From Flavobacterium sp. SH_e (GTDB lineage Bacteria > Bacteroidota > Bacteroidia > Flavobacteriales > Flavobacteriaceae): DNA of 64,000 nt. Shown here piece after piece: positions 1 to 64,000 of this stretch. Positions within the stretch are counted from its first letter, which is position 1; every line of letters starts with the position of its first letter. The stretch lies in assembly GCF_025717045.1 (NCBI RefSeq), contig NZ_JAOVZN010000006.1, forward strand, positions 708,269 through 772,268, in the 5' to 3' direction. The notes under the pieces are model-generated. The model worked only from the letters and a program-made list of their open reading frames with translations. It was not told where the DNA came from and made no database searches. The position numbers and the translations under genes are program-made.

Positions 1-581
1 CTTATAATGAAAAGTTTGAACAAGCCGAATGGGTTGCTTACGAATTGAAAAAAGAATATCTAAAGAATCACGATTATAAAAGACCTTATTTTATAGAAGA
101 TCCAAAAGTAACAACAGGTTCTGCAGATTGGAGAAACTATAAAAAATCAGGTTATGATAAAGGGCATCTTTGTCCTGCGGGTGACATGGAATTTAATAAA
201 GATGCTTATAATGATACTTTTTATACTTCGAATATTTCTCCGCAAAAGAAAGAATTTAATGCTGGAATTTGGAATAGACTAGAGCAGAAGACACGTTATT
301 GGGCAGGAAAATACAATGATATTTATGTTGTTACTGGTGGAATTCCGAAAGATTCGGATAAAAAAATAGGAACAGAAAAAGTTGCTGTTCCTAAATATTT
401 CTATAAAATCATTTTAGCTAAAACAGGTAAAGAACATAAAGCAGTTGCTTTTTTAGTTCCAAACGAAGAAAGCGATAAATCTATTTACGATTTTGTTGTT
501 CCAATTGAAACTTTAGAAAAAATGACTGGAATTGACTTTTTTCCAAATCTTAAAAATTTAAAAAGTAGTAAGGACTTTTAA
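1..581 (+). CDS. DNA/RNA non-specific endonuclease, 5' end outside window
   Basis: C-terminal part of a NUC1-type DNA/RNA non-specific endonuclease; the frame is open from base 3, so the true start lies upstream of the window. The catalytic segment YDKGHLCPAGD (the family usually has DRGH) carries the general-base His near base 165, and SNISPQ downstream supplies the Asn that binds the divalent metal. Members are usually secreted or periplasmic and cut nucleic acid without sequence preference; the signal peptide cannot be checked here. The 3' end overlaps the convergent rpe gene by 24 bases. Family assignment is firm; cellular role is inferred. Confidence 0.88.
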   Translation, partial: YNEKFEQAEWVAYELKKEYLKNHDYKRPYFIEDPKVTTGSADWRNYKKSGYDKGHLCPAGDMEFNKDAYNDTFYTSNISPQKKEFNAGIWNRLEQKTRYWAGKYNDIYVVTGGIPKDSDKKIGTEKVAVPKYFYKIILAKTGKEHKAVAFLVPNEESDKSIYDFVVPIETLEKMTGIDFFPNLKNLKSSKDF

Positions 582-1220
582 ATCTGCAATTGTTTCTGTT
601 GGGTTTTCAGCTTTAAAAACAAAGCTTCCAGCAACTAAAATATCTGCGCCTGCTTCTACCAGTTGTTTGGCGTTTTTACTGGTCACGCCACCGTCAATTT
701 CAATTAATGTTGAAGCATTTTTGCGTGTAATTAAAGCTTTTAGTTTACGTACTTTATCGTAAGTGTTTTCGATGAATGATTGTCCACCAAAACCAGGATT
801 TACACTCATAATGCAAACAACATCAATATCGTTTATAATGTCTTCTAGTAAGTCAGTATTTGTGTGCGGATTCATCGCTACTCCAGCTTTCATTCCTTCT
901 GCTTTTATTGCTTGAAGTGTTCTGTGTAAATGTGTACAAGCTTCATAATGTACCGTTAGTCCATTTGCTCCTAAATTAGCAAAAGTTTTAATGTATCGAT
1001 CTGGATCAATAATCATTAAATGCACATCTATGTATTTTTTTGCATGCTTTGAAATAGCTTCTAAAACTGGCATTCCAAAAGAAATATTCGGAACGAAAAC
1101 TCCATCCATAATATCGATATGGAACCAATCAGCTTGACTGTTGTTAATCATTTCGACATCACGCTGTAAATTACCAAAATCGGCTGCAAGAACAGAAGGA
1201 GCAATAAATGTATTTTTCAT
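558..1220 (-). CDS. rpe: Ribulose-phosphate 3-epimerase
   Basis: Cytosolic TIM-barrel enzyme of the pentose phosphate pathway that interconverts ribulose 5-phosphate and xylulose 5-phosphate. Its 220 residues match the family length. Diagnostic motifs are visible: IAPSVLAADF at the N-terminus, FHIDIMDGVFVPN with the metal-binding His and Asp, VHLMI, SVNPGFGGQ, and the phosphate-binding IDGGV near the C-terminus. A TATCTTTG -7-type box lies 15 bases before the start (1235-1242, minus strand). It converges with the nuclease gene, the two 3' ends overlapping by 24 bases. Confidence 0.96.
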   Translation of the reverse strand: MKNTFIAPSVLAADFGNLQRDVEMINNSQADWFHIDIMDGVFVPNISFGMPVLEAISKHAKKYIDVHLMIIDPDRYIKTFANLGANGLTVHYEACTHLHRTLQAIKAEGMKAGVAMNPHTNTDLLEDIINDIDVVCIMSVNPGFGGQSFIENTYDKVRKLKALITRKNASTLIEIDGGVTSKNAKQLVEAGADILVAGSFVFKAENPTETIADLKVLTTF

Positions 1221-1251
1221 TGTGTGTTGTTTTTAGCAAAGATAAAGTTTA

Positions 1252-1470
1252 ACCGCAAAGTTCGCTAAGATTTACGCAAAGTTCGCAAAGAGTTTTTTTA
1301 AAAATTAATTATAACAAAGTGCACAGAGAATTTTCGCAAAGTTCGCAAAGTTTTACCTTTATTTTAAAAGTATACAGAGAACACAAAGCTTTGTGAACTT
1401 TCTATTCTTGAATAATCTCAAACAAAAAACTTTGCGAACTTTGCGAAAAATCTTAGCGCTCTTTGCGTTA
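1252..1470. repeat. Intergenic repeats of the CGCAAAGTTCGCAAAG type
   Basis: CGCAAAGTTCGCAAAG occurs at 1275-1290 and 1335-1350, and its exact reverse complement at 1430-1445. A wider match links the first arm (CGCTAAGATTTACGCAAAG, 1263-1281) with the last (TCTTAGCGCTCTTTGCGT, 1451-1468), so the whole block can fold back on itself. It fills most of the 421-base gene-free stretch between rpe and rpoD. A related block lies at 49021-49185. No coding potential seen. Confidence 0.75.
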
Positions 1471-1495
1471 AAAAAATTAAACAAAGAAAAATAAA

Positions 1496-1520
1496 AAACT
1501 CCGGTAATCAGCCGGAGTTT
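1496..1520 (-). terminator. Rho-independent terminator of rpoD
   Basis: AAACTCCGG and CCGGAGTTT form a 9-bp stem with a 7-base loop; on the minus strand it is followed by a T-rich run. It lies about 120 bases beyond the rpoD stop, separated from it by a short degenerate TTTCATG/TTTCAAG repeat. Confidence 0.8.
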
Positions 1521-1641
1521 CAATCATCAATCAAAAAACGAACAGTCAATCAAACTGTTGTTTGCTTTACAAAGGTTTCATGTTTCATGTTTCAAGTTAC
1601 ACGAAGCAACCTGAAACTTTAAACCTGAAACAAATATTGTT

Positions 1642-2505
1642 TTATCCTAAATAAGTTTTAAGGATTTTACTTCTAGAAGTGTGTTTCAATCTACGGATTG
1701 CTTTTTCTTTAATCTGACGAACACGCTCACGAGTAAGGTCGAAAGTTTCACCAATTTCTTCAAGAGTCATTGGGTGTTGATCGCCAAGGCCAAAATACAA
1801 ACGAACAACATCTGCCTCTCTTGGGGTTAATGTTTCTAAAGAACGTTCGATTTCAGTACGAAGAGATTCGTGAATTAATTCTCTATCAGGATTTGGAGAT
1901 TCACCAGAACGCAATACGTCATAAAGGTTAGAATCTTCACCTTCAACAAGAGGTGCATCCATAGATAGGTGACGGCCAGAGTTTTTCATAGACTCTTTTA
2001 CGTCGTTTACAGTCATGTCAAGTTCTTTTGCAATTTCCTCAGCAGAAGGCGGGCGCTCGTTAGATTGCTCTAATAACGCATACATTTTGTTGATTTTATT
2101 GATAGAACCAATTTTATTTAATGGCAAACGTACAATACGAGATTGTTCAGCTAAAGCTTGAAGAATCGATTGACGAATCCACCATACAGCGTAAGAAATG
2201 AATTTAAAACCACGAGTTTCATCAAAACGTTGAGCCGCTTTAATTAAACCTAAGTTTCCTTCATTAATTAAGTCAGGAAGAGTTAATCCTTGATTTTGAT
2301 ATTGTTTAGCCACAGATACTACGAAACGTAGGTTGGCTTTTGTTAGTTTTTCTAAAGCTCTTTGATCACCAGCCTTTATTCTTTGTGCTAATTCTACCTC
2401 TTCATCAGCGGTAATTAGGTCAACTTTTCCAATTTCTTGTAGATATTTATCTAACGATGCAGTTTCACGATTAGTTACCTGCTTGGTGATTTTAAGTTGT
2501 CTCAT
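1642..2505 (-). CDS. rpoD: Primary RNA polymerase sigma factor (sigma-70/RpoD)
   Basis: Housekeeping sigma factor that directs RNA polymerase to the Bacteroidota promoter (TTG near -33, TAnnTTTG near -7). The 287 residues show region 1.2 (about 17-50), region 2 with [13 protein letters not shown] and [10 protein letters not shown] (about 80-115), region 3, and region 4 with a helix-turn-helix around [16 protein letters not shown] (about 245-265). Region 1.1 is absent, as is usual for Bacteroidota primary sigma factors. It stands alone on the minus strand. Several matching promoters can be seen in this window, for example those of metK, ppa and rpsO. Confidence 0.96.
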
Positions 2506-2589
2506 GTTGTTGTCTCCCTATTTTTTTAAAGTGTACAAATGGTTATACGTAAGGAGTATCAAAAAAGTTACAATAATTATTTATTTTTT

Positions 2590-4158
2590 TTAAAATTTAT
2601 AGGTAACCCCAGATTGAATCGAGAAACTATAAGGTTTTGGTGCACTGTAATCTTTAAAAGTTTTTAAATAATATTTAAAAATCGGATTGAAATCTAATTG
2701 AAATTTATCGTTTAATTTATAATAAAAACCCATTCCTAAATTAAATGATAAATTCATTTTATTTAAGTCTTTAGTGGAACCAATTCCTTCGCTTTTCAAA
2801 TTATTTGAAGAAAGATAAAGCTGATTTGCATCTGAGATTAATACGCTGAATCCGCTAAAAGCGTCAATTCCGTATGGAGTTTCATCTTTTTTAATGGCAT
2901 AATTGAATTCTAATGGTACTTCATAATAAGATATTTTTTGCACTAACCGAATATCTTCATCATTACCCATAACATTATAAATATCATTATTAGTCAAAAC
3001 CATATTTTCATAATTGATTGGAGACTGATTATTTAAATGATTGGATATTTTTAAATTTATTTTAGAAATACCTGCCTTAAAACCATATTTCCCGTACATA
3101 GTTTTAAAGTAAACGCCATAATGAGATGTTATCGGATGGCTTTTTGAGACATCATCAAAAGACTCATTTATTGTTGATTTTCCTGATAATGAACCAGAAA
3201 TCGCTGGTCCGTAAAAAACTGAAACTGAAAATTCAGGTTCGTTTTCTCTTTTTTGCTCAGGATATTCTCTTTTAATATATTCTCTTTTAGGAGTTGTTTT
3301 TTTCTCTTGTTTGAGAATAATGCTGTCTTGTTTAATTGTTTTCGGATTCTCTGAATCTTCTAAACTTTCTTTGCTGGTTTTTGCATTGTTTTTTTCTGAA
3401 TCTTCAGTTTTTATTGGCTCATTTTGTTTGGAAACAATAGAATCATCCTGTCTTTTTTGAATTGTCGATTTCTTCTTTTTGCTTTTTGAAATGTTGTTTT
3501 TCGGAATACTATTTTTTGGATTTTTTAATGCGGTTTTGGAACTTGCTTTTTTAGAAACTACAGATGCTTTTTTAGTAGTATTATTTGATTTCTTTGGAGT
3601 TTTTTCTGGTTTTCCTAAAGCAAGATTAGGCTTTTTAGTAGTTGTAACAGTTTTATTTTTTTTAATGATTACTTTATATTTTTTTACTACCTCATATTCT
3701 TCATATTCGTCTGTAGTGGCTACCAATTTTGAAGATTGTTTGATTAGCTTTTCTGTTCTGCTTTTTTTAATAGTTGTTTTGGTTTCGCTTGAGTTTTGAA
3801 TTGTTTTTTTTGCAATTGGCTGATTTGTAGAAACTGATTTGTTTACAGAATCTTGCGGTGTATTGTTTTTAATTGCCAAAGGTTGCTTTTGGTCATTTGC
3901 TGTTTTTGATTGATTGATAACGGTTTTATCTTTTTCAAAATCTAATGGTTTATTTTGATTTTGTTTTAATTCTAAAATCAAAATCGAACTTGCAAGTCCC
4001 ATTAGTAATAAACTTGGAATAAGCCAGAATAAAAGACGTTTTTTTCTTTTTTTGTTTAAATCACTTTCAATTGAAGCCCATAAATTATTGCTCGGACTTT
4101 TGTCCAACAGCTCTAATTTGTCTTTAAATATTTTACCTATTTCTTTTTTATTTTCCAT
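2590..4158 (-). CDS. Putative dual-membrane-spanning anti-sigma factor with outer-membrane beta-barrel
   Basis: A 522-residue protein in three parts: a charged N-terminal segment of about 40 residues containing a short NLWASIESDLNKK-type helix; one strongly hydrophobic segment at about 42-63 preceded by KKRKKR, which fits an inner-membrane helix with the N-terminus inside; a Lys/Ser/Thr-rich linker of about 240 residues; and a C-terminal PorT-like beta-barrel (about 310-522) ending in aromatic GVTYKF. Its start overlaps the end of the ECF sigma gene by 11 bases, so the two are translationally linked. This matches the architecture reported for dual membrane-spanning anti-sigma (Dma) proteins of Bacteroides. 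The anti-sigma role is inferred from layout and gene pairing; a plain outer-membrane protein is the alternative. Confidence 0.7.
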   Translation of the reverse strand: MENKKEIGKIFKDKLELLDKSPSNNLWASIESDLNKKRKKRLLFWLIPSLLLMGLASSILILELKQNQNKPLDFEKDKTVINQSKTANDQKQPLAIKNNTPQDSVNKSVSTNQPIAKKTIQNSSETKTTIKKSRTEKLIKQSSKLVATTDEYEEYEVVKKYKVIIKKNKTVTTTKKPNLALGKPEKTPKKSNNTTKKASVVSKKASSKTALKNPKNSIPKNNISKSKKKKSTIQKRQDDSIVSKQNEPIKTEDSEKNNAKTSKESLEDSENPKTIKQDSIILKQEKKTTPKREYIKREYPEQKRENEPEFSVSVFYGPAISGSLSGKSTINESFDDVSKSHPITSHYGVYFKTMYGKYGFKAGISKINLKISNHLNNQSPINYENMVLTNNDIYNVMGNDEDIRLVQKISYYEVPLEFNYAIKKDETPYGIDAFSGFSVLISDANQLYLSSNNLKSEGIGSTKDLNKMNLSFNLGMGFYYKLNDKFQLDFNPIFKYYLKTFKDYSAPKPYSFSIQSGVTYKF

Positions 4159-4699
4159 GGTTTGCTTGATAATTATGGAATGACTTTGTTGAAGTGATCT
4201 TTTCTTTTAGAATTAATTTTGCTCTATGCAAATTAGATTTTGATGTGCTTTCGCTTATAGAAAGCATTTCGGCAATTTCTTTATGGCTGTATTCATCAAG
4301 TTCATAGAGGTTAAAAATTAACCGATATTGATGCGGCAATTCTTGTATTAATGACAGCAAATAATCGATAGGATAATCCATTTCAGCCTCACTAATTGTT
4401 ATCTCAGGAATGTTATCATCTTTAATGGGGGTGAGGAAAAAGGAATTTTTATATCTGCTGATTGCTTTATTTATTAGAATCCGTTTCATCCATCCTTCAA
4501 AACTTCCTGTTGCTTTAAAGTTTTTTATGTTGATGAATATCTCAATAAAAGCATCATGAAGATTGTCTTCGGCTTCAGAATCATTTTGGCAATACTTTAG
4601 ACTTATCACAAAAAGACTTTTATAATAAAGATTATAAAGTTCTTCTTGTGATTTCCGGTTCTGCTTAATACAGCCTTTTATGATTTGGTCTAAATTCAA
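4148..4699 (-). CDS. ECF-family RNA polymerase sigma factor
   Basis: Alternative sigma factor of 183 residues with only regions 2 and 4. Region 2 includes YCQNDSEAEDNLHDAFIEIF and GWMKRILINKAI; region 4 has the helix-turn-helix YSHKEIAEMLSISESTSKSNLHRAK (about 138-162). Such factors are held inactive by a membrane partner until an envelope signal arrives. The overlapping downstream gene, which has an inner-membrane helix and an outer-membrane barrel, is the natural candidate for that partner. Only 58 bases separate it from the upstream lipoprotein gene, so the three could share a transcript. No clear -7 box was seen in that gap. Confidence 0.92.
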   Translation of the reverse strand: MNLDQIIKGCIKQNRKSQEELYNLYYKSLFVISLKYCQNDSEAEDNLHDAFIEIFINIKNFKATGSFEGWMKRILINKAISRYKNSFFLTPIKDDNIPEITISEAEMDYPIDYLLSLIQELPHQYRLIFNLYELDEYSHKEIAEMLSISESTSKSNLHRAKLILKEKITSTKSFHNYQANHGK

Positions 4700-4757
4700 A
4701 AATGAAACGTTTTTATGTTATTTTAAATATAAGAATCAAAAATCCTTTTTAGGTAAA

Positions 4758-6074
4758 TTAAAAATATCTTACAACTCTAGCTTTAGTTGTACTTTTTTCT
4801 GGAATTTTTGATGTAGAAGTTTTTTCTCCTGTTTTAAAATTAATTGTCGAAACTGCATTTTGATCAATTTCTGTTGAACTCCAATAAATTGACTCTGTAA
4901 AATTACCTAAATTGCTTAAATATAGATTTTTATATATTAGTTCTAATTCATTAGATGAAGGCAAAAACCAATCGCTATAAATATCTTGATTAAAGAATAA
5001 AGCATCTTTAGCCAAAAGAGTTCCGTTATTTAAATTGCTACAAACCGCTGGATTTGCATAGTAGTTGGTTAGATTATCATGATAAATTACAATTTGCGCT
5101 GTATTATAATAACCGCTTCCAATTTCGTTATTTCTTGCTTTTGATATGGATGAAGCCGCACATCCCCATTCTAAATCTTTTAAATCTTTTGATGCAACTT
5201 CTATGTAACGCCACCCAAAACTATATTGGCCTTTGTCATAACAAACAATTCCATTTGCGGGTCCTATATCACCTATTTTGTATGGATATTTAGTCTCGTA
5301 TAGAAGTTCTAGTTTTATGTTTTTATCCAACATTTTTATGGTCATGTTTGTGCCGTTCATTTCAACTTCACCATCAATGCTCCAATATTTAGCTAAATCA
5401 GATTCGCTATCTAAATTTATATTTAGGTGTAACTTATCATCTACAAATAAGAAGAACCATGTTCCGTTATATTCTTGATTATTAAAATAAAAAACTAAAG
5501 TTCCATCTGAGTTTATCAAAAATCGGCCGCTTAAATAAGTGTTTTCATTGGTTTGAGAATAGGTTACTTTCCAGTAATAATCTAATGGTTTATCCAAAGG
5601 CGGAGAAATAATTCCGTTGCAATACGCTATGATATCTTCTCTAGTACAGTTTTTAAGAGCGATATTCAGCTCTGAATTATTATTTACAGAATAAACAGTA
5701 TTATCTGCTAAAGTTGTTGAAATAGGATAACTAATGCTTAAAGATTGATCAGTAGAAAGATTTTCTAAAATTTTACTGAATTGGCTGTCACTCATTATAT
5801 ATTGTATTCCAATAGGATTCTGGTTGCTGTCGTAAACCTTTAAAGATAACGGATAAATAAATTCTACACATGGAGGCGTTTCTCCTTCTTCAAGTGTTTT
5901 TTCAGAAGTTGTATTTTCTAATGTATTGTATAACTCGGAATCTTTTTTAATTAGTTTTCCAAATTCTCCAGTTTCTAAATTAACAGCTTCACGCGGATTG
6001 TCTTGAAATTCGCATCCGTAAAAAATAAAAATGAATAGTAGAAGCACTGTTGCTATTTTCGGAAAGTTTTTCAT
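4758..6074 (-). CDS. Lipoprotein with C-terminal DUF1566-like domain
   Basis: The start chosen at 6074 gives MKNFPKI followed by a hydrophobic stretch and the lipobox-like FYGC, a typical lipoprotein signal; an upstream in-frame ATG at 6167 would read through the terminator at 6155-6188 and is unlikely. The mature 438-residue precursor has an unassigned N-terminal half with a beta-rich middle part resembling a fibrous or lipocalin-like sheet, and a C-terminal half from about residue 265 with IGDIGPANGIVCYD, FGWRYIEVA, WFLPSSNEL and YWSSTE, the pattern of DUF1566/Lcl-like domains. It is probably exported to the envelope. The substrate or partner is unknown. Confidence 0.75.
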   Translation of the reverse strand: MKNFPKIATVLLLFIFIFYGCEFQDNPREAVNLETGEFGKLIKKDSELYNTLENTTSEKTLEEGETPPCVEFIYPLSLKVYDSNQNPIGIQYIMSDSQFSKILENLSTDQSLSISYPISTTLADNTVYSVNNNSELNIALKNCTREDIIAYCNGIISPPLDKPLDYYWKVTYSQTNENTYLSGRFLINSDGTLVFYFNNQEYNGTWFFLFVDDKLHLNINLDSESDLAKYWSIDGEVEMNGTNMTIKMLDKNIKLELLYETKYPYKIGDIGPANGIVCYDKGQYSFGWRYIEVASKDLKDLEWGCAASSISKARNNEIGSGYYNTAQIVIYHDNLTNYYANPAVCSNLNNGTLLAKDALFFNQDIYSDWFLPSSNELELIYKNLYLSNLGNFTESIYWSSTEIDQNAVSTINFKTGEKTSTSKIPEKSTTKARVVRYF

Positions 6075-6154
6075 TGTATCTGACTTTTTAAATTCGGTTC
6101 TAAATAATAGTCTCAAGAAGTTAAAAAGGTTGCGTACAAATTGAATAAAAAAAT

Positions 6155-6188
6155 AAGCCTTGATCAAAAAATGCTTTGATCAAGGCTT
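6155..6188 (-). terminator. Strong hairpin terminator after the 6.2-12.8 kb operon
   Basis: A perfect 14-bp stem (AAGCCTTGATCAAA / TTTGATCAAGGCTT) with a 6-base loop, followed on the minus strand by a run of T. It closes the four-gene operon ending at 6214 and sits inside the spurious upstream extension of the next lipoprotein frame. Confidence 0.9.
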
Positions 6189-6213
6189 ATAATATGTTAT
6201 AAATGAAGAATAA

Positions 6214-8007
6214 TTATTTTACAGTAATGTTTTTTGAAACGTAAATTGGCTGTCCATTTTCGGTAAAACCTTCTAAAACAACTTCAAAATTTCCTTTGAT
6301 GTCTGAAGTGTAAAAAGATAATTGATCTTCTTTAGTTTGTAATTTTACATCAGGTTTCCATAGTAATTGATATCTGTAATCTGGAATACGCTGTAATTTA
6401 TTTCCAGCAGCATACTCGGGATTGTTGTATACTTTCTGAGGATTTGGACGCTGAATTTCCATTGTTTTCAAATATTTCTTGGCATAATTTTCTGAAAATT
6501 CATTGTTTTTAGTTTCAAAACTAATCAAACCTCCATATAGATTCGGACCATAAACATAAGGCTCAGAAATTAAGCTTACTCTGTTTACGTTCCCCATATT
6601 GTATTCAAAAAGGTCGCTTGGATCTTGAATTAATAATCCATCAACAAGTACCATTGGCGGGCCGTACATTTCTAAATCTTTTTGGTCATTTCTAATATGA
6701 AGTTCATATTTTCCGTTATTTCTTCTGTAATAAAGTTCAACAAGAACTTCTACAATATTTTCTTTTAAAGTGGGAAATCTTGTGTAATCGTCTAAAATAT
6801 ACGCTTTTTCGATTGTACTGAAGAACGGATTCATAACTGCTTCAGTAACTAAACTATCTTTTTTGATTTGATAGTAAGCATTTTGAATTTGACTAGCCGT
6901 AGATCTTTCTTCAATATCTTTTTTAAGTTCTGGTGATAAATTAAGTTTTGAAGTGAACTGTAATGAAGATGCGTCAAATTTTGGAAAAGAATCTAAATTA
7001 ATAGTATAATCACCTCTTTTTTCATCAATTACCTGTAAAATCGCATTAGAAAAATTAGGAAATTGATCTAGTAAAAACGCAAATTTTCCTTGAGCATTTG
7101 TCTTTACAATTTTTAAAACATATTCTTTTCCAGGCAATGATAAAGCAATCGATTTGTCACCAACATTTTGATTACTGCTTGAAGTAATATAACCTGTAAT
7201 AAGTTCAGATCTTACTTCTGGAATATAAGTAAACGATCCTGGCGTAAAATTAACATAGCTTTCTGCAGATTTCTTAGCAAATTCTGCAGGAGTAAGCTGT
7301 TTTAAAGTTGGAATTTGATCTGTTTTTCTAATAGAAACAGAATAATTTCCTTTTTCAATAGTTTCGGTTAAAGACTTCAATTTTAAATTGACTTTTTCTC
7401 TCGTATAATAACTTTCTTTGTCAAATTCAAAATCAATTCTTTTGTCATTTCCTGTGTTTGAATTTATGGTTTGAATTGCTGTTGCAGTATTTTGCGGGTT
7501 AACAAGGTCAAATGTAATATTATCATTTGGCTCTTGTGTTTGAAACGGATTGATAATGAAAATATCTATTTCATGCTTTTGAGAATTTGGATTATTCAGC
7601 ATCCATTTTGTATAAGCAATGACTTTGTAATTTCCAGTTTTTAAAGTCGTTGGAATAAAGTATTCTCCAGTTCCAATTCCGTTATCAAGGTATATTTTAT
7701 TTTTTTGAAGCGATTTTTTCTCACTGTCAATTAATTCAACATAAGCAATTTTACTTATTTGGCTAGCTTTGTTGTTTAAAGGATTTAAGCAATACAGTTT
7801 AAAATAAAGTGTTTCTCCAGTCAAAAAGCTAGTTGTGTTCGAATGAAGAAAAATAGTTTCTTGCGTTGAAGTAGTTGGTATATCTTTTTTTGTTTGTGAA
7901 TTCTGAGCATAGATAAATCCGCTTTGAATTAATAAAAACATCAAAAGCATCAAATGTTTAATTCTGCCTAGAATATTAGTCTGATTATATATTGAAAAGT
8001 GTTTCAT
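6214..8007 (-). CDS. Secreted protein with macroglobulin-like and TonB-plug-like domains
   Basis: A 597-residue protein with a cleavable signal ending near GFIYAQN. The N-terminal part resembles an MG2 macroglobulin domain (segments TSFLTGETLYFKLYCLNP and ELIDSEKKSL, about 60-150). The C-terminal third has PPMVLVDGLLI and YGPNLYGGLISFETK, as in receptor plug domains, but no following beta-barrel. Such plug-bearing proteins are common partners of TonB-dependent receptors in Flavobacteriia. It is the last gene of a minus-strand operon (secreted protein, receptor, DUF4249 lipoprotein, this protein), 15 bases after the DUF4249 stop. Export is well supported; the ligand is unknown. Confidence 0.75.
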   Translation of the reverse strand: MKHFSIYNQTNILGRIKHLMLLMFLLIQSGFIYAQNSQTKKDIPTTSTQETIFLHSNTTSFLTGETLYFKLYCLNPLNNKASQISKIAYVELIDSEKKSLQKNKIYLDNGIGTGEYFIPTTLKTGNYKVIAYTKWMLNNPNSQKHEIDIFIINPFQTQEPNDNITFDLVNPQNTATAIQTINSNTGNDKRIDFEFDKESYYTREKVNLKLKSLTETIEKGNYSVSIRKTDQIPTLKQLTPAEFAKKSAESYVNFTPGSFTYIPEVRSELITGYITSSSNQNVGDKSIALSLPGKEYVLKIVKTNAQGKFAFLLDQFPNFSNAILQVIDEKRGDYTINLDSFPKFDASSLQFTSKLNLSPELKKDIEERSTASQIQNAYYQIKKDSLVTEAVMNPFFSTIEKAYILDDYTRFPTLKENIVEVLVELYYRRNNGKYELHIRNDQKDLEMYGPPMVLVDGLLIQDPSDLFEYNMGNVNRVSLISEPYVYGPNLYGGLISFETKNNEFSENYAKKYLKTMEIQRPNPQKVYNNPEYAAGNKLQRIPDYRYQLLWKPDVKLQTKEDQLSFYTSDIKGNFEVVLEGFTENGQPIYVSKNITVK

Positions 8008-8022
8008 GAATTTTATAAAAGA

Positions 8023-9249
8023 TTAATCTATCCAAAAAGGAGGGACAATATTAGATGAAAATGAAGTACAATCTCCACAAGCTGCTTTTACCATAGAATA
8101 AGAAGGTGGGCTAGAAGATAAGTGAACTAAATAGCGGCTTAGAATAGCAGAACGTAATTGCGTGCCAGTACAAGGAGGGTCTCCTAAACAATCTACAAAT
8201 TGTCTAACCTCACAGTCGCTTTCATAATATGGAGGAAGTGGTTCGCCAGGAAATAAATCAGAATAATTGAAGAAAAGTCTTTCTGATGAAACAGCTGAAA
8301 CTTCAAAAAAGCCAATTACTTTTTCAGCTGGATTTTCTACAGATTTTATGTTTCCATAGAAAAAACCAGGCTGTTTTGGTGAAAGAACTCCTCCTGAACT
8401 TGATAAATCTTTTAAAGTTTTATAGTAAGTATATGCTGCTAAATTTTGAACATATTGCTTTACAAAAATACTATAGCGGTGCGAGATGATATAGTTTTGA
8501 TTGCTAAGAAAACGTACAGGGAAATTTACACGGTCTTCACTAAGACTATTGGTGTTATTAAGAATTATTTCATTAGAGTTTTTGCTAGAAAAGCAAGTTT
8601 TAGTTTCATATTTTCTAAGACTTACCACAATATCTTGTCGAGCTGGTTCTCCCTCAGTTCCTTCGATCGGATCGGCAGGAACTGCAGGAACATTCACAAT
8701 TGTAGTTTCTCTAGAGTCCCACATTGGAGCTACAATTTTATACGTTTCGGTGTATTCGTAACGATAATATTTAGATGTATTTGTTGGATCAAAACCATTT
8801 ACGTTAATCTGTACACCTTTTTGACCATCTACGTTTGCAACAGTTGCTGTAAGATTATCAATTTTAGTTTCGGTTGTTAAAACTTGTTCGTCAGAGGTGT
8901 AGTTTTTTCCTGTACTTGTTCTAATTTTCAATTGGTATTTTTTACCAGGTTCTGCTTTAAAAGGAGTTATAGATGCGTATAAAGTGTCTTTTTCCTCAAA
9001 TTGATACACGTTTCCTTGATCATCAGAAATAGATACGCTTGCTCCTTTTTCTAATTTTGGACCGCTTTCTTCAAGCTGATAAACCTGAGAAAGTCTTATT
9101 GTTTGATTTTTAAGTTCGTTCGTGATAGTTCCCTCAACAACTAGAGCGCTTTCAAAATCATTATTCTGAAACACATATTGTTCTGTACAACTGCTCGCTG
9201 CAAATGCCAGAATTAAGAAAAGGGAGATTTTATATGTAAAATTTTTCAT
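8023..9249 (-). CDS. DUF4249 lipoprotein
   Basis: The start at 9249 gives MKNFTYKI, a hydrophobic core and the lipobox AASSC, so this is a surface or periplasmic lipoprotein of 408 residues; the open frame upstream to 9342 lies inside the receptor gene. The protein shows the DUF4249 pattern: LVVEGTITNE near the N-terminus, RLSQVYQLE, ASVSISDDQGNVYQF, and a Cys-rich C-terminus with DCEVRQFVDCLGDPPC and ACGDC. DUF4249 proteins are nearly always encoded next to TonB-dependent receptors, as here, and probably act as accessory ligand-binding lids. The gene overlaps no neighbour but starts 4 bases after the receptor stop. Confidence 0.85.
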   Translation of the reverse strand: MKNFTYKISLFLILAFAASSCTEQYVFQNNDFESALVVEGTITNELKNQTIRLSQVYQLEESGPKLEKGASVSISDDQGNVYQFEEKDTLYASITPFKAEPGKKYQLKIRTSTGKNYTSDEQVLTTETKIDNLTATVANVDGQKGVQINVNGFDPTNTSKYYRYEYTETYKIVAPMWDSRETTIVNVPAVPADPIEGTEGEPARQDIVVSLRKYETKTCFSSKNSNEIILNNTNSLSEDRVNFPVRFLSNQNYIISHRYSIFVKQYVQNLAAYTYYKTLKDLSSSGGVLSPKQPGFFYGNIKSVENPAEKVIGFFEVSAVSSERLFFNYSDLFPGEPLPPYYESDCEVRQFVDCLGDPPCTGTQLRSAILSRYLVHLSSSPPSYSMVKAACGDCTSFSSNIVPPFWID

Positions 9250-9253
9250 GACT

Positions 9254-12034
9254 TTAAAACTTGAAATTATAAGTAATACTTGGAATTGGAATAGAGAAAA
9301 TAGATGTTTTATAAGCTTTGATTTGTCCTTCTTTTGTAACAAAGAATACAGAATAAGGATTGTTACTTCCTAACACATTATAAACTGAAATATTCCAAAA
9401 GCTATGAGCAAGCTTTTTAATTTTATGATTTCCTTCGATGTTCAAGCCAATATCAAGTCTAAAATAATCAGGAATTCTGTATTTATTGCGATCACTGTAA
9501 ACTGTATATTGCTCGTTTCCATAATCGTATTTACCAATTGGATACGTAATTGGTCTACCAGTTTGATAAGTAAAATTACTTGAAAAACTGTATCTCTTTG
9601 TAATTTTATAATTTAAAACAGCACTAAAATCATGTGGCTTGTCAAAGTTTGAAGCAAAATACTTTCCATTGTTTACTTTTTCTTCGTTAAACTGACTGTC
9701 AAGTTTTATTAAAGATCTTGAATACGTATATCCAAGCCATCCGTTTAATTTACCGACTTGTTTTTTGACTAATACTTCGACTCCGTAAGCTTTTCCTTCT
9801 CCTTGTAAAAGTTCCGTTTCGATATTATCATTTAATAATAATTCAGCACCAACTTTGTAGTCTAAGATATTTTTAGATCTCTTATAATATCCTTCTAAGC
9901 TAAGTTCGATATCGCCACCTTTTAAATTTTTGTAAAAACCTAAAGAAACTTGCTGAGCGCTTTCTGGCTTAACATTTAAATCTGAAAGTTTCCAAATATC
10001 TGTTGGAGATTGTGTAGTATTATTTGATAATAAATGAATGTATTGATAAGTTTTATCATAACTTGCTCTTACCGAAAAATCATCATCAAGGAAATATCTA
10101 GCCGCAATTCTAGGTTCTAAACCTCCATATCTTTTAATTACTTCGTTATTGCCGTATGTTTTTGTATCTATAACAGTTGCATCACTAATAGGAACATTGT
10201 CTTCGTAAATTCTCTGAGTAGATTTCCCTAAAGCAGCAAAAGTGGAATATCGTAAACCAAAATCAAGCAAGAATTTGTCGCTTATTTTAAAATTGTCACC
10301 AATATATGCTGCAGATTCTAGTCCTTTTTCTGTTTCAACATCAACAGGAACTAATGTCGATTCAGGATTTGTCGGATTCAAATATCCAGGATCCACAGAA
10401 TATAATTTTGTCGAAAGACCATAACTGAATTTATGCTTTTCGTTATATAAATAATTCATTTTCAGCATCGCCTGAGTTTCATTGATTTTATAGCCAAAAT
10501 CAAAATTATTAACCCCTTCAGATTCGTAGTCAATGTTGAATTTGTATTCGCTATTAGTAACAATCAAAGAACCTTTGTTTTTCTCATTGAAAGTATGATT
10601 CCATTTTAAAGTCGCTAATCTATTGCTGTATTTATACAATGAATCTGATGACACACTAAATTTATCATGGCTATAATAAAGAGTAGATTCGATATCATTC
10701 TTCGCATTTATTTTATGATTGTATTTTAGGATGAAATCATAAAAAGAAGCCTGACTATTTTTCAAGTTCTCATCGTCTAAGCTTTTTAAAATCCAATCAG
10801 AATAAGTTGCTCTTCCTCCAACTACCAAACTAGATTTTCCTTTTACCACAGGAGTAGAAAGCATTAAATTGCTGGTTACTGGACCAATACCGCCTTCACC
10901 TTGAAACTCATCAAAACTTCCAGTTTTAGAAGTAATGTCAAAAACAGAAGATAATCTTCCTCCAAATTCAGATGGAATACTACCTTTATAAATATCAACT
11001 TTTTTAGTTGTATAAGGATTTAAAGCTGTAAAGAAACCGAAGAAATGTGACGGATTGTATAACGTAGCATTGTCCAACAAAAATAAATTTTGATCTTCTT
11101 TACCGCCTCTAACATTATATCCAGCAGAACCTTCACCAGCAGTTTTTATTCCAGGCATTGTCAAAGCTACTTTAAGAATGTCGCGCTCGCCAAGTACCAA
11201 AGGAACATTTTTAATTCCTTCAGCATCAATGGTAGTTACACCGGTAATTGCTGATTTTGCAGTTTTACTTTTGTTTGTTTTAATTAAAACTTCATCAAGC
11301 TGATTTATATCTTCGGTTAACGAAAAGTTCAACGATCCATCATTGTAAACCATGATATTTTTAGTCACTTTGTTATATGAGAACGTGTCCGTTTCAATAA
11401 CATTTAAACCTCCAGGAACTTGTAAGCTATAATACCCTTTTTTATCAGTAGTGGCAGAATATTCTGTGTTTGGTATTTTTACTAAAACATTAGCAATTCC
11501 AGCATTATTTTTTCCGCCTCTAATAATACCAGATAAGGTATAAGTTTTCTTTTTCTGATTTTTCACTTCTTTACCAATCAAAACAATATCCCTAATATTT
11601 TTATTTGGGTTTCTTGAATTGGTTTTTTTGATCGAATCATATTGCTGATAGAAAATAGGGCTGATCATTCCGTTTTCGTCTCTTTCAAGAGGAATTCCGA
11701 AATAATCATCAGGCAATTGACTGTAGATGATACTGTTATTTGTAACTATAACTTTGTTTTCCGAAACGTAAAAGTTGAAGCTTGTGTTCTGAAAAACATC
11801 TTCCAAAACTTCACCAATTCTAACTTCTTTATATTGTTTAGATATTGCAGTACTGTCGTTTTCCAGCCATTTTTCATCAAAATAGAATTTGAAATAAGAT
11901 ACTTTTTCGATGTCTTGAATGGCAGTTTTTATATTTGCATTTTTAAATTCAACCGTTATTTTGTCGCTGATTACTTGAGAATAAATTATTTGTTGAAAGG
12001 CAATTAAAAATAGAATAAGAGTAATTTTTTTCAT
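9254..12034 (-). CDS. TonB-dependent receptor with STN and carboxypeptidase-like domains
   Basis: Outer-membrane active transporter of 926 residues. Order: signal peptide (to about 20, ending IIYSQ); STN domain (about 25-95, segment KTAIQDIEKVSYFKFYFDEK); carboxypeptidase-regulatory-like domain (about 165-250, from YTLSGIIRGG); plug (about 255-380, with VRGGKEDQNLFLLDNA and YKGSIPSEFGGRLSS); then a 22-strand-type barrel to the C-terminus. STN domains pass a signal to FecR-type anti-sigma factors, but none is present here. The paired DUF4249 lipoprotein and plug-domain protein follow in the same operon. The ligand cannot be told from sequence. Confidence 0.93.
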   Translation of the reverse strand: MKKITLILFLIAFQQIIYSQVISDKITVEFKNANIKTAIQDIEKVSYFKFYFDEKWLENDSTAISKQYKEVRIGEVLEDVFQNTSFNFYVSENKVIVTNNSIIYSQLPDDYFGIPLERDENGMISPIFYQQYDSIKKTNSRNPNKNIRDIVLIGKEVKNQKKKTYTLSGIIRGGKNNAGIANVLVKIPNTEYSATTDKKGYYSLQVPGGLNVIETDTFSYNKVTKNIMVYNDGSLNFSLTEDINQLDEVLIKTNKSKTAKSAITGVTTIDAEGIKNVPLVLGERDILKVALTMPGIKTAGEGSAGYNVRGGKEDQNLFLLDNATLYNPSHFFGFFTALNPYTTKKVDIYKGSIPSEFGGRLSSVFDITSKTGSFDEFQGEGGIGPVTSNLMLSTPVVKGKSSLVVGGRATYSDWILKSLDDENLKNSQASFYDFILKYNHKINAKNDIESTLYYSHDKFSVSSDSLYKYSNRLATLKWNHTFNEKNKGSLIVTNSEYKFNIDYESEGVNNFDFGYKINETQAMLKMNYLYNEKHKFSYGLSTKLYSVDPGYLNPTNPESTLVPVDVETEKGLESAAYIGDNFKISDKFLLDFGLRYSTFAALGKSTQRIYEDNVPISDATVIDTKTYGNNEVIKRYGGLEPRIAARYFLDDDFSVRASYDKTYQYIHLLSNNTTQSPTDIWKLSDLNVKPESAQQVSLGFYKNLKGGDIELSLEGYYKRSKNILDYKVGAELLLNDNIETELLQGEGKAYGVEVLVKKQVGKLNGWLGYTYSRSLIKLDSQFNEEKVNNGKYFASNFDKPHDFSAVLNYKITKRYSFSSNFTYQTGRPITYPIGKYDYGNEQYTVYSDRNKYRIPDYFRLDIGLNIEGNHKIKKLAHSFWNISVYNVLGSNNPYSVFFVTKEGQIKAYKTSIFSIPIPSITYNFKF

Positions 12035-12778
12035 TTAATTAGAACTTTTTTTTAAAAGACCATTGATTTGTTTTGTTAGATTTTCCATGAATTTCATCTT
12101 ATCGGAACGTTCTAATTTTTTATCAGTATTGTAAATGGTACTAATATCTTTTTTATAGTCAGGGAAAATTTTCTTGAAATCTTTCTCCGATTCTACTTTG
12201 TAGAAATGGTTATTGTACTTTAGGAAGTAATTGATTTTATAGATGAAATTGTAGTAAACACCGTCAGACTGGAAGACTTTTACTTTTTCTTTATAATGTT
12301 TAATATATAAAGAGACGTTGTCGCCGGCGTAGTTTTCTTCATAAAAACCTGGAGCAAGACCATTAACCTTACTTAGGTCAGATTTTATGTTGACAAACTT
12401 TTTGTTTTTAATGAAAAAATAATCAACTTTTTCGCTGATTAGATTAATCGGTAAGTTTTCAGAAGATCCAGTTTGTTTGTAAACAACTTGGTCGGTTAAA
12501 ATATCGTACTTAAGATTAACATTAGAATAAATTTGGCCTTCAAAACTGATGTCACCAATATTAAACTCTTCAGCATAATACCTGCTTTTACCAGCAATTG
12601 GGCGAAAAGGTTCGCTATGAACTATTCCGTTATTAATATTTAAATTGTCTTTTCCGACTGTTTGGTCGAAGTAATCGTATAATGAAGATTTTTCAGCAGA
12701 TTGAGAGTACAGATACGATATGTTTAATAGGCTTGCAAATAGCGACACGTAAATCGCTTTTTTTTGGTAATTTTTCAA
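12035..12778 (-). CDS. Conserved secreted protein of unknown function
   Basis: A 247-residue protein starting with TTG at 12778, the only start that keeps the hydrophobic signal peptide (AIYVSLFASLLNISYLYSQS); no in-frame ATG exists before the mature part. The rest is Lys/Tyr-rich, beta-strand-prone and has no motif I recognise. It ends directly before the receptor start (no spacer), so it is the first gene of the operon. A TACTTTTG -7 box lies about 40 bases upstream (12817-12824). A role in the same uptake system is inferred from position only. Confidence 0.75.
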   Translation of the reverse strand: MKNYQKKAIYVSLFASLLNISYLYSQSAEKSSLYDYFDQTVGKDNLNINNGIVHSEPFRPIAGKSRYYAEEFNIGDISFEGQIYSNVNLKYDILTDQVVYKQTGSSENLPINLISEKVDYFFIKNKKFVNIKSDLSKVNGLAPGFYEENYAGDNVSLYIKHYKEKVKVFQSDGVYYNFIYKINYFLKYNNHFYKVESEKDFKKIFPDYKKDISTIYNTDKKLERSDKMKFMENLTKQINGLLKKSSN

Positions 12779-12816
12779 AGGAAATGTGATTTTTTGTTTT
12801 TTGGATTGATTGGTTC

Positions 12817-12824
12817 CAAAAGTA
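12817..12824 (-). promoter_or_regulatory. -7 box of the receptor operon
   Basis: TACTTTTG on the minus strand is a perfect match to TAnnTTTG, 38 bases before the TTG start at 12778. No TTG element is seen at the expected upstream distance, so the promoter is only half supported. Confidence 0.5.
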
Positions 12825-12889
12825 TTAAAAATATGTTATAAAAATCACTTTATAGTGTTAAAATGTAATAAAAATTTTATTTTATTAGG

Positions 12890-13132
12890 TTGAATTGGGT
12901 GAAAATTATACTTAAAGTATATTTTACGTTAAAAGTGCAAATCTACTTGCGAGTTTATTTTTTCGATGCAATAACTTTTTCACTAGCAGTTATTTTTGGA
13001 ATTTTGGGGTATGTTGATGTTTTAGTAATCATTTTAATTTTGCCCAAATGGACATTTGATGTGCCAAGTTGTTATCATGCCTATTTGATTCGAAAAGGTA
13101 TCCCATTCAAAAAAAACAAGCTTTTTAACTAA
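12890..13132 (+). CDS. Possible small membrane protein, weakly supported
   Basis: An 80-codon frame with a TTG start on the plus strand between two minus-strand genes. It encodes two hydrophobic stretches (about 26-40 and 43-52) and a basic C-terminus, and it stops 4 bases before a strong bidirectional terminator. I do not recognise the product. It may be a chance frame in AT-rich DNA; there is no promoter match and no ATG start. Confidence 0.25.
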   Translation: MNWVKIILKVYFTLKVQIYLRVYFFDAITFSLAVIFGILGYVDVLVIILILPKWTFDVPSCYHAYLIRKGIPFKKNKLFN

Positions 13133-13136
13133 ACTG

Positions 13137-13169
13137 AAAAACCCCAATTCGATTAAGAATTGGGGTTTT
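13137..13169. terminator. Bidirectional terminator after pnp
   Basis: AAAACCCCAATTC and GAATTGGGGTTTT form a 13-bp stem with a 6-base loop, with A/T runs on both sides. It terminates pnp on the minus strand and could serve anything transcribed from the left. Confidence 0.88.
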
Positions 13170-13202
13170 CTATGAATAAACCTTTAGTAAACTAAGATCT
13201 GA

Positions 13203-15347
13203 TTACTCTTTTTTATCCTCACGTGGAGGTCTTGGAACTAGTGCTTTTTTAGACACTTTTTCTTTCTTAGTTTTAGGGTCAACTCCTAAGTATTTCACTT
13301 GGAATACATCTCCCATTTTAACTACGTCAGCAACATTCTCTGTACGCTCCCAAGCTAACTCAGATACGTGAAGCAATACTTCGTTTCCTGGTGCAGCAGT
13401 ATATTCAACTACAGCTCCAAAATCAAGCATTTTAATTACTTTTACTTCGTAAGCTTCTCCAACTTGAGGTTTGAAAGTTAAAGCATCAATTTTAGCTAAT
13501 ACAGCTTTAATTCCATCTGGATTAGTTCCTAAGATTTCAACCACACCTTGCTCATCTACTTCATTGATTACGATAGTAGTTCCAGTAGCTTTTTGTAATT
13601 CTTGAATTACTTTTCCGCCAGGTCCAATCAATGCTCCAATAAAGTTTCCAGGAATAGTTCTAGTAATAATTTTTGGTGCATGAGCTTTAACTTCTGCTCT
13701 TGGCGCTGCAATAGTTTCAGTTAATTTTCCTAAAATATGCAAACGTCCATCACGAGCTTGTGCTAAAGCTTGTTCCATAATGTCATAACGTAATCCTTCG
13801 ATTTTGATATCCATTTGGCAAGCAGTAATACCGTCAGCAGTTCCAGTTACTTTAAAGTCCATATCTCCTAAGTGATCTTCGTCTCCTAAGATATCAGACA
13901 ATACAGCAAATTTCTCACCGTCAGTAATTAATCCCATAGCAATACCAGAAACTGGTTTGGTCATTTGAACTCCTGCGTCCATAAGAGCCATTGTTCCAGC
14001 ACAAACTGTTGCCATAGAAGAAGAACCGTTAGATTCTAAAACCTCAGAAACAATACGGATTGTATAAGGACAATCTGCAGGAATCATATTTTTAAGAGCT
14101 CTTTGAGCTAAGTTACCGTGCCCAACTTCTCTTCTTGAAGTTCCTCTTAATGGTTTTGCTTCACCAGTAGAGAAAGGAGGGAAGTTATAGTGTAAGTAGA
14201 ATTTCTCTTCACCTTGCTCAGATGGAGAATCGATTTGGTTAGCTTCTTTAGAAGTTCCTAAAGTTACTGTTGCCAAAGCTTGAGTTTCTCCACGTGTAAA
14301 TAAAGAAGATCCGTGTACAGATGGTAAATAGTCAGTTTCGCACCAGATTGGTCTGATTTCTGTAGTTTTTCTACCGTCTAGACGAATTCCTTTTTCAAGA
14401 ATTACGTTACGAACTGCTTCTTTGTTTGTTTTGTAGAAATATTTCCCAACTAAACCTGCAAGATCTGCATTTTCAGCATATTCTTCTTCAGTAAATAAAG
14501 CTTTAGCCTCTTCTTTAACAGCTGCGAATTTTTCACCTCTTTCAGATTTTCCAGAAGCCTCTTGAGCAATTGCGTAGCATTTATCGTAAGCAGCAGCTTT
14601 TACTTTAGCGTAAACAGCTTCGTCTTCAACTTCGCCTTCGTAAGTTCTGTATTCTTGAGAGTTTAATTTTGCTCTTAATTTTTGTTGAGCAACAATTTGA
14701 ACTTTAATAGCTTCGTGAGCAAATTTAATTGCTTCGACCATTTCAGCTTCTGAGATTTCTTTCATCTCACCTTCAACCATTGCAACAGAATCCATAGAAG
14801 CTCCGATCATCATGTCGATATCAGATTTTTCTAACTCTTCTCTGCTTGGGTTAATAACTAATTTTCCGTCGATACGTGCAACACGTACTTCAGAAATTAA
14901 ATTGTAAAATGGAATGTCAGAAACAGCTAATGCTGCAGATGCTGCTAAACCAGCTAATGCATCTGGCATAACGTTATCGTCATGAGACATTAATTGAATC
15001 ATAACCTGAGTTTCAGCATGGTAATCGTCTGGGAAAAGAGGACGTAATACACGGTCAACTAATCTCATTGTTAATACTTCGCTGTCGCTTGGTCTTGCTT
15101 CTCTTTTGAAAAATCCTCCTGGGAAACGTCCTGCAGCAGCAAATTTTTCACGGTAATCTACCGTTAATGGTAAAAAGTCAACACCTGGGTTAGATGTTCT
15201 TGCAGAAACTGCTGTTGCCAAAAGCATACAGTTTCCTAAACGTACAACAACTGAACCATCGGCTTGTTTTGCTAATTTACCAGTCTCGATTGAGATGCTT
15301 CTTCCATCTCCTAAATCGATAATTTCTTGTGAAACTTGTGGAATCAT
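13203..15347 (-). CDS. pnp: Polyribonucleotide nucleotidyltransferase (PNPase)
   Basis: Phosphorolytic 3'-5' exoribonuclease of 714 residues, working in mRNA decay. Two RNase PH domains are visible (N-terminal with [21 protein letters not shown]; second with [15 protein letters not shown] and the catalytic stretch [19 protein letters not shown]), then a KH domain with the GPGG loop (about 560-620) and an S1 domain (about 630-700, [15 protein letters not shown]). The C-terminus ends in a short basic tail. It lies downstream of rpsO with its own terminator between, and its leader can form a long-stem hairpin (15370-15432). Confidence 0.98.
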
Positions 15348-15369
15348 AAATTTTTCCTTTTTGATTATA

Positions 15370-15432
15370 CAATGGGTTTTAGTTGTGTTGTAGTTGTTGT
15401 TGTGTGTAGTTGTTGTTATCTAAAACCCAATG
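15370..15432 (-). promoter_or_regulatory. Stem-loop in the pnp leader
   Basis: CAATGGGTTTTAG (15370-15382) and CTAAAACCCAATG (15420-15432) pair over 12 of 13 positions and enclose a 37-base loop. On the pnp transcript the loop is a CAA/CAC-rich, G-free run that should stay unpaired. It ends 22 bases before the pnp start, a position reminiscent of the RNase III/PNPase autoregulatory hairpin of enterobacterial pnp leaders; that function is inferred. Confidence 0.55.
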
Positions 15433-15491
15433 AAAAACCAAACTTTTTTTCTTGTAATATGCTTATTATAAATAGCTGTGATGTAAAAACA

Positions 15492-15517
15492 AAAAGAGGC
15501 ACTTTCGCACCTCTTTT
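15492..15517 (-). terminator. Terminator between rpsO and pnp
   Basis: On the minus strand AAAAGAGG and CCTCTTTT flank an inner stem closed by a GAAA tetraloop, followed by a T run. It lies 10 bases beyond the rpsO stop and would attenuate readthrough into pnp. Confidence 0.82.
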
Positions 15518-15526
15518 CTATATTGA

Positions 15527-15793
15527 TTATTTTCTGATATTCAATACTTTGATAATCTCACGATATCTGTTGATATCTTTCTTTTTCAAGTAATCTAACA
15601 AAGCTCTTCTTTTACCTACTAATAGGACAAGAGAACGCTCAGTGTTGTAATCGTGACGATTTTTTTTCAAGTGTTCAGTTAAGTGAGAAATTCTATAAGT
15701 GAACAATGCAATTTGACCTTCTGCGCTTCCAGTGTTTGTTGCACCACCGTGTTGTGCGAAAATCTCTTCTTTCTTTTCTTTGCTTAAATACAT
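15527..15793 (-). CDS. rpsO: 30S ribosomal protein S15
   Basis: Small-subunit protein binding the 16S rRNA central domain; 88 residues, the normal length. The family signature is visible as DTGS-like TNTGSAEGQIALFTYRI, HLTEHLKKNRHDYNTERSL and LVGKRRALLDYLKKKD. It starts with ATG at 15793 behind a well matched promoter (15851-15882) and a leader of about 50 bases. It lies upstream of pnp, the rpsO-pnp order found in many bacteria. Confidence 0.98.
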   Translation of the reverse strand: MYLSKEKKEEIFAQHGGATNTGSAEGQIALFTYRISHLTEHLKKNRHDYNTERSLVLLVGKRRALLDYLKKKDINRYREIIKVLNIRK

Positions 15794-15850
15794 TCCAATA
15801 TTATTTTAATGATTTTTATGTATGTCAATACAACTTTTGTAAGACGGGTG

Positions 15851-15882
15851 CAAAATTAGATTAAAAAATCAGAAAAATCAAA
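15851..15882 (-). promoter_or_regulatory. rpsO promoter
   Basis: On the minus strand TTTG (15882-15879) and TAATTTTG (15858-15851) are separated by 20 bases, a full match to the Bacteroidota TTG / TAnnTTTG promoter. It predicts a start of transcription near 15845. Confidence 0.75.
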
Positions 15883-15970
15883 AAAAAATAAAAGAATCTA
15901 AAAATTAGGGCTAAGAAATTTATTTTTAACAATTTACATTCGCTTTTTTCTGTCTGATTCCAATTGTTTG

Positions 15971-16666
15971 TTACTTTACTTTCTGATTTTTTTTTCCTGA
16001 TTGCTTTTCACTTAAAGAAGAATAAGAAAATTTGACATTGTTTTCATCTGTACTTACGCCAGAAATTAGCATTCCTTTATTATAATTGTCAACAAATGTA
16101 ATTTTTCGCAAAATATCATTTCCTTCCCAAACTCCTTGTTTTAAGCCGTCTTTAAGAGTTCCTTTTTGGGTTCCAAATTTATCTGATTCTTCATAATCTC
16201 CATTTCCATCAACTACGGTTTGACTATTATTTTCATCCCAGCAGTTAAGAATTAGAGTTTGCAGTTTTTTTGTCTTCGGATCCCAAATATTCTGCTTTTC
16301 ACACTTTTTAGTCTGATTTTCATACCAAGTAATCTCTTTCCCGGTTTTATGATCTTCAGAATAATTTATGACAGACTCTTTTCCTCCATTTTTAAAGTAG
16401 CAAATAAACTCTCCGTCTTTTTTTAGAACATCGCGATCTAAAGTTGAGCCGGTCATTTTCTTTCTGCCATTTTTATAAAAGTCCGTCACAACATAACGTA
16501 CACTTTTTTGAGAGTAATTGGTAATTACTCTTGTATAAGCATAATTGTCTGGCGTGCATTCGCGATTTAAAGAATCTAAAAAGATTTTTTTAGAGACCAT
16601 ATTAATTTGCGCAGGCAGATTAACTGAAATTATCAGAAGCAAAAAGATGAAGATGTTTCTTTTCAT
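15971..16666 (-). CDS. Secreted MORN-repeat-like protein
   Basis: A 231-residue protein with a signal peptide (IFIFLLLIISVNLPAQ). The body holds several short repeats of the MORN/YwqK type: FYKNGRKKMTGS, DGEFICYFKNGGKE, YSEDHKTGKEITWYENQTKK, TLKDGLKQGVWEGND. Proteins like this in Flavobacteriia are sometimes fused to a TonB C-terminal domain, which is absent here. The function is unknown. It lies 33 bases after the GAF-domain gene on the same strand and may be co-transcribed. Confidence 0.7.
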   Translation of the reverse strand: MKRNIFIFLLLIISVNLPAQINMVSKKIFLDSLNRECTPDNYAYTRVITNYSQKSVRYVVTDFYKNGRKKMTGSTLDRDVLKKDGEFICYFKNGGKESVINYSEDHKTGKEITWYENQTKKCEKQNIWDPKTKKLQTLILNCWDENNSQTVVDGNGDYEESDKFGTQKGTLKDGLKQGVWEGNDILRKITFVDNYNKGMLISGVSTDENNVKFSYSSLSEKQSGKKNQKVK

Positions 16667-16699
16667 TCAGTTCTATTTTTTATTCTAAATTTAACGTTT

Positions 16700-17155
16700 T
16701 TAGAATAATTTAGCAACTTCTTGATTTACAAATTCTAAAAATCTTTCGTCAGCTTCTGTAAACGGATCAATAACGTGGCTGTCAATATCGATTTGTCCGA
16801 TATTTACTCCATTCACAAAAAGAGGCACTACGATTTCTGATTTAACAGTCAAACTGCAAGCAATATAGTTGTCTTGCGCCTTAACATCTGGCACAACAAA
16901 ATTAGCATTACTTTCTGCTACTTGACCGCAAATACCTTTTCCAAATGGAATAACAGTATGATCTGTTTCTGCACCAACATATGGTCCTAAGTGTAAAGTT
17001 TTGGCCTCATGATTGGCAAAATAAAAGCCTACCCAGTTGTAATACTCTACATTTTCGTTTAAAAGCTGGCAGATTGCTAATAATTTTTCGTCTCTATTTG
17101 TTTCATTGTCAGCGACAATTGTACTTATCTTTGGTTGTAATTCTTGAAATGTCAT
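16700..17155 (-). CDS. GAF-domain protein, probable free methionine-(R)-sulfoxide reductase
   Basis: A single-GAF-domain protein of 151 residues. Segments NWVGFYF, LGPYVGAETDHTVIPFGKGICGQ, VPDVKAQDNYIACS, SEIVVPLFVNGVNIGQIDIDS and FTEADERFLE match the fRMsr (YebR) group, including the conserved Cys in GKGICG and the catalytic-type Cys in YIAC. Such enzymes reduce free methionine-R-sulfoxide in the cytosol with thioredoxin. The enzyme call rests on these motifs; a plain sensory GAF domain is less likely because there is no output domain. Confidence 0.8.
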   Translation of the reverse strand: MTFQELQPKISTIVADNETNRDEKLLAICQLLNENVEYYNWVGFYFANHEAKTLHLGPYVGAETDHTVIPFGKGICGQVAESNANFVVPDVKAQDNYIACSLTVKSEIVVPLFVNGVNIGQIDIDSHVIDPFTEADERFLEFVNQEVAKLF

Positions 17156-17204
17156 GATATAAAATTTTATACAAAAGTATTTAAAGCTGAACTCAAAAAA
17201 TATA

Positions 17205-17212
17205 TAAATTTG
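17205..17212 (+). promoter_or_regulatory. -7 box before xrtF
   Basis: TAAATTTG matches TAnnTTTG exactly and ends 13 bases before the TTG start of xrtF. No TTG element is seen at -33, so support is partial; the leader would be very short. Confidence 0.45.
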
Positions 17213-17225
17213 AAAAAAAAATCTC

Positions 17226-17762
17226 TTGAAAAAATATTTAGTTCAGTTTAAGCCATTTTTGATTTTTGTAAGCATCTTTTTCCTGACATATATTGTCCTA
17301 ACTTTGCTTTACAAATTTTATTTGAATAGTTATCAAGCAGAAGATCTTGATGGCATAACTGTAATTGCTGGAAGAAATACAGAACAACTGTTAGGGCTTT
17401 TTAATTATGATATAATAATTCAAAAAAACTCTCAAAATCCTTGGCTGGATATTCTTTTAAACAGTAGATATATTGCCCGAATCACTGAAGGATGCAATGC
17501 TGTAAGTGTAATGATTCTCTTTGTGTCGTTTGTAGCGGCTTTTTCTGGAAATATTAAAAAGACTTTACTGTTTATAGCTTTAGGGCTTGTGTCTCTTTAT
17601 ATCCTTAATATTATTAGAATTGCACTTTTGATTGTGCTAATGTATTATTTCCCAGAAAAGAATAAGTTTCTTCACGGTGTTTTATTTCCATTGATTATTT
17701 ACGGATATGTTTTTATTTTATGGATTTTCTGGATCAATAGATTTTCAAAATATGCTAAATAA
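17226..17762 (+). CDS. xrtF: Exosortase family protein XrtF
   Basis: Polytopic inner-membrane Cys protease/transpeptidase of the exosortase family, flavobacterial F type, 178 residues. The presumed catalytic residues are present: Cys90 in TEGCNAVSVMI, Arg131 in NIIRIALL and His150 in FLHGVLFP, each at the end of a membrane segment. Exosortases cut and sort proteins with a C-terminal tripartite sorting signal. The start is TTG; no ATG is available before the first helix. The next gene, overlapping by 11 bases, is the usual exosortase F partner. No protein with an obvious sorting tail is encoded in this window. Confidence 0.88.
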   Translation: MKKYLVQFKPFLIFVSIFFLTYIVLTLLYKFYLNSYQAEDLDGITVIAGRNTEQLLGLFNYDIIIQKNSQNPWLDILLNSRYIARITEGCNAVSVMILFVSFVAAFSGNIKKTLLFIALGLVSLYILNIIRIALLIVLMYYFPEKNKFLHGVLFPLIIYGYVFILWIFWINRFSKYAK

Positions 17763-18198
17763 ATTAAAAGATAATAAGTTTAAAATCCTTACGGCTGTAA
17801 TTGTTGTAATATGTTTTGCTATAATCAGGATGTTTGAAAAGAAGTTGTTTTATGACCCTTTTGTGACTTATTTTAGCGCTGATTTTCTTTCTCTTCCTTA
17901 TCCTCCAGTTGAAAATCTTAAACTTTTCTTCGGATTATTTTCTCGTTACTTTTTAAATTCGGCTTTATCTCTTTTGTTGATTTATACATTATTTCGAGAT
18001 AAAGATATTTTGAAAGTCAGTTTGTTTATGTATGTCTTTTTTCTGGTAATACTTTTAGGGGCATTTTTTATAATTCTCGAATTTTTCCCAGACGGTAGCT
18101 GGCTTCTTTTCTACGTTAGAAGATTTATAATTCAGCCTGTTTTAGTGCTATTATTTATTCCAGGATTTTACTATCAGCTTCAAAATTCTAAAAAATAA
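17752..18198 (+). CDS. Exosortase F system-associated membrane protein
   Basis: A 148-residue, very hydrophobic protein with about four membrane helices, taken to start at the ATG at 17752, which overlaps the xrtF stop; a longer frame from 17707 would run through xrtF. The motif FYDPFVTYFSADFLSLPYP between the first helices fits the partner protein that accompanies XrtF in Flavobacteriia. Its biochemical role is unknown; tight overlap implies translational coupling with xrtF. Confidence 0.85.
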   Translation: MLNKLKDNKFKILTAVIVVICFAIIRMFEKKLFYDPFVTYFSADFLSLPYPPVENLKLFFGLFSRYFLNSALSLLLIYTLFRDKDILKVSLFMYVFFLVILLGAFFIILEFFPDGSWLLFYVRRFIIQPVLVLLFIPGFYYQLQNSKK

Positions 18199-18233
18199 CA
18201 TTTGGTTTAGTTTTTTATCACTGGTTTTTTGAA

Positions 18234-18241
18234 TAGCTTTG
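18234..18241 (+). promoter_or_regulatory. -7 box giving a probably leaderless transcript
   Basis: TAGCTTTG is a perfect TAnnTTTG match and ends only 4 bases before the ATG at 18246. With the usual spacing, transcription would begin at or next to the start codon. Confidence 0.55.
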
Positions 18242-18245
18242 CAGT

Positions 18246-18644
18246 ATGAATTTGAAAAAATGTACAGGTCTCTTTTTAGCGCTCCTACTATTGGTTTCCA
18301 ATATTGGGTTTGCTTTTGACGTACATTATTGTGGTGGAAAAATTGCTTCGGTTTCTTTAAAAACTACTGCAGAACCTGTCGTTGAAAAAAAATGTTGTGC
18401 TTCTAAAGAGAAAAAGAACTCTTGCTGTAAAGATAAAGTTGTTCATTTCGAAAAGAAATCAGACGACGCAACTATCAAATTCTTCTTTTTTCAATTTGCT
18501 TTCCCAGCAGTTATACAGGATTATAAACCTCTTGTCTTTTTAGAACTTCCAAATTTTAAAAAGAAAGAAGTTCTTTCGTATTATGCTGATGCGAATGCAC
18601 CCCCCTTATTCAAGTTATATCATCAGTATATCTTCTATTCCTGA
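18246..18644 (+). CDS. HYC_CC_PP family protein
   Basis: A 132-residue exported protein with signal peptide (to about residue 23). It carries the diagnostic pattern of the HYC_CC_PP family: HYCGG at 27-31, CC at 50-51 and 60-61 separated by a Lys-rich stretch, and APP at 118-120 near the C-terminus. The Cys and His pattern suggests metal binding in the periplasm. It is followed by a TonB-dependent receptor and a secreted HMA-domain protein, so the three genes look like a metal uptake or handling cassette. Which metal is unknown; copper is a guess from the HMA neighbour. Confidence 0.85.
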   Translation: MNLKKCTGLFLALLLLVSNIGFAFDVHYCGGKIASVSLKTTAEPVVEKKCCASKEKKNSCCKDKVVHFEKKSDDATIKFFFFQFAFPAVIQDYKPLVFLELPNFKKKEVLSYYADANAPPLFKLYHQYIFYS

Positions 18645-18762
18645 TTTTTAATGTTAAGATGCAGTGCAAGTCTTGATTAAGGCTATGCATTTACATTTTG
18701 ATTGTTTTCGCTTTGAACAAACATCAAAAATGTAATTCTATTCAACATTAAAATCATTTTTT

Positions 18763-20769
18763 ATGCAAAAAAATATAATGCTTTTTGCAGCGTTTTTACT
18801 TTCTGTTTCTATGTTTTCACAAGAAGATTTAGAGGAAGTAAAAATCACTAAAAAGCAAAAAGGAATTAAAAAATCCTATACGTTAACTGCCAATACTTCT
18901 GTTATTACCAGCAAAGAATTGCTTAAAGCGGCTTGCTGTAATCTAGCCGAAAGTTTTGAAACAAACCCATCAATCGATGTCAATTTTTCTGATGCGTTAA
19001 CAGGGACAAAACAGATTAAAATGCTTGGACTGACTAGTCCATATTTAATGATTACAGAAGAGAATATTCCTTCTGTACGAGGAGCTTCACAAGCTTATGG
19101 ATTGTCATTTACTCCTGGAACTTGGATCGAAAGTGTTCAAATTACAAAAGGCGCGGGGAGTGTTATAAATGGTTATGAAAGTATTTCGGGCCAAATTAAT
19201 ACAGAACTTCTAAAACCCTTAAGCGATATTCCATTCTTTCTGAATGCATATGGTTCAACCGACTCTCGTTTTGAATTAAACACGCATTTCAATAAAAAAT
19301 TATCAGATAAATGGGCTACGAGTTTATTTGTTCATGGAAATGCGCGTGTAGCAAAAAATGATATGAACAATGACGGATTTTTAGATAATCCTTTAGGAAA
19401 ACAAATCAATGTTTTAAATCGTTATCAATATTATGACCCAGAAAGCGGTTTGGTTAGCTTTATCAATTTCAGATATATGAATGATAAGAAACAAACTGGA
19501 GAAGTTGACTTTGACAAAGATCGTGATCGTGGTACGACAAATTATTGGGGTTCAGAAATCAATACCGAACGTTTTGATGTTTCAACAAAAATTGGATACG
19601 TATTCAAGGATATGCCATATCAAAGTATTGGATTTCAAAATGCTTTTAATAGCCATAAACAAGATTCTTATTATGGTTTGAATCAATACGATATCAAACA
19701 GAATAGTTTTTATTCTAATTTGATTTTCAATTCTATCATTAATAATACTATGAACAAGTTTACAACTGGTTTGAATTTTACTTACGATCAATATCAGGAA
19801 TTTGTGAATCTAACAGATGTAAGCAGAATCGATAATTCGGTTGGAGCTTTCTTTGAATATACCTATGACAATACAGATAATTTTAGTTTAATTTTAGGAG
19901 GAAGGGTAGATAATCATAACCGATTAGGATTCTTTGTTACGCCAAGATTACACATGCGATATAATCCTTGGAAAAATGGAGTAATTCGTTTTTCTGCAGG
20001 AAGAGGAAAACGTTCTGCTAATATTTTTGCAGAGAATCAGCAGCTTTTTGCTAGTTCAAGAACGTTTTCAATTTTAGATTCTAATGGAAAAGTCTACGGA
20101 TTAAATCCAGAAATTGCTTGGAATTATGGCGTGAGTTTTTCGCAGAAATTCCGTCTATTCAATAGAAACGCGGATGCAGGTTTCGATTTATACCGTACCG
20201 ATTTCCAAAATCAGGCAGTTGTAGATGTGATGCAGAGTCCGCAGCAAGTTTTATTTTATGATTTAAAAGGAAGTTCATTTGCTAACAGTCTTCAAGTTGA
20301 ATTTAATTATGAATTGGTTCATAACTTAAATTTGAGAACAGCTTACAAATATTATGATATTCAAACGGATTATTTAAGAGGAACATTCCAGCGTCCGCTT
20401 CAAGCAAAACATCGTTTCTTGGGAAATTTAGAGTATGAAACAACAATGAATGATGATAAACAATGGAAATTTGATTTTACCTATAATTGGTCAGGGAAAC
20501 AACAATTGCCATATACGGCCACAAACCCAACAGAGGATCAGTTTCCTGATTTTTCACCAGCTTATGCTGTAATGAATGCACAAGTAACTCGTGTTTTTTC
20601 TTCAGTTTTTGAAGTATACATAGGAGGAGAAAATATTGGGAACTACAAACAGCAAAAAGCAATTTTAGGAGCAAATGATCCTTTTGGATCTAATTTTGAT
20701 GCATCAATTGCATACGCTCCAATTTTTGGGCAAATGTATTATGCTGGATTAAGATTTAAAATTAAATAA
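18763..20769 (+). CDS. TonB-dependent receptor, metal-associated type
   Basis: Outer-membrane receptor of 668 residues with signal peptide (ending SVSMFSQ), no STN and no carboxypeptidase-like domain. The plug spans about 40-160 (LLKAACCNLAESFETNPSID, GLTSPYLMITEENIPSV, GAGSVINGYESISGQINTEL); the rest is a barrel ending in GLRFKIK. The short N-terminus and the AACCNLAESF segment are typical of receptors found beside HMA and HYC_CC_PP proteins. It lies 118 bases after HYC_CC_PP and 40 before the HMA gene. Substrate is inferred to be a metal or metal chelate. Confidence 0.9.
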   Translation: MQKNIMLFAAFLLSVSMFSQEDLEEVKITKKQKGIKKSYTLTANTSVITSKELLKAACCNLAESFETNPSIDVNFSDALTGTKQIKMLGLTSPYLMITEENIPSVRGASQAYGLSFTPGTWIESVQITKGAGSVINGYESISGQINTELLKPLSDIPFFLNAYGSTDSRFELNTHFNKKLSDKWATSLFVHGNARVAKNDMNNDGFLDNPLGKQINVLNRYQYYDPESGLVSFINFRYMNDKKQTGEVDFDKDRDRGTTNYWGSEINTERFDVSTKIGYVFKDMPYQSIGFQNAFNSHKQDSYYGLNQYDIKQNSFYSNLIFNSIINNTMNKFTTGLNFTYDQYQEFVNLTDVSRIDNSVGAFFEYTYDNTDNFSLILGGRVDNHNRLGFFVTPRLHMRYNPWKNGVIRFSAGRGKRSANIFAENQQLFASSRTFSILDSNGKVYGLNPEIAWNYGVSFSQKFRLFNRNADAGFDLYRTDFQNQAVVDVMQSPQQVLFYDLKGSSFANSLQVEFNYELVHNLNLRTAYKYYDIQTDYLRGTFQRPLQAKHRFLGNLEYETTMNDDKQWKFDFTYNWSGKQQLPYTATNPTEDQFPDFSPAYAVMNAQVTRVFSSVFEVYIGGENIGNYKQQKAILGANDPFGSNFDASIAYAPIFGQMYYAGLRFKIK

Positions 20770-20809
20770 AGAATAAAGATAATTTCAATAACAATAAATA
20801 GTAAGCAAA

Positions 20810-21154
20810 ATGAATAAAATAGTTTTAATCGCAATAATGATTTTTTTAGGTTTTTCAGTTCAGGCTCAAACCAAAAAAAATAAAAATTTAAAATATACAA
20901 CTGAAGTAAATGGAAACTGTGAACAATGCAAGAAACGAATTGAAAAAGCGGCTTATGGTGTTCCAGGTGTAAAAACAGCAACTTGGGATGTTAGCTCGCA
21001 CCAACTTTCTGTAATTTTAAATGAAGAGAAATGTTCTCCTTCGGATTTGAATAAAGCAATTGCAAAGGCAGGTCATGATACTAAGGAAGTTAAAGCTGCA
21101 GCAGCAGATTATGACAACCTTCACAGCTGTTGTAAATATGTGAGAGAAGAATAA
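20810..21154 (+). CDS. Secreted heavy-metal-associated (HMA) domain protein
   Basis: A 114-residue protein with signal peptide (MIFLGFSVQAQ) and one HMA ferredoxin-like domain (about 28-97). The metal site CEQC is at residues 37-40, in the usual first loop (NGNCEQCKKRIEKA), and a second Cys pair, SCC, sits at 106-108 near the C-terminus. Unlike CopZ it is exported, so it should bind metal in the periplasm. It ends the plus-strand cassette; a terminator follows 8 bases after the stop. Confidence 0.88.
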   Translation: MNKIVLIAIMIFLGFSVQAQTKKNKNLKYTTEVNGNCEQCKKRIEKAAYGVPGVKTATWDVSSHQLSVILNEEKCSPSDLNKAIAKAGHDTKEVKAAAADYDNLHSCCKYVREE

Positions 21155-21161
21155 TAGGAAG

Positions 21162-21189
21162 GCCCAAACGACTAGTTTGGGCTTTTTTT
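21162..21189 (+). terminator. Terminator of the HYC_CC_PP/receptor/HMA cassette
   Basis: GCCCAAAC and GTTTGGGC form an 8-bp stem with a 5-base loop, followed by seven T. Confidence 0.88.
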
Positions 21190-21283
21190 AATAGTTAATT
21201 TATGTTTAAAATACTGCATTTTATTGCGGTTAAGGTAAATTATTGTTACTTTCACGAACTATAAAGATAACCAATCTCGTTTT

Positions 21284-21964
21284 ATGAATAATTTTGAATG
21301 GACCCAGTTACTAAACCCTGAATTTTATATTACTTTAAGCGTCGGAGGTTTTCAGATTGGGTTATTTATTGTGCTGTTTATAGTTTTTGCTGAAACAGGA
21401 CTTTTTGCAGGTTTTTTTCTACCTGGAGACAGTTTGCTTTTTTTAGCAGGGATTTACAGCCGTGACTTAATAGAGAATGTTTTATATATCCCAAACGATT
21501 TCTTAAACGTATTTCTGCTTGCAACTGCAGTAGCTATAATGGGAGTTTTAGGAAACATGACGGGTTACTGGTTTGGTGCTAAAAGCGGTTATTATTTATT
21601 CAAAAAAGAAGATACATTTTGGTTTAAGAAAAAGTATCTGCTTCAGTCAAAAGATTTCTTTGAGAAGTATGGAGGTAAAGCAATTATTTATGCACGTTTC
21701 CTACCTATTTTTAGAACATTTGCTCCAATCGTTGCAGGAATCGTTTCAATGGACAAAAAGAAATTTATGTTTTATAATATCTTGAGTTCTTTCCTTTGGT
21801 CATTCATATTAATTTTCGCAGGACATTATTTATATGGCGTCTTCTTAAAACAAGGAATAGATTTAAAGAAACATATTGAATATATCATTATAATTATCAT
21901 CGTTATTTCAACATTCCCAGTTTTATTAAAACTATTGAAAAAGAGACCAAACGAACAGATATAA
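21284..21964 (+). CDS. DedA-family membrane protein
   Basis: Polytopic inner-membrane protein of 226 residues of the DedA/VTT group, linked in other bacteria to lipid-carrier flipping and envelope homeostasis. Visible motifs: ETGLFAGFFLPGDSLLFLAG (re-entrant loop with the F/Y-xxx-R/PGD pattern), GNMTGYWFGAKSGYYLF, and YARFLPIFRTFAPIVAG with the conserved Arg. About five hydrophobic segments. It stands alone between two terminators. Confidence 0.92.
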   Translation: MNNFEWTQLLNPEFYITLSVGGFQIGLFIVLFIVFAETGLFAGFFLPGDSLLFLAGIYSRDLIENVLYIPNDFLNVFLLATAVAIMGVLGNMTGYWFGAKSGYYLFKKEDTFWFKKKYLLQSKDFFEKYGGKAIIYARFLPIFRTFAPIVAGIVSMDKKKFMFYNILSSFLWSFILIFAGHYLYGVFLKQGIDLKKHIEYIIIIIIVISTFPVLLKLLKKRPNEQI

Positions 21965-21983
21965 TCTAATAAAAGCATAAAAA

Positions 21984-22015
21984 AAAATCCGAAGCCTAAA
22001 CTTCGGATTTTTTTT
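21984..22015 (+). terminator. Terminator of the dedA-like gene
   Basis: AAATCCGAAG and CTTCGGATTT form a 10-bp stem with a 6-base loop and a long T run, about 20 bases after the stop. Confidence 0.9.
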
Positions 22016-22133
22016 ATGTCTATAATTCAGTAGAATTTAATTTGTAGAAATAAGTTTTATAGTATTTACCGAAACTCAAAAATGTACGTTATCAAATTGC
22101 GAGTGACGAAATAATCTTAGAAAAATTTCAGAT

Positions 22134-22182
22134 AACAATTAACAATTAACAATTAACAATTAACAATTAACAATTAACAATT
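22134..22182. repeat. Seven tandem copies of a 7-bp repeat (AACAATT)
   Basis: AACAATT is repeated seven times without interruption, ending 5 bases before the rodA stop codon on the opposite strand. It is a simple-sequence tract prone to slippage; it lies outside coding sequence. Confidence 0.95.
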
Positions 22183-22187
22183 AAATA

Positions 22188-23423
22188 TTACCATTCATTC
22201 ACTTTATTCGCGTCCATTTTAAGGAAAATAAATAGCAAAATAGTGAATCCCCAGAGTCCAGAACCTCCGTACGAAAAGAATGGAAGAGGTACTCCAATTG
22301 TTGGGAAAATTCCAATTACCATTGCAATGTTTACAAAGAAGTGTATAAAGAGAATTCCCGCAACACAATAGCCGTAAACCCGGCTGAATTTTGTTTTTTG
22401 TCTTTCTGCTAAATAAATAATTCTAAGTAGTAAGCTTACAAAAAGCAAAATCACTACTAAAGAACCAGCAAATCCCCATTCTTCACCAACAGTTGTAAAG
22501 ATGTAGTCGGTATGCTGTTCGGGAACGAATCCTCCTTTAGTTTGTGTTCCTTCAAGAAAACCTTTTCCAATCCATCCTCCAGATCCAATTGCAATTTCAG
22601 ATTGGTTGGTATTGTACCCAATACCTTTCATATCAACAGTTTTACCTAATAAAATATTGAAACGATCTCTGTGGTGCTGTTTAAAAACGTTATCAAAAAC
22701 GTAGTCAACAGAAAAAACAAATCCCGAAATTAAAAGCAGCAAAATACCGCTCTGAAGAATATTTCGATCAACAACCCTACCTTTGAAATATATAATTGCC
22801 AGCACAATAAATGATATTCCTATAACCACATACGGCTCTAAAACTAATGTTAGAACGAAAAGAGCAATGGTTATAAAAGCAGTCCATACGTACCAAGAAG
22901 GCAAACCTTCTCTGTATAAAACAAGGATGAAAACACTGTAAATTAAAGCACTTCCAGGGTCTGGCTGTGGTAAAATCAACATTACAGGCAACAACATAAT
23001 GGCCAAAGCCTGAATTTGCCTATTGGTTTCTTTTAGGTTGATTTGTGTATCACTTAAATATTTTGCTAAAGCTAATGAGGTCGCGGCCTTTGCAAACTCA
23101 GAAGGCTGTAAAGTAAAACTTCCAATCGCATACCAGCATCGTTGTCCGGCAATTGTTTTTCCAAAGAGAAATAATCCTGCTAAAGATAATAAAGAGACAA
23201 TGAATATAATACTGGCATATTTTTCATAAAACTTACCATCAACAAAAAGCACTACAAATATTAAAGGAATTGTACAGCAAATAAAAATAAACTGTTTTTG
23301 ATAAGTGCCATCAGTTGATAATAAAGACGACGAATAAATATTCAGCCAACCTAAAGTTACCAGCGCAATGTAGATAAAAACACTTATCCAATCGATATTA
23401 TTTTTTACACTTTGATTTTTCAT
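22188..23423 (-). CDS. rodA: Rod shape-determining protein RodA (SEDS peptidoglycan polymerase)
   Basis: Polytopic SEDS glycosyltransferase of the elongasome, 411 residues, about ten membrane helices. Typical segments: AGQRCWYAIGSFTLQPSEFAK with the catalytic-region motif, PDPGSALIY, QSEIAIGSGGWIGKGFLEGTQ, FIFTTVGEEWGF-like DYIFTTVGEEWGF, and GVPLPFFSYGGSGLW. It works with the class B PBP encoded just upstream (15-base gap). Last gene of the mre cluster. Confidence 0.96.
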   Translation of the reverse strand: MKNQSVKNNIDWISVFIYIALVTLGWLNIYSSSLLSTDGTYQKQFIFICCTIPLIFVVLFVDGKFYEKYASIIFIVSLLSLAGLFLFGKTIAGQRCWYAIGSFTLQPSEFAKAATSLALAKYLSDTQINLKETNRQIQALAIMLLPVMLILPQPDPGSALIYSVFILVLYREGLPSWYVWTAFITIALFVLTLVLEPYVVIGISFIVLAIIYFKGRVVDRNILQSGILLLLISGFVFSVDYVFDNVFKQHHRDRFNILLGKTVDMKGIGYNTNQSEIAIGSGGWIGKGFLEGTQTKGGFVPEQHTDYIFTTVGEEWGFAGSLVVILLFVSLLLRIIYLAERQKTKFSRVYGYCVAGILFIHFFVNIAMVIGIFPTIGVPLPFFSYGGSGLWGFTILLFIFLKMDANKVNEW

Positions 23424-23438
23424 TTGAAATAATCTTTC

Positions 23439-25412
23439 TTAATTTTCTTTAGTAGTGTCTACCGCTGTTTTTTTAACTTCAGTTTTTGTTGTTGCTGTAA
23501 CAGGAGCTTTTGGTTTTACAATTTTTGCTTGTAAAACAGAGTCTTTTGGAACAGATTCAATTTTAAGAGCCTCACTTATTCCTCCTAATTTAGCATATTC
23601 CGACAGTAAGCTTTTGTTTAATACTCTTACTTCTAGATCTGTTCTCGTAATCTTCTTTCTTAGATATTTTTCAATCATCAAACTGGCGATTGGTCCCGCA
23701 ACTGTTGCTCCAAAACCTCCGTTTTCAATCATAACGGCAATAGCAATTTTCGGATTGTCTTTTGGTGCAAAAGCCACAAAAATAGAGTGATCTTTAAGTT
23801 TTTCTCTTTTACCGTTTATTTTGGCATAGTTTTCAGCTGTTCCAGTTTTTCCGCAAATGTCAATTCCTTCAACTCTAAGAGCGTAAGCTGTACCTTTGTT
23901 GTATACATCAAAGAGTCCGCTTATAACAGGCGGATAATATTTTTGATCAATAGTAGTTACGTGTTTTGTCGTAAACTTTTCGTCTATTTTTTCTCCCTCA
24001 ATTTTTTTAATGATATGAGGAGTATAATAATAACCCTGATTCGCAACAGTTGCCATCATATTGGCCAATTGAATAGGTGTCATTAAAACCTCTCCTTGTC
24101 CAATTGCATTTGATACAATAGTTGAACTTCTCCATCCGCCATTAGGGTAAATTCTTTTATAGGTTTTAGAAGTTGGGATATTTCCTCGTTTCCCAATAGG
24201 TAAATCATATCCCATAAATTGTCCTAAACCGAAACTTTTTACGTGGCCACTCCAAACATCAACAGCCTGGCCAGGGTCTTTATACTTATTGATTGTAAGC
24301 ATATAGGCTTGTCCAAAATAAGTGTTGCAAGAATTGTAAATTCCGTTATGCAACTGATGCGGACCAAAACCGTGACATTTCATGAATCGACCTCCACCGT
24401 AACTAAATCCGTGATGGCACATAAAAGTAGTCTGTTCGTTTATTACGCCTTCTTGGAGTGCAACTAAACCAGTCAGGATTTTGAATGGAGAACCTGGAGG
24501 ATACTCTGCTAAAAGACCTCTGTCATATAAAGGTTTTGAAATCGAATCGTTATATAAAAGTGTATAATTTTTAGATCTTTGGCGTCCTACTAAAATGCCT
24601 GGATCATAGGAAGGAGCTGTAACTAAAGCAAGAATTTCGCCTGACTTAGGTTCAATTGCTACAATACCACCTCTTTTATTAATCATCAATTCCTCGCCAT
24701 ATTTTTGAAGTTCAGCATCAATAGTTAAATTAATGTCTTCTCCAGCTACGGCAATCGTATCGTATTTTCCTTCTTTATAAGGACCGATTTCTCGGTTGTA
24801 TTTGTCTTTCTGAATGTATTTTACACCTTTTATTCCGCGTAAAATTTCTTCATAACTTTGTTCTACACCTTGTTTTCCAATTAAATCTCCGCTATTGTAG
24901 TATGGATTCTTGGCAATTTGTTTTTCATTTACTTGAGTAATAAAACCAAATATATTTGCACCATAATCTACTTCGTAATCACGTAAAGATCTTTTTTGGA
25001 AATAGAATCCATCATATTTTCTGATTTTTTCCTGAAAGGCAGCAAACTCATTTTTATTTAACTGAGATAAAAAAACCGAAGGAAGCCTTGGGCTATACAC
25101 TTTTGCTTTTTCAATACGTTTATGATATTCTTCTTGTGTGATGTTTAGAAGTGTACAGAATTCTGCAATATTTAAATCTTCTTTTACCTCTCTAGGGATA
25201 ACCATAATATCGTAAGAAGCCTGATTGGCAACAAGAAGTTTTCCGTTACGATCATAGATGTAGCCTCTTTCAGGATAGTCGTAAACTTTCTTAATCGCAT
25301 TATTTTCCGATTTCAATTTGAATGAATCATCGATAATCTGCAGATAAAAGATCCTGATCACTAGCAAAGACGCTGCAATAATAATTATAGTGGGCAGCAA
25401 GACTTTTCTCAT
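23439..25412 (-). CDS. mrdA: Penicillin-binding protein 2 (elongasome transpeptidase)
   Basis: Class B PBP of 657 residues. One N-terminal membrane helix (about 5-27), pedestal region with RGYIYDRNGKLLVANQASYD, and a transpeptidase domain with the SxxK motif in PPGSPFKIL (about residue 305), SCNTYFGQA as the SxN motif and GKTGTAEN as KTG. The C-terminal tail is extended, with Pro/Lys/Thr-rich repeats from about 610. It overlaps mreD by 4 bases (ATGA) and precedes rodA, its glycosyltransferase partner. Confidence 0.96.
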   Translation of the reverse strand: MRKVLLPTIIIIAASLLVIRIFYLQIIDDSFKLKSENNAIKKVYDYPERGYIYDRNGKLLVANQASYDIMVIPREVKEDLNIAEFCTLLNITQEEYHKRIEKAKVYSPRLPSVFLSQLNKNEFAAFQEKIRKYDGFYFQKRSLRDYEVDYGANIFGFITQVNEKQIAKNPYYNSGDLIGKQGVEQSYEEILRGIKGVKYIQKDKYNREIGPYKEGKYDTIAVAGEDINLTIDAELQKYGEELMINKRGGIVAIEPKSGEILALVTAPSYDPGILVGRQRSKNYTLLYNDSISKPLYDRGLLAEYPPGSPFKILTGLVALQEGVINEQTTFMCHHGFSYGGGRFMKCHGFGPHQLHNGIYNSCNTYFGQAYMLTINKYKDPGQAVDVWSGHVKSFGLGQFMGYDLPIGKRGNIPTSKTYKRIYPNGGWRSSTIVSNAIGQGEVLMTPIQLANMMATVANQGYYYTPHIIKKIEGEKIDEKFTTKHVTTIDQKYYPPVISGLFDVYNKGTAYALRVEGIDICGKTGTAENYAKINGKREKLKDHSIFVAFAPKDNPKIAIAVMIENGGFGATVAGPIASLMIEKYLRKKITRTDLEVRVLNKSLLSEYAKLGGISEALKIESVPKDSVLQAKIVKPKAPVTATTKTEVKKTAVDTTKEN

Positions 25413-25915
25413 CGTTTATTGGGCTTAATAAGATAAATTATTATTATTGAGGTAATTATAGTAAAGATAGAACTAAACAAGGTTCGGAGTAAAATGTCCC
25501 AGACAAATTTGAATTGAAATGCTTCAAGAACAAACAATACAATGTGGTGCATTAAGACGGAAACCAATATAAACGAGAATCGTTCTGGAGTTAAAGACTC
25601 GTTTAGTTTTATCGTTTGATATTCATAACTCAGTCCAAAAGAAAATTTGAAAATATAAGGTCTGTAATATGCTAGGATCACACAAGCTGTTGCGTGTATA
25701 CCACCCGAATTACAAAACATATCCATAGTAAGTCCAAGCAAAAAGCTTGAAATTATTAAACCAGCTTTGTTACTATTTACCGGATACAAAATAATGTACA
25801 GGATATATGGAAAAGGACTTATGTATCCCAGGAAATTCATATTATTGAAAATAACAATCTGAATTGCCAGCAGCATAATAAATCTAAAAATATTTACTAA
25901 AACAGCGCTACTCAT
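25409..25915 (-). CDS. mreD: Rod shape-determining protein MreD
   Basis: Small polytopic inner-membrane protein of 168 residues with about five helices, poorly conserved in sequence but placed between mreC and the PBP2 gene as expected. Segments FNNMNFLGYISPFPYIL and GLIISSFLLGLTMDMFCNSGGIHATA fit MreD. It overlaps mreC by 8 bases and mrdA by 4, so all three are translationally coupled. Confidence 0.9.
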   Translation of the reverse strand: MSSAVLVNIFRFIMLLAIQIVIFNNMNFLGYISPFPYILYIILYPVNSNKAGLIISSFLLGLTMDMFCNSGGIHATACVILAYYRPYIFKFSFGLSYEYQTIKLNESLTPERFSFILVSVLMHHIVLFVLEAFQFKFVWDILLRTLFSSIFTIITSIIIIYLIKPNKR

Positions 25916-26738
25916 TCTTTTCCTTGCTTTGGTTTTCTAGATTAATAATTTCTTCTCTGTCTTTACTTTTGATAATATAAACGTGCCCGAGATTGGTCAT
26001 ATCATTAAATAGTTTCACTTTTATGACATAAAAACTGGTGTTGTTTTTCTTGTATATATTTTCAACAGTTCCGATATTGATTCCTTCAGGGAAAATAGAA
26101 GATTGTCCACCAGTAACAATAGTATCTCCTTTTCTGATAGAAGCTAATCTAGGAACGTCTTCTAATTGTACAAATCCAGTGCTTTTACCATCCCAAGTTA
26201 AAGAACCAAAGTGATTTGATTTCTTTATTTTGGCATTAATACGCGACTTCATATTCAAAATACTTACTACAGTTGAGTAATTTGCAGAAGTATTATCAAC
26301 AACTCCAATAATTCCTAAACTATTAATTACTCCCATATCTTGTTTTACTCCTTCATTGTTTCCAGAGTTCAAAGTGATATAGTTTTCGTGTGTGTTGTAT
26401 GTATTGTGAATTACTTTAGATACAATTATATCAGCAGGTTTTACACCTTTAATGCTATCTGGCAATGGTGCTTTGGTAGTGTCTTCTTTGTTAAACAAAA
26501 GACTTTTTAACCTTGCATTCTCTAATACAAGTTCGTCATTTTCGGCTCTTAAATTCAAATATTCGTTTACACGATTAATTCTTTCATAAACACCTCCGCT
26601 TAAAAAATTAGCTGAACTGATTACTCTGCTTCTATGATAGGAATGCGATTGAATTGTGAGCGTCAACGAAATACCTAAAAGCAGCAAAAACAGTAATCGA
26701 TTACTGTTTCTTATAATGAAATTAAATATTTGCTGCAT
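25908..26738 (-). CDS. mreC: Rod shape-determining protein MreC
   Basis: Periplasmic scaffold of the elongasome, 276 residues: a membrane helix (about 11-27), a coiled-coil region (about 50-75, YLNLRAENDELVLENARLKSLL), and two beta-barrel subdomains with GVINSLGIIGVVDNTSANYSTVVSILN and VTGGQSSIFPEGINIGTV. It follows mreB after a 111-base gap that holds a large hairpin, and overlaps mreD. Confidence 0.95.
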   Translation of the reverse strand: MQQIFNFIIRNSNRLLFLLLLGISLTLTIQSHSYHRSRVISSANFLSGGVYERINRVNEYLNLRAENDELVLENARLKSLLFNKEDTTKAPLPDSIKGVKPADIIVSKVIHNTYNTHENYITLNSGNNEGVKQDMGVINSLGIIGVVDNTSANYSTVVSILNMKSRINAKIKKSNHFGSLTWDGKSTGFVQLEDVPRLASIRKGDTIVTGGQSSIFPEGINIGTVENIYKKNNTSFYVIKVKLFNDMTNLGHVYIIKSKDREEIINLENQSKEKNE

Positions 26739-26784
26739 TTCTTGTCTGGTTATTTTGTTTCAGGATATGCTTAAAGGTTTCAGT

Positions 26785-26825
26785 TTTTATAAGAGTCAAA
26801 TATTAAAAATTTGACCCTTATAAAA
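26785..26825 (-). promoter_or_regulatory. Hairpin between mreB and mreC
   Basis: TTTTATAAG and CTTATAAAA, followed inward by GTCAAAT and ATTTGAC with one mismatch between, give a 16-bp stem with a small loop. On the minus-strand transcript there is no T run after it, so it is more likely an mRNA-processing or stability element than a full terminator; it could make mreB more abundant than mreCD. Confidence 0.6.
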
Positions 26826-26849
26826 GTAAATTGATTGTTATTTTGAATC

Positions 26850-27878
26850 TTATTTGATTAAGATACTTTTAAATTTTGCAATGTTTTTAAGTGCCATTCC
26901 TGTACCACGAACAACAGCTCTTAATGGATCTTCAGCAATATAAACTGGTAAATCTGTTTTTTGAGAGATACGTTTGTCAAGTCCTCTCAACATAGATCCT
27001 CCACCAGCTAAATAGATACCAGTGTTGTAGATATCTGCTGCTAATTCAGGAGGAGTTTGAGATAATGTTTCCATTACTGCATCCTCAATACGCTGAATAG
27101 ATTTGTCTAATGCTTTTGCAATCTCACGGTAAGAAACATCTACTTGTTTTGGTTTACCAGTAAGCAAATCTCTACCTTGAACTGACATATCTTCTGGTGG
27201 GCCATCTAAATCTTCGATTGCAGCTCCAATTTGAATTTTAATTTTTTCAGCAGTACTTTCTCCAACAAATAAGTTGTGCTGTGTACGCATGTAATAAACG
27301 ATATCATTTGTGAAAACGTCACCTGCAATTTTTACAGATTTGTCACATACAATTCCGCCTAAAGCGATTACAGCAATTTCTGTTGTACCACCTCCGATAT
27401 CGACAATCATGTTTCCTTTTGGTTGCATAATGTCAATACCAATACCAATTGCAGCTGCCATTGGCTCATGAATCAAGTAAACTTCTTTTCCGTTTACTCT
27501 CTCACAAGATTCCTTCACCGCTCTCATCTCCACTTCAGTAATACCAGAAGGAATACATACAACCATACGTAAAGCTGGGGTAAACATTCTTTTTTTCAAT
27601 GCGGGAATACTTTTAATGAACATATTGATCATTTTTTCCGAAGCATCAAAATCAGCGATTACACCATCTTTCAAAGGCCTTATAGTTTTGATGTTTTCAT
27701 GTGTTTTACCTTGCATCATGTTGGCTTCTTTACCAACAGCAATGATTTTGCCTGATACTCTATCACGTGCAACGATAGATGGACTATCAATGACAACTTT
27801 ATCATTATGAATGATTAAAGTGTTTGCGGTTCCAAGGTCTATCGCAATATCCTCGGTCATGAAATCAAAAAATCCCAT
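26850..27878 (-). CDS. mreB: Rod shape-determining protein MreB (bacterial actin)
   Basis: Cytoskeletal ATPase of 342 residues that positions the elongasome. Actin-fold signatures: IAIDLGTANTLI-like DIAIDLGTANTLI (phosphate 1), GNMIVDIGGGTTEIAVI (phosphate 2), and IYLAGGGSMLRGLD (adenosine). Start at 27878 gives MGFFDFMTEDIAIDLG, with a hydrophobic/Phe-rich membrane-contact N-terminus. A TAACTTTG -7 box lies 43 bases upstream. Confidence 0.98.
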   Translation of the reverse strand: MGFFDFMTEDIAIDLGTANTLIIHNDKVVIDSPSIVARDRVSGKIIAVGKEANMMQGKTHENIKTIRPLKDGVIADFDASEKMINMFIKSIPALKKRMFTPALRMVVCIPSGITEVEMRAVKESCERVNGKEVYLIHEPMAAAIGIGIDIMQPKGNMIVDIGGGTTEIAVIALGGIVCDKSVKIAGDVFTNDIVYYMRTQHNLFVGESTAEKIKIQIGAAIEDLDGPPEDMSVQGRDLLTGKPKQVDVSYREIAKALDKSIQRIEDAVMETLSQTPPELAADIYNTGIYLAGGGSMLRGLDKRISQKTDLPVYIAEDPLRAVVRGTGMALKNIAKFKSILIK

Positions 27879-27920
27879 AAGTTTTTTAGGGGTTTAAAAT
27901 GTTATAAATTATTTATCGAA

Positions 27921-27928
27921 CAAAGTTA
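27921..27928 (-). promoter_or_regulatory. -7 box before mreB
   Basis: TAACTTTG on the minus strand matches TAnnTTTG exactly; no clear TTG element upstream. It would allow mreBCD expression independent of purH. Confidence 0.5.
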
Positions 27929-27934
27929 AACAAA

Positions 27935-29461
27935 TTAATGTTTAAAATGACGAGTTCCTGTAAATACCATTGCAAGATTATTTTCATTGCAATAATTTAT
28001 GCTTAATTCGTCTTTAATCGAACCTCCTGGCTGAATTACAGCAGTTATTCCTGCTTTTTTAGCTAATTCTACACAATCCGGAAATGGGAAAAATGCATCA
28101 CTTGCCATCGAAGCTCCATTTAAATCAAATCCAAAAGCTTTTGCTTTGTCAACTGCTTGAATTAAAGCGTCAACTCTTGAAGTCTGACCTGTACCTGATG
28201 AAATCAATGTTCCGTTCTTAGCAAATACAATAGTGTTTGATTTTGTATTCTTGCAGATTTTAGAAGCAAAGATCAAATCTTCGATCTCTTGTGCAGTAGG
28301 TTCTGTTATTGTAACGGTTTTTAAATGCTCTTTATTATCCGTAATATTGTTTCTGTCCTGAATTAACAAACCATTAAGACAAGTTCTTACTTGACGAGAT
28401 GGTAATTCAACATCGTTTTGTACTAAAATAATTCTGTTTTTCTTCTCTTGTAAAACTGTAACTGCCTCAGCATCATAAGCAGGAGCGATAACAACTTCGC
28501 AGAATAATTTGTTGATTTCTTGTGCAGTTTCTAAATCAATTTTTGTGTTAGAAATTAACACTCCTCCAAAAGCTGAAGTAGGATCACAAGCTAAAGCTGC
28601 TAAATAAGCTTCACTGATTGTTTTTCTTGAAGCCAATCCGCAAGCATTGTTGTGTTTTAAAATAGCAAATGTTGGTCCGTCAGTTTTAAACTCAGCAATT
28701 AAATTAACTGCAGCATCAACATCTAGTAAGTTGTTGTATGATAATTCTTTTCCGTGAAGTTTATTGAACATTGCGTCAAAATCTCCAAAGAAGAATCCTT
28801 TTTGGTGAGGGTTTTCACCGTATCTTAAAACTTGACCGTTTGCAATGCTTTCTTTGTAAATAGTCTCGTCTGTATTGAAATAATTAAAAATAGCTCCATC
28901 GTAGTGAGATGAAACGTGGAAAGCTTTAGTAGCAAACAATCTTCTGTTTTCTAAAGTTGTTGCTCCATCTTGCTCTGTAATCAAATCTAAAAGCAAGCTG
29001 TATTCGTTTACAGATGCAACAATTACAGTGTCTTTGAAATTTTTTGCACCTGCACGAATTAATGAAATTCCGCCGATGTCAATTTTTTCAATAATATCTT
29101 GTTCACTTGCTCCAGAAGCAACTGTTTTTTCAAAAGGATATAAATCAACAATTACCAAATCGATTTGAGGAATGTCAAATTCCTTCATTTGCTGAACATC
29201 ACTTTCGTTATCTTGACGATTTAAAATACCTCCAAAAATTTTTGGGTGCAATGTTTTTACTCTTCCGCCAAGAATTTCAGGGAAAGAAGTGATATCTTCA
29301 ACAGGAACTACTGGAATACCAAGGTTTTTGATAAAATCTTCAGTTCCTCCAGTTGAATAAAGTGTTACATTTTGTTCGTGTAATTTTCTAACAATTGGTT
29401 CCAATCCATCTTTAGAAAAAACAGAAATTAATGCCGATTGTATTTTTTTTGTTGTGCTCAT
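27935..29461 (-). CDS. purH: Bifunctional purine biosynthesis protein PurH
   Basis: Enzyme for the last two steps of IMP synthesis (AICAR formyltransferase and IMP cyclohydrolase). The start at 29461 (MSTTKKIQSALISVF) is preferred to an in-frame ATG 27 bases upstream. The 508 residues contain the N-terminal MGS-like cyclohydrolase domain (LYSTGGTEDFI, GGRVKTLHPKIFGGIL) and the formyltransferase domain with the catalytic Lys-His pair in FAILKHNNACGLAS and RYGENPHQ. It lies upstream of mreB on the same strand, a neighbourhood I associate with other Bacteroidota. Confidence 0.97.
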   Translation of the reverse strand: MSTTKKIQSALISVFSKDGLEPIVRKLHEQNVTLYSTGGTEDFIKNLGIPVVPVEDITSFPEILGGRVKTLHPKIFGGILNRQDNESDVQQMKEFDIPQIDLVIVDLYPFEKTVASGASEQDIIEKIDIGGISLIRAGAKNFKDTVIVASVNEYSLLLDLITEQDGATTLENRRLFATKAFHVSSHYDGAIFNYFNTDETIYKESIANGQVLRYGENPHQKGFFFGDFDAMFNKLHGKELSYNNLLDVDAAVNLIAEFKTDGPTFAILKHNNACGLASRKTISEAYLAALACDPTSAFGGVLISNTKIDLETAQEINKLFCEVVIAPAYDAEAVTVLQEKKNRIILVQNDVELPSRQVRTCLNGLLIQDRNNITDNKEHLKTVTITEPTAQEIEDLIFASKICKNTKSNTIVFAKNGTLISSGTGQTSRVDALIQAVDKAKAFGFDLNGASMASDAFFPFPDCVELAKKAGITAVIQPGGSIKDELSINYCNENNLAMVFTGTRHFKH

Positions 29462-29626
29462 TGTGTAGTTATGATTTTGAGACTGCAAAAGTAGTTTTTT
29501 TATATATTATATTAAAAAAAAATAGTGTAACAAAATGCTAAAAAAATCTACTGATGAGTAAGTTAACTTTTATTAGGTTATTGAATTTAAATTATTGAAT
29601 TTTACTTTATTGAAAAATACAAAAAT

Positions 29627-30874
29627 ATGATCGTTTATCTAAGATTATTAAAAGAAAGTCTAAGCTTCGCCATCAATGCTTTGCGAAATAATAAATTACG
29701 TACTTTATTGTCACTTTTAGGTGTTACAATCGGTATTTTTTCAATTATTGCTGTTTTGGCTGCCGTTGATTCTTTAGATAAAAAAATTACTAAAGATTTG
29801 AGTAGCTTAGATAAAAATACGATTTATTTAATAAAATTCAGTTTTGGGCCATCGGAAATTCCACAATGGAAAAGAGAGCAATTCCCAAATGTAAAATACG
29901 ACGAGTATGTTGGACTGAAAAATTCAATGAATAATACCGATCAAGTCGGATACCAACTTTTTGTAAATAGAGAAACTTTAAAATACGATTCAAAAACAGT
30001 CAGTGATGTAAATATTATTCCGTCCTCAAGCGAAATGGTGGATATCGACGGATTGAGTTTTGATAAAGGAAGATTTTACAATGAATCTGAATCTAACTCA
30101 GGAACAGCTGTTATTGTTTTGGGATACGAAATTGCTCAGGGGCTTTTTGGAGATCTTGATCCAATTGGTAAAAATATTCGTTTATACGGGCAACGATTCA
30201 CGGTCATTGGTGTAATTGCCAAACAAGGAGCTGGTTTTTTTGGAGACAGCAATGATACCTCAGTTTATCTTCCTGCTAACTTTTTAAGAAGAATGTACGG
30301 AGATAGTGACGCCATGACGCCAGTAATTGTTTTAAAACCTCAAAAAGGCGTTGATATGGATGCGTACAAAGCAGAAGTGGCGCAAAAACTACGTGCAATT
30401 CGTGGAATGAAAGCAGGGGATATGGATAATTTCTTTATAAATGTACTTTCTGGATTTACTGATTTTATTGATGGAATTTTAGGTCAAATGAATGTTGTTG
30501 GCTGGATCATTAGCGGATTTTCTCTTCTGGTTGGTGGCTTCGGAATTGCCAATATTATGTTTGTTTCAGTTAAAGAAAGAACCAATCTTATCGGAATTCA
30601 AAAATCATTGGGAGCAAAAAATAAATTTATTTTATTCCAATTTTTGTTTGAAGCTATTATTCTTTCTGTTATTGGCGGAATCATAGGTCTGCTAATGGTT
30701 TGGGGAATCGCTGTAATCTTAACAAAAGCTCTCGACTTTGAATTTGTTTTAAGTTTAGGAAATATTCTTTTAGGAACTGGTTTAGCGGCTCTTATTGGTT
30801 TAATTTCTGGAATTTTGCCAGCGGTTTCGGCAGCAAATTTAGATCCGGTTGAGGCAATTCGAACAGGAATGTAA
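29627..30874 (+). CDS. ABC transporter permease (MacB/FtsX type)
   Basis: Inner-membrane permease of 415 residues: one N-terminal helix (about 20-45, RTLLSLLGVTIGIFSIIAVLAAVDS), a large periplasmic MacB-PCD domain (about 50-280), and three C-terminal FtsX-type helices, ending ISGILPAVSAANLDPVEAIRTGM, a sequence typical of MacB-like permeases. There is no ATPase or membrane-fusion gene beside it, so those partners must be elsewhere. Such systems act in lipoprotein release or export of drugs and peptides; the substrate is unknown. Confidence 0.9.
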   Translation: MIVYLRLLKESLSFAINALRNNKLRTLLSLLGVTIGIFSIIAVLAAVDSLDKKITKDLSSLDKNTIYLIKFSFGPSEIPQWKREQFPNVKYDEYVGLKNSMNNTDQVGYQLFVNRETLKYDSKTVSDVNIIPSSSEMVDIDGLSFDKGRFYNESESNSGTAVIVLGYEIAQGLFGDLDPIGKNIRLYGQRFTVIGVIAKQGAGFFGDSNDTSVYLPANFLRRMYGDSDAMTPVIVLKPQKGVDMDAYKAEVAQKLRAIRGMKAGDMDNFFINVLSGFTDFIDGILGQMNVVGWIISGFSLLVGGFGIANIMFVSVKERTNLIGIQKSLGAKNKFILFQFLFEAIILSVIGGIIGLLMVWGIAVILTKALDFEFVLSLGNILLGTGLAALIGLISGILPAVSAANLDPVEAIRTGM

Positions 30875-30963
30875 TATTGTTTTTGTGTTATTTTACTGTA
30901 AATTTTGATGGCTCAAAATAATTAGATATTTTTGATAGACCAAGAACCTAAACCATTAATCCA

Positions 30964-31848
30964 ATGAGCTTTAATCTTAGATCTGTCGATACAGTTGAAT
31001 CTATTTCTAGAGAAGATTTCAAAAGAAATTATTTAGACAAAAAGAAGCCCTTAATTATAAAAGGACTCACAAACGATTGGCCTGCAAAAGAAAAATGGTC
31101 GACAGAATATTTTAAGGAAATTGCTGGAGATATTGAGGTAAAATTGGTAGATAATTCTAAAGCCGATCCTTCAAAAGTAATTAATGCTTCAATCGCCAGC
31201 ATGAAATTTGGCGAATACTTAGATCTTATAAAAAGAGAACCTACACAATTGCGTATTTTTTTCTTTAATCTTTTTAAGCACAGACCAGAATTAGTTAATG
31301 ATGTAAAAGTTCCAAAAGAATTAATGGGAGGTTTTATAGAAAGTATGCCAGCTATGTTTTTTGGAGGTTCAAAAGCGATTACTTTTTTGCATTATGATAT
31401 CGATTTACCGCATCTTTTTCATACCCATTTTGGTGGAAGAAAGCATATCATATTATTTGATAATAAATGGAAGAAAAGACTCTATTGTATTCCTAATACC
31501 ACTTATGCCTTAGAAGATTATGATGTGGCTAATCCCGATTTTGAAAAATTTCCTGCTCTAAAAGGAGTAGAAGGGTATGAAGTTTTTCTTGAACACGGAG
31601 ATACGTTATTTATGCCAACAGGAATGTGGCATTGGATGCGTTACATTGATGGTTCTTTTTCTCTAACACTTCGCGCATGGGACAAATCATGGTCTAGAAA
31701 AGTAGCCAGCGTTTGGAGTTTATTTATGCATGGCGCAGTAGACAGCGGTATAAAAGTGGTTTTTAGAAAGCGTTATGCTGTTTGGCGTGAAAAGAGAGCT
31801 TTTACGATAGCAGAAAAAGAACTTCGAAATAACAAGCCGAAAAAATAA
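30964..31848 (+). CDS. Cupin-like (JmjC-type) 2-oxoglutarate oxygenase family protein
   Basis: A 294-residue protein with the cupin_8/JmjC fold. The N-terminal part (about 5-70) has KPLIIKGLTNDWPAKEKWS. The iron site is visible as HYD in FLHYDIDLPHLFHTHFGGRKHIILF (about 141-165), with the distal His in MPTGMWHWMRY (about 222). Members hydroxylate proteins or small molecules, or lack known substrates. It follows the ABC permease after 89 bases on the same strand. Fold assignment is firm; the substrate is unknown. Confidence 0.85.
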   Translation: MSFNLRSVDTVESISREDFKRNYLDKKKPLIIKGLTNDWPAKEKWSTEYFKEIAGDIEVKLVDNSKADPSKVINASIASMKFGEYLDLIKREPTQLRIFFFNLFKHRPELVNDVKVPKELMGGFIESMPAMFFGGSKAITFLHYDIDLPHLFHTHFGGRKHIILFDNKWKKRLYCIPNTTYALEDYDVANPDFEKFPALKGVEGYEVFLEHGDTLFMPTGMWHWMRYIDGSFSLTLRAWDKSWSRKVASVWSLFMHGAVDSGIKVVFRKRYAVWREKRAFTIAEKELRNNKPKK

Positions 31849-31885
31849 ATATTGTTTTCCCTTCAGATTTTAATCTATTATGGAT

Positions 31886-32422
31886 TTAATAATAGTTAAA
31901 TGGGTAATTGTTAAATAGAGTAATACTAATTTCTTTTAATTTCTCTTCATATTTTAATATAAGATGTTTGTCAATTTTATCTAGATTTATGAAAAGAGTA
32001 TCAAGCTGATTGTTGAGATCTGCAAATTGTAGCCATTTTTCAAAGTTTAAACCCATATCTAAAAAATTTTCAGGACTCATTTCTTCTTGGTCATGATCGT
32101 AAAAATAAATTTTATTTTCTTTATCAAAAAGCCAAAGGTCACCTTGTCCATTATTTGCAAAAAACCAGTAGCTCGAAATTTCTTCATTTGTCGAATTTAC
32201 TCTCCAATATTCTGCATCTGAAAATTCTTTATTTTCATTAAAAGACTGAACGCTGTCTAATAATATACATTCGGCGGAAATTTCGATAGTTTTAATTTGA
32301 GTAACTATTTCTATATATAGATTGTCAAAGGGAAATTGAGCAGATTTAGGAAAGTTTCTTAATTGTTGTTTTTGAGCCAAAAGCTCATGTTTTAATTTTT
32401 CTATAGATTTAATCTTAAACAT
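31886..32422 (-). CDS. SMI1/KNR4 (SUKH)-like protein
   Basis: A 178-residue cytosolic protein without signal or membrane segment. The region with YWFFANNGQGDLWLFDKENKIYFYDHDQEEM (quoted in part: NNGQGDLWLFD, YFYDHDQEE) and FEKWLQFADL resembles the core of the SUKH superfamily, many of which are immunity proteins against secreted nuclease toxins. No toxin gene lies nearby, so it would be an orphan or have a housekeeping role. The assignment rests on a short motif region and is tentative. Confidence 0.6.
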   Translation of the reverse strand: MFKIKSIEKLKHELLAQKQQLRNFPKSAQFPFDNLYIEIVTQIKTIEISAECILLDSVQSFNENKEFSDAEYWRVNSTNEEISSYWFFANNGQGDLWLFDKENKIYFYDHDQEEMSPENFLDMGLNFEKWLQFADLNNQLDTLFINLDKIDKHLILKYEEKLKEISITLFNNYPFNYY

Positions 32423-32468
32423 AAAAAAATAAGTTTTATATTACAATAAGCGAATATACAACCAAAAA

Positions 32469-32497
32469 AAATCCCAAGAAGCAATTTTCTTGGGATT
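32469..32497 (-). terminator. Terminator of accD
   Basis: AAATCCCAAGAA and TTCTTGGGATTT form a 12-bp stem with a 5-base loop, T-rich on the minus-strand side; 23 bases after the accD stop. Confidence 0.88.
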
Positions 32498-32519
32498 TCT
32501 ATTTTAAGTAGTTTTAAAA

Positions 32520-33374
32520 CTATCTAATATCATTATTTTGAATCAAATCGATATATAAGTTGATCTTATCTTTCAATTCTTTTCTTGGCGTGATAAAGTC
32601 TAAGAAACCGTGCTCTAATAAGAACTCAGCAGTTTGGAAACCTTCTGGCAAATCTTTTCCTGTAGTATCACGAACAACACGCGGACCAGCAAAACCAATC
32701 AAAGCGCCTGGCTCAGAGATGTTGATGTCTCCTAACATTGCGTATGATGCTGTTGTTCCTCCAGTTGTTGGATCTGTACAAAGAGAGATGTAAGGTAATT
32801 TAGCTTCAGCTAATTGAGCTAATTTTACAGAAGTTTTTGCTAATTGCATTAAAGAATAAGCAGCTTCCATCATACGAGCTCCACCAGATTTAGAAATCAT
32901 TACAAACGGAAGTTTGTTTTTAATAGCGTGATCAATGCCTCTTGCAATTTTCTCACCTACTACAGCTCCCATAGATCCACCGATGAATGCAAAATCCATA
33001 CAGCAGATTACAAGTTCTCTTCCTTTAGATTTTCCTACTCCCGTACGTACAGCGTCTTTAAGATGAGTTTTTTCCATTACATCTTTCAAACGCTCTGCAT
33101 ATTTTTTTGTATCCACAAAATGCAAAGGATCTTTAGAAGTCATGTTTTTATCTAACTCAACAAATTCGTTGTTGTCGAATAAAATTTCAAAATAGGTTGC
33201 GCTTCCAATTCGAACATGAAAATCATCTTCAGGGCTTACGAATAAATTTCTCGCTAATTCGTCAGCATCAATAATTTTTCCAGTAGGAGATTTGTACCAC
33301 AATCCTTTCGGAACGTCCATCTTGTCTTCTGTCGCGGTCGTAATCCCTTTTTCTTGTCTTTTAAACCAAGCCAT
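32520..33374 (-). CDS. accD: Acetyl-CoA carboxylase carboxyltransferase subunit beta, without zinc-ribbon cysteines
   Basis: Beta subunit of the carboxyltransferase that makes malonyl-CoA for fatty acid synthesis; 284 residues. The crotonase-like core is intact ([49 protein letters not shown]). The N-terminal region that normally holds a Cys4 zinc ribbon is present in outline ([29 protein letters not shown]) but all four Cys positions are replaced by Ser, Thr, Asp or similar. It is full-length and undisrupted, so this is a real variant and not a broken gene. Confidence 0.95.
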
Positions 33375-33384
33375 TTTTCTAGTA

Positions 33385-33462
33385 TTCAGTGTTCAGTAAT
33401 AAAAATTTCAGTGTTCAGTGGTATTCAGTTTTAAGTACTCAGATACTGAATACTTAAAACTG
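33385..33462. repeat. CAGTGTTCAGT repeats and hairpin between fbaA and accD
   Basis: TTCAGTGTTCAGT-like direct copies at 33385-33398 and 33407-33420 are followed by CAGTTTTAAGTA (33426-33437) and its exact inverse TACTTAAAACTG (33451-33462). The stem lies just beyond the fbaA stop, but no T run follows on the minus strand. Confidence 0.65.
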
Positions 33463-33478
33463 TAAGCTGAATACTTTT

Positions 33479-34546
33479 TTATAACGTGTTTACGTTATTC
33501 AAATCAGCAAAAGCTTGTTCCAATCTTGCGTTGAATGTAACTTCACTTTCACGAACCCATCTTCTTGGGTCATAATATTTTTTGTTTGGAGCATCTGGAC
33601 CTTCTGGGTTACCAATTTGAGATTTTAAATAATCTAAATTTTTAACCATATAGTCACGGATTCCTTCAGTGTATGCAAATTGTAAATCTGTATCGATGTT
33701 CATTTTGATAACTCCGTAGCTAATTCCTTCTCTAATTTCTTCAAGTGTAGAACCTGAACCTCCGTGGAAAACGAAATCAACTGGATTGTGTCCTGTGTTG
33801 AATTTGTTTTGTACGAAATCTTGAGAATTTTTTAAGATTTTTGGAGTTAATTTTACGTTTCCTGGTTTGTAAACACCGTGAACGTTTCCGAAAGCGGCAG
33901 CAATTGTAAATTTAGGGCTCACTTTAGATAATTCTTCGTAAGCGTAAGCTACTTCTTCTGGTTGAGTGTATAATTTTGAGCTATCAACATCAGAGTTGTC
34001 AACACCATCTTCCTCACCACCTGTAATACCAAGTTCGATTTCTAATGTCATACCCATTTTGCTCATTCTAGCTAAATACTCTTTACAGATCTCGATGTTT
34101 TCTTCGATTGGCTCCTCAGACAAATCGATCATATGAGAACTGAATAATGGTTTTCCTGTTTCTGCGAAGTGTTTCTCAGATGCATCTAATAAACCATCAA
34201 TCCAAGGCAAAAGTTTTTTTGCACAGTGGTCTGTATGTAAAATTACGGTTGCTCCGTAAGCTTCTGCTAATGTATGAATGTGTTTTGCTCCCGCGATTCC
34301 TCCTGCGATTGCTGCTTTTTCACCTGCATTTGATAATCCTTTTCCAGCGTTGAATTGTGCTCCTCCGTTAGAAAATTGAATGATAACCGGCGCATTTAAT
34401 TTAGCTGCAGTTTCTAGAACTCCATTGATTGTGCTAGATCCTGTAACGTTTACTGCAGGTAATGCAAATCCTTTTTCTTTCGCATAGTTAAAAATCTCTT
34501 GAACTTGATCTCCTGTAGCTACTCCGGGTTTGATATTGTGTGCCAT
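33479..34546 (-). CDS. fbaA: Class II fructose-bisphosphate aldolase
   Basis: Zinc-dependent glycolytic aldolase of 355 residues, cleaving fructose 1,6-bisphosphate into dihydroxyacetone phosphate and glyceraldehyde 3-phosphate. Motifs: zinc-site HTDHCAKK (about 108-115), ELGITGGEEDGVDN, FGNVHGVYKPGNV with a further zinc His, and FHGGSGST for phosphate binding. The length and the loop insertion fit the long (class IIA, E. coli FbaA) form. A TATTTTTG -7 box lies about 40 bases before the ATG. Confidence 0.97.
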   Translation of the reverse strand: MAHNIKPGVATGDQVQEIFNYAKEKGFALPAVNVTGSSTINGVLETAAKLNAPVIIQFSNGGAQFNAGKGLSNAGEKAAIAGGIAGAKHIHTLAEAYGATVILHTDHCAKKLLPWIDGLLDASEKHFAETGKPLFSSHMIDLSEEPIEENIEICKEYLARMSKMGMTLEIELGITGGEEDGVDNSDVDSSKLYTQPEEVAYAYEELSKVSPKFTIAAAFGNVHGVYKPGNVKLTPKILKNSQDFVQNKFNTGHNPVDFVFHGGSGSTLEEIREGISYGVIKMNIDTDLQFAYTEGIRDYMVKNLDYLKSQIGNPEGPDAPNKKYYDPRRWVRESEVTFNARLEQAFADLNNVNTL

Positions 34547-34584
34547 TGTAATTTTTTTTATAGTTGTTTTTAGTTTTTAGGTTG

Positions 34585-34592
34585 CAAAAATA
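34585..34592 (-). promoter_or_regulatory. -7 box before fbaA
   Basis: TATTTTTG on the minus strand matches TAnnTTTG and lies 39 bases before the start; a TTG element was not seen at the right distance. Confidence 0.5.
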
Positions 34593-34606
34593 AGAATTAA
34601 TTAGCA

Positions 34607-37180
34607 TTAGAATGGATAATTTATTCCAAAATTTAAAACAGAGTGTCCAAAATTGTATTCTTTAAACCATCTATCTCCCTTCTCATGCGCTGGATTATAG
34701 GTCTTAAAGCCTAAATCTAAACGAACAACAAAAAAGCTTAAATCGTATCTTAAACCAAATCCTGTACCCAAAGCAATTTCACCTAAATCGTTTAAGTTGT
34801 CAAATCTTGCTTTCGAATCTATGACATTATCGAGTACATTCCATATATTTCCGGCGTCTGCAAAGAGCGCTCCTTTCACATCTCCGAAAATTTTGAAGCG
34901 ATATTCTAAACTCGCCGCTATTTTCATATTGGCCTCATTAAAGTCGTTTATAGCATTTGTGCTTCCAGGTCCTAAAGCATAAGGTTGCCAAGCACGATTA
35001 TCGTTAGAACCTCCTCCGTAATAACTTCGTGAAAACGGAATATAATTTGAATTTCCAAACGGAATTGCAATTCCAAAGAAACTTCGAACCGCTAAAACTT
35101 TTTCTTTCCCAAAATCCCAATGCTTGATATAATCAAATTCAGTTTTTATATATTCTGAATACTCTAGGTTAAAGATTTCGTAATTTCCTTTAGAATTTTT
35201 TTGAAGGTTTCCAATTTCCGAAACCACAGATAATAATGTACCTGCCGATTCTATTTTTGTTCTGAATTGGTAGAAATTATTATCGGCCAAATCTTTTTTA
35301 GTTGTTTTGGTAAAAGAATAACTGGTTGCTAGAATGAAATCATTTTCAGTCAGACGAACCCTTCTTTCTTCAATGCTTTCAACTTCTTGATATTGTGAAT
35401 CAGCAGATGTTAAAGCGGTTTGTCCTGTTAAAACATCATTAGTAAATCCTGTTGTTCCTTTAGGTATAGTAAGATCTTTTCTCGCTTGTTCTTCTGTTGT
35501 ATCTCCCCAGTTAATTGGGTTAACATTGTAATCTTTTCCAATTCCATTCAAGTCATCATAAGAAGATGTATAGACATTAAAGTAATTGTCTGGATTTAAG
35601 TTGCGAACAAATTGTGCATTTAATAATTCTAGTTTCGCTGTATTATGGCGCTTTGGAGTCCAGTTATATGAAATACCTCCCGTAAAGTTTTCTTTATCCA
35701 AACCAATATTTCGCTGCTTAGAAAAACCTGAAGTAATCGAGGTGTAAGGAATCATACTTTTTGGAATAATTTTTTCTGTTCCGAAAGGCAGTAGAATTCT
35801 TGGAAAATTCAGTTTTAAATCTAGACCATATTCAGAAACATTGAAAAAATTATTGTTTGGATTTGCCATATCTCTAGAAGAACCCACGTTTAAACGAGCT
35901 GAAATTTCGAGAGTTTCAGCACGGTTAAATACATTTCGAATGGTTTCAGAAACACTAGCACCAATTCCGAAATCCTGAATATTAGAATGTGTCAAGTCAA
36001 GCGTAGCACCAAAACTGTATTTTTTTCTTGGCGTTAAATAAACATTGGCAATAAGTGATTGCGCTGTAGAATCTCTTTTGTCTACTTCATATTGTATAGA
36101 AGGGTAGTTGAAGATTCTTAAATTATTTAAATATCGAGAAGAAAGTGTTGTTCTAAAATCGGCATAAGTACTTCCCTTTGTAATAAAAATAGCATCGGTT
36201 ATAGCGCGTGGTTTGTATTTTAGTGTTTTATAGCTGTATAAATTAAAGTTGTTGTAGGAAACACTATCAGTTGGTTTTTTCTTAGAATTTGCAGCAGAAT
36301 AATCGGTATAAATATTTACATCGCTTATTGTGTATAATTTAAAAGGTTCTGTACGGCTAGAATCTCTTTCTTGTATGGTGTTGTTGTTTATAATCAAAGT
36401 GACATCTGCCTTTGCTTTTTTGCCAATGGTATCAATGTCATAAGTCACATAAGTAGGTTGAAAATAGTAAGCACCGTGATTTCTAAAATAAGTTGTAATA
36501 CGGTTTTTTTCCTCTTCAAAATCAGTAGTTTTGTATTGATTTCCAGATTTTAATAAAGAAGGTTCGTTATTAGTTCTATATAATGAGTCTAATGCAGGAG
36601 TCATTATTTTAGTTCTAATAGTATCTAATTTGTAAGCTGGCCCTGTAGTGATATTATAATTTATTGCAGCTCTCTTTTTTCCAACCGTATCAATAGTATA
36701 ATCGGTTTGAACATTAAAATAGCCATTATTAAAATAATAATATTTTAAGCGCAATAATGATTTTCTGGTTTTTGAAGTGTCAATAATTACGGGTGGTTCA
36801 CCAGTATTTTTCAAAAATTCGTGAATTCCTTTATAGTAAAAAGACTGTCCAAGGCGATCTACTTGTTTAGCAGAAAATATTTTGGACATTCGTTCATACT
36901 TTCCGGGATTATTTTTGAATTTTGCCTGATAAGTAGAATCCGGATTTAAATTGGCTAAATTGTATAAATTCAAACGAAGCTTGTAACCTAATAATTTACC
37001 ATTTGGTTTTTGGTACATTTGATTAGAAGCTGTTTCATCATTTGTAGATTTTCCGTTAACTAAAATATTATTTTTTACAAGAAGACTTTTTCCATCGGGA
37101 ACTCTTTTTACGGCATTACAAGCGCAAATTAATATTGCTATTAGAAGAAATGCTATTATTTTTGTGGAATTATTTTTCAA
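34607..37180 (-). CDS. tamL: Translocation and assembly module lipoprotein TamL (BamA/TamA family)
   Basis: Outer-membrane Omp85-family protein of 857 residues with a lipoprotein signal (IAILICACNAVKRVPDG, Cys at about 20), which distinguishes TamL of Bacteroidota from TamA. The N-terminal half has POTRA-type repeats (about 40-330, for example YFNNGYFNVQTDYTID and YFRNHGAYYFQPTYVTYD), the C-terminal half a barrel with the family motif GGGSNDNRAWQPYALGPGS and terminal GINYPF. With TamB (not in this window) it is thought to insert or supply lipids to the outer membrane. It is divergent from the RNA methyltransferase. Confidence 0.9.
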   Translation of the reverse strand: MKNNSTKIIAFLLIAILICACNAVKRVPDGKSLLVKNNILVNGKSTNDETASNQMYQKPNGKLLGYKLRLNLYNLANLNPDSTYQAKFKNNPGKYERMSKIFSAKQVDRLGQSFYYKGIHEFLKNTGEPPVIIDTSKTRKSLLRLKYYYFNNGYFNVQTDYTIDTVGKKRAAINYNITTGPAYKLDTIRTKIMTPALDSLYRTNNEPSLLKSGNQYKTTDFEEEKNRITTYFRNHGAYYFQPTYVTYDIDTIGKKAKADVTLIINNNTIQERDSSRTEPFKLYTISDVNIYTDYSAANSKKKPTDSVSYNNFNLYSYKTLKYKPRAITDAIFITKGSTYADFRTTLSSRYLNNLRIFNYPSIQYEVDKRDSTAQSLIANVYLTPRKKYSFGATLDLTHSNIQDFGIGASVSETIRNVFNRAETLEISARLNVGSSRDMANPNNNFFNVSEYGLDLKLNFPRILLPFGTEKIIPKSMIPYTSITSGFSKQRNIGLDKENFTGGISYNWTPKRHNTAKLELLNAQFVRNLNPDNYFNVYTSSYDDLNGIGKDYNVNPINWGDTTEEQARKDLTIPKGTTGFTNDVLTGQTALTSADSQYQEVESIEERRVRLTENDFILATSYSFTKTTKKDLADNNFYQFRTKIESAGTLLSVVSEIGNLQKNSKGNYEIFNLEYSEYIKTEFDYIKHWDFGKEKVLAVRSFFGIAIPFGNSNYIPFSRSYYGGGSNDNRAWQPYALGPGSTNAINDFNEANMKIAASLEYRFKIFGDVKGALFADAGNIWNVLDNVIDSKARFDNLNDLGEIALGTGFGLRYDLSFFVVRLDLGFKTYNPAHEKGDRWFKEYNFGHSVLNFGINYPF

Positions 37181-37217
37181 GTGTTTTTTAATATTTAATT
37201 CAAAAGTACATTATTTT

Positions 37218-37946
37218 ATGGTTAGTAAAAACCAAATAAAGCTTATCTCAAGTTTACATCAAAAAAAGCAGCGTTTTGCTAATCAATTATTTTTTGCTGA
37301 AGGAGTAAAAGTAATTCAAGAATTGCTGCAATCCAATTTTGAATTAGAACATTTATACACTACATTAAATGATTTCGAGGCGGTTCACGCTTCAAAACGA
37401 ACTCTTATTAATGAACAAGAACTGAAAAAAATAAGTGCTTTGTCGACTCCAAATTCTTGTTTGGCAGTTTTTAAAATTCCAGCCGAAAAGAAAATAATCG
37501 ATTCGGGTTTAATTTTAGCTTTAGACGATATTAGAGACCCAGGGAATCTAGGGACTATTTTGCGTCTGTGTGATTGGTTTGGTATAAAGCAGGTAATCTG
37601 TTCTAAAGAAACAGTAGATATTTACAACCCAAAAGTGGTACAAGCGACAATGGGTTCAATTACCAGAGTAAATGTAAGTTATGTTGATTTAAAACTTTTC
37701 CTTGCTCAAACTAAACTGCCAGTTTTGGGAACTTTTATGGATGGAGAAAATATTTATCAATCAAAATTACCAAACGATGGTATCATTATTATGGGTAATG
37801 AAGCCAACGGTATTTCAGAAGAGATTGAAAAAACTGTAACCAGCCGTCTTACAATTCCTAGGTTTGGAGAGCTTCAAAAAACCGAAAGTTTAAATGTAGC
37901 TACCGCAACAGCAATTATTCTTAGTGAATTTAAACGAAATAGTTGA
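37218..37946 (+). CDS. TrmH/SpoU-family RNA 2'-O-methyltransferase
   Basis: The start at 37218 (MVSKNQIKLISSLHQKK) is preferred over 37164, which lies inside tamL's 5' end. The 242 residues have the substrate-binding N-terminal domain (QRFANQLFFAEGVKVIQELL) and the knotted SAM domain with the three SPOUT motifs: DIRDPGNLGTILRLCDWFG, MGNEANGIS, and IPRFGELQKTESLNVATATAI. It methylates a ribose in rRNA or tRNA; the position is not known. Confidence 0.92.
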   Translation: MVSKNQIKLISSLHQKKQRFANQLFFAEGVKVIQELLQSNFELEHLYTTLNDFEAVHASKRTLINEQELKKISALSTPNSCLAVFKIPAEKKIIDSGLILALDDIRDPGNLGTILRLCDWFGIKQVICSKETVDIYNPKVVQATMGSITRVNVSYVDLKLFLAQTKLPVLGTFMDGENIYQSKLPNDGIIIMGNEANGISEEIEKTVTSRLTIPRFGELQKTESLNVATATAIILSEFKRNS

Positions 37947-37955
37947 GATTTTGTT

Positions 37956-38678
37956 TTAATGAAAAGTGAAATTTATTAAAATCGCTCTTGATTTCATTGA
38001 ATCGATGTTGTCTGTATAAGGGCTAACAGGGTGCTCTGGCGTTACGTTATCACGAATTAATTCATCTGTAATACCAAACATACCTCTAACAGAAGGAGAA
38101 AAAATAAAATATTCAGTAAAGATATCAATTCCAAAACCTACTTCATAAGCTGCGGTCCATTGTTTTACTCTGAATTTTTGCTGCCAGTTATCGTCTTGAG
38201 ATTTAGCATTGCTCGATAAATTCAAAGTGGTAGACATACCGCCAACCAAGTAAGGACGGATGTTTCCTGTACGTAAGGCAGAAAATTTCAATAATAAAGG
38301 GAAGTGAATATAAGTACTATTTACTTCTCTTAAATAGTCGGTTTCTGAGCTTCCTACGCCAGGAAAATAAAGATCACGTTTAGTATAATACAGCCCAGGT
38401 TCAAAACGAAGGTTAATGTATTCCTGTAATCTTAAATCGGCTACAACACCAACATTAAAACCCGTAGTTTTTTTTACCTGAATATCTTGTTGTACAGGGG
38501 TTTTGTAATCAAATTTAAAGTCGAAACTATTAAAACCTAGATAATATCCAAAGTAAATACGCTGCTTTTGCCAGTTTTCAAGGTTAATAATAGGGTCCTT
38601 ACTAAATAAATTTTTAGCAAATTGTGCGTGGCCTTTTGCCGCTAAGACTAATAAAAATAAGATTACAGCTTTTTTCAT
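37956..38678 (-). CDS. sprT: Type IX secretion/gliding protein PorT/SprT
   Basis: A 240-residue outer-membrane beta-barrel protein; start at 38678 gives signal peptide MKKAVILFLLVLAAKGHAQ, 1 base after the ubiE stop. Beta-strand pattern with YFGYYLGFNSFDFKFDY, LRFEPGLYYTKRDLYF and a C-terminal aromatic end (ILINFTFH). PorT/SprT is needed for type IX secretion and gliding motility. I call it from its length, barrel type and position next to ubiE, a pairing I associate with Flavobacteriia; another PorT-family porin is the alternative. Confidence 0.8.
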   Translation of the reverse strand: MKKAVILFLLVLAAKGHAQFAKNLFSKDPIINLENWQKQRIYFGYYLGFNSFDFKFDYKTPVQQDIQVKKTTGFNVGVVADLRLQEYINLRFEPGLYYTKRDLYFPGVGSSETDYLREVNSTYIHFPLLLKFSALRTGNIRPYLVGGMSTTLNLSSNAKSQDDNWQQKFRVKQWTAAYEVGFGIDIFTEYFIFSPSVRGMFGITDELIRDNVTPEHPVSPYTDNIDSMKSRAILINFTFH

Positions 38679-38679
38679 A

Positions 38680-39411
38680 CTATTTTTTAGATGCAGAATA
38701 AATCGTTGCGACACCAAAAGTTTGAGGCATTGCCACAACATCTATAAACCCAGTTTTTCTTAAAATATTGTTCAGGGCTTCTCCATAAGGAAAAGCAGCA
38801 GCTGATTCAGATAAATAGCCATATGCATCATTATCTTTAGAAAATAATTTACCGATTAACGGAAGTATATTTTTGCTGTAGAAATTATAACCTTGTTTGT
38901 AAGGGAATTTATCCGGAACAGAAGTTTCTAATATAACAAAAACACCATTTGGCTTCAGAACTCTTAAGATTTCTGCAAAACCTTTTTCAAGATTTTCAAA
39001 ATTTCTAACACCAAATCCAACTGTGATAGCGTCAAAATAGTTATCCTCAAAAGGCATATTTTCAGAATCACCTAAAACTAATTCAATAACATTTGAAAGC
39101 TTTTTTTCTTCGACTTTCTTTTTTCCAACTTCAAGCATTCCTGCTGAAATATCCAATCCAATAATTTTTTCGGCATTGGTTTGTGAAAGTAAAATTGCTA
39201 AATCTCCAGTTCCTGTTGCAATATCAAGAATAACTTTTGGTTTTTTGTCTGATACAATTTTTAATACTTTTTTACGCCATTTAACGTCAATACCAAATGA
39301 GATTACACGATTCAAATTGTCGTAATTCCCAGAAATGGTGTCAAACATTTGGGTTACTTGCTCTTTTTTACCTAAGGAAGAGTCTTTATACGGAGTTATT
39401 TTTTCAGACAT
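38680..39411 (-). CDS. ubiE: Demethylmenaquinone methyltransferase (UbiE/MenG)
   Basis: SAM-dependent methyltransferase for the last step of menaquinone synthesis, 243 residues. Motifs: [23 protein letters not shown] motif [26 protein letters not shown], and signature segments [21 protein letters not shown] and [15 protein letters not shown]. Bacteroidota use menaquinone, so the menaquinone role is the safer label. A TATATTTG -7 box lies 15 bases upstream. Confidence 0.96.
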
Positions 39412-39425
39412 TTTTTTTATTTAGG

Positions 39426-39433
39426 CAAATATA
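39426..39433 (-). promoter_or_regulatory. -7 box before ubiE
   Basis: TATATTTG on the minus strand matches TAnnTTTG and lies 15 bases before the ATG; upstream TTG element not seen. Confidence 0.5.
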
Positions 39434-39604
39434 AACAATCTACTTTAACTGTAATTGAGTTTTTTAATTTGTAAAATAAATGTTTTGGAAGATTTATATT
39501 AAAGTTAGAAAATACGATATTTTAAGCATCCCTAAATCTAGGTATTTTGTCAAAATCACTAAAAGTTGGTATTGCCTGTCGTGTCTTTTATGAGCAACTT
39601 TGCT

Positions 39605-39673
39605 AAAGTAAAAATGATTAAAGTTTTAATGATTGGTAGTGCCAATGACTTAAACAAATGATTACTTTTTTTG
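39605..39673 (+). ncRNA. Candidate small structured RNA
   Basis: A nested fold: outer stem AAAGTAA (39605-39611) with TTACTTT (39662-39668), inner stem GTTT(T)AA (39623-39629) with TTAAAC (39650-39655), and apical ATTGG/CCAAT with a 5-base loop, followed by a T run. A promoter-like TTG-N20-CAACTTTG sits directly upstream (39572-39602), with the same -7 variant as the first Met/Cys leader promoter. No match to tmRNA, RNase P or SRP RNA was recognised. Stems are AT-rich, so this stays tentative. Confidence 0.3.
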
Positions 39674-39956
39674 CGCTGGTAATTCATTTGTTCATGAAAG
39701 AGTTTTGTAAAGTATTGTTCTTGGGGGGAAATACTATTTTAAAGTGCAAAGTACGTTCTTAGGATTAAATTTGTTTTTGGAAATTTTAATTTTCTGCCTT
39801 TAATATCTTAGTGGTATTTGTTATTAAAGGCGTTTTGAGATTTAGGTCTCAATAACATTAAATGTTATTCAGTTTTACAAGTGTTCTTAACATTTGTGAT
39901 TTTTAAACAAACACTTTTTCTTGAGAGAGTCAGGTCTAAAAAAAATCAATCGTTTT
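39674..39956. other. Gene-free stretch with short hairpins
   Basis: Rest of the 580-base gap between ubiE and folA. No believable frame. Three small inverted repeats follow each other: GAGATTTAGGTCTC (39837-39850), AATAACATTAAATGTTATT (39851-39869) and ACAAGTGTTCTTAACATTTGT (39877-39897). They may belong to an untranslated transcript that ends at the terminator at 39957-39990. Confidence 0.4.
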
Positions 39957-39990
39957 AAAAACATCCTCCCTAATAAGAGGATGTTTTTTA
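39957..39990. terminator. Bidirectional terminator after folA
   Basis: AAAACATCCTC and GAGGATGTTTT form an 11-bp stem; T-rich on the plus side and adequate on the minus side. It lies 2-4 bases beyond the folA stop. Confidence 0.85.
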
Positions 39991-39991
39991 T

Positions 39992-40474
39992 TTATTTTCT
40001 AATGTAAGTTTCATACGTATAATCATAAAGATGTTTTTCGTCTTTATAATTTTCTTCAGATTCTACCAGAATCCATTCGCTTTTATTAATTTTTGGAAAG
40101 AAAGCATCTGCATCAAAAGTGTGGTGAACTTTTGTTAATTCAATAATATCAGTAAACGGAAGAGCAAGATTGTAGATTTCTCCGCCTCCTATAATGTAGC
40201 TATCATCATTTTCAGGGCAAATAGCAATTGCTTTTTCAATGCTATCTACTACAATACATCCTTCAGGGTTATAATTTTCTTGGCGAGAAATTACAATATG
40301 AACTCGATCAGGTAATGGTTTGGGAAAACTTTCGAAGGTTTTTCTGCCCATAATAATATGATGACCTGTAGTAAGCGATTTAAATCTTTTGAAATCATTT
40401 GGCAAATGCCATACTAATTCATTATTTTTTCCAAGCGCATTATTTTCGGCTGCTGCCGCTATCATTATAATCAT
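39992..40474 (-). CDS. folA: Dihydrofolate reductase
   Basis: NADPH-dependent enzyme of folate metabolism, 160 residues. Motifs: IAAAAENNALGKNNELVWHLPNDFKRFK (quoted in part: NNALGKNNELVWHLP), GHHIIMGRKTFESFP, PDRVHIVISR, and YIIGGGEIYNLALP. Two ATG starts 9 bases apart are possible (40474 or 40465). It regenerates tetrahydrofolate used by thymidylate synthase, whose gene lies 1 kb away on the same strand. Confidence 0.97.
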   Translation of the reverse strand: MIIMIAAAAENNALGKNNELVWHLPNDFKRFKSLTTGHHIIMGRKTFESFPKPLPDRVHIVISRQENYNPEGCIVVDSIEKAIAICPENDDSYIIGGGEIYNLALPFTDIIELTKVHHTFDADAFFPKINKSEWILVESEENYKDEKHLYDYTYETYIRK

Positions 40475-40486
40475 GGTATGCTTAAA

Positions 40487-40831
40487 CTAAATTTTATTTT
40501 CATTCTCTTCATTAATAGAAGATTCAAGCTGACTGATTCTTTTTTGCTGTAAAGCAACTAATCTGTCGATTTGTTCTCTTTCCCATTTTTTATTCATAAA
40601 GCGGTCAGTAATATACACTTTTATAAAATGCAGAATAAAAAGGAAAAGCCAGATTGTAATACCCCAGATGCACCAATTTTGAGTTGTACCTTCTCCAAAG
40701 CCAAAAAATTTATTGGCAACAAATAAAAATAAACTTCCTAAAAGGAAAAGAACAAAATGAAAATATAAAACCTTTTTTTGTCTTAATCGGCGCCTTGCGT
40801 ATTCGTATTGTTCGTGTACTTCTTTTTCCAT
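40487..40831 (-). CDS. 2TM domain-containing protein
   Basis: A 114-residue inner-membrane protein with two helices (about 20-42 and 54-75), basic flanks (EYARRRLRQKK) and the FHFVLFLLGSLFLFVANKFFG / WCIWGITIWLFLFILHF pattern of the 2TM domain family, then a C-terminal Glu/Lys-rich helix with WEREQIDRLVALQQKRISQLES. It precedes folA by 12 bases. Function unknown; in other bacteria such domains are sometimes attached to sensor kinases. Confidence 0.82.
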   Translation of the reverse strand: MEKEVHEQYEYARRRLRQKKVLYFHFVLFLLGSLFLFVANKFFGFGEGTTQNWCIWGITIWLFLFILHFIKVYITDRFMNKKWEREQIDRLVALQQKRISQLESSINEENENKI

Positions 40832-41070
40832 AAGATAAAAATGAGATTATAAAGTTAAAATTTATTTTCGAAAGTCAATATTTTGGATGTGGAATATTTG
40901 CTTTAAAAAATTGTAAGAATTTGAATTACAAAATTTTAACCGCATTAAATTGCAGATTAAACGAAAATTACACCCTCTTTTTGTTATTATAATAAATCGG
41001 CTAGAGGAGTAGCGAGTGTTTCGTCGAATTTAATTAATTTTAGGTGTATAAATCTAAAAACGAAATAGTT

Positions 41071-41367
41071 ATGTCTTTAAAGAAACAATTTGTGAAAACG
41101 AAACCAGTATGTAAAGTTACGTTTTCGATAGATGCTAAAGATGCAAGTTCTGCTTCTGTTGTTGGAGATTTCAATAATTGGAATGCGGAAGAAGGTGCTT
41201 TGAGTAAATTGAAAAACGGTACTTTTAAAGCTACTTATGACTTGGTTAAAGATGCTATATACGAATTTAAGTATTTAGTGGATGGGGCTTATGTAAATGA
41301 CCCAGAAGCTGATTCTTATAAATGGAATGATTTTGCTGGAAGTGAAAACAGTGTTTTAGTTGTATAA
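41071..41367 (+). CDS. Isoamylase early-set (CBM48-like) domain protein
   Basis: A 98-residue single-domain protein; start at 41071 (MSLKKQFVKTKP). The glycogen-binding-type fold shows as CKVTFSIDAKDASSASVVGDFNNWN, YEFKYLVDGAYVNDPEADSYKWNDFAGSENSVL (quoted in part: FKYLVDGAYVNDPEA), as in the AMPK/isoamylase N-terminal module. There is no catalytic domain. It may bind alpha-glucans or act as a scaffold; the role is unknown. A terminator follows immediately. Confidence 0.88.
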   Translation: MSLKKQFVKTKPVCKVTFSIDAKDASSASVVGDFNNWNAEEGALSKLKNGTFKATYDLVKDAIYEFKYLVDGAYVNDPEADSYKWNDFAGSENSVLVV

Positions 41368-41370
41368 AAA

Positions 41371-41400
41371 AAATCCGCTTTATATAAAGCGGATTTTTTT
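41371..41400 (+). terminator. Terminator between CBM48-like gene and thyA
   Basis: AAATCCGCTTTA and TAAAGCGGATTT form a 12-bp stem with a 2-base centre, with T run on the plus side and A run on the other; it serves both convergent genes. Confidence 0.88.
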
Positions 41401-41404
41401 GTTT

Positions 41405-42256
41405 TTATACTGCAACACTTCCTTTTATAGCAGGATGCGGATCATAGTCAACAAGAGTGAAATCACCATAATCAAAATCAAAAATGTTTTTAATCTCTGG
41501 ATTTAAAATCATTTTTGGTAATGGTTTTGGTTCTCTTGAAAGTTGTAACTCTAGTTGCTCAAAATGATTGTTGTAAATGTGTGCATCACCAAAAGTGTGA
41601 ATAAAATCGCCAGGCTCTAAGTCGCATACTTGTGCAATCATCATAGTTAACAATGAATAAGAAGCAATGTTAAAAGGAACTCCTAAGAAGATATCTGCAC
41701 TTCGCTGATACAATTGGCAAGATAATTTTCCTTTAGTTTCTCCTTTTTCAAGATCTGGACTTGCCACATAAAACTGAAAAAAGGCATGACATGGAGGCAA
41801 TGCTGCTTTGTTATTGGCCACATTTTCTTCAAAAGATTTTTTAGTATCTGGCAAAACCGAAGGGTTCCATGCAGAAACCAGCATTCTTCTACTATTTGGG
41901 TTTGTCTTTAATTCTTTGATTAATTCAGAAATCTGATCAATTTCTTCACTGTTCCAATTACGCCATTGATGTCCATAAACTGGCCCTAAATCGCCATTAG
42001 AATCAGCCCATTCATCCCAGATTTTTACTCCGTTTTCTTGAAGGTATTTTATATTTGTATCGCCTTTTAAGAACCAAAGCAATTCGTAAATAATCGATTT
42101 TAAATGTAATTTTTTGGTCGTAACCATTGGGAAACCTTCACTTAAATCAAAACGCATTTGGTAGCCAAAAACACTTTTTGTTCCTGTTCCAGTTCGGTCT
42201 CCTTTTTGATTGCCGTTTTCTAAAACGTGTTTTACTAAATCTAAGTATTGTTTCAT
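41405..42256 (-). CDS. thyA: Thymidylate synthase (ThyA)
   Basis: Folate-dependent dTMP-forming enzyme, 283 residues, ThyA type. Motifs: [40 protein letters not shown], and the catalytic Cys in [12 protein letters not shown]; downstream [41 protein letters not shown], and the C-terminal [14 protein letters not shown]. Same strand and neighbourhood as folA, which recycles its by-product dihydrofolate. Confidence 0.98.
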
Positions 42257-42260
42257 GTTT

Positions 42261-42327
42261 TGTTTATTCGGTTATTCGTTGTAACTGTTTAATCGATTTA
42301 ACGAATAAACAAATCAACGATTAAACA
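42261..42327. repeat. Interleaved inverted repeats upstream of thyA
   Basis: TGTTTATTCG (42261-42270) pairs with CGAATAAACA (42302-42311), and TGTTTAATCG (42286-42295) with CGATTAAACA (42318-42327). The arms are interleaved and nearly identical, so several alternative folds or a pseudoknot are possible. The block sits between the bifunctional-nuclease stop and the thyA start. Confidence 0.8.
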
Positions 42328-42334
42328 TATACAT

Positions 42335-42958
42335 TTATCTTCTAGAGATTTCGTCTCTAATTTTTGCAGCTTTTTCGTAATCTTCCTGAGAAACGGCTTG
42401 ATCTAAAAGTTCGTTTAATTCTTGTAAAGAATGTTTTGCATAAACGTCTCCAGATTGATTGCTCTCTTCTTCATGTCCAAAAGTTTCGGGATTTGAAAGA
42501 ACGTCATCAATTTCTTGAGCACCAGAATCTGTTTCTGCAGTATTTGATTTTAAATAAATACCTGCTTTGTCCAAAATGTTTTTATAGGTAAAAATTGGAG
42601 CGTTGAATCTCAATGCAAGTGCAATTGCATCAGAAGTTCTAGCATCGATAATTTCTTCAATTTTATCTCTTTCGCAAATTAAGCTAGAGTAAAAAACACC
42701 GTCAACAAGTTTGTGTATAATGACTTGCTTTACCACAATATCAAATCTTTCGGCGAAATTTTTGAATAAATCGTGAGTTAAAGGGCGTGGTGGTTTTATT
42801 TCTTTTTCTAAGGCAATAGCGATTGATTGCGCTTCAAAAGCACCAATTACAATAGGTAATTTTCTTTCGCCATCGACTTCGTTCAAAATTAAGGCATAAG
42901 CGCCATTTTGAGTTTGACTGTATGAAATTCCTTTTATGGATAATTTTACTAGACTCAT
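42335..42958 (-). CDS. Bifunctional nuclease-domain protein with UVR motif
   Basis: A 207-residue protein starting at 42958 (MSLVKLSIKG). The DUF151/bifunctional nuclease domain spans about 1-135 (LPIVIGAFEAQSIAIALE, PRPLTHDLFKN, RTSDAIALALRFNAPIFTY); a C-terminal UvrB/UvrC-type motif at about 175-205 (LNELLDQAVSQEDYEKAAKIRDEI). Members have been reported as nucleases with DNase and RNase activity; the physiological target is unknown. It lies between the etf genes and thyA on the same strand. Confidence 0.92.
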   Translation of the reverse strand: MSLVKLSIKGISYSQTQNGAYALILNEVDGERKLPIVIGAFEAQSIAIALEKEIKPPRPLTHDLFKNFAERFDIVVKQVIIHKLVDGVFYSSLICERDKIEEIIDARTSDAIALALRFNAPIFTYKNILDKAGIYLKSNTAETDSGAQEIDDVLSNPETFGHEEESNQSGDVYAKHSLQELNELLDQAVSQEDYEKAAKIRDEISRR

Positions 42959-43054
42959 ATATGTTTGTAAAACGGGCACTTAGCACCGCATTTTAATACT
43001 TTTTTTGATTGGAAAATAAAGGTGCAATTTTAATCAAAAAATATGGAACAAAAA

Positions 43055-43099
43055 AGCTGCCTTAAAACAAAGATACGATTATCTTGTTTTTAGGCAGCT
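43055..43099 (-). terminator. Terminator of the etfBA operon
   Basis: AGCTGCCT and AGGCAGCT at the base, extended inward by TAAAACAA/TTGTTTTTA and AGATA/TATCT-type pairing, give a long hairpin; T run on the minus strand. It lies 24 bases after the etfA stop. Confidence 0.85.
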
Positions 43100-43122
43100 A
43101 TATTTTTAGAGAGAATTTTAAA

Positions 43123-44091
43123 TTAAGAATGCTGAGCTTTGAAAGCTTTTAATTTCTCTGTTAATTGTGGTATAATTTCAAAAGCATCTCCAACTATACC
43201 ATAATCAGCCACTTTAAAGAAAGGAGCTTCTGGGTCATTATTGATCACTACTTTTACTTTAGATGAGTTGATACCTGCTATATGCTGGATAGCTCCAGAA
43301 ATTCCTACTGCAATATATAAGTTTGTTGCAACTGGTTTTCCTGTTTGTCCAACGTGCTCGCTGTGAGGTCTCCATCCTAAATCTGAAACGGGTTTAGAAC
43401 ATGCAGTTGCAGCTCCAAGAACAGCAGCTAAATCTTCAATTAACCCCCAGTTTTCAGGACCTTTCAGTCCACGTCCGCCTGAAACTACGATATCTGCGTC
43501 AGCGATAGAAACTTTTCCAGATACTTTTTCTACAGATTCTACTTTTACACCAAAATCATTGTCTCCAATTGTTGGATTGAAATCTTCTGCAGCAGCGGCT
43601 CCTGCGCTTTCAAAAAGACCGTAAGAGTTTTTAGCTAAGCCAAGAACTTTTACATCTGTATCGATTTGAGTGATATTGAAAGCTTTGTTTGAGAAAGCGT
43701 TTCTTTTTACTTGGAATGGAGAAGTGCTAACTGGTAATCCTACAACATTTGATGCGAAACCAGCTTCTAAAGCTACTGCGACAAGTGGTGAAAGATAAAT
43801 ACTATCTGTTGTAGAAGAAAGCAATACTACTTTTGTTCCTTCTTTTTCAGCAGCTTGTTTGATAACATCAGCGTAAGCTTTTGCATTAAAACCAGCTAAT
43901 TTATCATTGCTTACTTTTAAAACTTTATCTACTCCGTATTTGCCTAATTCGCTAACATCGCTGATGTTTACAGTTAAAGCTGTAACGGTTGTTCCTAATG
44001 ATTCAGCTACTTTTTTAGCATAAGAAGCTAATTCGAAAGCAACTTTTTTAAATTTTCCTTCTGCAGATTCTGCATATATTAATATTGACAT
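43123..44091 (-). CDS. etfA: Electron transfer flavoprotein subunit alpha
   Basis: FAD-binding alpha subunit, 322 residues. The C-terminal FAD domain is clear: SGGRGLKGPENWGLIEDLAAVLGAA (quoted in part: GGRGLKGPENWGLIEDLA), HSEHVGQTGKPVATNLYIAVGISGAIQH and NNDPEAPFFKVADYGIVGD. The ETF dimer passes electrons from acyl-CoA dehydrogenases to the quinone pool. Follows etfB after 128 bases of repeat-rich spacer. Confidence 0.97.
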   Translation of the reverse strand: MSILIYAESAEGKFKKVAFELASYAKKVAESLGTTVTALTVNISDVSELGKYGVDKVLKVSNDKLAGFNAKAYADVIKQAAEKEGTKVVLLSSTTDSIYLSPLVAVALEAGFASNVVGLPVSTSPFQVKRNAFSNKAFNITQIDTDVKVLGLAKNSYGLFESAGAAAAEDFNPTIGDNDFGVKVESVEKVSGKVSIADADIVVSGGRGLKGPENWGLIEDLAAVLGAATACSKPVSDLGWRPHSEHVGQTGKPVATNLYIAVGISGAIQHIAGINSSKVKVVINNDPEAPFFKVADYGIVGDAFEIIPQLTEKLKAFKAQHS

Positions 44092-44101
44092 AATAATTTT
44101 A

Positions 44102-44198
44102 GATTTTAGATTTGTGATTAACGATTTTAGATTTGTGATTAACGATTTTAGATTAACTAATTTTTTGATTTTAAATCTGCAATCAAAAATCGTTAATC
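44102..44198. repeat. 21-bp direct repeats with an inverted copy between etfB and etfA
   Basis: The 21-bp unit beginning GATTTTAGATTTGTG occurs at 44102-44122 and 44123-44143, followed by a 14-base partial copy. An imperfect inverse lies at 44167-44198 (GATTTTAAATC...AAAAATCGTTAATC). On the minus-strand transcript GATTAACGATTTT can pair with either of two downstream AAAATCGTTAATC copies. Confidence 0.85.
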
Positions 44199-44219
44199 TT
44201 AATTCATCAATAAAATATC

Positions 44220-44966
44220 TTAAATCACTTTAGCCTCGTTGTGTAATAAATTGATTAACTCATCTAAATTATCTGCAGAAACTAATTTTACTGCCGATTT
44301 TGGAGCTGGTTTTTCAAATTTCACCGCTTTTGTATTTACAGCAGCATCAACTGGCTCAAGAATAGTAAGCGCTTTAGTTCTTGCAGTCATAATACCTCTC
44401 ATGTTTGGGATACGTAAATCTTTTTCTTCAACAAGACCTTTTTGAGCTCCAATGATTAATGGAAGGGTAGTGCTTACAGTTTCTTTTCCACCGTCGATTT
44501 CACGAATCGCTTTTACGTTGTTTCCTTCAACAGTTAAACCTGTACAAGAATTTAAGAAGTTTGAGCCTAAAATACCAGCAATCATTCCAGGAACCATTCC
44601 GCCATTATAATCTAAAGATTCTTTTCCAGCAATTACTAAATCGTATCCACCATTTTTAATTACTTCTGCCAATTGTTTTGCAACGAAGAATCCGTCAGTT
44701 GGATTTGCGTTTACACGAATTGCTTCGTTAGCACCAATTGCTAAAGCTTTACGTAAAGTTGGTTCAGTATCAGGACCTCCGACATTTACTACAGTTACAG
44801 TTGCACCTTGTTGTTCTTGGAACCAGATTGCACGTGTAAGTCCAAATTCATCGTTAGGGTTAATTACATATTGTACGCCATTAGTGTCAAATTCTGAATC
44901 ACCATTGGTAAAGTTAATTTTTGAAGTAGTATCAGGCACATGGCTGATGCAAACTAGTATTTTCAT
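44220..44966 (-). CDS. etfB: Electron transfer flavoprotein subunit beta
   Basis: AMP-binding beta subunit, 248 residues: N-terminal MKILVCISHVPDT, NPNDEFGLTRAIWF, VVNVGGPDTEPTLRKALAIGANEAI, LVIAGKESLDYNGGMVPGMIAG, and the adenine-recognition region near IPNMRGIMTARTKAL. First gene of the etf operon; a TAAATTTG -7 box lies 33 bases upstream. Confidence 0.97.
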   Translation of the reverse strand: MKILVCISHVPDTTSKINFTNGDSEFDTNGVQYVINPNDEFGLTRAIWFQEQQGATVTVVNVGGPDTEPTLRKALAIGANEAIRVNANPTDGFFVAKQLAEVIKNGGYDLVIAGKESLDYNGGMVPGMIAGILGSNFLNSCTGLTVEGNNVKAIREIDGGKETVSTTLPLIIGAQKGLVEEKDLRIPNMRGIMTARTKALTILEPVDAAVNTKAVKFEKPAPKSAVKLVSADNLDELINLLHNEAKVI

Positions 44967-44999
44967 AAGTATATATTTTGAATTTATAATATGCTTTTA

Positions 45000-45007
45000 C
45001 AAATTTA
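45000..45007 (-). promoter_or_regulatory. -7 box before etfB
   Basis: TAAATTTG on the minus strand, 33 bases before the etfB start; no clear TTG element upstream. Confidence 0.45.
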
Positions 45008-45401
45008 GAATTTAATTTGGAATAATTATACTATGCATGCATAATATTTTTTTAAAACTATTACGATTTCGCAGATTGCTTGGTTTTGAATGGTTTTCAT
45101 CGGGATTTAAAAACAAATAAGCACTCCTTTTGTCTGATTGTTAGTAATTTTACAATATAGGTAAGGTTGTTAACAAGCTATTTTTTGTCTTATAAATACT
45201 AAATTTTGGATTTTTCCGTTCTGATGAATGAATTTTAGAAGAAATAAGAATTAAACAAATAGATTCAAGTTTGTCTAAAAAATATTTTAATAAAATAAAT
45301 GTGGTTTTAGCGTCTATTAAAACGATTTCGTTAATGTCACAATAAAGATTAAAAAGTTAAAACCTGAGAACAGATAGAAGTTCATGCGATTTTAAATTCA
45401 A
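45008..45401. other. Gene-free divergent region between etfB and pdhB
   Basis: AT-rich and without a believable frame. A short palindrome TATGCATGCATA occurs at 45032-45043 next to a T run. Otherwise I see only the promoter elements of the two flanking genes. Confidence 0.6.
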
Positions 45402-45404
45402 TTT

Positions 45405-45437
45405 TTGCTTTTAAGTTATTTAAAATATTTATTTTTG
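45405..45437 (+). promoter_or_regulatory. pdhB promoter
   Basis: TTG (45405-45407, within TTTTTG) and TATTTTTG (45430-45437) are separated by 22 bases, within the accepted range for Bacteroidota promoters. The predicted leader is about 25 bases. Confidence 0.7.
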
Positions 45438-45469
45438 CTCTTCAGAAAATTCAACATACAATATAAAAT

Positions 45470-46447
45470 ATGAGAACAATACAATTTAGAGAGGCCATTT
45501 GTGAAGCGATGAGCGAAGAAATGCGTCGCGATGAATCCATATATTTAATGGGAGAAGAGGTTGCAGAATACAATGGAGCTTACAAAGCTTCAAAAGGAAT
45601 GCTTGCTGAGTTTGGTGAAAAAAGAGTAATTGATACTCCAATTGCTGAGCTTGGTTTTTCAGGAATTGCAGTAGGTTCTGCAATGAACGGAAACCGTCCT
45701 ATTGTAGAATATATGACATTCAACTTCTGTTTAGTTGGTATTGATCAAATTATAAATAACGCTGCTAAAATGCGTCAAATGACAGGAGGACAATTTAATG
45801 TGCCTATCGTTTTCCGCGGACCAACAGCTTCTGCTGGTCAATTAGGAGCCACTCACTCACAAGCTTTAGAAAACTGGTTTGCTAATACTCCAGGTCTTAA
45901 AGTTGTTGTTCCTTCAACTCCTTATGATGCAAAAGGACTTTTAAAATCTGCAATTCGTGATAACGATCCAGTAATTTTCATGGAGTCTGAGCAAATGTAC
46001 GGTGACAAAGGTGAAGTGCCAGACGGAGAATATACAATTCCACTTGGTGTTGCTGATGTTAAACGTGAAGGGACTGATGTAACTATCGTTTCTTTTGGTA
46101 AAATCATCAAAGAAGCTTTTATCGCTGCTGATGAATTAGCAAAAGAAGGAATCTCTTGTGAGATTATCGATTTAAGAACAGTTCGTCCAATGGATAAAGA
46201 TGCGATCTTAAAATCGGTTAAAAAAACAAATCGTTTAGTAATTCTTGAAGAAGCTTGGCCAGTTGCCAGCCTTTCTTCTGAAATTTCTTATATCGTACAA
46301 GAACAAGCGTTTGATTTCCTTGATGCGCCAATTCAGCGTATTACAACTGCAGATACTCCTGCACCGTATTCTCCAGTATTGCTTAAAGACTGGTTGCCAA
46401 ATGCTGGTGATGTAGTAAAAGCAGTTAAAAAAGTATTATACAAATAA
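45470..46447 (+). CDS. pdhB: Pyruvate dehydrogenase E1 component subunit beta
   Basis: Beta subunit of the thiamine-diphosphate E1 enzyme, 325 residues, converting pyruvate to acetyl-CoA with E2 and E3. Motifs: REAICEAMSEEMRRDESIYLMGEEV with the catalytic-region Glu, DTPIAELGFSGIAVGSAMNG, FRGPTASAGQLGATHSQALE, DLRTVRPMD and LILEEAWPVAS-like VILEEAWPVAS. It is a solitary gene; the alpha and E2 genes must be elsewhere. The call over other 2-oxoacid dehydrogenases is based on overall similarity to the PDH type. Confidence 0.94.
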   Translation: MRTIQFREAICEAMSEEMRRDESIYLMGEEVAEYNGAYKASKGMLAEFGEKRVIDTPIAELGFSGIAVGSAMNGNRPIVEYMTFNFCLVGIDQIINNAAKMRQMTGGQFNVPIVFRGPTASAGQLGATHSQALENWFANTPGLKVVVPSTPYDAKGLLKSAIRDNDPVIFMESEQMYGDKGEVPDGEYTIPLGVADVKREGTDVTIVSFGKIIKEAFIAADELAKEGISCEIIDLRTVRPMDKDAILKSVKKTNRLVILEEAWPVASLSSEISYIVQEQAFDFLDAPIQRITTADTPAPYSPVLLKDWLPNAGDVVKAVKKVLYK

Positions 46448-46470
46448 TACACATTTAAAATACTCACAAA

Positions 46471-46508
46471 ACTTCATCATTCATAGTTAATTGATGAAGT
46501 TTTTTTTT
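46471..46508 (+). terminator. Terminator of pdhB
   Basis: ACTTCATCA and TGATGAAGT form a 9-bp stem with a 12-base loop followed by nine T. It ends only 10 bases before the next start codon at 46518. Confidence 0.88.
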
Positions 46509-46517
46509 GCCCAGACA

Positions 46518-49019
46518 ATGAAAAGAATAATTTTACTCAGCCTATTTTTTGTATTCGCATTTGCGACTATTGCTACTGCACAAACGAAAGTGAGTGGAAT
46601 TGTTTTGGACAAGTCTAATCAGCCAATACCTTTTGCAAATGTAGTATTTAAAGGTTCTAATATAGGAATCGTTTCTAATGAAGATGGGCGTTTTTATTTG
46701 GAATCACCAAATACTTATACAGCACTTATAGTTTCTTCTGCAGGATTTTCAGATAAAGAAATTCCCTTAGAAAAAGCAGTAAATTATAATTTTAAAATTG
46801 TTTTAGGCGAAGCCGAAGCACTAAACGAAGTTGTAATTTACACAGGGAAAACTTCAAAGAAGAATAATCCAGCATTGGATATTTTGAGAAAAATTTGGGC
46901 AAGAAAACGTAAAAACGGATTGTATCAATTCAATCAATACCAAATGCAGAAGTACGAAAAAGTAGAGTTTGACATGAATACTATTGATAGTGCATTCATG
47001 AAAAACAAACTTTTTAAGGGTATGGAATTTATCTTTAATCATGTTGATACTTCTGATGTTACGGGAAAAACCTATCTGCCAATTTTCATCAACGAATCGG
47101 TTTATGATGTTTACGGAGATAATAAATTAAAGAAAGTAAAAGAAAATATAACAGGAAATAAAATGTCTGGTTTTAACGGAAACCAGCAGATTTTATCTTT
47201 CGTAAAAGACCTTTATTCAGACTACAACATTTATGATAATCACCTTAAGTTTTTTGATAAAAGTTTTACTAGTCCGCTTTCGCGAACAGGGATTGATGTT
47301 TACAACTATGTATTAAAAGACAGTACTTTTGTAGATAAAAAATGGTGTTATAATATTGTTTTTTATCCAAGACGTAAAAATGAATTAACTTTTAAAGGAG
47401 ACTTTTGGGTTAATGATACCACTTTTGCAATTAAGAAAATTAATATGGGTGTTACAAAAAGTGCCAATATTAACTGGGTAAAAGATATTTACATAGAACA
47501 GGAATTTGAGGTTGAAAACGATTCTGTTTTTCTTTTGACTCGTGATTATATGATGTCTGATTTTGCTTTAAACAAGAAAGAAAAATCAAAAGGAGTTTAT
47601 GGAAAAAGGACAACTTTATATCGTAACCATAAATTCAATATTCAAAAACCAGAGAAGTTTTATAAAGAAGAAGTCAATTTTATAGACAACGCTGTTTACG
47701 ATCGACCGCCCGAATTCTGGGAAGAAAATCGTTTTGAAAAATTAAATAAAGACGAACAGGGAATTTATAAAATGCTTGATACATTGCAAACAGTCAAGCG
47801 ATTCAAGCAATTGTATAATCTCGTCTCGATTTTAGGAAGCGGTTACGTCGAATTTAAAAATTTTGATTACGGACCAATTTTCTCCACTTTTGGATATAAT
47901 GAAGTCGAAGGTATAAGGCTAAGAGTTGGTGGAAGAACCTATTTTGGACCAAATGACCCTTGGCGTATTCAAGCTTATACTGCTTATGGATTTGATGATA
48001 ATAAATTCAAATACGGAGTTTCGGGAAAATGGATGGTTGATAAGAAAAACCGAGTTATTATTTCTGGAGGAAATAGGCGTGACATTGAGCAAATAGGTGC
48101 GAGTTTAACCACTACAAATGACGTTTTAGGACGAAGTTTTGCATCTTCTGCCTTATTTACAACAGGAAGTAATGGAAAATTAACCAATATCAATTTGAGT
48201 AATATTTCTGTCGAAATGGAGGCTAAAAAGAACTTCATAGTTCAAGCAGGTTTCTCATATCGAACACTAGAATCGGCATCAAAAACATTTAGTTTAGATT
48301 ATTATACGACTTTGCCAACTCCTGAAAATCCAGCTGGAGTTATTCAAAGTGCAGTTAAACAATCAGAAGCCAATATTCAGTTTGAGTATATGCCAAATCG
48401 TAAAACAATTGGTTATGGAGTTGAGCGTGATTTAGTTGATAGTCCTTTTAGTCATTTCTTTGTGAACTTTAGTTATGGTTTAAAAGGTGTTTTTGATAGC
48501 GATTTTGCTTACGAAAAAATCCAGGTTTTTTACAAACAGCCTATTATTATTGGACCTTTAGGACGATCGAATATTATTCTGGAAACAGGAAAAACATTTG
48601 GTACGATTCCGTTAGGTTTGATGAGTGTAATTCCGGGGAACCAGACTTATTTTACGATCGAAAACACATTCAGTAACTTGAATTTCTACGAATTCGTTAC
48701 GGATCAGTATACTACTCTGCAGTGGAATCACGATTTTGGAGGAAGATTATTCGCAAGAGTTCCTTTTATGAGAAAACTGAATTGGAGAGAATTTGTTGGA
48801 GTAAGAGCGGTTCACGGAACAATCTCTGATGCAAACCGCGCTATTAATGCTTCGGGATTACCTTATAATGCTCCAGAAAAAGTGTATTATGAATATCATG
48901 CAGGAATTGGAAATATATTTAAAGTTTTTAGAATTGATTTCTCTTGGAGAGGAAATTATCTAGATATGCCAGATGCTCATAAATTTGCAGTAAAAGGATC
49001 GTTCGGATTTTATTTTTAA
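46518..49019 (+). CDS. DUF5686/carboxypeptidase-regulatory-like outer-membrane protein
   Basis: An 833-residue exported protein starting at 46518 (MKRIILLSLFFVFAF); an earlier ATG at 46491 lies inside the pdhB terminator. After the signal peptide comes a carboxypeptidase-regulatory-like beta-sandwich (about 22-105: GIVLDKSNQPIPFANVVFKG, SNEDGRFYLE), then the DUF5686 region (ALDILRKIWARKRKN, YEKVEFDMNTID) and a long beta-strand-rich C-terminal part ending in FGFYF, consistent with an outer-membrane barrel. Function is unknown; it is typical of Bacteroidota. Confidence 0.85.
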   Translation: MKRIILLSLFFVFAFATIATAQTKVSGIVLDKSNQPIPFANVVFKGSNIGIVSNEDGRFYLESPNTYTALIVSSAGFSDKEIPLEKAVNYNFKIVLGEAEALNEVVIYTGKTSKKNNPALDILRKIWARKRKNGLYQFNQYQMQKYEKVEFDMNTIDSAFMKNKLFKGMEFIFNHVDTSDVTGKTYLPIFINESVYDVYGDNKLKKVKENITGNKMSGFNGNQQILSFVKDLYSDYNIYDNHLKFFDKSFTSPLSRTGIDVYNYVLKDSTFVDKKWCYNIVFYPRRKNELTFKGDFWVNDTTFAIKKINMGVTKSANINWVKDIYIEQEFEVENDSVFLLTRDYMMSDFALNKKEKSKGVYGKRTTLYRNHKFNIQKPEKFYKEEVNFIDNAVYDRPPEFWEENRFEKLNKDEQGIYKMLDTLQTVKRFKQLYNLVSILGSGYVEFKNFDYGPIFSTFGYNEVEGIRLRVGGRTYFGPNDPWRIQAYTAYGFDDNKFKYGVSGKWMVDKKNRVIISGGNRRDIEQIGASLTTTNDVLGRSFASSALFTTGSNGKLTNINLSNISVEMEAKKNFIVQAGFSYRTLESASKTFSLDYYTTLPTPENPAGVIQSAVKQSEANIQFEYMPNRKTIGYGVERDLVDSPFSHFFVNFSYGLKGVFDSDFAYEKIQVFYKQPIIIGPLGRSNIILETGKTFGTIPLGLMSVIPGNQTYFTIENTFSNLNFYEFVTDQYTTLQWNHDFGGRLFARVPFMRKLNWREFVGVRAVHGTISDANRAINASGLPYNAPEKVYYEYHAGIGNIFKVFRIDFSWRGNYLDMPDAHKFAVKGSFGFYF

Positions 49020-49020
49020 A

Positions 49021-49185
49021 GATGCAAAGGCTCAAAGTTACAAAGTCGCAAAGGTTTTAAATCTTTGCGATTTTTTTGTTTCTAGCTTTTGATAATCATT
49101 GAGATTCGAGATCAGATCTTTATCTGCTTAATCTGCTTAATCTGCGAGAGATAAAAAAAACTTAGCGACTTGGCGACTTTGCGAG
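49021..49185. repeat. Intergenic TTTGCGA-type repeat block
   Basis: Between the DUF5686 gene and the glycosylase gene, AAAGTTACAAAGTCGCAAAGG is followed by ATCTTTGCGAT and, after a TCTGCTTAATCTGC direct repeat, by CTTAGCGACTTGGCGACTTTGCGAG. It is a degenerate relative of the block at 1252-1470, with the same arrangement of opposed arms. Confidence 0.65.
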
Positions 49186-49234
49186 AACTAACTCCATTTT
49201 TCTTAAATTTGATTTACTTTCGAAAACTATAATC

Positions 49235-49834
49235 ATGCAAGAAGCCATAGATTTCCTTTCCTCTAAAAATCCAATATTTCTAGAAATAATAGAAAAGTAT
49301 GGATTGCCACCAATCCCTAGACGTCCTCCAGGTTTTGAAACTTTGGTTTTATTAATTCTTGAGCAGCAGGTTTCTATAGATTCGGCGAAAGCTACATTCT
49401 TAAAAATAAAAGCTTTTGCAACTTGTGATCCTGAAAACATGGCTATTCTTTCTGATGAAGAATTTAGAAGCCTTGGAGTCAGCCGTCAGAAAACAAAATA
49501 CATTAAAATTTTGGCGGAAGCGGTTTTAAATAAAGAATTAGATATTGAAGGGTTAGCGTCAAAACCTGCAAAACAAGTTCGTGAAGAATTAATTAAATTA
49601 AAAGGAATTGGAAACTGGACCATCGATATTTATTTAATGTTTTGTCTGGAAGAGCCTGATTTGATTCCGCTTGGTGATATTGCAGTAATTAATACCATAA
49701 AAGAATTGCTGAATATTCACGATAAACAGGAAATGGAAATTCATGCCGAACAATGGAGTCCATATCGTTCTTATGCGACGTATTTGTTCTGGCATTATTA
49801 CTTGAAAAAAAGAAATCGAACAATTAGCTATTAA
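49235..49834 (+). CDS. DNA-3-methyladenine glycosylase (HhH-GPD, AlkA-type)
   Basis: Base-excision repair glycosylase of 199 residues with the helix-hairpin-helix motif LIKLKGIGNWTIDIYLMF (about 122-140) and the catalytic Asp in LIPLGDIAVINTI (about 152). FETLVLLILEQQVSIDSAKATF is the conserved first helix pair of this family. It lacks the iron-sulfur Cys of EndoIII/MutY, which favours the alkylated-purine (AlkA/MAG) group. It stands alone before ppa. Confidence 0.9.
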   Translation: MQEAIDFLSSKNPIFLEIIEKYGLPPIPRRPPGFETLVLLILEQQVSIDSAKATFLKIKAFATCDPENMAILSDEEFRSLGVSRQKTKYIKILAEAVLNKELDIEGLASKPAKQVREELIKLKGIGNWTIDIYLMFCLEEPDLIPLGDIAVINTIKELLNIHDKQEMEIHAEQWSPYRSYATYLFWHYYLKKRNRTISY

Positions 49835-49882
49835 ATGCTTGTTTTTTAAACTCTAATGCGGATAATTTAACCTTGTTTTTTA

Positions 49883-49912
49883 TTGTAAAACTAGATTCTT
49901 TAGTTATTTTTG
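49883..49912 (+). promoter_or_regulatory. ppa promoter
   Basis: TTG (49883-49885) and TATTTTTG (49905-49912) are separated by 19 bases, a full consensus match; the predicted leader is about 28 bases. Confidence 0.75.
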
Positions 49913-49945
49913 CAACCGAAATTATAGAAATAATAAAAAACGAAA

Positions 49946-50476
49946 ATGACCGCAGACAAATTAACGACTTTCGATGTATTAATCGAAATACCAAGAGGAA
50001 GCAGAAATAAATACGAGTACGATTTTGAAATTAAAAGAATGCGTTTCGATAGAATGTTATTCTCTTCAATGATGTACCCAGCTGATTATGGATTTATTCC
50101 AGAAACTTTAGCTTTAGATGGTGATCCTCTTGACGTATTAGTTTTGGTAAACGAGCCAACTTTCCCTGGATGTGTTATGGAAGTGAAGCCAATTGGCGTA
50201 TTCCACATGGCAGATGATAAAGGACCAGACGAAAAAATTATTTGTGTACCAGTTTCAGATCCAATCTGGAATTCATTAAATGACCTTTCTGATATCAACC
50301 CACACTTAGTAAAAGAAATCGAGCACTTTTTCCAAGTTTACAAAGATCTTGAAAACAAAAAAGTAGACGTAGAAGGATGGGGAGACGTAAAAGAAGCTTA
50401 TGATATCATCGCTGAGTGTACAAAACGTTTTGATGACATTGAAAATAAACCGGCTGGATTATTTAGCATTAAATAA
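49946..50476 (+). CDS. ppa: Inorganic pyrophosphatase, soluble family I
   Basis: Cytosolic Mg-dependent enzyme of 176 residues. The signature DGDPLDVLVL (about residues 56-65) carries the catalytic acidic residues; IEIPRGSRNKYEYD, YPADYGFIPET and the later DPIWNSLNDLSDI and FFQVYKDLENKKV also match. It precedes hppA, so soluble and membrane pyrophosphatases are encoded side by side, each with its own signals. Confidence 0.97.
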   Translation: MTADKLTTFDVLIEIPRGSRNKYEYDFEIKRMRFDRMLFSSMMYPADYGFIPETLALDGDPLDVLVLVNEPTFPGCVMEVKPIGVFHMADDKGPDEKIICVPVSDPIWNSLNDLSDINPHLVKEIEHFFQVYKDLENKKVDVEGWGDVKEAYDIIAECTKRFDDIENKPAGLFSIK

Positions 50477-50498
50477 TTTTAACCTTATTCTATTATAA

Positions 50499-50534
50499 AA
50501 AAAGCAATACTGCCGTCAGGAGTATTGCTTTTTT
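50499..50534 (+). terminator. Terminator between ppa and hppA
   Basis: AAAAGCAATACT and AGTATTGCTTTT form a 12-bp stem with a 9-base loop followed by T. Confidence 0.88.
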
Positions 50535-50588
50535 GTTTAAATTCGTTCAGTTAGATTGTTGACTATTAACCAAAACCAATAAAATATT

Positions 50589-53108
50589 ATGAATGCATTT
50601 ATGATTTACCTGCCTATTATTATGGCAGTTTTAGGATTACTTTTCATGGGAATAAAAAGGACTTGGGTTTTAAAACAAGACGCTGGAGACGGTAAGATGA
50701 AAGAGATTTCAGATTACATCTACGAAGGAGCCTTAGCCTTTCTAAAAGCCGAATACAAATTATTAACCGTTTTTGTAATTATTGCCAGTTTAGCTTTGGC
50801 AGGAATCACTTTTATTCCAGGAGTAAAAACACATTTATTAATCGTAATAGCATTTATTTTTGGTGCATTTTTCTCTGCTTTAGCAGGAAATATGGGAATG
50901 AAAATAGCGACTAAAACAAACGTTAGAACTACTCAAGCAGCTCGTACGAGTCTTCCGCAAGCTTTAAAAGTTTCTTTTGGCGGAGGAACTGTAATGGGGT
51001 TAGGTGTAGCAGGTTTAGCTGTTTTAGGATTAACATCATTTTTTATCATTTTCTTTCATTTGTTTTCTGGAGGAGTTTGGAAAGACACCGATACAATGAC
51101 GGTTGTTTTAGAAACTCTTGCTGGATTTTCATTAGGAGCCGAATCTATCGCTTTATTTGCCAGAGTTGGTGGTGGAATCTATACAAAAGCAGCCGATGTT
51201 GGAGCCGATTTAGTTGGTAAAGTTGAGGCAGGAATTCCGGAAGATGATCCTCGTAATCCAGCAACAATTGCAGACAACGTAGGAGACAATGTTGGAGACG
51301 TTGCGGGTATGGGAGCCGATTTATTTGGATCTTATGTGGCAACTGTTTTAGCCGCAATGGTTCTTGGAAACTATGTGATAAAAGATATGGGCGGAAGCAT
51401 AAATGATGCTTTTGGCGGAATTGGACCAATTTTGCTTCCAATGGCAATTGCCGGTTTCGGAATCTTGTTTTCGATTATCGGAACATTATTAGTAAAGATC
51501 TCAGATGATAATGCTAAAGAAGCACAAGTGCAGAAAGCATTAAATATAGGAAACTGGGTTTCTATTGTTTTAACAGCTGTGGCTTGTTTCTTTTTAGTAC
51601 AACACATGCTTCCAGAAACGATGCAAATGACATTCTTTGGAGAAGGTTCCAAAGCGATTTCATCAATGCGTGTTTTCTATGCCACTTTAGTCGGATTAGT
51701 TGTTGGTGGAGCTATTTCATCAGTAACGGAATATTATACAGGATTAGGAACAAAACCAGTTTTGGCAATTGTTCAGAAATCTTCTACAGGAGCAGGAACA
51801 AACGTAATTGCAGGTTTGGCAACAGGAATGATTTCTACTTTCCCAACCGTATTATTGTTTGCCATCGCAATTTGGATTTCTTATGTTTTGGCAGGATTTT
51901 ATGGAGTGGCGCTAGCAGCTTCGGCAATGATGGCTACAACGGCTATGCAATTAGCAATCGATGCTTTTGGGCCAATTTCTGATAACGCTGGTGGAATCGC
52001 CGAAATGAGCGAATTGCCAAAAGAAGTTCGTACAAGAACCGATATTCTAGATTCAGTAGGAAATACAACAGCGGCAACAGGAAAAGGATTTGCGATTGCT
52101 TCTGCAGCCTTAACTTCATTAGCCTTATTTGCAGCTTATGTAACGTTTACAGGAATTGACGGAATCAATATTTTTAAAGCGCCAGTTTTAGCGATGTTAT
52201 TTGTCGGTGGAATGATTCCGGTGGTTTTCTCTGCTTTAGCAATGAATTCTGTTGGGAAAGCGGCAATGGATATGGTTTACGAAGTTCGTCGCCAGTTCAA
52301 AGAAATTGCTGGAATTATGGAAGGAACAGGAAAACCAGAATACGGAAAATGTGTTGAGATTTCTACAAAAGCCGCTTTACGCGAAATGATGCTTCCAGGA
52401 GTTTTAACAATTGGTTTTCCAATCTTGATTGTTCTTTTAGGAAAATTAGTTTACTCAGACAATAATCAATTAATTGCTGAAATGTTAGGAGGATATATGG
52501 CTGGAGTTACCGTTTCTGGGGTGCTTTGGGCAGTTTTTCAAAACAATGCAGGAGGAGCTTGGGACAATGCTAAAAAATCTTTCGAAGCAGGAGTTATGAT
52601 TAATGGCGAAATGACTTATAAAGGTTCTGATGCGCACAAAGCAGCGGTAACAGGAGATACAGTTGGAGATCCGTTTAAGGATACTTCTGGGCCTTCAATG
52701 AATATTTTAATCAAATTAACTTGTTTGATTGGATTGGTAATTGCTCCAATTTTGGGTGAGGGCCATGCTCCGTCAGATATTGCTGGAAAAGCTTCTTGCT
52801 GTGCTAAAACTGAAATGCATGTAGGAATGTCTAAATGCGGCGATATGTCTGGAATGACAAAAGAAGAATGCATTAAAATGTGTAAAGAAAAAGGTTGTTC
52901 TGAAGAAGAAACTGCTAAATGTCTTGCTCATTTTGATGCAAACGGAAAATACTCTCATACAGAAAGTCAATCAGTTCGTGTTGAAGTTAAAAATATCAAC
53001 GGAAAAACTACGGGAACTGTTACCAAAACAGTAGACGGAAAAACAACAACCGAAGTTTTTGAAGGAACTGAAGAAGAAGTTTTAGCAAAAGTTGAAGCTG
53101 CGAAATAA
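50589..53108 (+). CDS. hppA: Membrane-bound ion-pumping pyrophosphatase with Cys-rich C-terminal extension
   Basis: Polytopic pump of 839 residues using pyrophosphate to move Na+ or H+ across the inner membrane. Core signatures: [20 protein letters not shown] for substrate binding, [16 protein letters not shown], and [12 protein letters not shown], where Ala in place of Lys points to the K+-dependent class. The core ends near residue 725 ([13 protein letters not shown]). It is followed by about 114 extra residues: a segment with seven Cys ([26 protein letters not shown]) and a Thr/Val/Glu-rich tail. With 16 helices the C-terminus would face the periplasm. Na+ versus H+ cannot be decided from what I can see. 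Confidence 0.95.
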
Positions 53109-53119
53109 TTACGATCTAT

Positions 53120-53223
53120 CCTAACAGGTTTTCAAAGCCTGTTAGGTATCCACTTGAAATTTCAATTAGAATGAAAAAATGGATAACTAAAAAATACCTA
53201 ACAGGTTTCCAAAACCTTTTAGG
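53120..53223. repeat. Two CCTAACAGG inverted-repeat elements
   Basis: CCTAACAGG...CCTGTTAGG at 53120-53146 is a perfect 9-bp stem; CCTAACAGG...CCTTTTAGG at 53197-53223 is an imperfect second copy. A related CCCAACAG/CTGTTGGG hairpin lies at 60920-60952. They look like a dispersed intergenic hairpin family. Confidence 0.7.
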
Positions 53224-53233
53224 ATAATAAAAG

Positions 53234-53266
53234 AAAATGCCTCTAAATAATTTTAGAGGCATTTTT
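53234..53266. terminator. Bidirectional terminator between hppA and the deoxynucleoside kinase gene
   Basis: AAAATGCCTCTAAA and TTTAGAGGCATTTT form a 14-bp stem with a 4-base loop; A and T runs on both sides. Confidence 0.88.
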
Positions 53267-53292
53267 ATTTTGTATAAATCGAGATTCTAATC

Positions 53293-53907
53293 TTAGAACA
53301 ATCCGTTCAATTCAGCATCAATTCTATTAATTATATCTCCTAAATCTTCTGGATTGTCAACGAAATTGATATTGTCAACATCAATAATTAAAAGTTTTCC
53401 TTTAGTATAAGTCTGGATCCAAGCTTCGTATCTTTCGTTCAAACGGCTTAAATAATCGATAGAAATAGAGTTTTCATATTCACGCCCACGCTTGTGGATT
53501 TGACCAACAAGATTCGGAATAGAACTTCTCAAATAAATCAATAAATCTGGAGCTTTTACCAAAGATTCCATTAATTCAAACAAAGACGTGTAATTCTCAA
53601 AATCACGACTTGTCATTAAACCCATTGCATATAAGTTAGGAGCAAAAATATGAGCATCTTCGTAAATCGTTCTATCCTGAATGATTTTTTTTCCGCTTTC
53701 GCGAATTTGCTGCACTTGACGGAAACGGCTGTTTAGGAAATAAATCTGAAGATTAAACGACCAACGCTCCATTTGATGATAGAAATCATCCAAATAGGGA
53801 TTATCAACTACATCTTCATAATGAGGTTCCCATTTGAAGTGTTTTGCTAATAATTTGGTCAGAGTGGTTTTTCCTGCGCCTATGTTTCCTGCTATTGCTA
53901 TGTGCAT
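53293..53907 (-). CDS. Deoxynucleoside kinase
   Basis: Nucleotide-salvage kinase of 204 residues. The P-loop GNIGAGKTTL is at residues 7-16; the catalytic/lid region DRTIYEDAHIFAPNL (about 77-91) and LIYLRSSIPNLVGQIHKRGREYE follow the dAK/dGK/dCK family. It phosphorylates deoxynucleosides, probably purine ones; the exact preference is not visible. It overlaps the upstream gene by one base. Confidence 0.93.
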   Translation of the reverse strand: MHIAIAGNIGAGKTTLTKLLAKHFKWEPHYEDVVDNPYLDDFYHQMERWSFNLQIYFLNSRFRQVQQIRESGKKIIQDRTIYEDAHIFAPNLYAMGLMTSRDFENYTSLFELMESLVKAPDLLIYLRSSIPNLVGQIHKRGREYENSISIDYLSRLNERYEAWIQTYTKGKLLIIDVDNINFVDNPEDLGDIINRIDAELNGLF

Positions 53908-54722
53908 TACGGTGTTACGATTTTATAATTTGATATATCTGTAGCTGTAAAAATAGATAAAATTTGGTCTTTGTAATAAAAATTGTCAAAGGTTTTTTCT
54001 GAAATTTTAATCTCAGAAATTACATCTGGATTTGATTTATTAAAACCTTTAAAAAACAACAAATTATCTTTACTGAAAACATATTGGTTAGGACTTATTA
54101 TTTCAATTTTGTCAAAATCAGCTATTTTGCCTAAGGAAGTTATCTTTCCGAAAATATCACAAGAGTACCAGTTGTTTTTCTTATCAATCCAATAAAAAGT
54201 ATTAAAATCAGTTTGATAATATTGCATGGTTTCTGTCAGCGGAATTGAGACCGTTTTGTATTCGTTTTTTAAATAATCAAAAAGACCAATTTGCTGATTT
54301 AGAGTATTGTAAATCCATAATTGATTTTGCGTCGACATTCCGATTGCACTTACCACAATTGGAGTTGCATTCTGCGAAAAGTTAATTTCGGTCATTTTAT
54401 TTAATTGGTTATCCAATAAAACCACACTATTGAAATCCTCATAAAATAGCACAATTTTTAACGGATTCTGAAGATCAACTTTTGTAATTTTTCCCAAAGA
54501 AACATTCTTATATTCGAAGATTTCTTTCCCTTTAATTTTACTAAAAACGTTGTTTGTGATTTGGTAGGAATATCCAAAAGTATCATATCCTAAAAACGCA
54601 TCTGAAGTATTTTTATACTGTGAAATTAAAGTTGGATTTATGCTCAAATCCTGAGCTGAAAGCGCCTGAAAAGTGCAGAAAAGAAATAAGCAGAATAAAG
54701 TTTTTTGCACCGTTTTACACAT
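53907..54722 (-). CDS. Conserved exported protein, beta-propeller-like
   Basis: A 271-residue protein with signal peptide (FCLFLFCTFQALSAQ). The body consists of repeated beta-hairpin units with patterns such as LNKMTEINFSQ, NQLWIYNTLNQQIGLFDY, NTFYWIDKKNNWYSCDIFGK, spaced like blades of a small propeller. It has no motif I can assign. It overlaps the kinase gene by one base, so the two are coupled, but no functional link is known. Confidence 0.7.
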   Translation of the reverse strand: MCKTVQKTLFCLFLFCTFQALSAQDLSINPTLISQYKNTSDAFLGYDTFGYSYQITNNVFSKIKGKEIFEYKNVSLGKITKVDLQNPLKIVLFYEDFNSVVLLDNQLNKMTEINFSQNATPIVVSAIGMSTQNQLWIYNTLNQQIGLFDYLKNEYKTVSIPLTETMQYYQTDFNTFYWIDKKNNWYSCDIFGKITSLGKIADFDKIEIISPNQYVFSKDNLLFFKGFNKSNPDVISEIKISEKTFDNFYYKDQILSIFTATDISNYKIVTP

Positions 54723-54864
54723 TAGAAATTGATTTACAAGAGTACCAAATTACAAAAAACTCTTGTTAGAATTTCAAAATGGGCCCTTAAACCTTTTTAA
54801 ATTCTAATAGTCTAAAAAATAAGCGGTTCTATCTATTCCTTGATACCGTTAATATATTTAGTTT

Positions 54865-54893
54865 TTTGGATTTTAAAATAAATAATACATTTG
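54865..54893 (+). promoter_or_regulatory. Promoter of the GLPGLI/receptor genes
   Basis: TTTG (54865-54868) and TACATTTG (54886-54893) are separated by 17 bases, a full consensus. Its -7 box overlaps the alternative upstream start at 54891, which supports the start at 54936. Confidence 0.78.
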
Positions 54894-54935
54894 AATGTAA
54901 GTTTTATCGGATTTACTCACTTTAAAGAAAATAAA

Positions 54936-55841
54936 ATGAAAAAAATATTTTTATATATGACTTTGATGCTTGTTGCAACACAAATTCAAGCTCAAAAAGA
55001 TTTTCAAGGAATGGCTGTTTACGAGTCAAAAACACAAGCGCCAAAGTTTGAAGGAATGCGCGGAAACAGGGACATTACACCAGAAATGCAGAAGAATATG
55101 GAAGAGCGTATGAAAAAAATGCTCGAAAAAACATTCATTCTAAACTTCGATAAATCGGCATCTATTTATAAAGAAGAAGAAAAACTAGAAGCACCTGGTC
55201 AACAGCAAGGCGGCTTCCGTATGATGTTTGGTTCGCTTACTGGAGGCGGAGGTACTTTTTATAAAGATGTAAAAACAAAAACATATACCGTTGATAAAGA
55301 ATTCATGGGAAAAGAATTCCTTGTTGTTGATTCTCTCCCAAAATTAAATTGGAAATTAGAACAAGAAACCAAACAAATTGGAGGGTACAACTGTTATAAA
55401 GCAACAGCTGTTAAAGAAGCCAGCAAAACTGATTTTAGAAACTTCAGACCTAAAAACAATGATGATAAGAAGGATGAAGCTAAAAAAGAGGAAACTAAAA
55501 AGACTTCGGGAGATACTAAAACGAATTTTGCTGATAACTTCGAAATTCCTAAAGAAATTGTAGTTACAGCTTGGTATACACCTGAAATCCCTATAAATCA
55601 AGGTCCAGAGAACTATTGGGGACTTCCAGGTTTAATTTTAGAAATCAATGATGGAACGACGACAATCTTATGTTCAAAAATTGTTTTGAATGCGAAAGAT
55701 AAAGTGGAAATAAAACCATCTAAAAAAGGAAAAGTAATTTCTCAAAAAGAATACGACGAAACAGTAATTAAAAAAATGGAAGAATTTAGAGAGATGAACC
55801 GTGGTCGCGCGGGTGGACCTCCACCTCCTCCAGGAAGATAA
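54936..55841 (+). CDS. GLPGLI family protein
   Basis: A 301-residue exported protein (signal MKKIFLYMTLMLVATQIQAQ). The family name-giving motif is present in ENYWGLPGLILEINDG (about residue 225), together with TAWYTPEIPINQGP before it and YKATAVKEAS in the middle. A Lys/Glu-rich insert occupies about 170-205 and the C-terminus is GRAGGPPPPPGR. GLPGLI proteins of unknown function usually accompany TonB-dependent receptors, as here (36-base gap). Probably periplasmic or outer-membrane associated. Confidence 0.93.
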   Translation: MKKIFLYMTLMLVATQIQAQKDFQGMAVYESKTQAPKFEGMRGNRDITPEMQKNMEERMKKMLEKTFILNFDKSASIYKEEEKLEAPGQQQGGFRMMFGSLTGGGGTFYKDVKTKTYTVDKEFMGKEFLVVDSLPKLNWKLEQETKQIGGYNCYKATAVKEASKTDFRNFRPKNNDDKKDEAKKEETKKTSGDTKTNFADNFEIPKEIVVTAWYTPEIPINQGPENYWGLPGLILEINDGTTTILCSKIVLNAKDKVEIKPSKKGKVISQKEYDETVIKKMEEFREMNRGRAGGPPPPPGR

Positions 55842-55877
55842 TCCTAAACTTAATTATTTATTCTAAGCATTTTTTTA

Positions 55878-58565
55878 ATGAACAAATTATATTTCTTCAT
55901 CGCCTTTTTGATCACTTCTTTTTCTTTTGCGCAAAGTGTTCGTTTTGATGGTTTCATTCAAGATGAGCAGAAAAATCCATTAGAAATGGCCAATATTATG
56001 GCTATTAATAATGGCACAAAAGCAATGGATTCATATGGAATTACCAACGACAAAGGGAAGTTTCAGCTGACTTTAAAACCTAATACGGCGTATACCATTA
56101 AAGTGAGTTATTTGGGAATGAAATCTAAAGAAATTGCAGTATCGACAAAGTCTGAAAATATGACTCAGAATATTGTTTTGGATGGTTCTGGAATCGAATT
56201 GGAAGGTGTAGAAATTGTTCGCGAAATGCCAGTTTCTATAAAAGGAGACACCATTGTTTACAATGCAGATTCTTTTAAATCGGGAACAGAAAAAAAGCTT
56301 GAAGATGTTTTGAAAAAATTGCCTGGGGTTGAGGTAAATGCCGATGGTGAAATTGAAGTTGAAGGAAAAAAAGTCAGTAAATTGATGGTTGAAGGAAAAG
56401 ATTTTTTTGACGGAGATACCAAATTAGGCGTTAAAAACATTCCAGCAGATGCAATTGATAAAGTTCAGGTTTTACGAAATTACAATGAAGTAAGCGCACT
56501 TAAAGGTCTTGAAAACGATCAAGATAATGTAGCAATGAATATCAAATTAAAAGAAGGAAAAAAGAACTTTTGGTTTGGAGATGTTACCGCAGGAATTGGT
56601 GTTGCAGAATTGGACAGCCGTTATATCATTAACCCCAAATTATTCTATTACAGTCCAAAATACAGTATTAATTTAATTACCAATTTTAATAATATTGGAG
56701 AACTGCCACTTACAGCACAAGATTATTTTAAGTTCACAGGCGGATTCAAAAATATGATGAAAAAAGGAGGAAGCAGTTTTAATGTTTCTTCAAATGATTT
56801 AGGAATTTCATTATTGAGAAATAATCGTGCGAAAGAAATTGAAACTAAATTTGGGGCTACAAATTTTGCTTATTCTATTAATAAAGCTTGGAATATTAGT
56901 GGTTTTGGAATTCTTTCGACTTCGAAAACAGATTTAGAAACGAAATCTCAAACGACGATTTTAGATTCTGGAGATCAGCAGAAACGTGATGAAATGACAC
57001 ATCAAAAGAATAATTTGGGACTTTTTAAATTGAGTTCAACCTATAAACCAAATGATAAATTTCAGTTTGATTATGATATCTTGACCAAATTGTCAAAGCA
57101 GAATGAAGATACAGATTTACTTCGTGAATCGGTTGTAGATAATGTTTCTGCGGTTGAAACCATTTTAACTGAAAAGAAACAAGATCCAACTTCTATCAAT
57201 CAGAATTTAAGTTTGTATTATACGCAAAGCGATAAAAATATTTTTGCTTTTGAAATGCAGCATTTGTATCAAGACGAAAACCCTTTTTATAATGCCAACT
57301 TAAGATCGCAACCTTTTGATTTGTCAGGATATATTACGGGACAAAACCGAAACGATTTGAATCAGGACCGTTTTGTAAAAACCAATAAATTAGATACGAA
57401 ATTGGATTACTATTATATGGTAACACCAAAAAGCAATTTTAATGTTACGTTAGGAAATACTTATTCGTATCAAAACTTTAATTCTCACATTTTCCAAATG
57501 TTAGATAATGGAGATAAAAACGACTTAAATGAGGCTGAAAATAATAACGATGTCGATTATCGTTTTAATGATGCTTTTCTAGGTTTTCATTATAAAATTC
57601 TAACAGGGAAATTTACATTTACGCCAGGTGTTAGTTTGCATACCTATCAAATGACAAATGGACAATTAGGAAGTGATTATTCTCAAAGTTTTACCAAAGT
57701 ATTGCCAGATTTCTTTGCTTTATACCAAATCAAAAAATCAGAAACTTTGACATATAATTTCTCTCTAACGAATGATTTTACCGATATTAATCAATTGGCT
57801 GCAGGCTATGTTTTGTCAGATTACAGCAGTTTGTTCCGCGGAAATCGTTTCTTAGAAAATGCAACTTCGCAAGTCCATTCGCTTCGTTATTTTAAATATA
57901 ATATGTTCAATTTTGAGAACATTTTTGCCAATGCAACTTATACAAGAAAAGTAGATGCAATTAAAACAAAAGCTAATTTTGACGGAATTAATCAATCCTC
58001 AGTTCCTTATAATTCTAATTTAGCAGATGAAACTTTTACTGGAATGGGAAATTACGGTCGCTCGTTTTTAAAGAATTATAAAGCTTCTGCAAATGCTAGT
58101 TTTAATTGGTCGAAATTCAACAATATTCAAAACAACCAATTATCTACTACAGAAAGTTTTAGCCAAAGTTACACCGTGAAAGCGTCGACAAATTATAAGA
58201 ATCTTCCAAATATAGAATTTGGATACAACCTTTTGATTAACAAATACAGCGGTTCAACTTTTTATACAGATAAGCCATTTGCAAGATTAGATTATTATTT
58301 CTTAGATAGTTTCTCATTTGTTTCAGAATACGAATTCTATCATTATTATAATGGAGACAAAACGGTTGACAACGAATATGATTTCTTAAGTGCGAGTTTG
58401 GTTTATCAAAAGAAAAACAGCAAGTGGGAATATAAAGTTTCGGCGACCAATTTATTGAATACGACTTATCTAAACGATGATAGTTTTTCTCAATTCTCAA
58501 CGCGAGTTTCTCAATATACCGTTCAACCACGTTACATCATATTTTCTATGAAATATAATTTATAG
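55878..58565 (+). CDS. TonB-dependent receptor-like outer-membrane beta-barrel protein
   Basis: An 895-residue receptor: signal peptide (to about 18), carboxypeptidase-regulatory-like domain (about 22-110, FIQDEQKNPLEMANIMAIN, YLGMKSKEIAV), plug (about 120-225, IVYNADSFKSGTEKKLEDVLKKLPGVEV in part, KLMVEGKDFFDGD), then a long barrel ending YIIFSMKYNL. The plug lacks the usual TonB box, and the barrel is of the CirA-related type commonly paired with GLPGLI proteins. It lies in an operon with the GLPGLI gene. Substrate unknown. Confidence 0.88.
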   Translation: MNKLYFFIAFLITSFSFAQSVRFDGFIQDEQKNPLEMANIMAINNGTKAMDSYGITNDKGKFQLTLKPNTAYTIKVSYLGMKSKEIAVSTKSENMTQNIVLDGSGIELEGVEIVREMPVSIKGDTIVYNADSFKSGTEKKLEDVLKKLPGVEVNADGEIEVEGKKVSKLMVEGKDFFDGDTKLGVKNIPADAIDKVQVLRNYNEVSALKGLENDQDNVAMNIKLKEGKKNFWFGDVTAGIGVAELDSRYIINPKLFYYSPKYSINLITNFNNIGELPLTAQDYFKFTGGFKNMMKKGGSSFNVSSNDLGISLLRNNRAKEIETKFGATNFAYSINKAWNISGFGILSTSKTDLETKSQTTILDSGDQQKRDEMTHQKNNLGLFKLSSTYKPNDKFQFDYDILTKLSKQNEDTDLLRESVVDNVSAVETILTEKKQDPTSINQNLSLYYTQSDKNIFAFEMQHLYQDENPFYNANLRSQPFDLSGYITGQNRNDLNQDRFVKTNKLDTKLDYYYMVTPKSNFNVTLGNTYSYQNFNSHIFQMLDNGDKNDLNEAENNNDVDYRFNDAFLGFHYKILTGKFTFTPGVSLHTYQMTNGQLGSDYSQSFTKVLPDFFALYQIKKSETLTYNFSLTNDFTDINQLAAGYVLSDYSSLFRGNRFLENATSQVHSLRYFKYNMFNFENIFANATYTRKVDAIKTKANFDGINQSSVPYNSNLADETFTGMGNYGRSFLKNYKASANASFNWSKFNNIQNNQLSTTESFSQSYTVKASTNYKNLPNIEFGYNLLINKYSGSTFYTDKPFARLDYYFLDSFSFVSEYEFYHYYNGDKTVDNEYDFLSASLVYQKKNSKWEYKVSATNLLNTTYLNDDSFSQFSTRVSQYTVQPRYIIFSMKYNL

Positions 58566-58589
58566 TAATTTGATTACAAGATTTTAGTT

Positions 58590-58625
58590 TTTGATGTTTT
58601 ATTCCAAAAGAATCAGATATCTTTG
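58590..58625 (+). promoter_or_regulatory. Promoter of the 750-residue secreted protein
   Basis: TTTG (58590-58593) and TATCTTTG (58618-58625) lie 24 bases apart, slightly long for the consensus; the -7 box is perfect. Confidence 0.55.
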
Positions 58626-58657
58626 CGCTTCTACTATTAACAACCAAAATTTTAATT

Positions 58658-60910
58658 ATGCGCAATTTTATTTGGAGTTTATTACTGTTGTTTTCCGGAA
58701 TCTTTATTTCTTTTTCACAAACCAAAAACATTGAAAAAGGAACCTATTTATCGACTAATAAAGGTCAAAAAATCAAATTAAATTTGTTAGATGATAATAA
58801 ATACGAATTGGTTTTTTATTCAGGCGGTTATGAGGTAAAAGGAGATTCTTTGCTGTTTATTAAAAATGCGACGGCAGAAACCAGTTTTGACCTTTCTTTC
58901 AAAGTCGACAAAAAAGCTAAAAACATAAAAGTAATATTCAAAGATCCAGCTTATTATTCTTTCTTTATTGGAACTCAAAAAGGAAATGAAGAAGTTAAAT
59001 ATCAAAGAGTTTCAGACATCAAAAGTAAAGTTGATCCAGAATGGAGTAAAGTCGATTTGGATTTTGAAATTGAGAAAGCAGACTTTTTATATTTAGTTTA
59101 TGAGGAATATGGTGGAAAGAGCAATGTTAATAAATACGCTTTACCAAAAGATGTTTCAGAAATAGCGATCAATTATGAATTGGCAGTTTTAGGCGATTTA
59201 CAAATTGCAGGATTCTATGATAACCATACTAATGAACTGAGAATATCAGAGAAATCAGGATTAAATCCGCTAGTATTTGTCAATGAAAAAGATTCGCAGC
59301 AAGTTAAGAAAACGCCGAAAGTTCTTCCTCTTGAAAGTCAAATTCTTACCAATTGGACTTATCCAGGAAAAGATACTTACACAGAAGATTATGGAACTAT
59401 AGTAGACAGTGCCGCTGCTGTTGTAGAGGCCGCCGCTATAGATGTAACAAATGCTTCATCGACATACAATAAATACGATTTTAAATTAAAGGTCGAAGAC
59501 AATCTAAAAAAGGCAATAGAATCTACAAAATCGGCTAGTAATAAATTTTTGGTTGTTGTTGTAGACAGTAAGAATAAAACAGCCAAAGAAGGTTTTGATG
59601 CTTTTGTAAAAGAGCAAGAAACCCAAACGGGATATAATATGTATGATTCTTATAATGCTCAATATGATATCTACAATTATTATTTGGCTGGAGCCGATGA
59701 TAAAAAATGGCTTAAAAACAATAAAATTACTAGCGATCCAAGCATCATTATTTTAAACGGAGAAGGCAATCAGCTTGCTGTCGCAAAATCAGATTTGACA
59801 GCTCAGCAATATCAATTTAGCTATTATGGAGATTTCTATAGAAGACTTCAGAGAGCAAACGCTTTCCTTTCGATAAATAATGTTTTAAAGAATAAAAAAG
59901 CATCTGATGCCGATTTGGTTGCAGCTTTTAATAAGGCCGCTTTACTAGAATCTTCTTACGATTATGAAGGAGAATCTACTTTAAGTGATTCAAATTCATC
60001 TGAATTTGTAGTGACTAAAACATCTTTAAACCAAAAAGAAGTAGCTCAATCATGGAAAAAATTAATTGAGGCGCATCAGAAAGATAAAAATGTAGATATG
60101 TATTTGGTTGAAACGATTTTGAAAGAAATCAAAAATCAAGGGTTTACAAAACAGCTTTTCAGTGCAGACAGAATTTTGAATGATACAGATTTCTTAGCAA
60201 TCGATTATGTATTAAAACATTCAGATGAAATTGAAAATACTCGCTCTGGTTTTAATACTAAAACAGGAGAGACTCATAGTATTGGAAATCCAATTTCTGA
60301 AGTTTCAGATGCCTTACAGCAAAACCTTTATCTTTCTCAAGATGGAGCTTCTGGCGAAATAAATAGAGATAAAGTGAACTCGCTTTATAAAAGAATTATC
60401 ACTTCAGGAAAAGGAAATTTTGATGTATATAGAAATTATTTTTATTATTTGGCACAACTTCAAGAGAATGACGGTTCTAATACAACTTTCTTAAAAGAGT
60501 TTAATACTTATTTTGATTCAACTTTGGCAGGAACAAGTCCAATTGAAAAATTAGATGCAATCTTTTCAGGATTAGATTCAAGCTCTAGTTATTCTTATGA
60601 TGGATGGAATTCGTTTAAAGATTATCATTCAAATCTTTGCAATAATGCAGCTTGGACAGTTGTAGAGAATGATCAGAATTCAAACTTTACTAAAGATGCT
60701 ATTAAATGGTCCGAATATAGTTTGGTTGTAACCAAAAACAATCCTTATTATTTAGATACTTTGGCTCAATTGTATTATAAAGACGGACAAAAGCAAAAAG
60801 CGATTGAAACACAAACTTTGGCAGTAAAATATTTGAATGATACTGTAGAAGGAGAAACGGCAAACCAAATGAAAGAAGTGTTGACTAAAATGCAAAACGG
60901 AACGTATTAA
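58658..60910 (+). CDS. Large exported protein with thioredoxin-like and TPR-like parts
   Basis: A 750-residue protein with signal peptide (LLLLFSGIFISFSQ). The N-terminal 200 residues are beta-rich and unassigned. The middle (about 290-375) has FLVVVVDSKNKTAKEGFDAFV and DPSIIILNGEGNQL, spaced like a thioredoxin-fold domain but without a CxxC. The C-terminal part is helical, and the end (about 680-745: NPYYLDTLAQLYYKDGQKQKAIETQTLAVKY) looks like one or two tetratricopeptide repeats. Similar thioredoxin/TPR arrangements occur in Bacteroidota periplasmic proteins. Function unknown. Confidence 0.7.
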   Translation: MRNFIWSLLLLFSGIFISFSQTKNIEKGTYLSTNKGQKIKLNLLDDNKYELVFYSGGYEVKGDSLLFIKNATAETSFDLSFKVDKKAKNIKVIFKDPAYYSFFIGTQKGNEEVKYQRVSDIKSKVDPEWSKVDLDFEIEKADFLYLVYEEYGGKSNVNKYALPKDVSEIAINYELAVLGDLQIAGFYDNHTNELRISEKSGLNPLVFVNEKDSQQVKKTPKVLPLESQILTNWTYPGKDTYTEDYGTIVDSAAAVVEAAAIDVTNASSTYNKYDFKLKVEDNLKKAIESTKSASNKFLVVVVDSKNKTAKEGFDAFVKEQETQTGYNMYDSYNAQYDIYNYYLAGADDKKWLKNNKITSDPSIIILNGEGNQLAVAKSDLTAQQYQFSYYGDFYRRLQRANAFLSINNVLKNKKASDADLVAAFNKAALLESSYDYEGESTLSDSNSSEFVVTKTSLNQKEVAQSWKKLIEAHQKDKNVDMYLVETILKEIKNQGFTKQLFSADRILNDTDFLAIDYVLKHSDEIENTRSGFNTKTGETHSIGNPISEVSDALQQNLYLSQDGASGEINRDKVNSLYKRIITSGKGNFDVYRNYFYYLAQLQENDGSNTTFLKEFNTYFDSTLAGTSPIEKLDAIFSGLDSSSSYSYDGWNSFKDYHSNLCNNAAWTVVENDQNSNFTKDAIKWSEYSLVVTKNNPYYLDTLAQLYYKDGQKQKAIETQTLAVKYLNDTVEGETANQMKEVLTKMQNGTY

Positions 60911-60919
60911 ACAAGTAAG

Positions 60920-60952
60920 AAACCCAACAGGTTTTTAAAAACTGTTGGGTTT
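60920..60952 (+). terminator. Terminator of the 750-residue protein gene
   Basis: AAACCCAACAG and CTGTTGGGTTT form an 11-bp stem; a moderate T-rich tail follows. Related to the CCTAACAGG elements at 53120-53223. Confidence 0.75.
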
Positions 60953-60974
60953 AATTCAATTAGCTAAAAGCAAA

Positions 60975-61006
60975 AAAGGCTGTCTAAAATTTTAGACAGC
61001 CTTTTT
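60975..61006 (-). terminator. Terminator of metK
   Basis: AAAAGGCTGTCTAAAA and TTTTAGACAGCCTTTT form a near-perfect 15-16 bp stem with T run on both sides; 22 bases after the metK stop. Confidence 0.9.
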
Positions 61007-61028
61007 AATATTTAAGATTCAGATCGAA

Positions 61029-62279
61029 TTACAATCCAAATGCAGCTTTTACTTGGTCAACAAAATCAAGTTTTTCCCATGTAAACAATTCAACAGTAAC
61101 TGTTTTTTGGTTTCCTCCTGGAGCAGAGAAAGTTTTAGTTACAGTTTCTGGTTTACGTCCCATATGTCCGTAAGCAGCAGTTTCGCTATAAATTGGGTTT
61201 CTTAATTTTAAACGTTGTTCGATAAAGTAAGGACGCATATCGAAGATAGCTTCTACTTTTTTAGCGATTTCACCGTTTGTTAAGTTAACTTTAGAAGTTC
61301 CATAAGTTTCAATGAAAATTCCCATTGGCTCTGCAACTCCAATTGCGTAAGAAACCTGAACTAAGATTTCGTCAGCAACACCAGCAGCAACTAAGTTTTT
61401 AGCGATATGACGCGTTGCATAAGCAGCACTTCTATCTACTTTGCTTGGATCTTTTCCAGAGAATGCACCACCACCGTGAGCACCTTTCCCACCGTAAGTA
61501 TCAACGATAATTTTTCTTCCTGTTAAACCAGTATCTCCGTGAGGTCCTCCAATAACGAATTTTCCTGTTGGGTTAATATGGTAGTTGATTTTATTGTTAA
61601 ATAAATGAGCGTGCTCTGGGTTTTTAGCGATAATTCTTGGAATCAAGATTTCAACAATATCTTTTTTGATTTTAGCTAACATTGCAGCCTCTTCATCAAA
61701 ATCATCGTGTTGAGTTGAGATAACAATCGCATCGATACGAGTTGGTTTGTTATCGTCGCTGTATTCTAAAGTTACTTGAGATTTAGCATCTGGACGTAAA
61801 TACGTGATTTCTTTATTTTCACGTCTTAAAATTGCTAATTCTTGTAATAATTTATGAGATAAATCTAATGCCAATGGCATGTAGTTTTCAGTTTCGTTTG
61901 TAGCATAACCAAACATCATTCCTTGGTCACCTGCACCTTGCTCTTCTGGCTTAGCTCTGTCAACACCTTGGTTAATGTCTGTAGACTGCTCGTGAATAGC
62001 TGAAAGAATTCCACATGAATTCGCTTCAAACATATACTCACTTTTAGTATATCCGATTTTACGGATTACTTCTCTTGCAATTTGCTGAACATCAAGATAA
62101 GTATTCGATTTTACTTCACCTGCTAAAATAACTTGACCAGTTGTAACTAGTGTTTCGCAAGCTACTTTAGAATCAGCATCAAATGCCAAAAAGTTGTCAA
62201 TTAATGCATCCGAAATTTGATCTGCAACTTTGTCTGGATGCCCTTCACTAACAGATTCTGACGTAAATAAATAAGCCAT
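61029..62279 (-). CDS. metK: S-adenosylmethionine synthetase
   Basis: Cytosolic enzyme making SAM from methionine and ATP, 416 residues, full length. Signatures: [18 protein letters not shown] at the start, [33 protein letters not shown], and [19 protein letters not shown] with the phosphate-binding Lys and Asp. It is transcribed leftwards from a consensus promoter through a probable SAM-II riboswitch, divergent from the metY attenuator region. Confidence 0.98.
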
Positions 62280-62334
62280 AATAATGTAAAAATAATGTTT
62301 TAATTAAAATTAAGCGGGAAAAAGTAATTGCTAA

Positions 62335-62364
62335 AAAGGGCTAAAGGAGAGTTCCTGCTTTAGC
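62335..62364 (-). terminator. Possible attenuator terminator downstream of the SAM-II aptamer
   Basis: On the minus strand GCTAAAG (62364-62358) can pair with CTTTAGC (62346-62340), 7 bp, followed by CCTTTTT. The 5' arm is the conserved GCUAAA element of the aptamer, so the two folds exclude each other. The short stem and five-T tail make it a weak candidate. Confidence 0.4.
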
Positions 62365-62457
62365 ATTTTTTACTACTGAAATGAATTTTTCAGCATTCAT
62401 AACGAAATCATTTCATTATGAAGAGGTTGCAATCAGTTCAAATTTTTCCTCTGTTTC
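62355..62457 (-). promoter_or_regulatory. SAM-II riboswitch aptamer upstream of metK
   Basis: Read on the minus strand: stem P1 AGAGG (62452-62448) with CCTCT (62426-62422) encloses AATTTGAACTGATTGCAA, the conserved SAM-II loop (AUUUGAAC...UUGCA). After a variable region holding a TTCATAA/TTATGAA hairpin comes AATGCTAAAGCAGG (62366-62353), matching the conserved AUGCUAAA 3' strand of the pseudoknot. The predicted transcription start (about 62457) falls 5 bases before P1. The match is from memory of the consensus, not a covariance search. Confidence 0.8.
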
Positions 62458-62462
62458 GGGTG

Positions 62463-62492
62463 CAAAGGTATGAAACCATTTTGATTTGCAAA
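62463..62492 (-). promoter_or_regulatory. metK promoter
   Basis: On the minus strand TTTG (62492-62489) and TACCTTTG (62470-62463) lie 18 bases apart, a complete consensus match placing the transcript start directly before the riboswitch. Confidence 0.8.
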
Positions 62493-62581
62493 TTAAAGTT
62501 CAACTTTTTTTATTTTTAAACGCATAAATTTAACACAAACATACTAAATTGATAGGGTAATAGAAATTATTTAAGTTTTTG

Positions 62582-62613
62582 TTTGGCCGATCAAAAAATA
62601 GTTCGCAACTTTG
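62582..62613 (+). promoter_or_regulatory. Promoter of the first Met/Cys leader
   Basis: TTTG (62582-62585), 20 bases, then CAACTTTG (62606-62613), one mismatch from TAnnTTTG. It places the start of transcription near 62619, about 18 bases before the leader ATG. Confidence 0.6.
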
Positions 62614-62636
62614 CCACGTTAAAAGAAAAGAAAAAA

Positions 62637-62705
62637 ATGAAATTTACAGTTTGCAATATGATGTCTTGTAAGATGCCGGAATTATCCGCAGAGACACTAT
62701 TGTAG
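62637..62705 (+). CDS. Met/Cys-rich leader peptide 1
   Basis: A 22-codon frame, ATG to TAG, reading MKFTVCNMMSCKMPELSAETLL. It holds four Met (positions 1, 8, 9, 13) and two Cys (6, 11), clustered in the middle. It is followed 26 bases later by a terminator (62732-62761). GCAGAG at 62688-62693, in codons Ala-Glu near the end of the frame, is complementary to CTCTGC (62735-62740) in the terminator's 5' arm, so a ribosome paused at the Met/Cys cluster would leave an antiterminator free to form while one at the stop codon would not. It looks like the translated sensor of an attenuator, not a functional protein. Confidence 0.72.
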   Translation: MKFTVCNMMSCKMPELSAETLL

Positions 62706-62731
62706 TTATTTTTCAAATACTATATATGTAG

Positions 62732-62761
62732 AACCTCTGCCAAATAGCAGAGGTTTTTTTA
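62732..62761 (+). terminator. Attenuator terminator 1
   Basis: AACCTCTGC and GCAGAGGTT form a 9-bp stem with a 6-base loop followed by seven T. No gene ends directly upstream except leader peptide 1. Confidence 0.88.
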
Positions 62762-62811
62762 TGGTCTAAATAAAAGGTTTAGAAAAAAATATAAGAAAAT
62801 TTCAATTTTAA

Positions 62812-62842
62812 TTTGGTGGTTAAATAAATATTACTACTTTTA
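62812..62842 (+). promoter_or_regulatory. Promoter of the second Met/Cys leader
   Basis: TTTG (62812-62815), 19 bases, then TACTTTTA (62835-62842), one mismatch in the last base of TAnnTTTG. Predicted transcript start near 62848. Confidence 0.6.
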
Positions 62843-62885
62843 CTCTATAGAAATAGTCGAGTTTAAAACAAGATAATTTTAAAAC

Positions 62886-62966
62886 ATGAAAACAATAGCA
62901 AAAAGAAATATGATGTGTTGTAAAATGATGCAAATGTGCATCCCTCATTGCTGTTGCCAAAAGTGA
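62886..62966 (+). CDS. Met/Cys-rich leader peptide 2
   Basis: A 26-codon frame, ATG to TGA. Six Met (positions 1, 9, 10, 14, 15, 17) and six Cys (11, 12, 18, 22, 23, 24) make up 12 of 26 residues; key runs are NMMCCKMMQMC and HCCC. Residues NMMCCKM parallel NMMSCKM of leader 1, so the two are probably related. CCAAAAG at 62957-62963, in the last codons, can pair with CTTTTGG (63003-63009) in the 5' arm and loop of the following terminator. This is the layout of a translated attenuator sensing Met-tRNA and Cys-tRNA charging, placed directly before the metY transcription unit. Confidence 0.78.
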   Translation: MKTIAKRNMMCCKMMQMCIPHCCCQK

Positions 62967-62997
62967 AAGAGTAGAATCTTTGTTATAGTTAAGCTAT

Positions 62998-63032
62998 AAG
63001 CCCTTTTGGTCGCCATCCGAAAGGGCTTTTTT
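62998..63032 (+). terminator. Attenuator terminator 2
   Basis: AAGCCCTTT (62998-63006) and AAAGGGCTT (63020-63028) form a 9-bp stem with a 13-base loop and six T. A smaller hairpin, TTATAG/CTATAA (62983-62999), overlaps its first bases. Confidence 0.88.
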
Positions 63033-63058
63033 GTTTCAACACATTTAAAATTAAAATC

Positions 63059-63244
63059 ATGAGAACATTAAATTCAATTGCAGTAGAATATTTATTGAGA
63101 AACGATTCTCAACAAAACAATCATACATCAGAAGAAGTAACAAGAGAAACAACAAGAATAGAAAAAGAACAGAATGTAAAGCAAAAATCTTTACTGTTCC
63201 AGTTGTATGAACTTGAAGAAGAAGTGGAAGAATTCTTTGCTTAA
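63059..63244 (+). CDS. Small protein of unknown function before metY
   Basis: A 61-codon frame with ATG start, 26 bases after terminator 2 and 76 before metY, same strand. The protein is highly charged and hydrophilic, with a Thr/Glu-rich middle and the acidic end ELEEEVEEFFA; no signal or membrane segment, no Cys. I do not recognise it. Its position inside the attenuated transcript makes it a likely real gene linked to sulfur metabolism, but it could also be a second untranslated leader. Confidence 0.5.
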   Translation: MRTLNSIAVEYLLRNDSQQNNHTSEEVTRETTRIEKEQNVKQKSLLFQLYELEEEVEEFFA

Positions 63245-63320
63245 AACTTCAAATTATAAAATTTCAAAAATCAATTACAATATATAATAGTATTAACAAT
63301 ATTTAAAAAACTAGGAAATC

Positions 63321-64000
63321 ATGAGTACACAAAAATTTGCAACAAACGCACTACATGCAGGACACGATGTTACTAAAAATGCAGGAACAAGAGCTGTACC
63401 TATTTATCAGACATCATCATACGTATTTAATAACGCAGATCACGCTGCCAATTTATTTGGTCTTGCTGAAGCTGGATTTATTTACACAAGATTAAATAAC
63501 CCAACAAACGATGTTTTGGAACAGCGTTTAGCTGCGCTCGAAGGCGGAATTGGAGCTGTAGTTACGGCTTCTGGAGCATCGGCAATTTCAACAACTTTAT
63601 TGACTTTGCTTAAAGCAGGAGATCATATTGTTGCTTCAAACAGTTTATATGGAGGAACTTATAATCTTTTAAAAGTTACTTTACCAAGATTAGGAATCAC
63701 AACTACATTTGTTGATCCTTCAAAACCTGAAAACTTTACCAAAGCAGCAAAAGAAAATACAAGAGCATTTTTTGTTGAATCTCTTGGAAATCCAAAATTA
63801 GATATATTGGACTTAAAAGGAATTTCGGCGGAAGCCAAAGCATTCAAAGTGCCATTTATAGTAGATAATACAGTTGCGACACCTTATTTATTGAACCCAA
63901 TTAAATATGGTGCCGATATTGTAATTCACTCCTTAACTAAATATATTGCTGGAAACGGAACTTCATTAGGAGGCGTTATCATTGATGCTGGAAACTTTGA
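63321..64000 (+). CDS. metY: O-acetylhomoserine sulfhydrylase (aminocarboxypropyltransferase), 3' end outside window
   Basis: First 226 residues of a PLP-dependent Cys/Met metabolism enzyme that makes homocysteine from O-acetylhomoserine and sulfide. MSTQKFATNALHAGHD, GTRAVPIYQTSSYVF, YTRLNNPTNDVLEQRLAALEGG, VTASGASAIS and the PLP lysine region IVIHSLTKYIAGNGTSLGG fit the MetY group. It continues beyond base 64000. It lies downstream of the two Met/Cys leader-peptide attenuators. AGGAAATC precedes the ATG. Confidence 0.93.
   Translation, partial: MSTQKFATNALHAGHDVTKNAGTRAVPIYQTSSYVFNNADHAANLFGLAEAGFIYTRLNNPTNDVLEQRLAALEGGIGAVVTASGASAISTTLLTLLKAGDHIVASNSLYGGTYNLLKVTLPRLGITTTFVDPSKPENFTKAAKENTRAFFVESLGNPKLDILDLKGISAEAKAFKVPFIVDNTVATPYLLNPIKYGADIVIHSLTKYIAGNGTSLGGVIIDAGNF

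Follow-up and report, generated by a model that had tools for sequence, protein, structure and literature searches.

Introduction

The trp-type attenuators of Proteobacteria (trpL, hisL, pheL, ilv and thr) have a common anatomy: a short open reading frame (ORF) carrying codons of the pathway, alternative 1:2, 2:3 and 3:4 helices, and an intrinsic terminator before a biosynthetic gene. Known regulators of bacterial methionine genes are SAM and SAH riboswitches, T-boxes, MetJ/MetR and SahR. In the Salmonella mgtCBR leader (PMC3641672), two short ORFs stand in tandem; mgtP senses Pro-tRNA through its codons, and the leader responds to two signals, ATP and proline. In Mycobacterium and other Actinobacteria, cysteine leader peptides place runs of Cys codons before sulfur genes (PMC1262725; Canestrari 2020, via PMC13236596); they lack a conserved terminator hairpin, and Met-codon sensing is not reported for them. 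Within Flavobacterium, a study of F. psychrophilum (PMC9723704) gives strong clues for leader-peptide attenuation before amino-acid operons and, in its main text, names conserved or structured 5' elements before hisG and pheA. The text of a report on the Xanthomonas met 5'UTR (PMC6230763) does not mention a leader peptide.

Here we analyse a window of 64,000 nucleotides from Flavobacterium sp. SH_e (contig NZ_JAOVZN010000006.1, forward-strand positions 708,269 to 772,268), in which two short frames precede metY. Considering the frames, pairing arms, covariation, spacing and gene-matched codons observed here, we conclude that these are very probably two tandem ribosome-mediated transcription attenuators of the trp type. 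The metY units differ from their proteobacterial counterparts in their Met plus Cys codons, in the Bacteroidota host, in an arm 2 that lies inside the ORF, in the tandem arrangement, and in being reused with other codons before many sulfur genes. The tandem ORFs resemble those of mgtCBR, but the two metY frames are alike in the amino-acid classes they encode, and each is followed by an intrinsic terminator of its own. Cys codons before sulfur genes are shared with the actinobacterial leaders, but on an unrelated RNA. The F. psychrophilum study concerns the same genus, but its main text has no Met/Cys units, no tandem and no mechanism.

Results

Two leader units precede metY

The first-pass annotation of this DNA had placed two plus-strand units, each a short frame followed by a terminator, before metY, and their coordinates are correct (Table 1). 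Its counts of six and twelve Met or Cys residues in ORF 1 and ORF 2 hold with the start Met included, the NMM[SC]CKM core is present in both peptides, and a promoter-like sequence of the Bacteroidota type lies ahead of each frame, as it had proposed. The alternative helices described below, the decisive element, were absent from it. In a local scan, six terminator-like sites were found where 1.1 were expected. A search of the plus strand from 62582 to 63320 against Rfam gave no riboswitch or T-box; the matches were the SAM-II riboswitch on the minus strand and the S15 leader elsewhere. The SAM-II element brings RNA control of the Met pathway into the same intergenic region, but it is a ligand aptamer on the opposite strand and does not precede metY.

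Table 1. Features of the metY leader region and other annotated elements, in window positions
Feature	Position	Strand	Basis or remark
metK	61029-62279	minus	divergent from metY
SAM-II riboswitch, upstream of metK	62350-62457	minus	Rfam match
S15-Flavobacteria ribosomal protein leader	15791-15858	minus	Rfam match
Promoter-like P1, TTTGG-N-AACTTTG, Bacteroidota type	62582-62613	plus	consensus match
Leader ORF 1, MKFTVCNMMSCKMPELSAETLL, then stop	62637-62705	plus	conserved in relatives
Unit 1 outer arm 1, TGCAATA	62652-62658	plus	pairs with 62698-62704; covariation
Unit 1 inner arm 1, overlapping last Met codon	62674-62680	plus	pairs with 62685-62690
Unit 1 arm 2, GCAGAG, antiterminator, within ORF 1	62688-62693	plus	pairs with terminator 5' arm; covariation
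Unit 1 outer arm 1', TATTGTA, at ORF 1 stop codon	62698-62704	plus	pairs with 62652-62658
Terminator 1, arms 3 and 4 (arm 3 core 62735-62740; U-tract to 62761)	62730-62757	plus	terminator scan, covariation
Promoter-like P2, TTTGG-N-TACTTTTA	62812-62842	plus	relaxed consensus match
Leader ORF 2, MKTIAKRNMMCCKMMQMCIPHCCCQK, then stop	62886-62966	plus	conserved in relatives
Unit 2 arm 1, CAATAGCAA	62893-62901	plus	pairs with 62948-62956
Unit 2 arm 2, TGTTGCCAAAAGT, antiterminator, containing last Cys codons	62952-62964	plus	pairing with terminator
Terminator 2, arms 3 and 4 (arm 3 core 63003-63009; then U-tract)	62998-63028	plus	terminator scan
61-aa ORF between terminator 2 and metY	63059-63244	plus	conserved as protein in clade
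metY, O-acetylhomoserine sulfhydrylase, running off the window	63321-64000	plus	TIGR01326, 649 bits

Alternative helices covary across relatives

The 3' end of ORF 1 (GCAGAG) is complementary to CTCTGC of terminator 1, and that of ORF 2 (CCAAAAG) to CTTTTGG of terminator 2, forming a 2:3 antiterminator in each unit. In unit 1, CCGGA or GTGG, located at the last Met codon, forms an inner 1:2 helix with the TCCGC of arm 2; the Met/Cys codons are enclosed by an outer helix (TGCAATA:TATTGCA) that closes this hairpin. The corresponding partners in unit 2 are codons 3-5 (ACAATAGC) and GCTGTTGC. An antiterminator and a masking upstream arm in each unit thus give the full trp-type layout in both, with all four parts present: a codon-rich short ORF, a 3:4 terminator, a 2:3 antiterminator, and a 1:2 protector overlapped by the control codons. 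The folding z-scores of the whole leaders with their terminators are -4.8 and -4.1.

These alternative pairings covary within the Flavobacteriaceae. Across 30 unit-1 loci, 91.7% of cells are paired in the outer helix, with five of its six pairs changed on both sides, 91.6% in the antiterminator, and 98.9% in the terminator, where six of nine pairs covary; sliding the partner by 1-3 columns left 24-65% paired. The 2:3 counts are low estimates because MAFFT places arm 2 one base off in some of the rows; a swap test was added for this reason. Coordinated changes are visible in Christiangramia and relatives, where CGCAGCG occurs with CCGCTGC and GCAGCGG, in F. succinicans and one metagenome-assembled genome (two loci), where CCTGCGGG occurs with CTCCCGC, and in two loci from metagenome-assembled genomes (L044, L052), where the outer helix has become AACAATA:TATTGTT. 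In the swap test, native antiterminator arms bound at -12.6 kcal/mol against -8.9 for swapped arms in unit 1, and at -10.0 against -8.0 in unit 2; native arms were stronger in 376 of 449 unit-1 and 825 of 980 unit-2 comparisons between dissimilar loci; since the loci are related by descent, these comparisons are not independent. The 1:2 helices behaved likewise (-7.6 against -4.7 in unit 1, -11.0 against -7.1 in unit 2), and a clear 1:2 pairing is missing in some unit-2 loci.

The distance from the A site to the leading edge of a ribosome is about 14-15 nt. In most unit-1 loci, 14-15 nt separate the last Met codon from arm 2, and there are 11-14 nt from the end of arm 2 to the end of the stop codon. 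This is the spacing of a trp-type attenuator, in which arm 2 is freed when the ribosome stands at the control codons and covered when it has reached the stop codon.

The frames are conserved as codons

ORF 1 is kept in 34 relative metY loci and in a further seven relatives with a TonB receptor gene after it, and ORF 2 in 55 relative metY loci; the units are absent from the metY loci of Winogradskyella and Aquimarina. Start, stop and Met/Cys codons are retained across relatives; the reading thus passes a refuting check named by the first-pass annotation, namely loss of the frames or of their Met/Cys codons in relatives. In the unit 1 loop, Met occupies positions -4, -1 and 0 in 30/33, 30/33 and 33/33 loci; positions -3 and -2 are Cys or Met in most, with synonymous TGT/TGC changes and exchanges between ATG and TGT. 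The core codons of unit 2 are 28% Met and 15% Cys. Among aligned loci, 86% of gap runs in unit-2 ORFs are divisible by three; the figure is 4% for the spacer and 24% for the upstream flank. Past the last Met, the RNA CCGCAGAG is kept but its frame is not, so that the tail reads PQR or SAE. The final Cys-Cys-Cys of ORF 2 lies inside a pairing arm and is Tyr, Arg or Ser in relatives; because they are within arm 2 and replaced in this way, these terminal Cys codons are mainly structural.

The same RNA precedes other sulfur genes with other codons

A covariance model built from metY unit 1 alone matched in 110 of 120 Flavobacterium genomes (E <= 0.01). In a sample of the order (296 genomes, E <= 1e-5), matches came from 34 Flavobacterium genomes and four genomes from three other genera of the family. 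We surveyed the downstream genes in 13 genomes with several matches. RNA of the unit-1 type precedes metH (leader MTKTRLNMAMMMMW..), metZ (..MMMQMMMMW.., ..NMMAFMMMW..), metX (..NMMAMM..), cysE (leader MKFTCCNKCACMG..), cysH (..ITCCFMG.., ..NMCCCMG..) and also a TonB receptor gene. Codon identity tracks the downstream gene, with Met for metH, metZ and metX, and Cys for cysE and cysH. Leaders of cys genes hold 18 Cys and 11 Met, against 12 Cys and 57 Met for met genes (Fisher p 3e-5; per leader, Mann-Whitney p 9e-4), p values that are indicative only because the comparison is post hoc and the leaders are related by descent. Met/Cys codons are scarce in the loop of some leaders of this type, as in MKFNICHTFYFMWKTSAGVTVD; these leaders stand ahead of OsmC/homoserine dehydrogenase and Opp-like ABC transporter genes, at loci L258, L259, L261, L262, L271, L264 and L280.

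A scan of the own genome recovers further leaders

We scanned 2.63 Mb, half of the genome that contains the window, for short ORFs that stop shortly upstream of a terminator and whose 3' end is able to pair with the 5' arm of that terminator, and ranked them by the residue bias of the codons ahead of the pairing arm. Among 990 terminators there were 67 leader-like candidates, of which metY unit 2 ranked first (7e-10) and metY unit 1 third (6e-5); with these ranks, an origin of the frames as chance ORFs was rejected. The second rank went to a Met/Cys leader, MNNYYRCSMMCCDAIMVFVDLAYI, followed by a terminator directly before metN, metI and metQ (L180:12900-13056, minus strand, C1), a methionine transporter named from sequence. 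The fifth was a leader with WWW, MRTILNNTWWWNNLRQTS, with a terminator before trpE (L183:17171-17300, C1), a candidate classical attenuator in Flavobacterium. A Met leader at a Met transporter and a Trp leader at trpE provide independent support, since the scan was blind to downstream genes. Leaders resembling MNNYYRCSMMCCDAIMVFVDLAYI also occur at L228 and L229, and two genomes from a different family in the order have them as well (L232, L233). The pattern MMCC has three matches in the own genome, namely metY unit 2, the metNIQ leader and one inside dxs, which was set aside as chance.

In the same gene cluster as metY, a second tandem pair of leaders with terminators (MNLKVNKMFCAISVITEAGLSIA and MNKSLQMNKMFAVALICVHVCRY) stands before metX-thrA (L082:4381-4687; C19:774380-774686) and is conserved in the F. 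johnsoniae-like clade. Upstream of the metE-like and metF genes of the own genome, no leader was found.

Promoters and order of the units

Judged by eye, almost every locus with unit 1 has a recognisable P1-like sequence, and P2-like sequences are confined to the F. johnsoniae-like clade. In most of the distant relatives, unit 2 begins 30-60 nt past terminator 1 with no promoter visible between, so that one transcript would meet two attenuators; series action looks ancestral. Seven relatives, the strong matches of a search whose cut-off of E 1 also gave many chance rows, carry a TonB-dependent receptor gene between the two units, so that in them unit 1 appears to act on the receptor gene and unit 2 on metY. 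In close relatives this gene is found at L003:1-2412, L023:3-2309 and L234-L240, and it is a candidate for a sulfur- or methionine-regulated TonB receptor. The window species is without it and keeps both promoter-like sequences.

Discussion

We infer from this anatomy how translation, stalling, termination and the direction of the response would run in the cell. RNA polymerase would transcribe the leader with a ribosome trailing on the short frame. When charged Met-tRNA, together with Cys-tRNA, is ample, the ribosome would reach the stop codon and cover arm 2, thus allowing 3:4 pairing and termination before metY. When Met or Cys is scarce, it would stall at the Met/Cys codons and mask arm 1, leaving arm 2 free to pair with arm 3; the terminator would then be blocked and metY expressed, along with the following homoserine dehydrogenase gene, provided that the two are co-transcribed. 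Without a ribosome, arm 1 would pair with arm 2 and termination would be favoured. The main signal would be Met, with Cys as a subordinate one. The earlier proposal that translation of Met and Cys codons exerts the control gains support from the covarying antiterminator and protector helices and from codon identity tracking the downstream gene. The mechanism assumes transcription-translation coupling in Bacteroidota, for which the trpE leader argues. Counting against this reading are the leaders poor in Met/Cys codons ahead of OsmC/homoserine dehydrogenase and Opp-like transporter genes, the metY loci of Winogradskyella and Aquimarina, which have no such units, and the unit-2 loci in which 1:2 pairing is not clear.

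Other explanations of the locus need to be weighed. The peptides might be functional small proteins, for example Cys-rich ones handling metals or sulfur, whose genes end in ordinary terminators. Cys-rich small proteins are common, and much of Flavobacterium shares the Met/Cys core; however, the residues past the last Met vary freely as one RNA is read in different frames, that RNA pairs with the terminator and covaries, Met and Cys interchange at one site, and the codons change with the downstream gene, which makes this reading very improbable. A riboswitch for SAM, Met or homocysteine that overlaps the short frames by chance would likewise explain a conserved, covarying RNA, and the divergent metK does have a SAM-II riboswitch. 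We give it hardly any weight, as no Rfam family lies on the plus strand, the unpaired loop is conserved as in-frame codons, with unit-2 indels in threes, and not as an aptamer, and the loop flips between Met and Cys codons with the gene.

It is also conceivable, but most unlikely, that the ribosome controls translation or mRNA decay rather than transcription termination. The mycobacterial cysteine leader peptides lack conserved terminators (PMC1262725) and translation attenuation is reported for them (PMC13236596). At the metY locus, however, the alternative helices target the terminator arm and not the metY start about 290 nt away, and strong intrinsic terminators with U-tracts occur in every unit found, terminators having been required by the search.

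The tandem units may not always act together. The first-pass annotation had proposed two attenuators in series; this stands for P1 transcripts, which would pass both terminators, but not as a strict rule, since the P2-like sequence in the window species would let P2 transcripts pass unit 2 alone. Its idea of a stepped, combined response of the two units is plausible; ORF 1 and ORF 2 each mix Met and Cys codons. As to its claim of novelty, a partial search of the literature returned no description of Met-codon attenuation, nor of Met plus Cys attenuation in Bacteroidota, but leader-peptide attenuation for amino-acid operons in flavobacteria had already been suggested in general terms in PMC9723704, whose main text does not name Met or Cys.

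Beyond metY, we favour with moderate confidence the view that one RNA chassis has been copied before most sulfur amino-acid genes of Flavobacterium (metY, metX, metZ, metH, cysE, cysH and the TonB receptor) and retuned by swaps of Met and Cys loop codons, with tandem copies giving a graded or combined logic; this would be a codon-programmable attenuation regulon. Naturally occurring swaps, with Met at metH and Cys at cysE and cysH, offer a ready test of codon-programmed regulation. To our knowledge, transcription-translation coupling has hardly been tested in Bacteroidota. The units make it testable whether ribosome and polymerase are coupled closely enough for attenuation there, and what kind of response arises when two attenuators of similar specificity act in series.

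No Pfam or NCBIfam family matched the ORF that separates terminator 2 from metY. It would encode a small protein of about 60 aa with the pattern M[KN]TL..IA..YLLR...SLLFQ[ML]Y.LEEE, and a similar-looking ORF lies before metX (L082, approximately 4771-4974).
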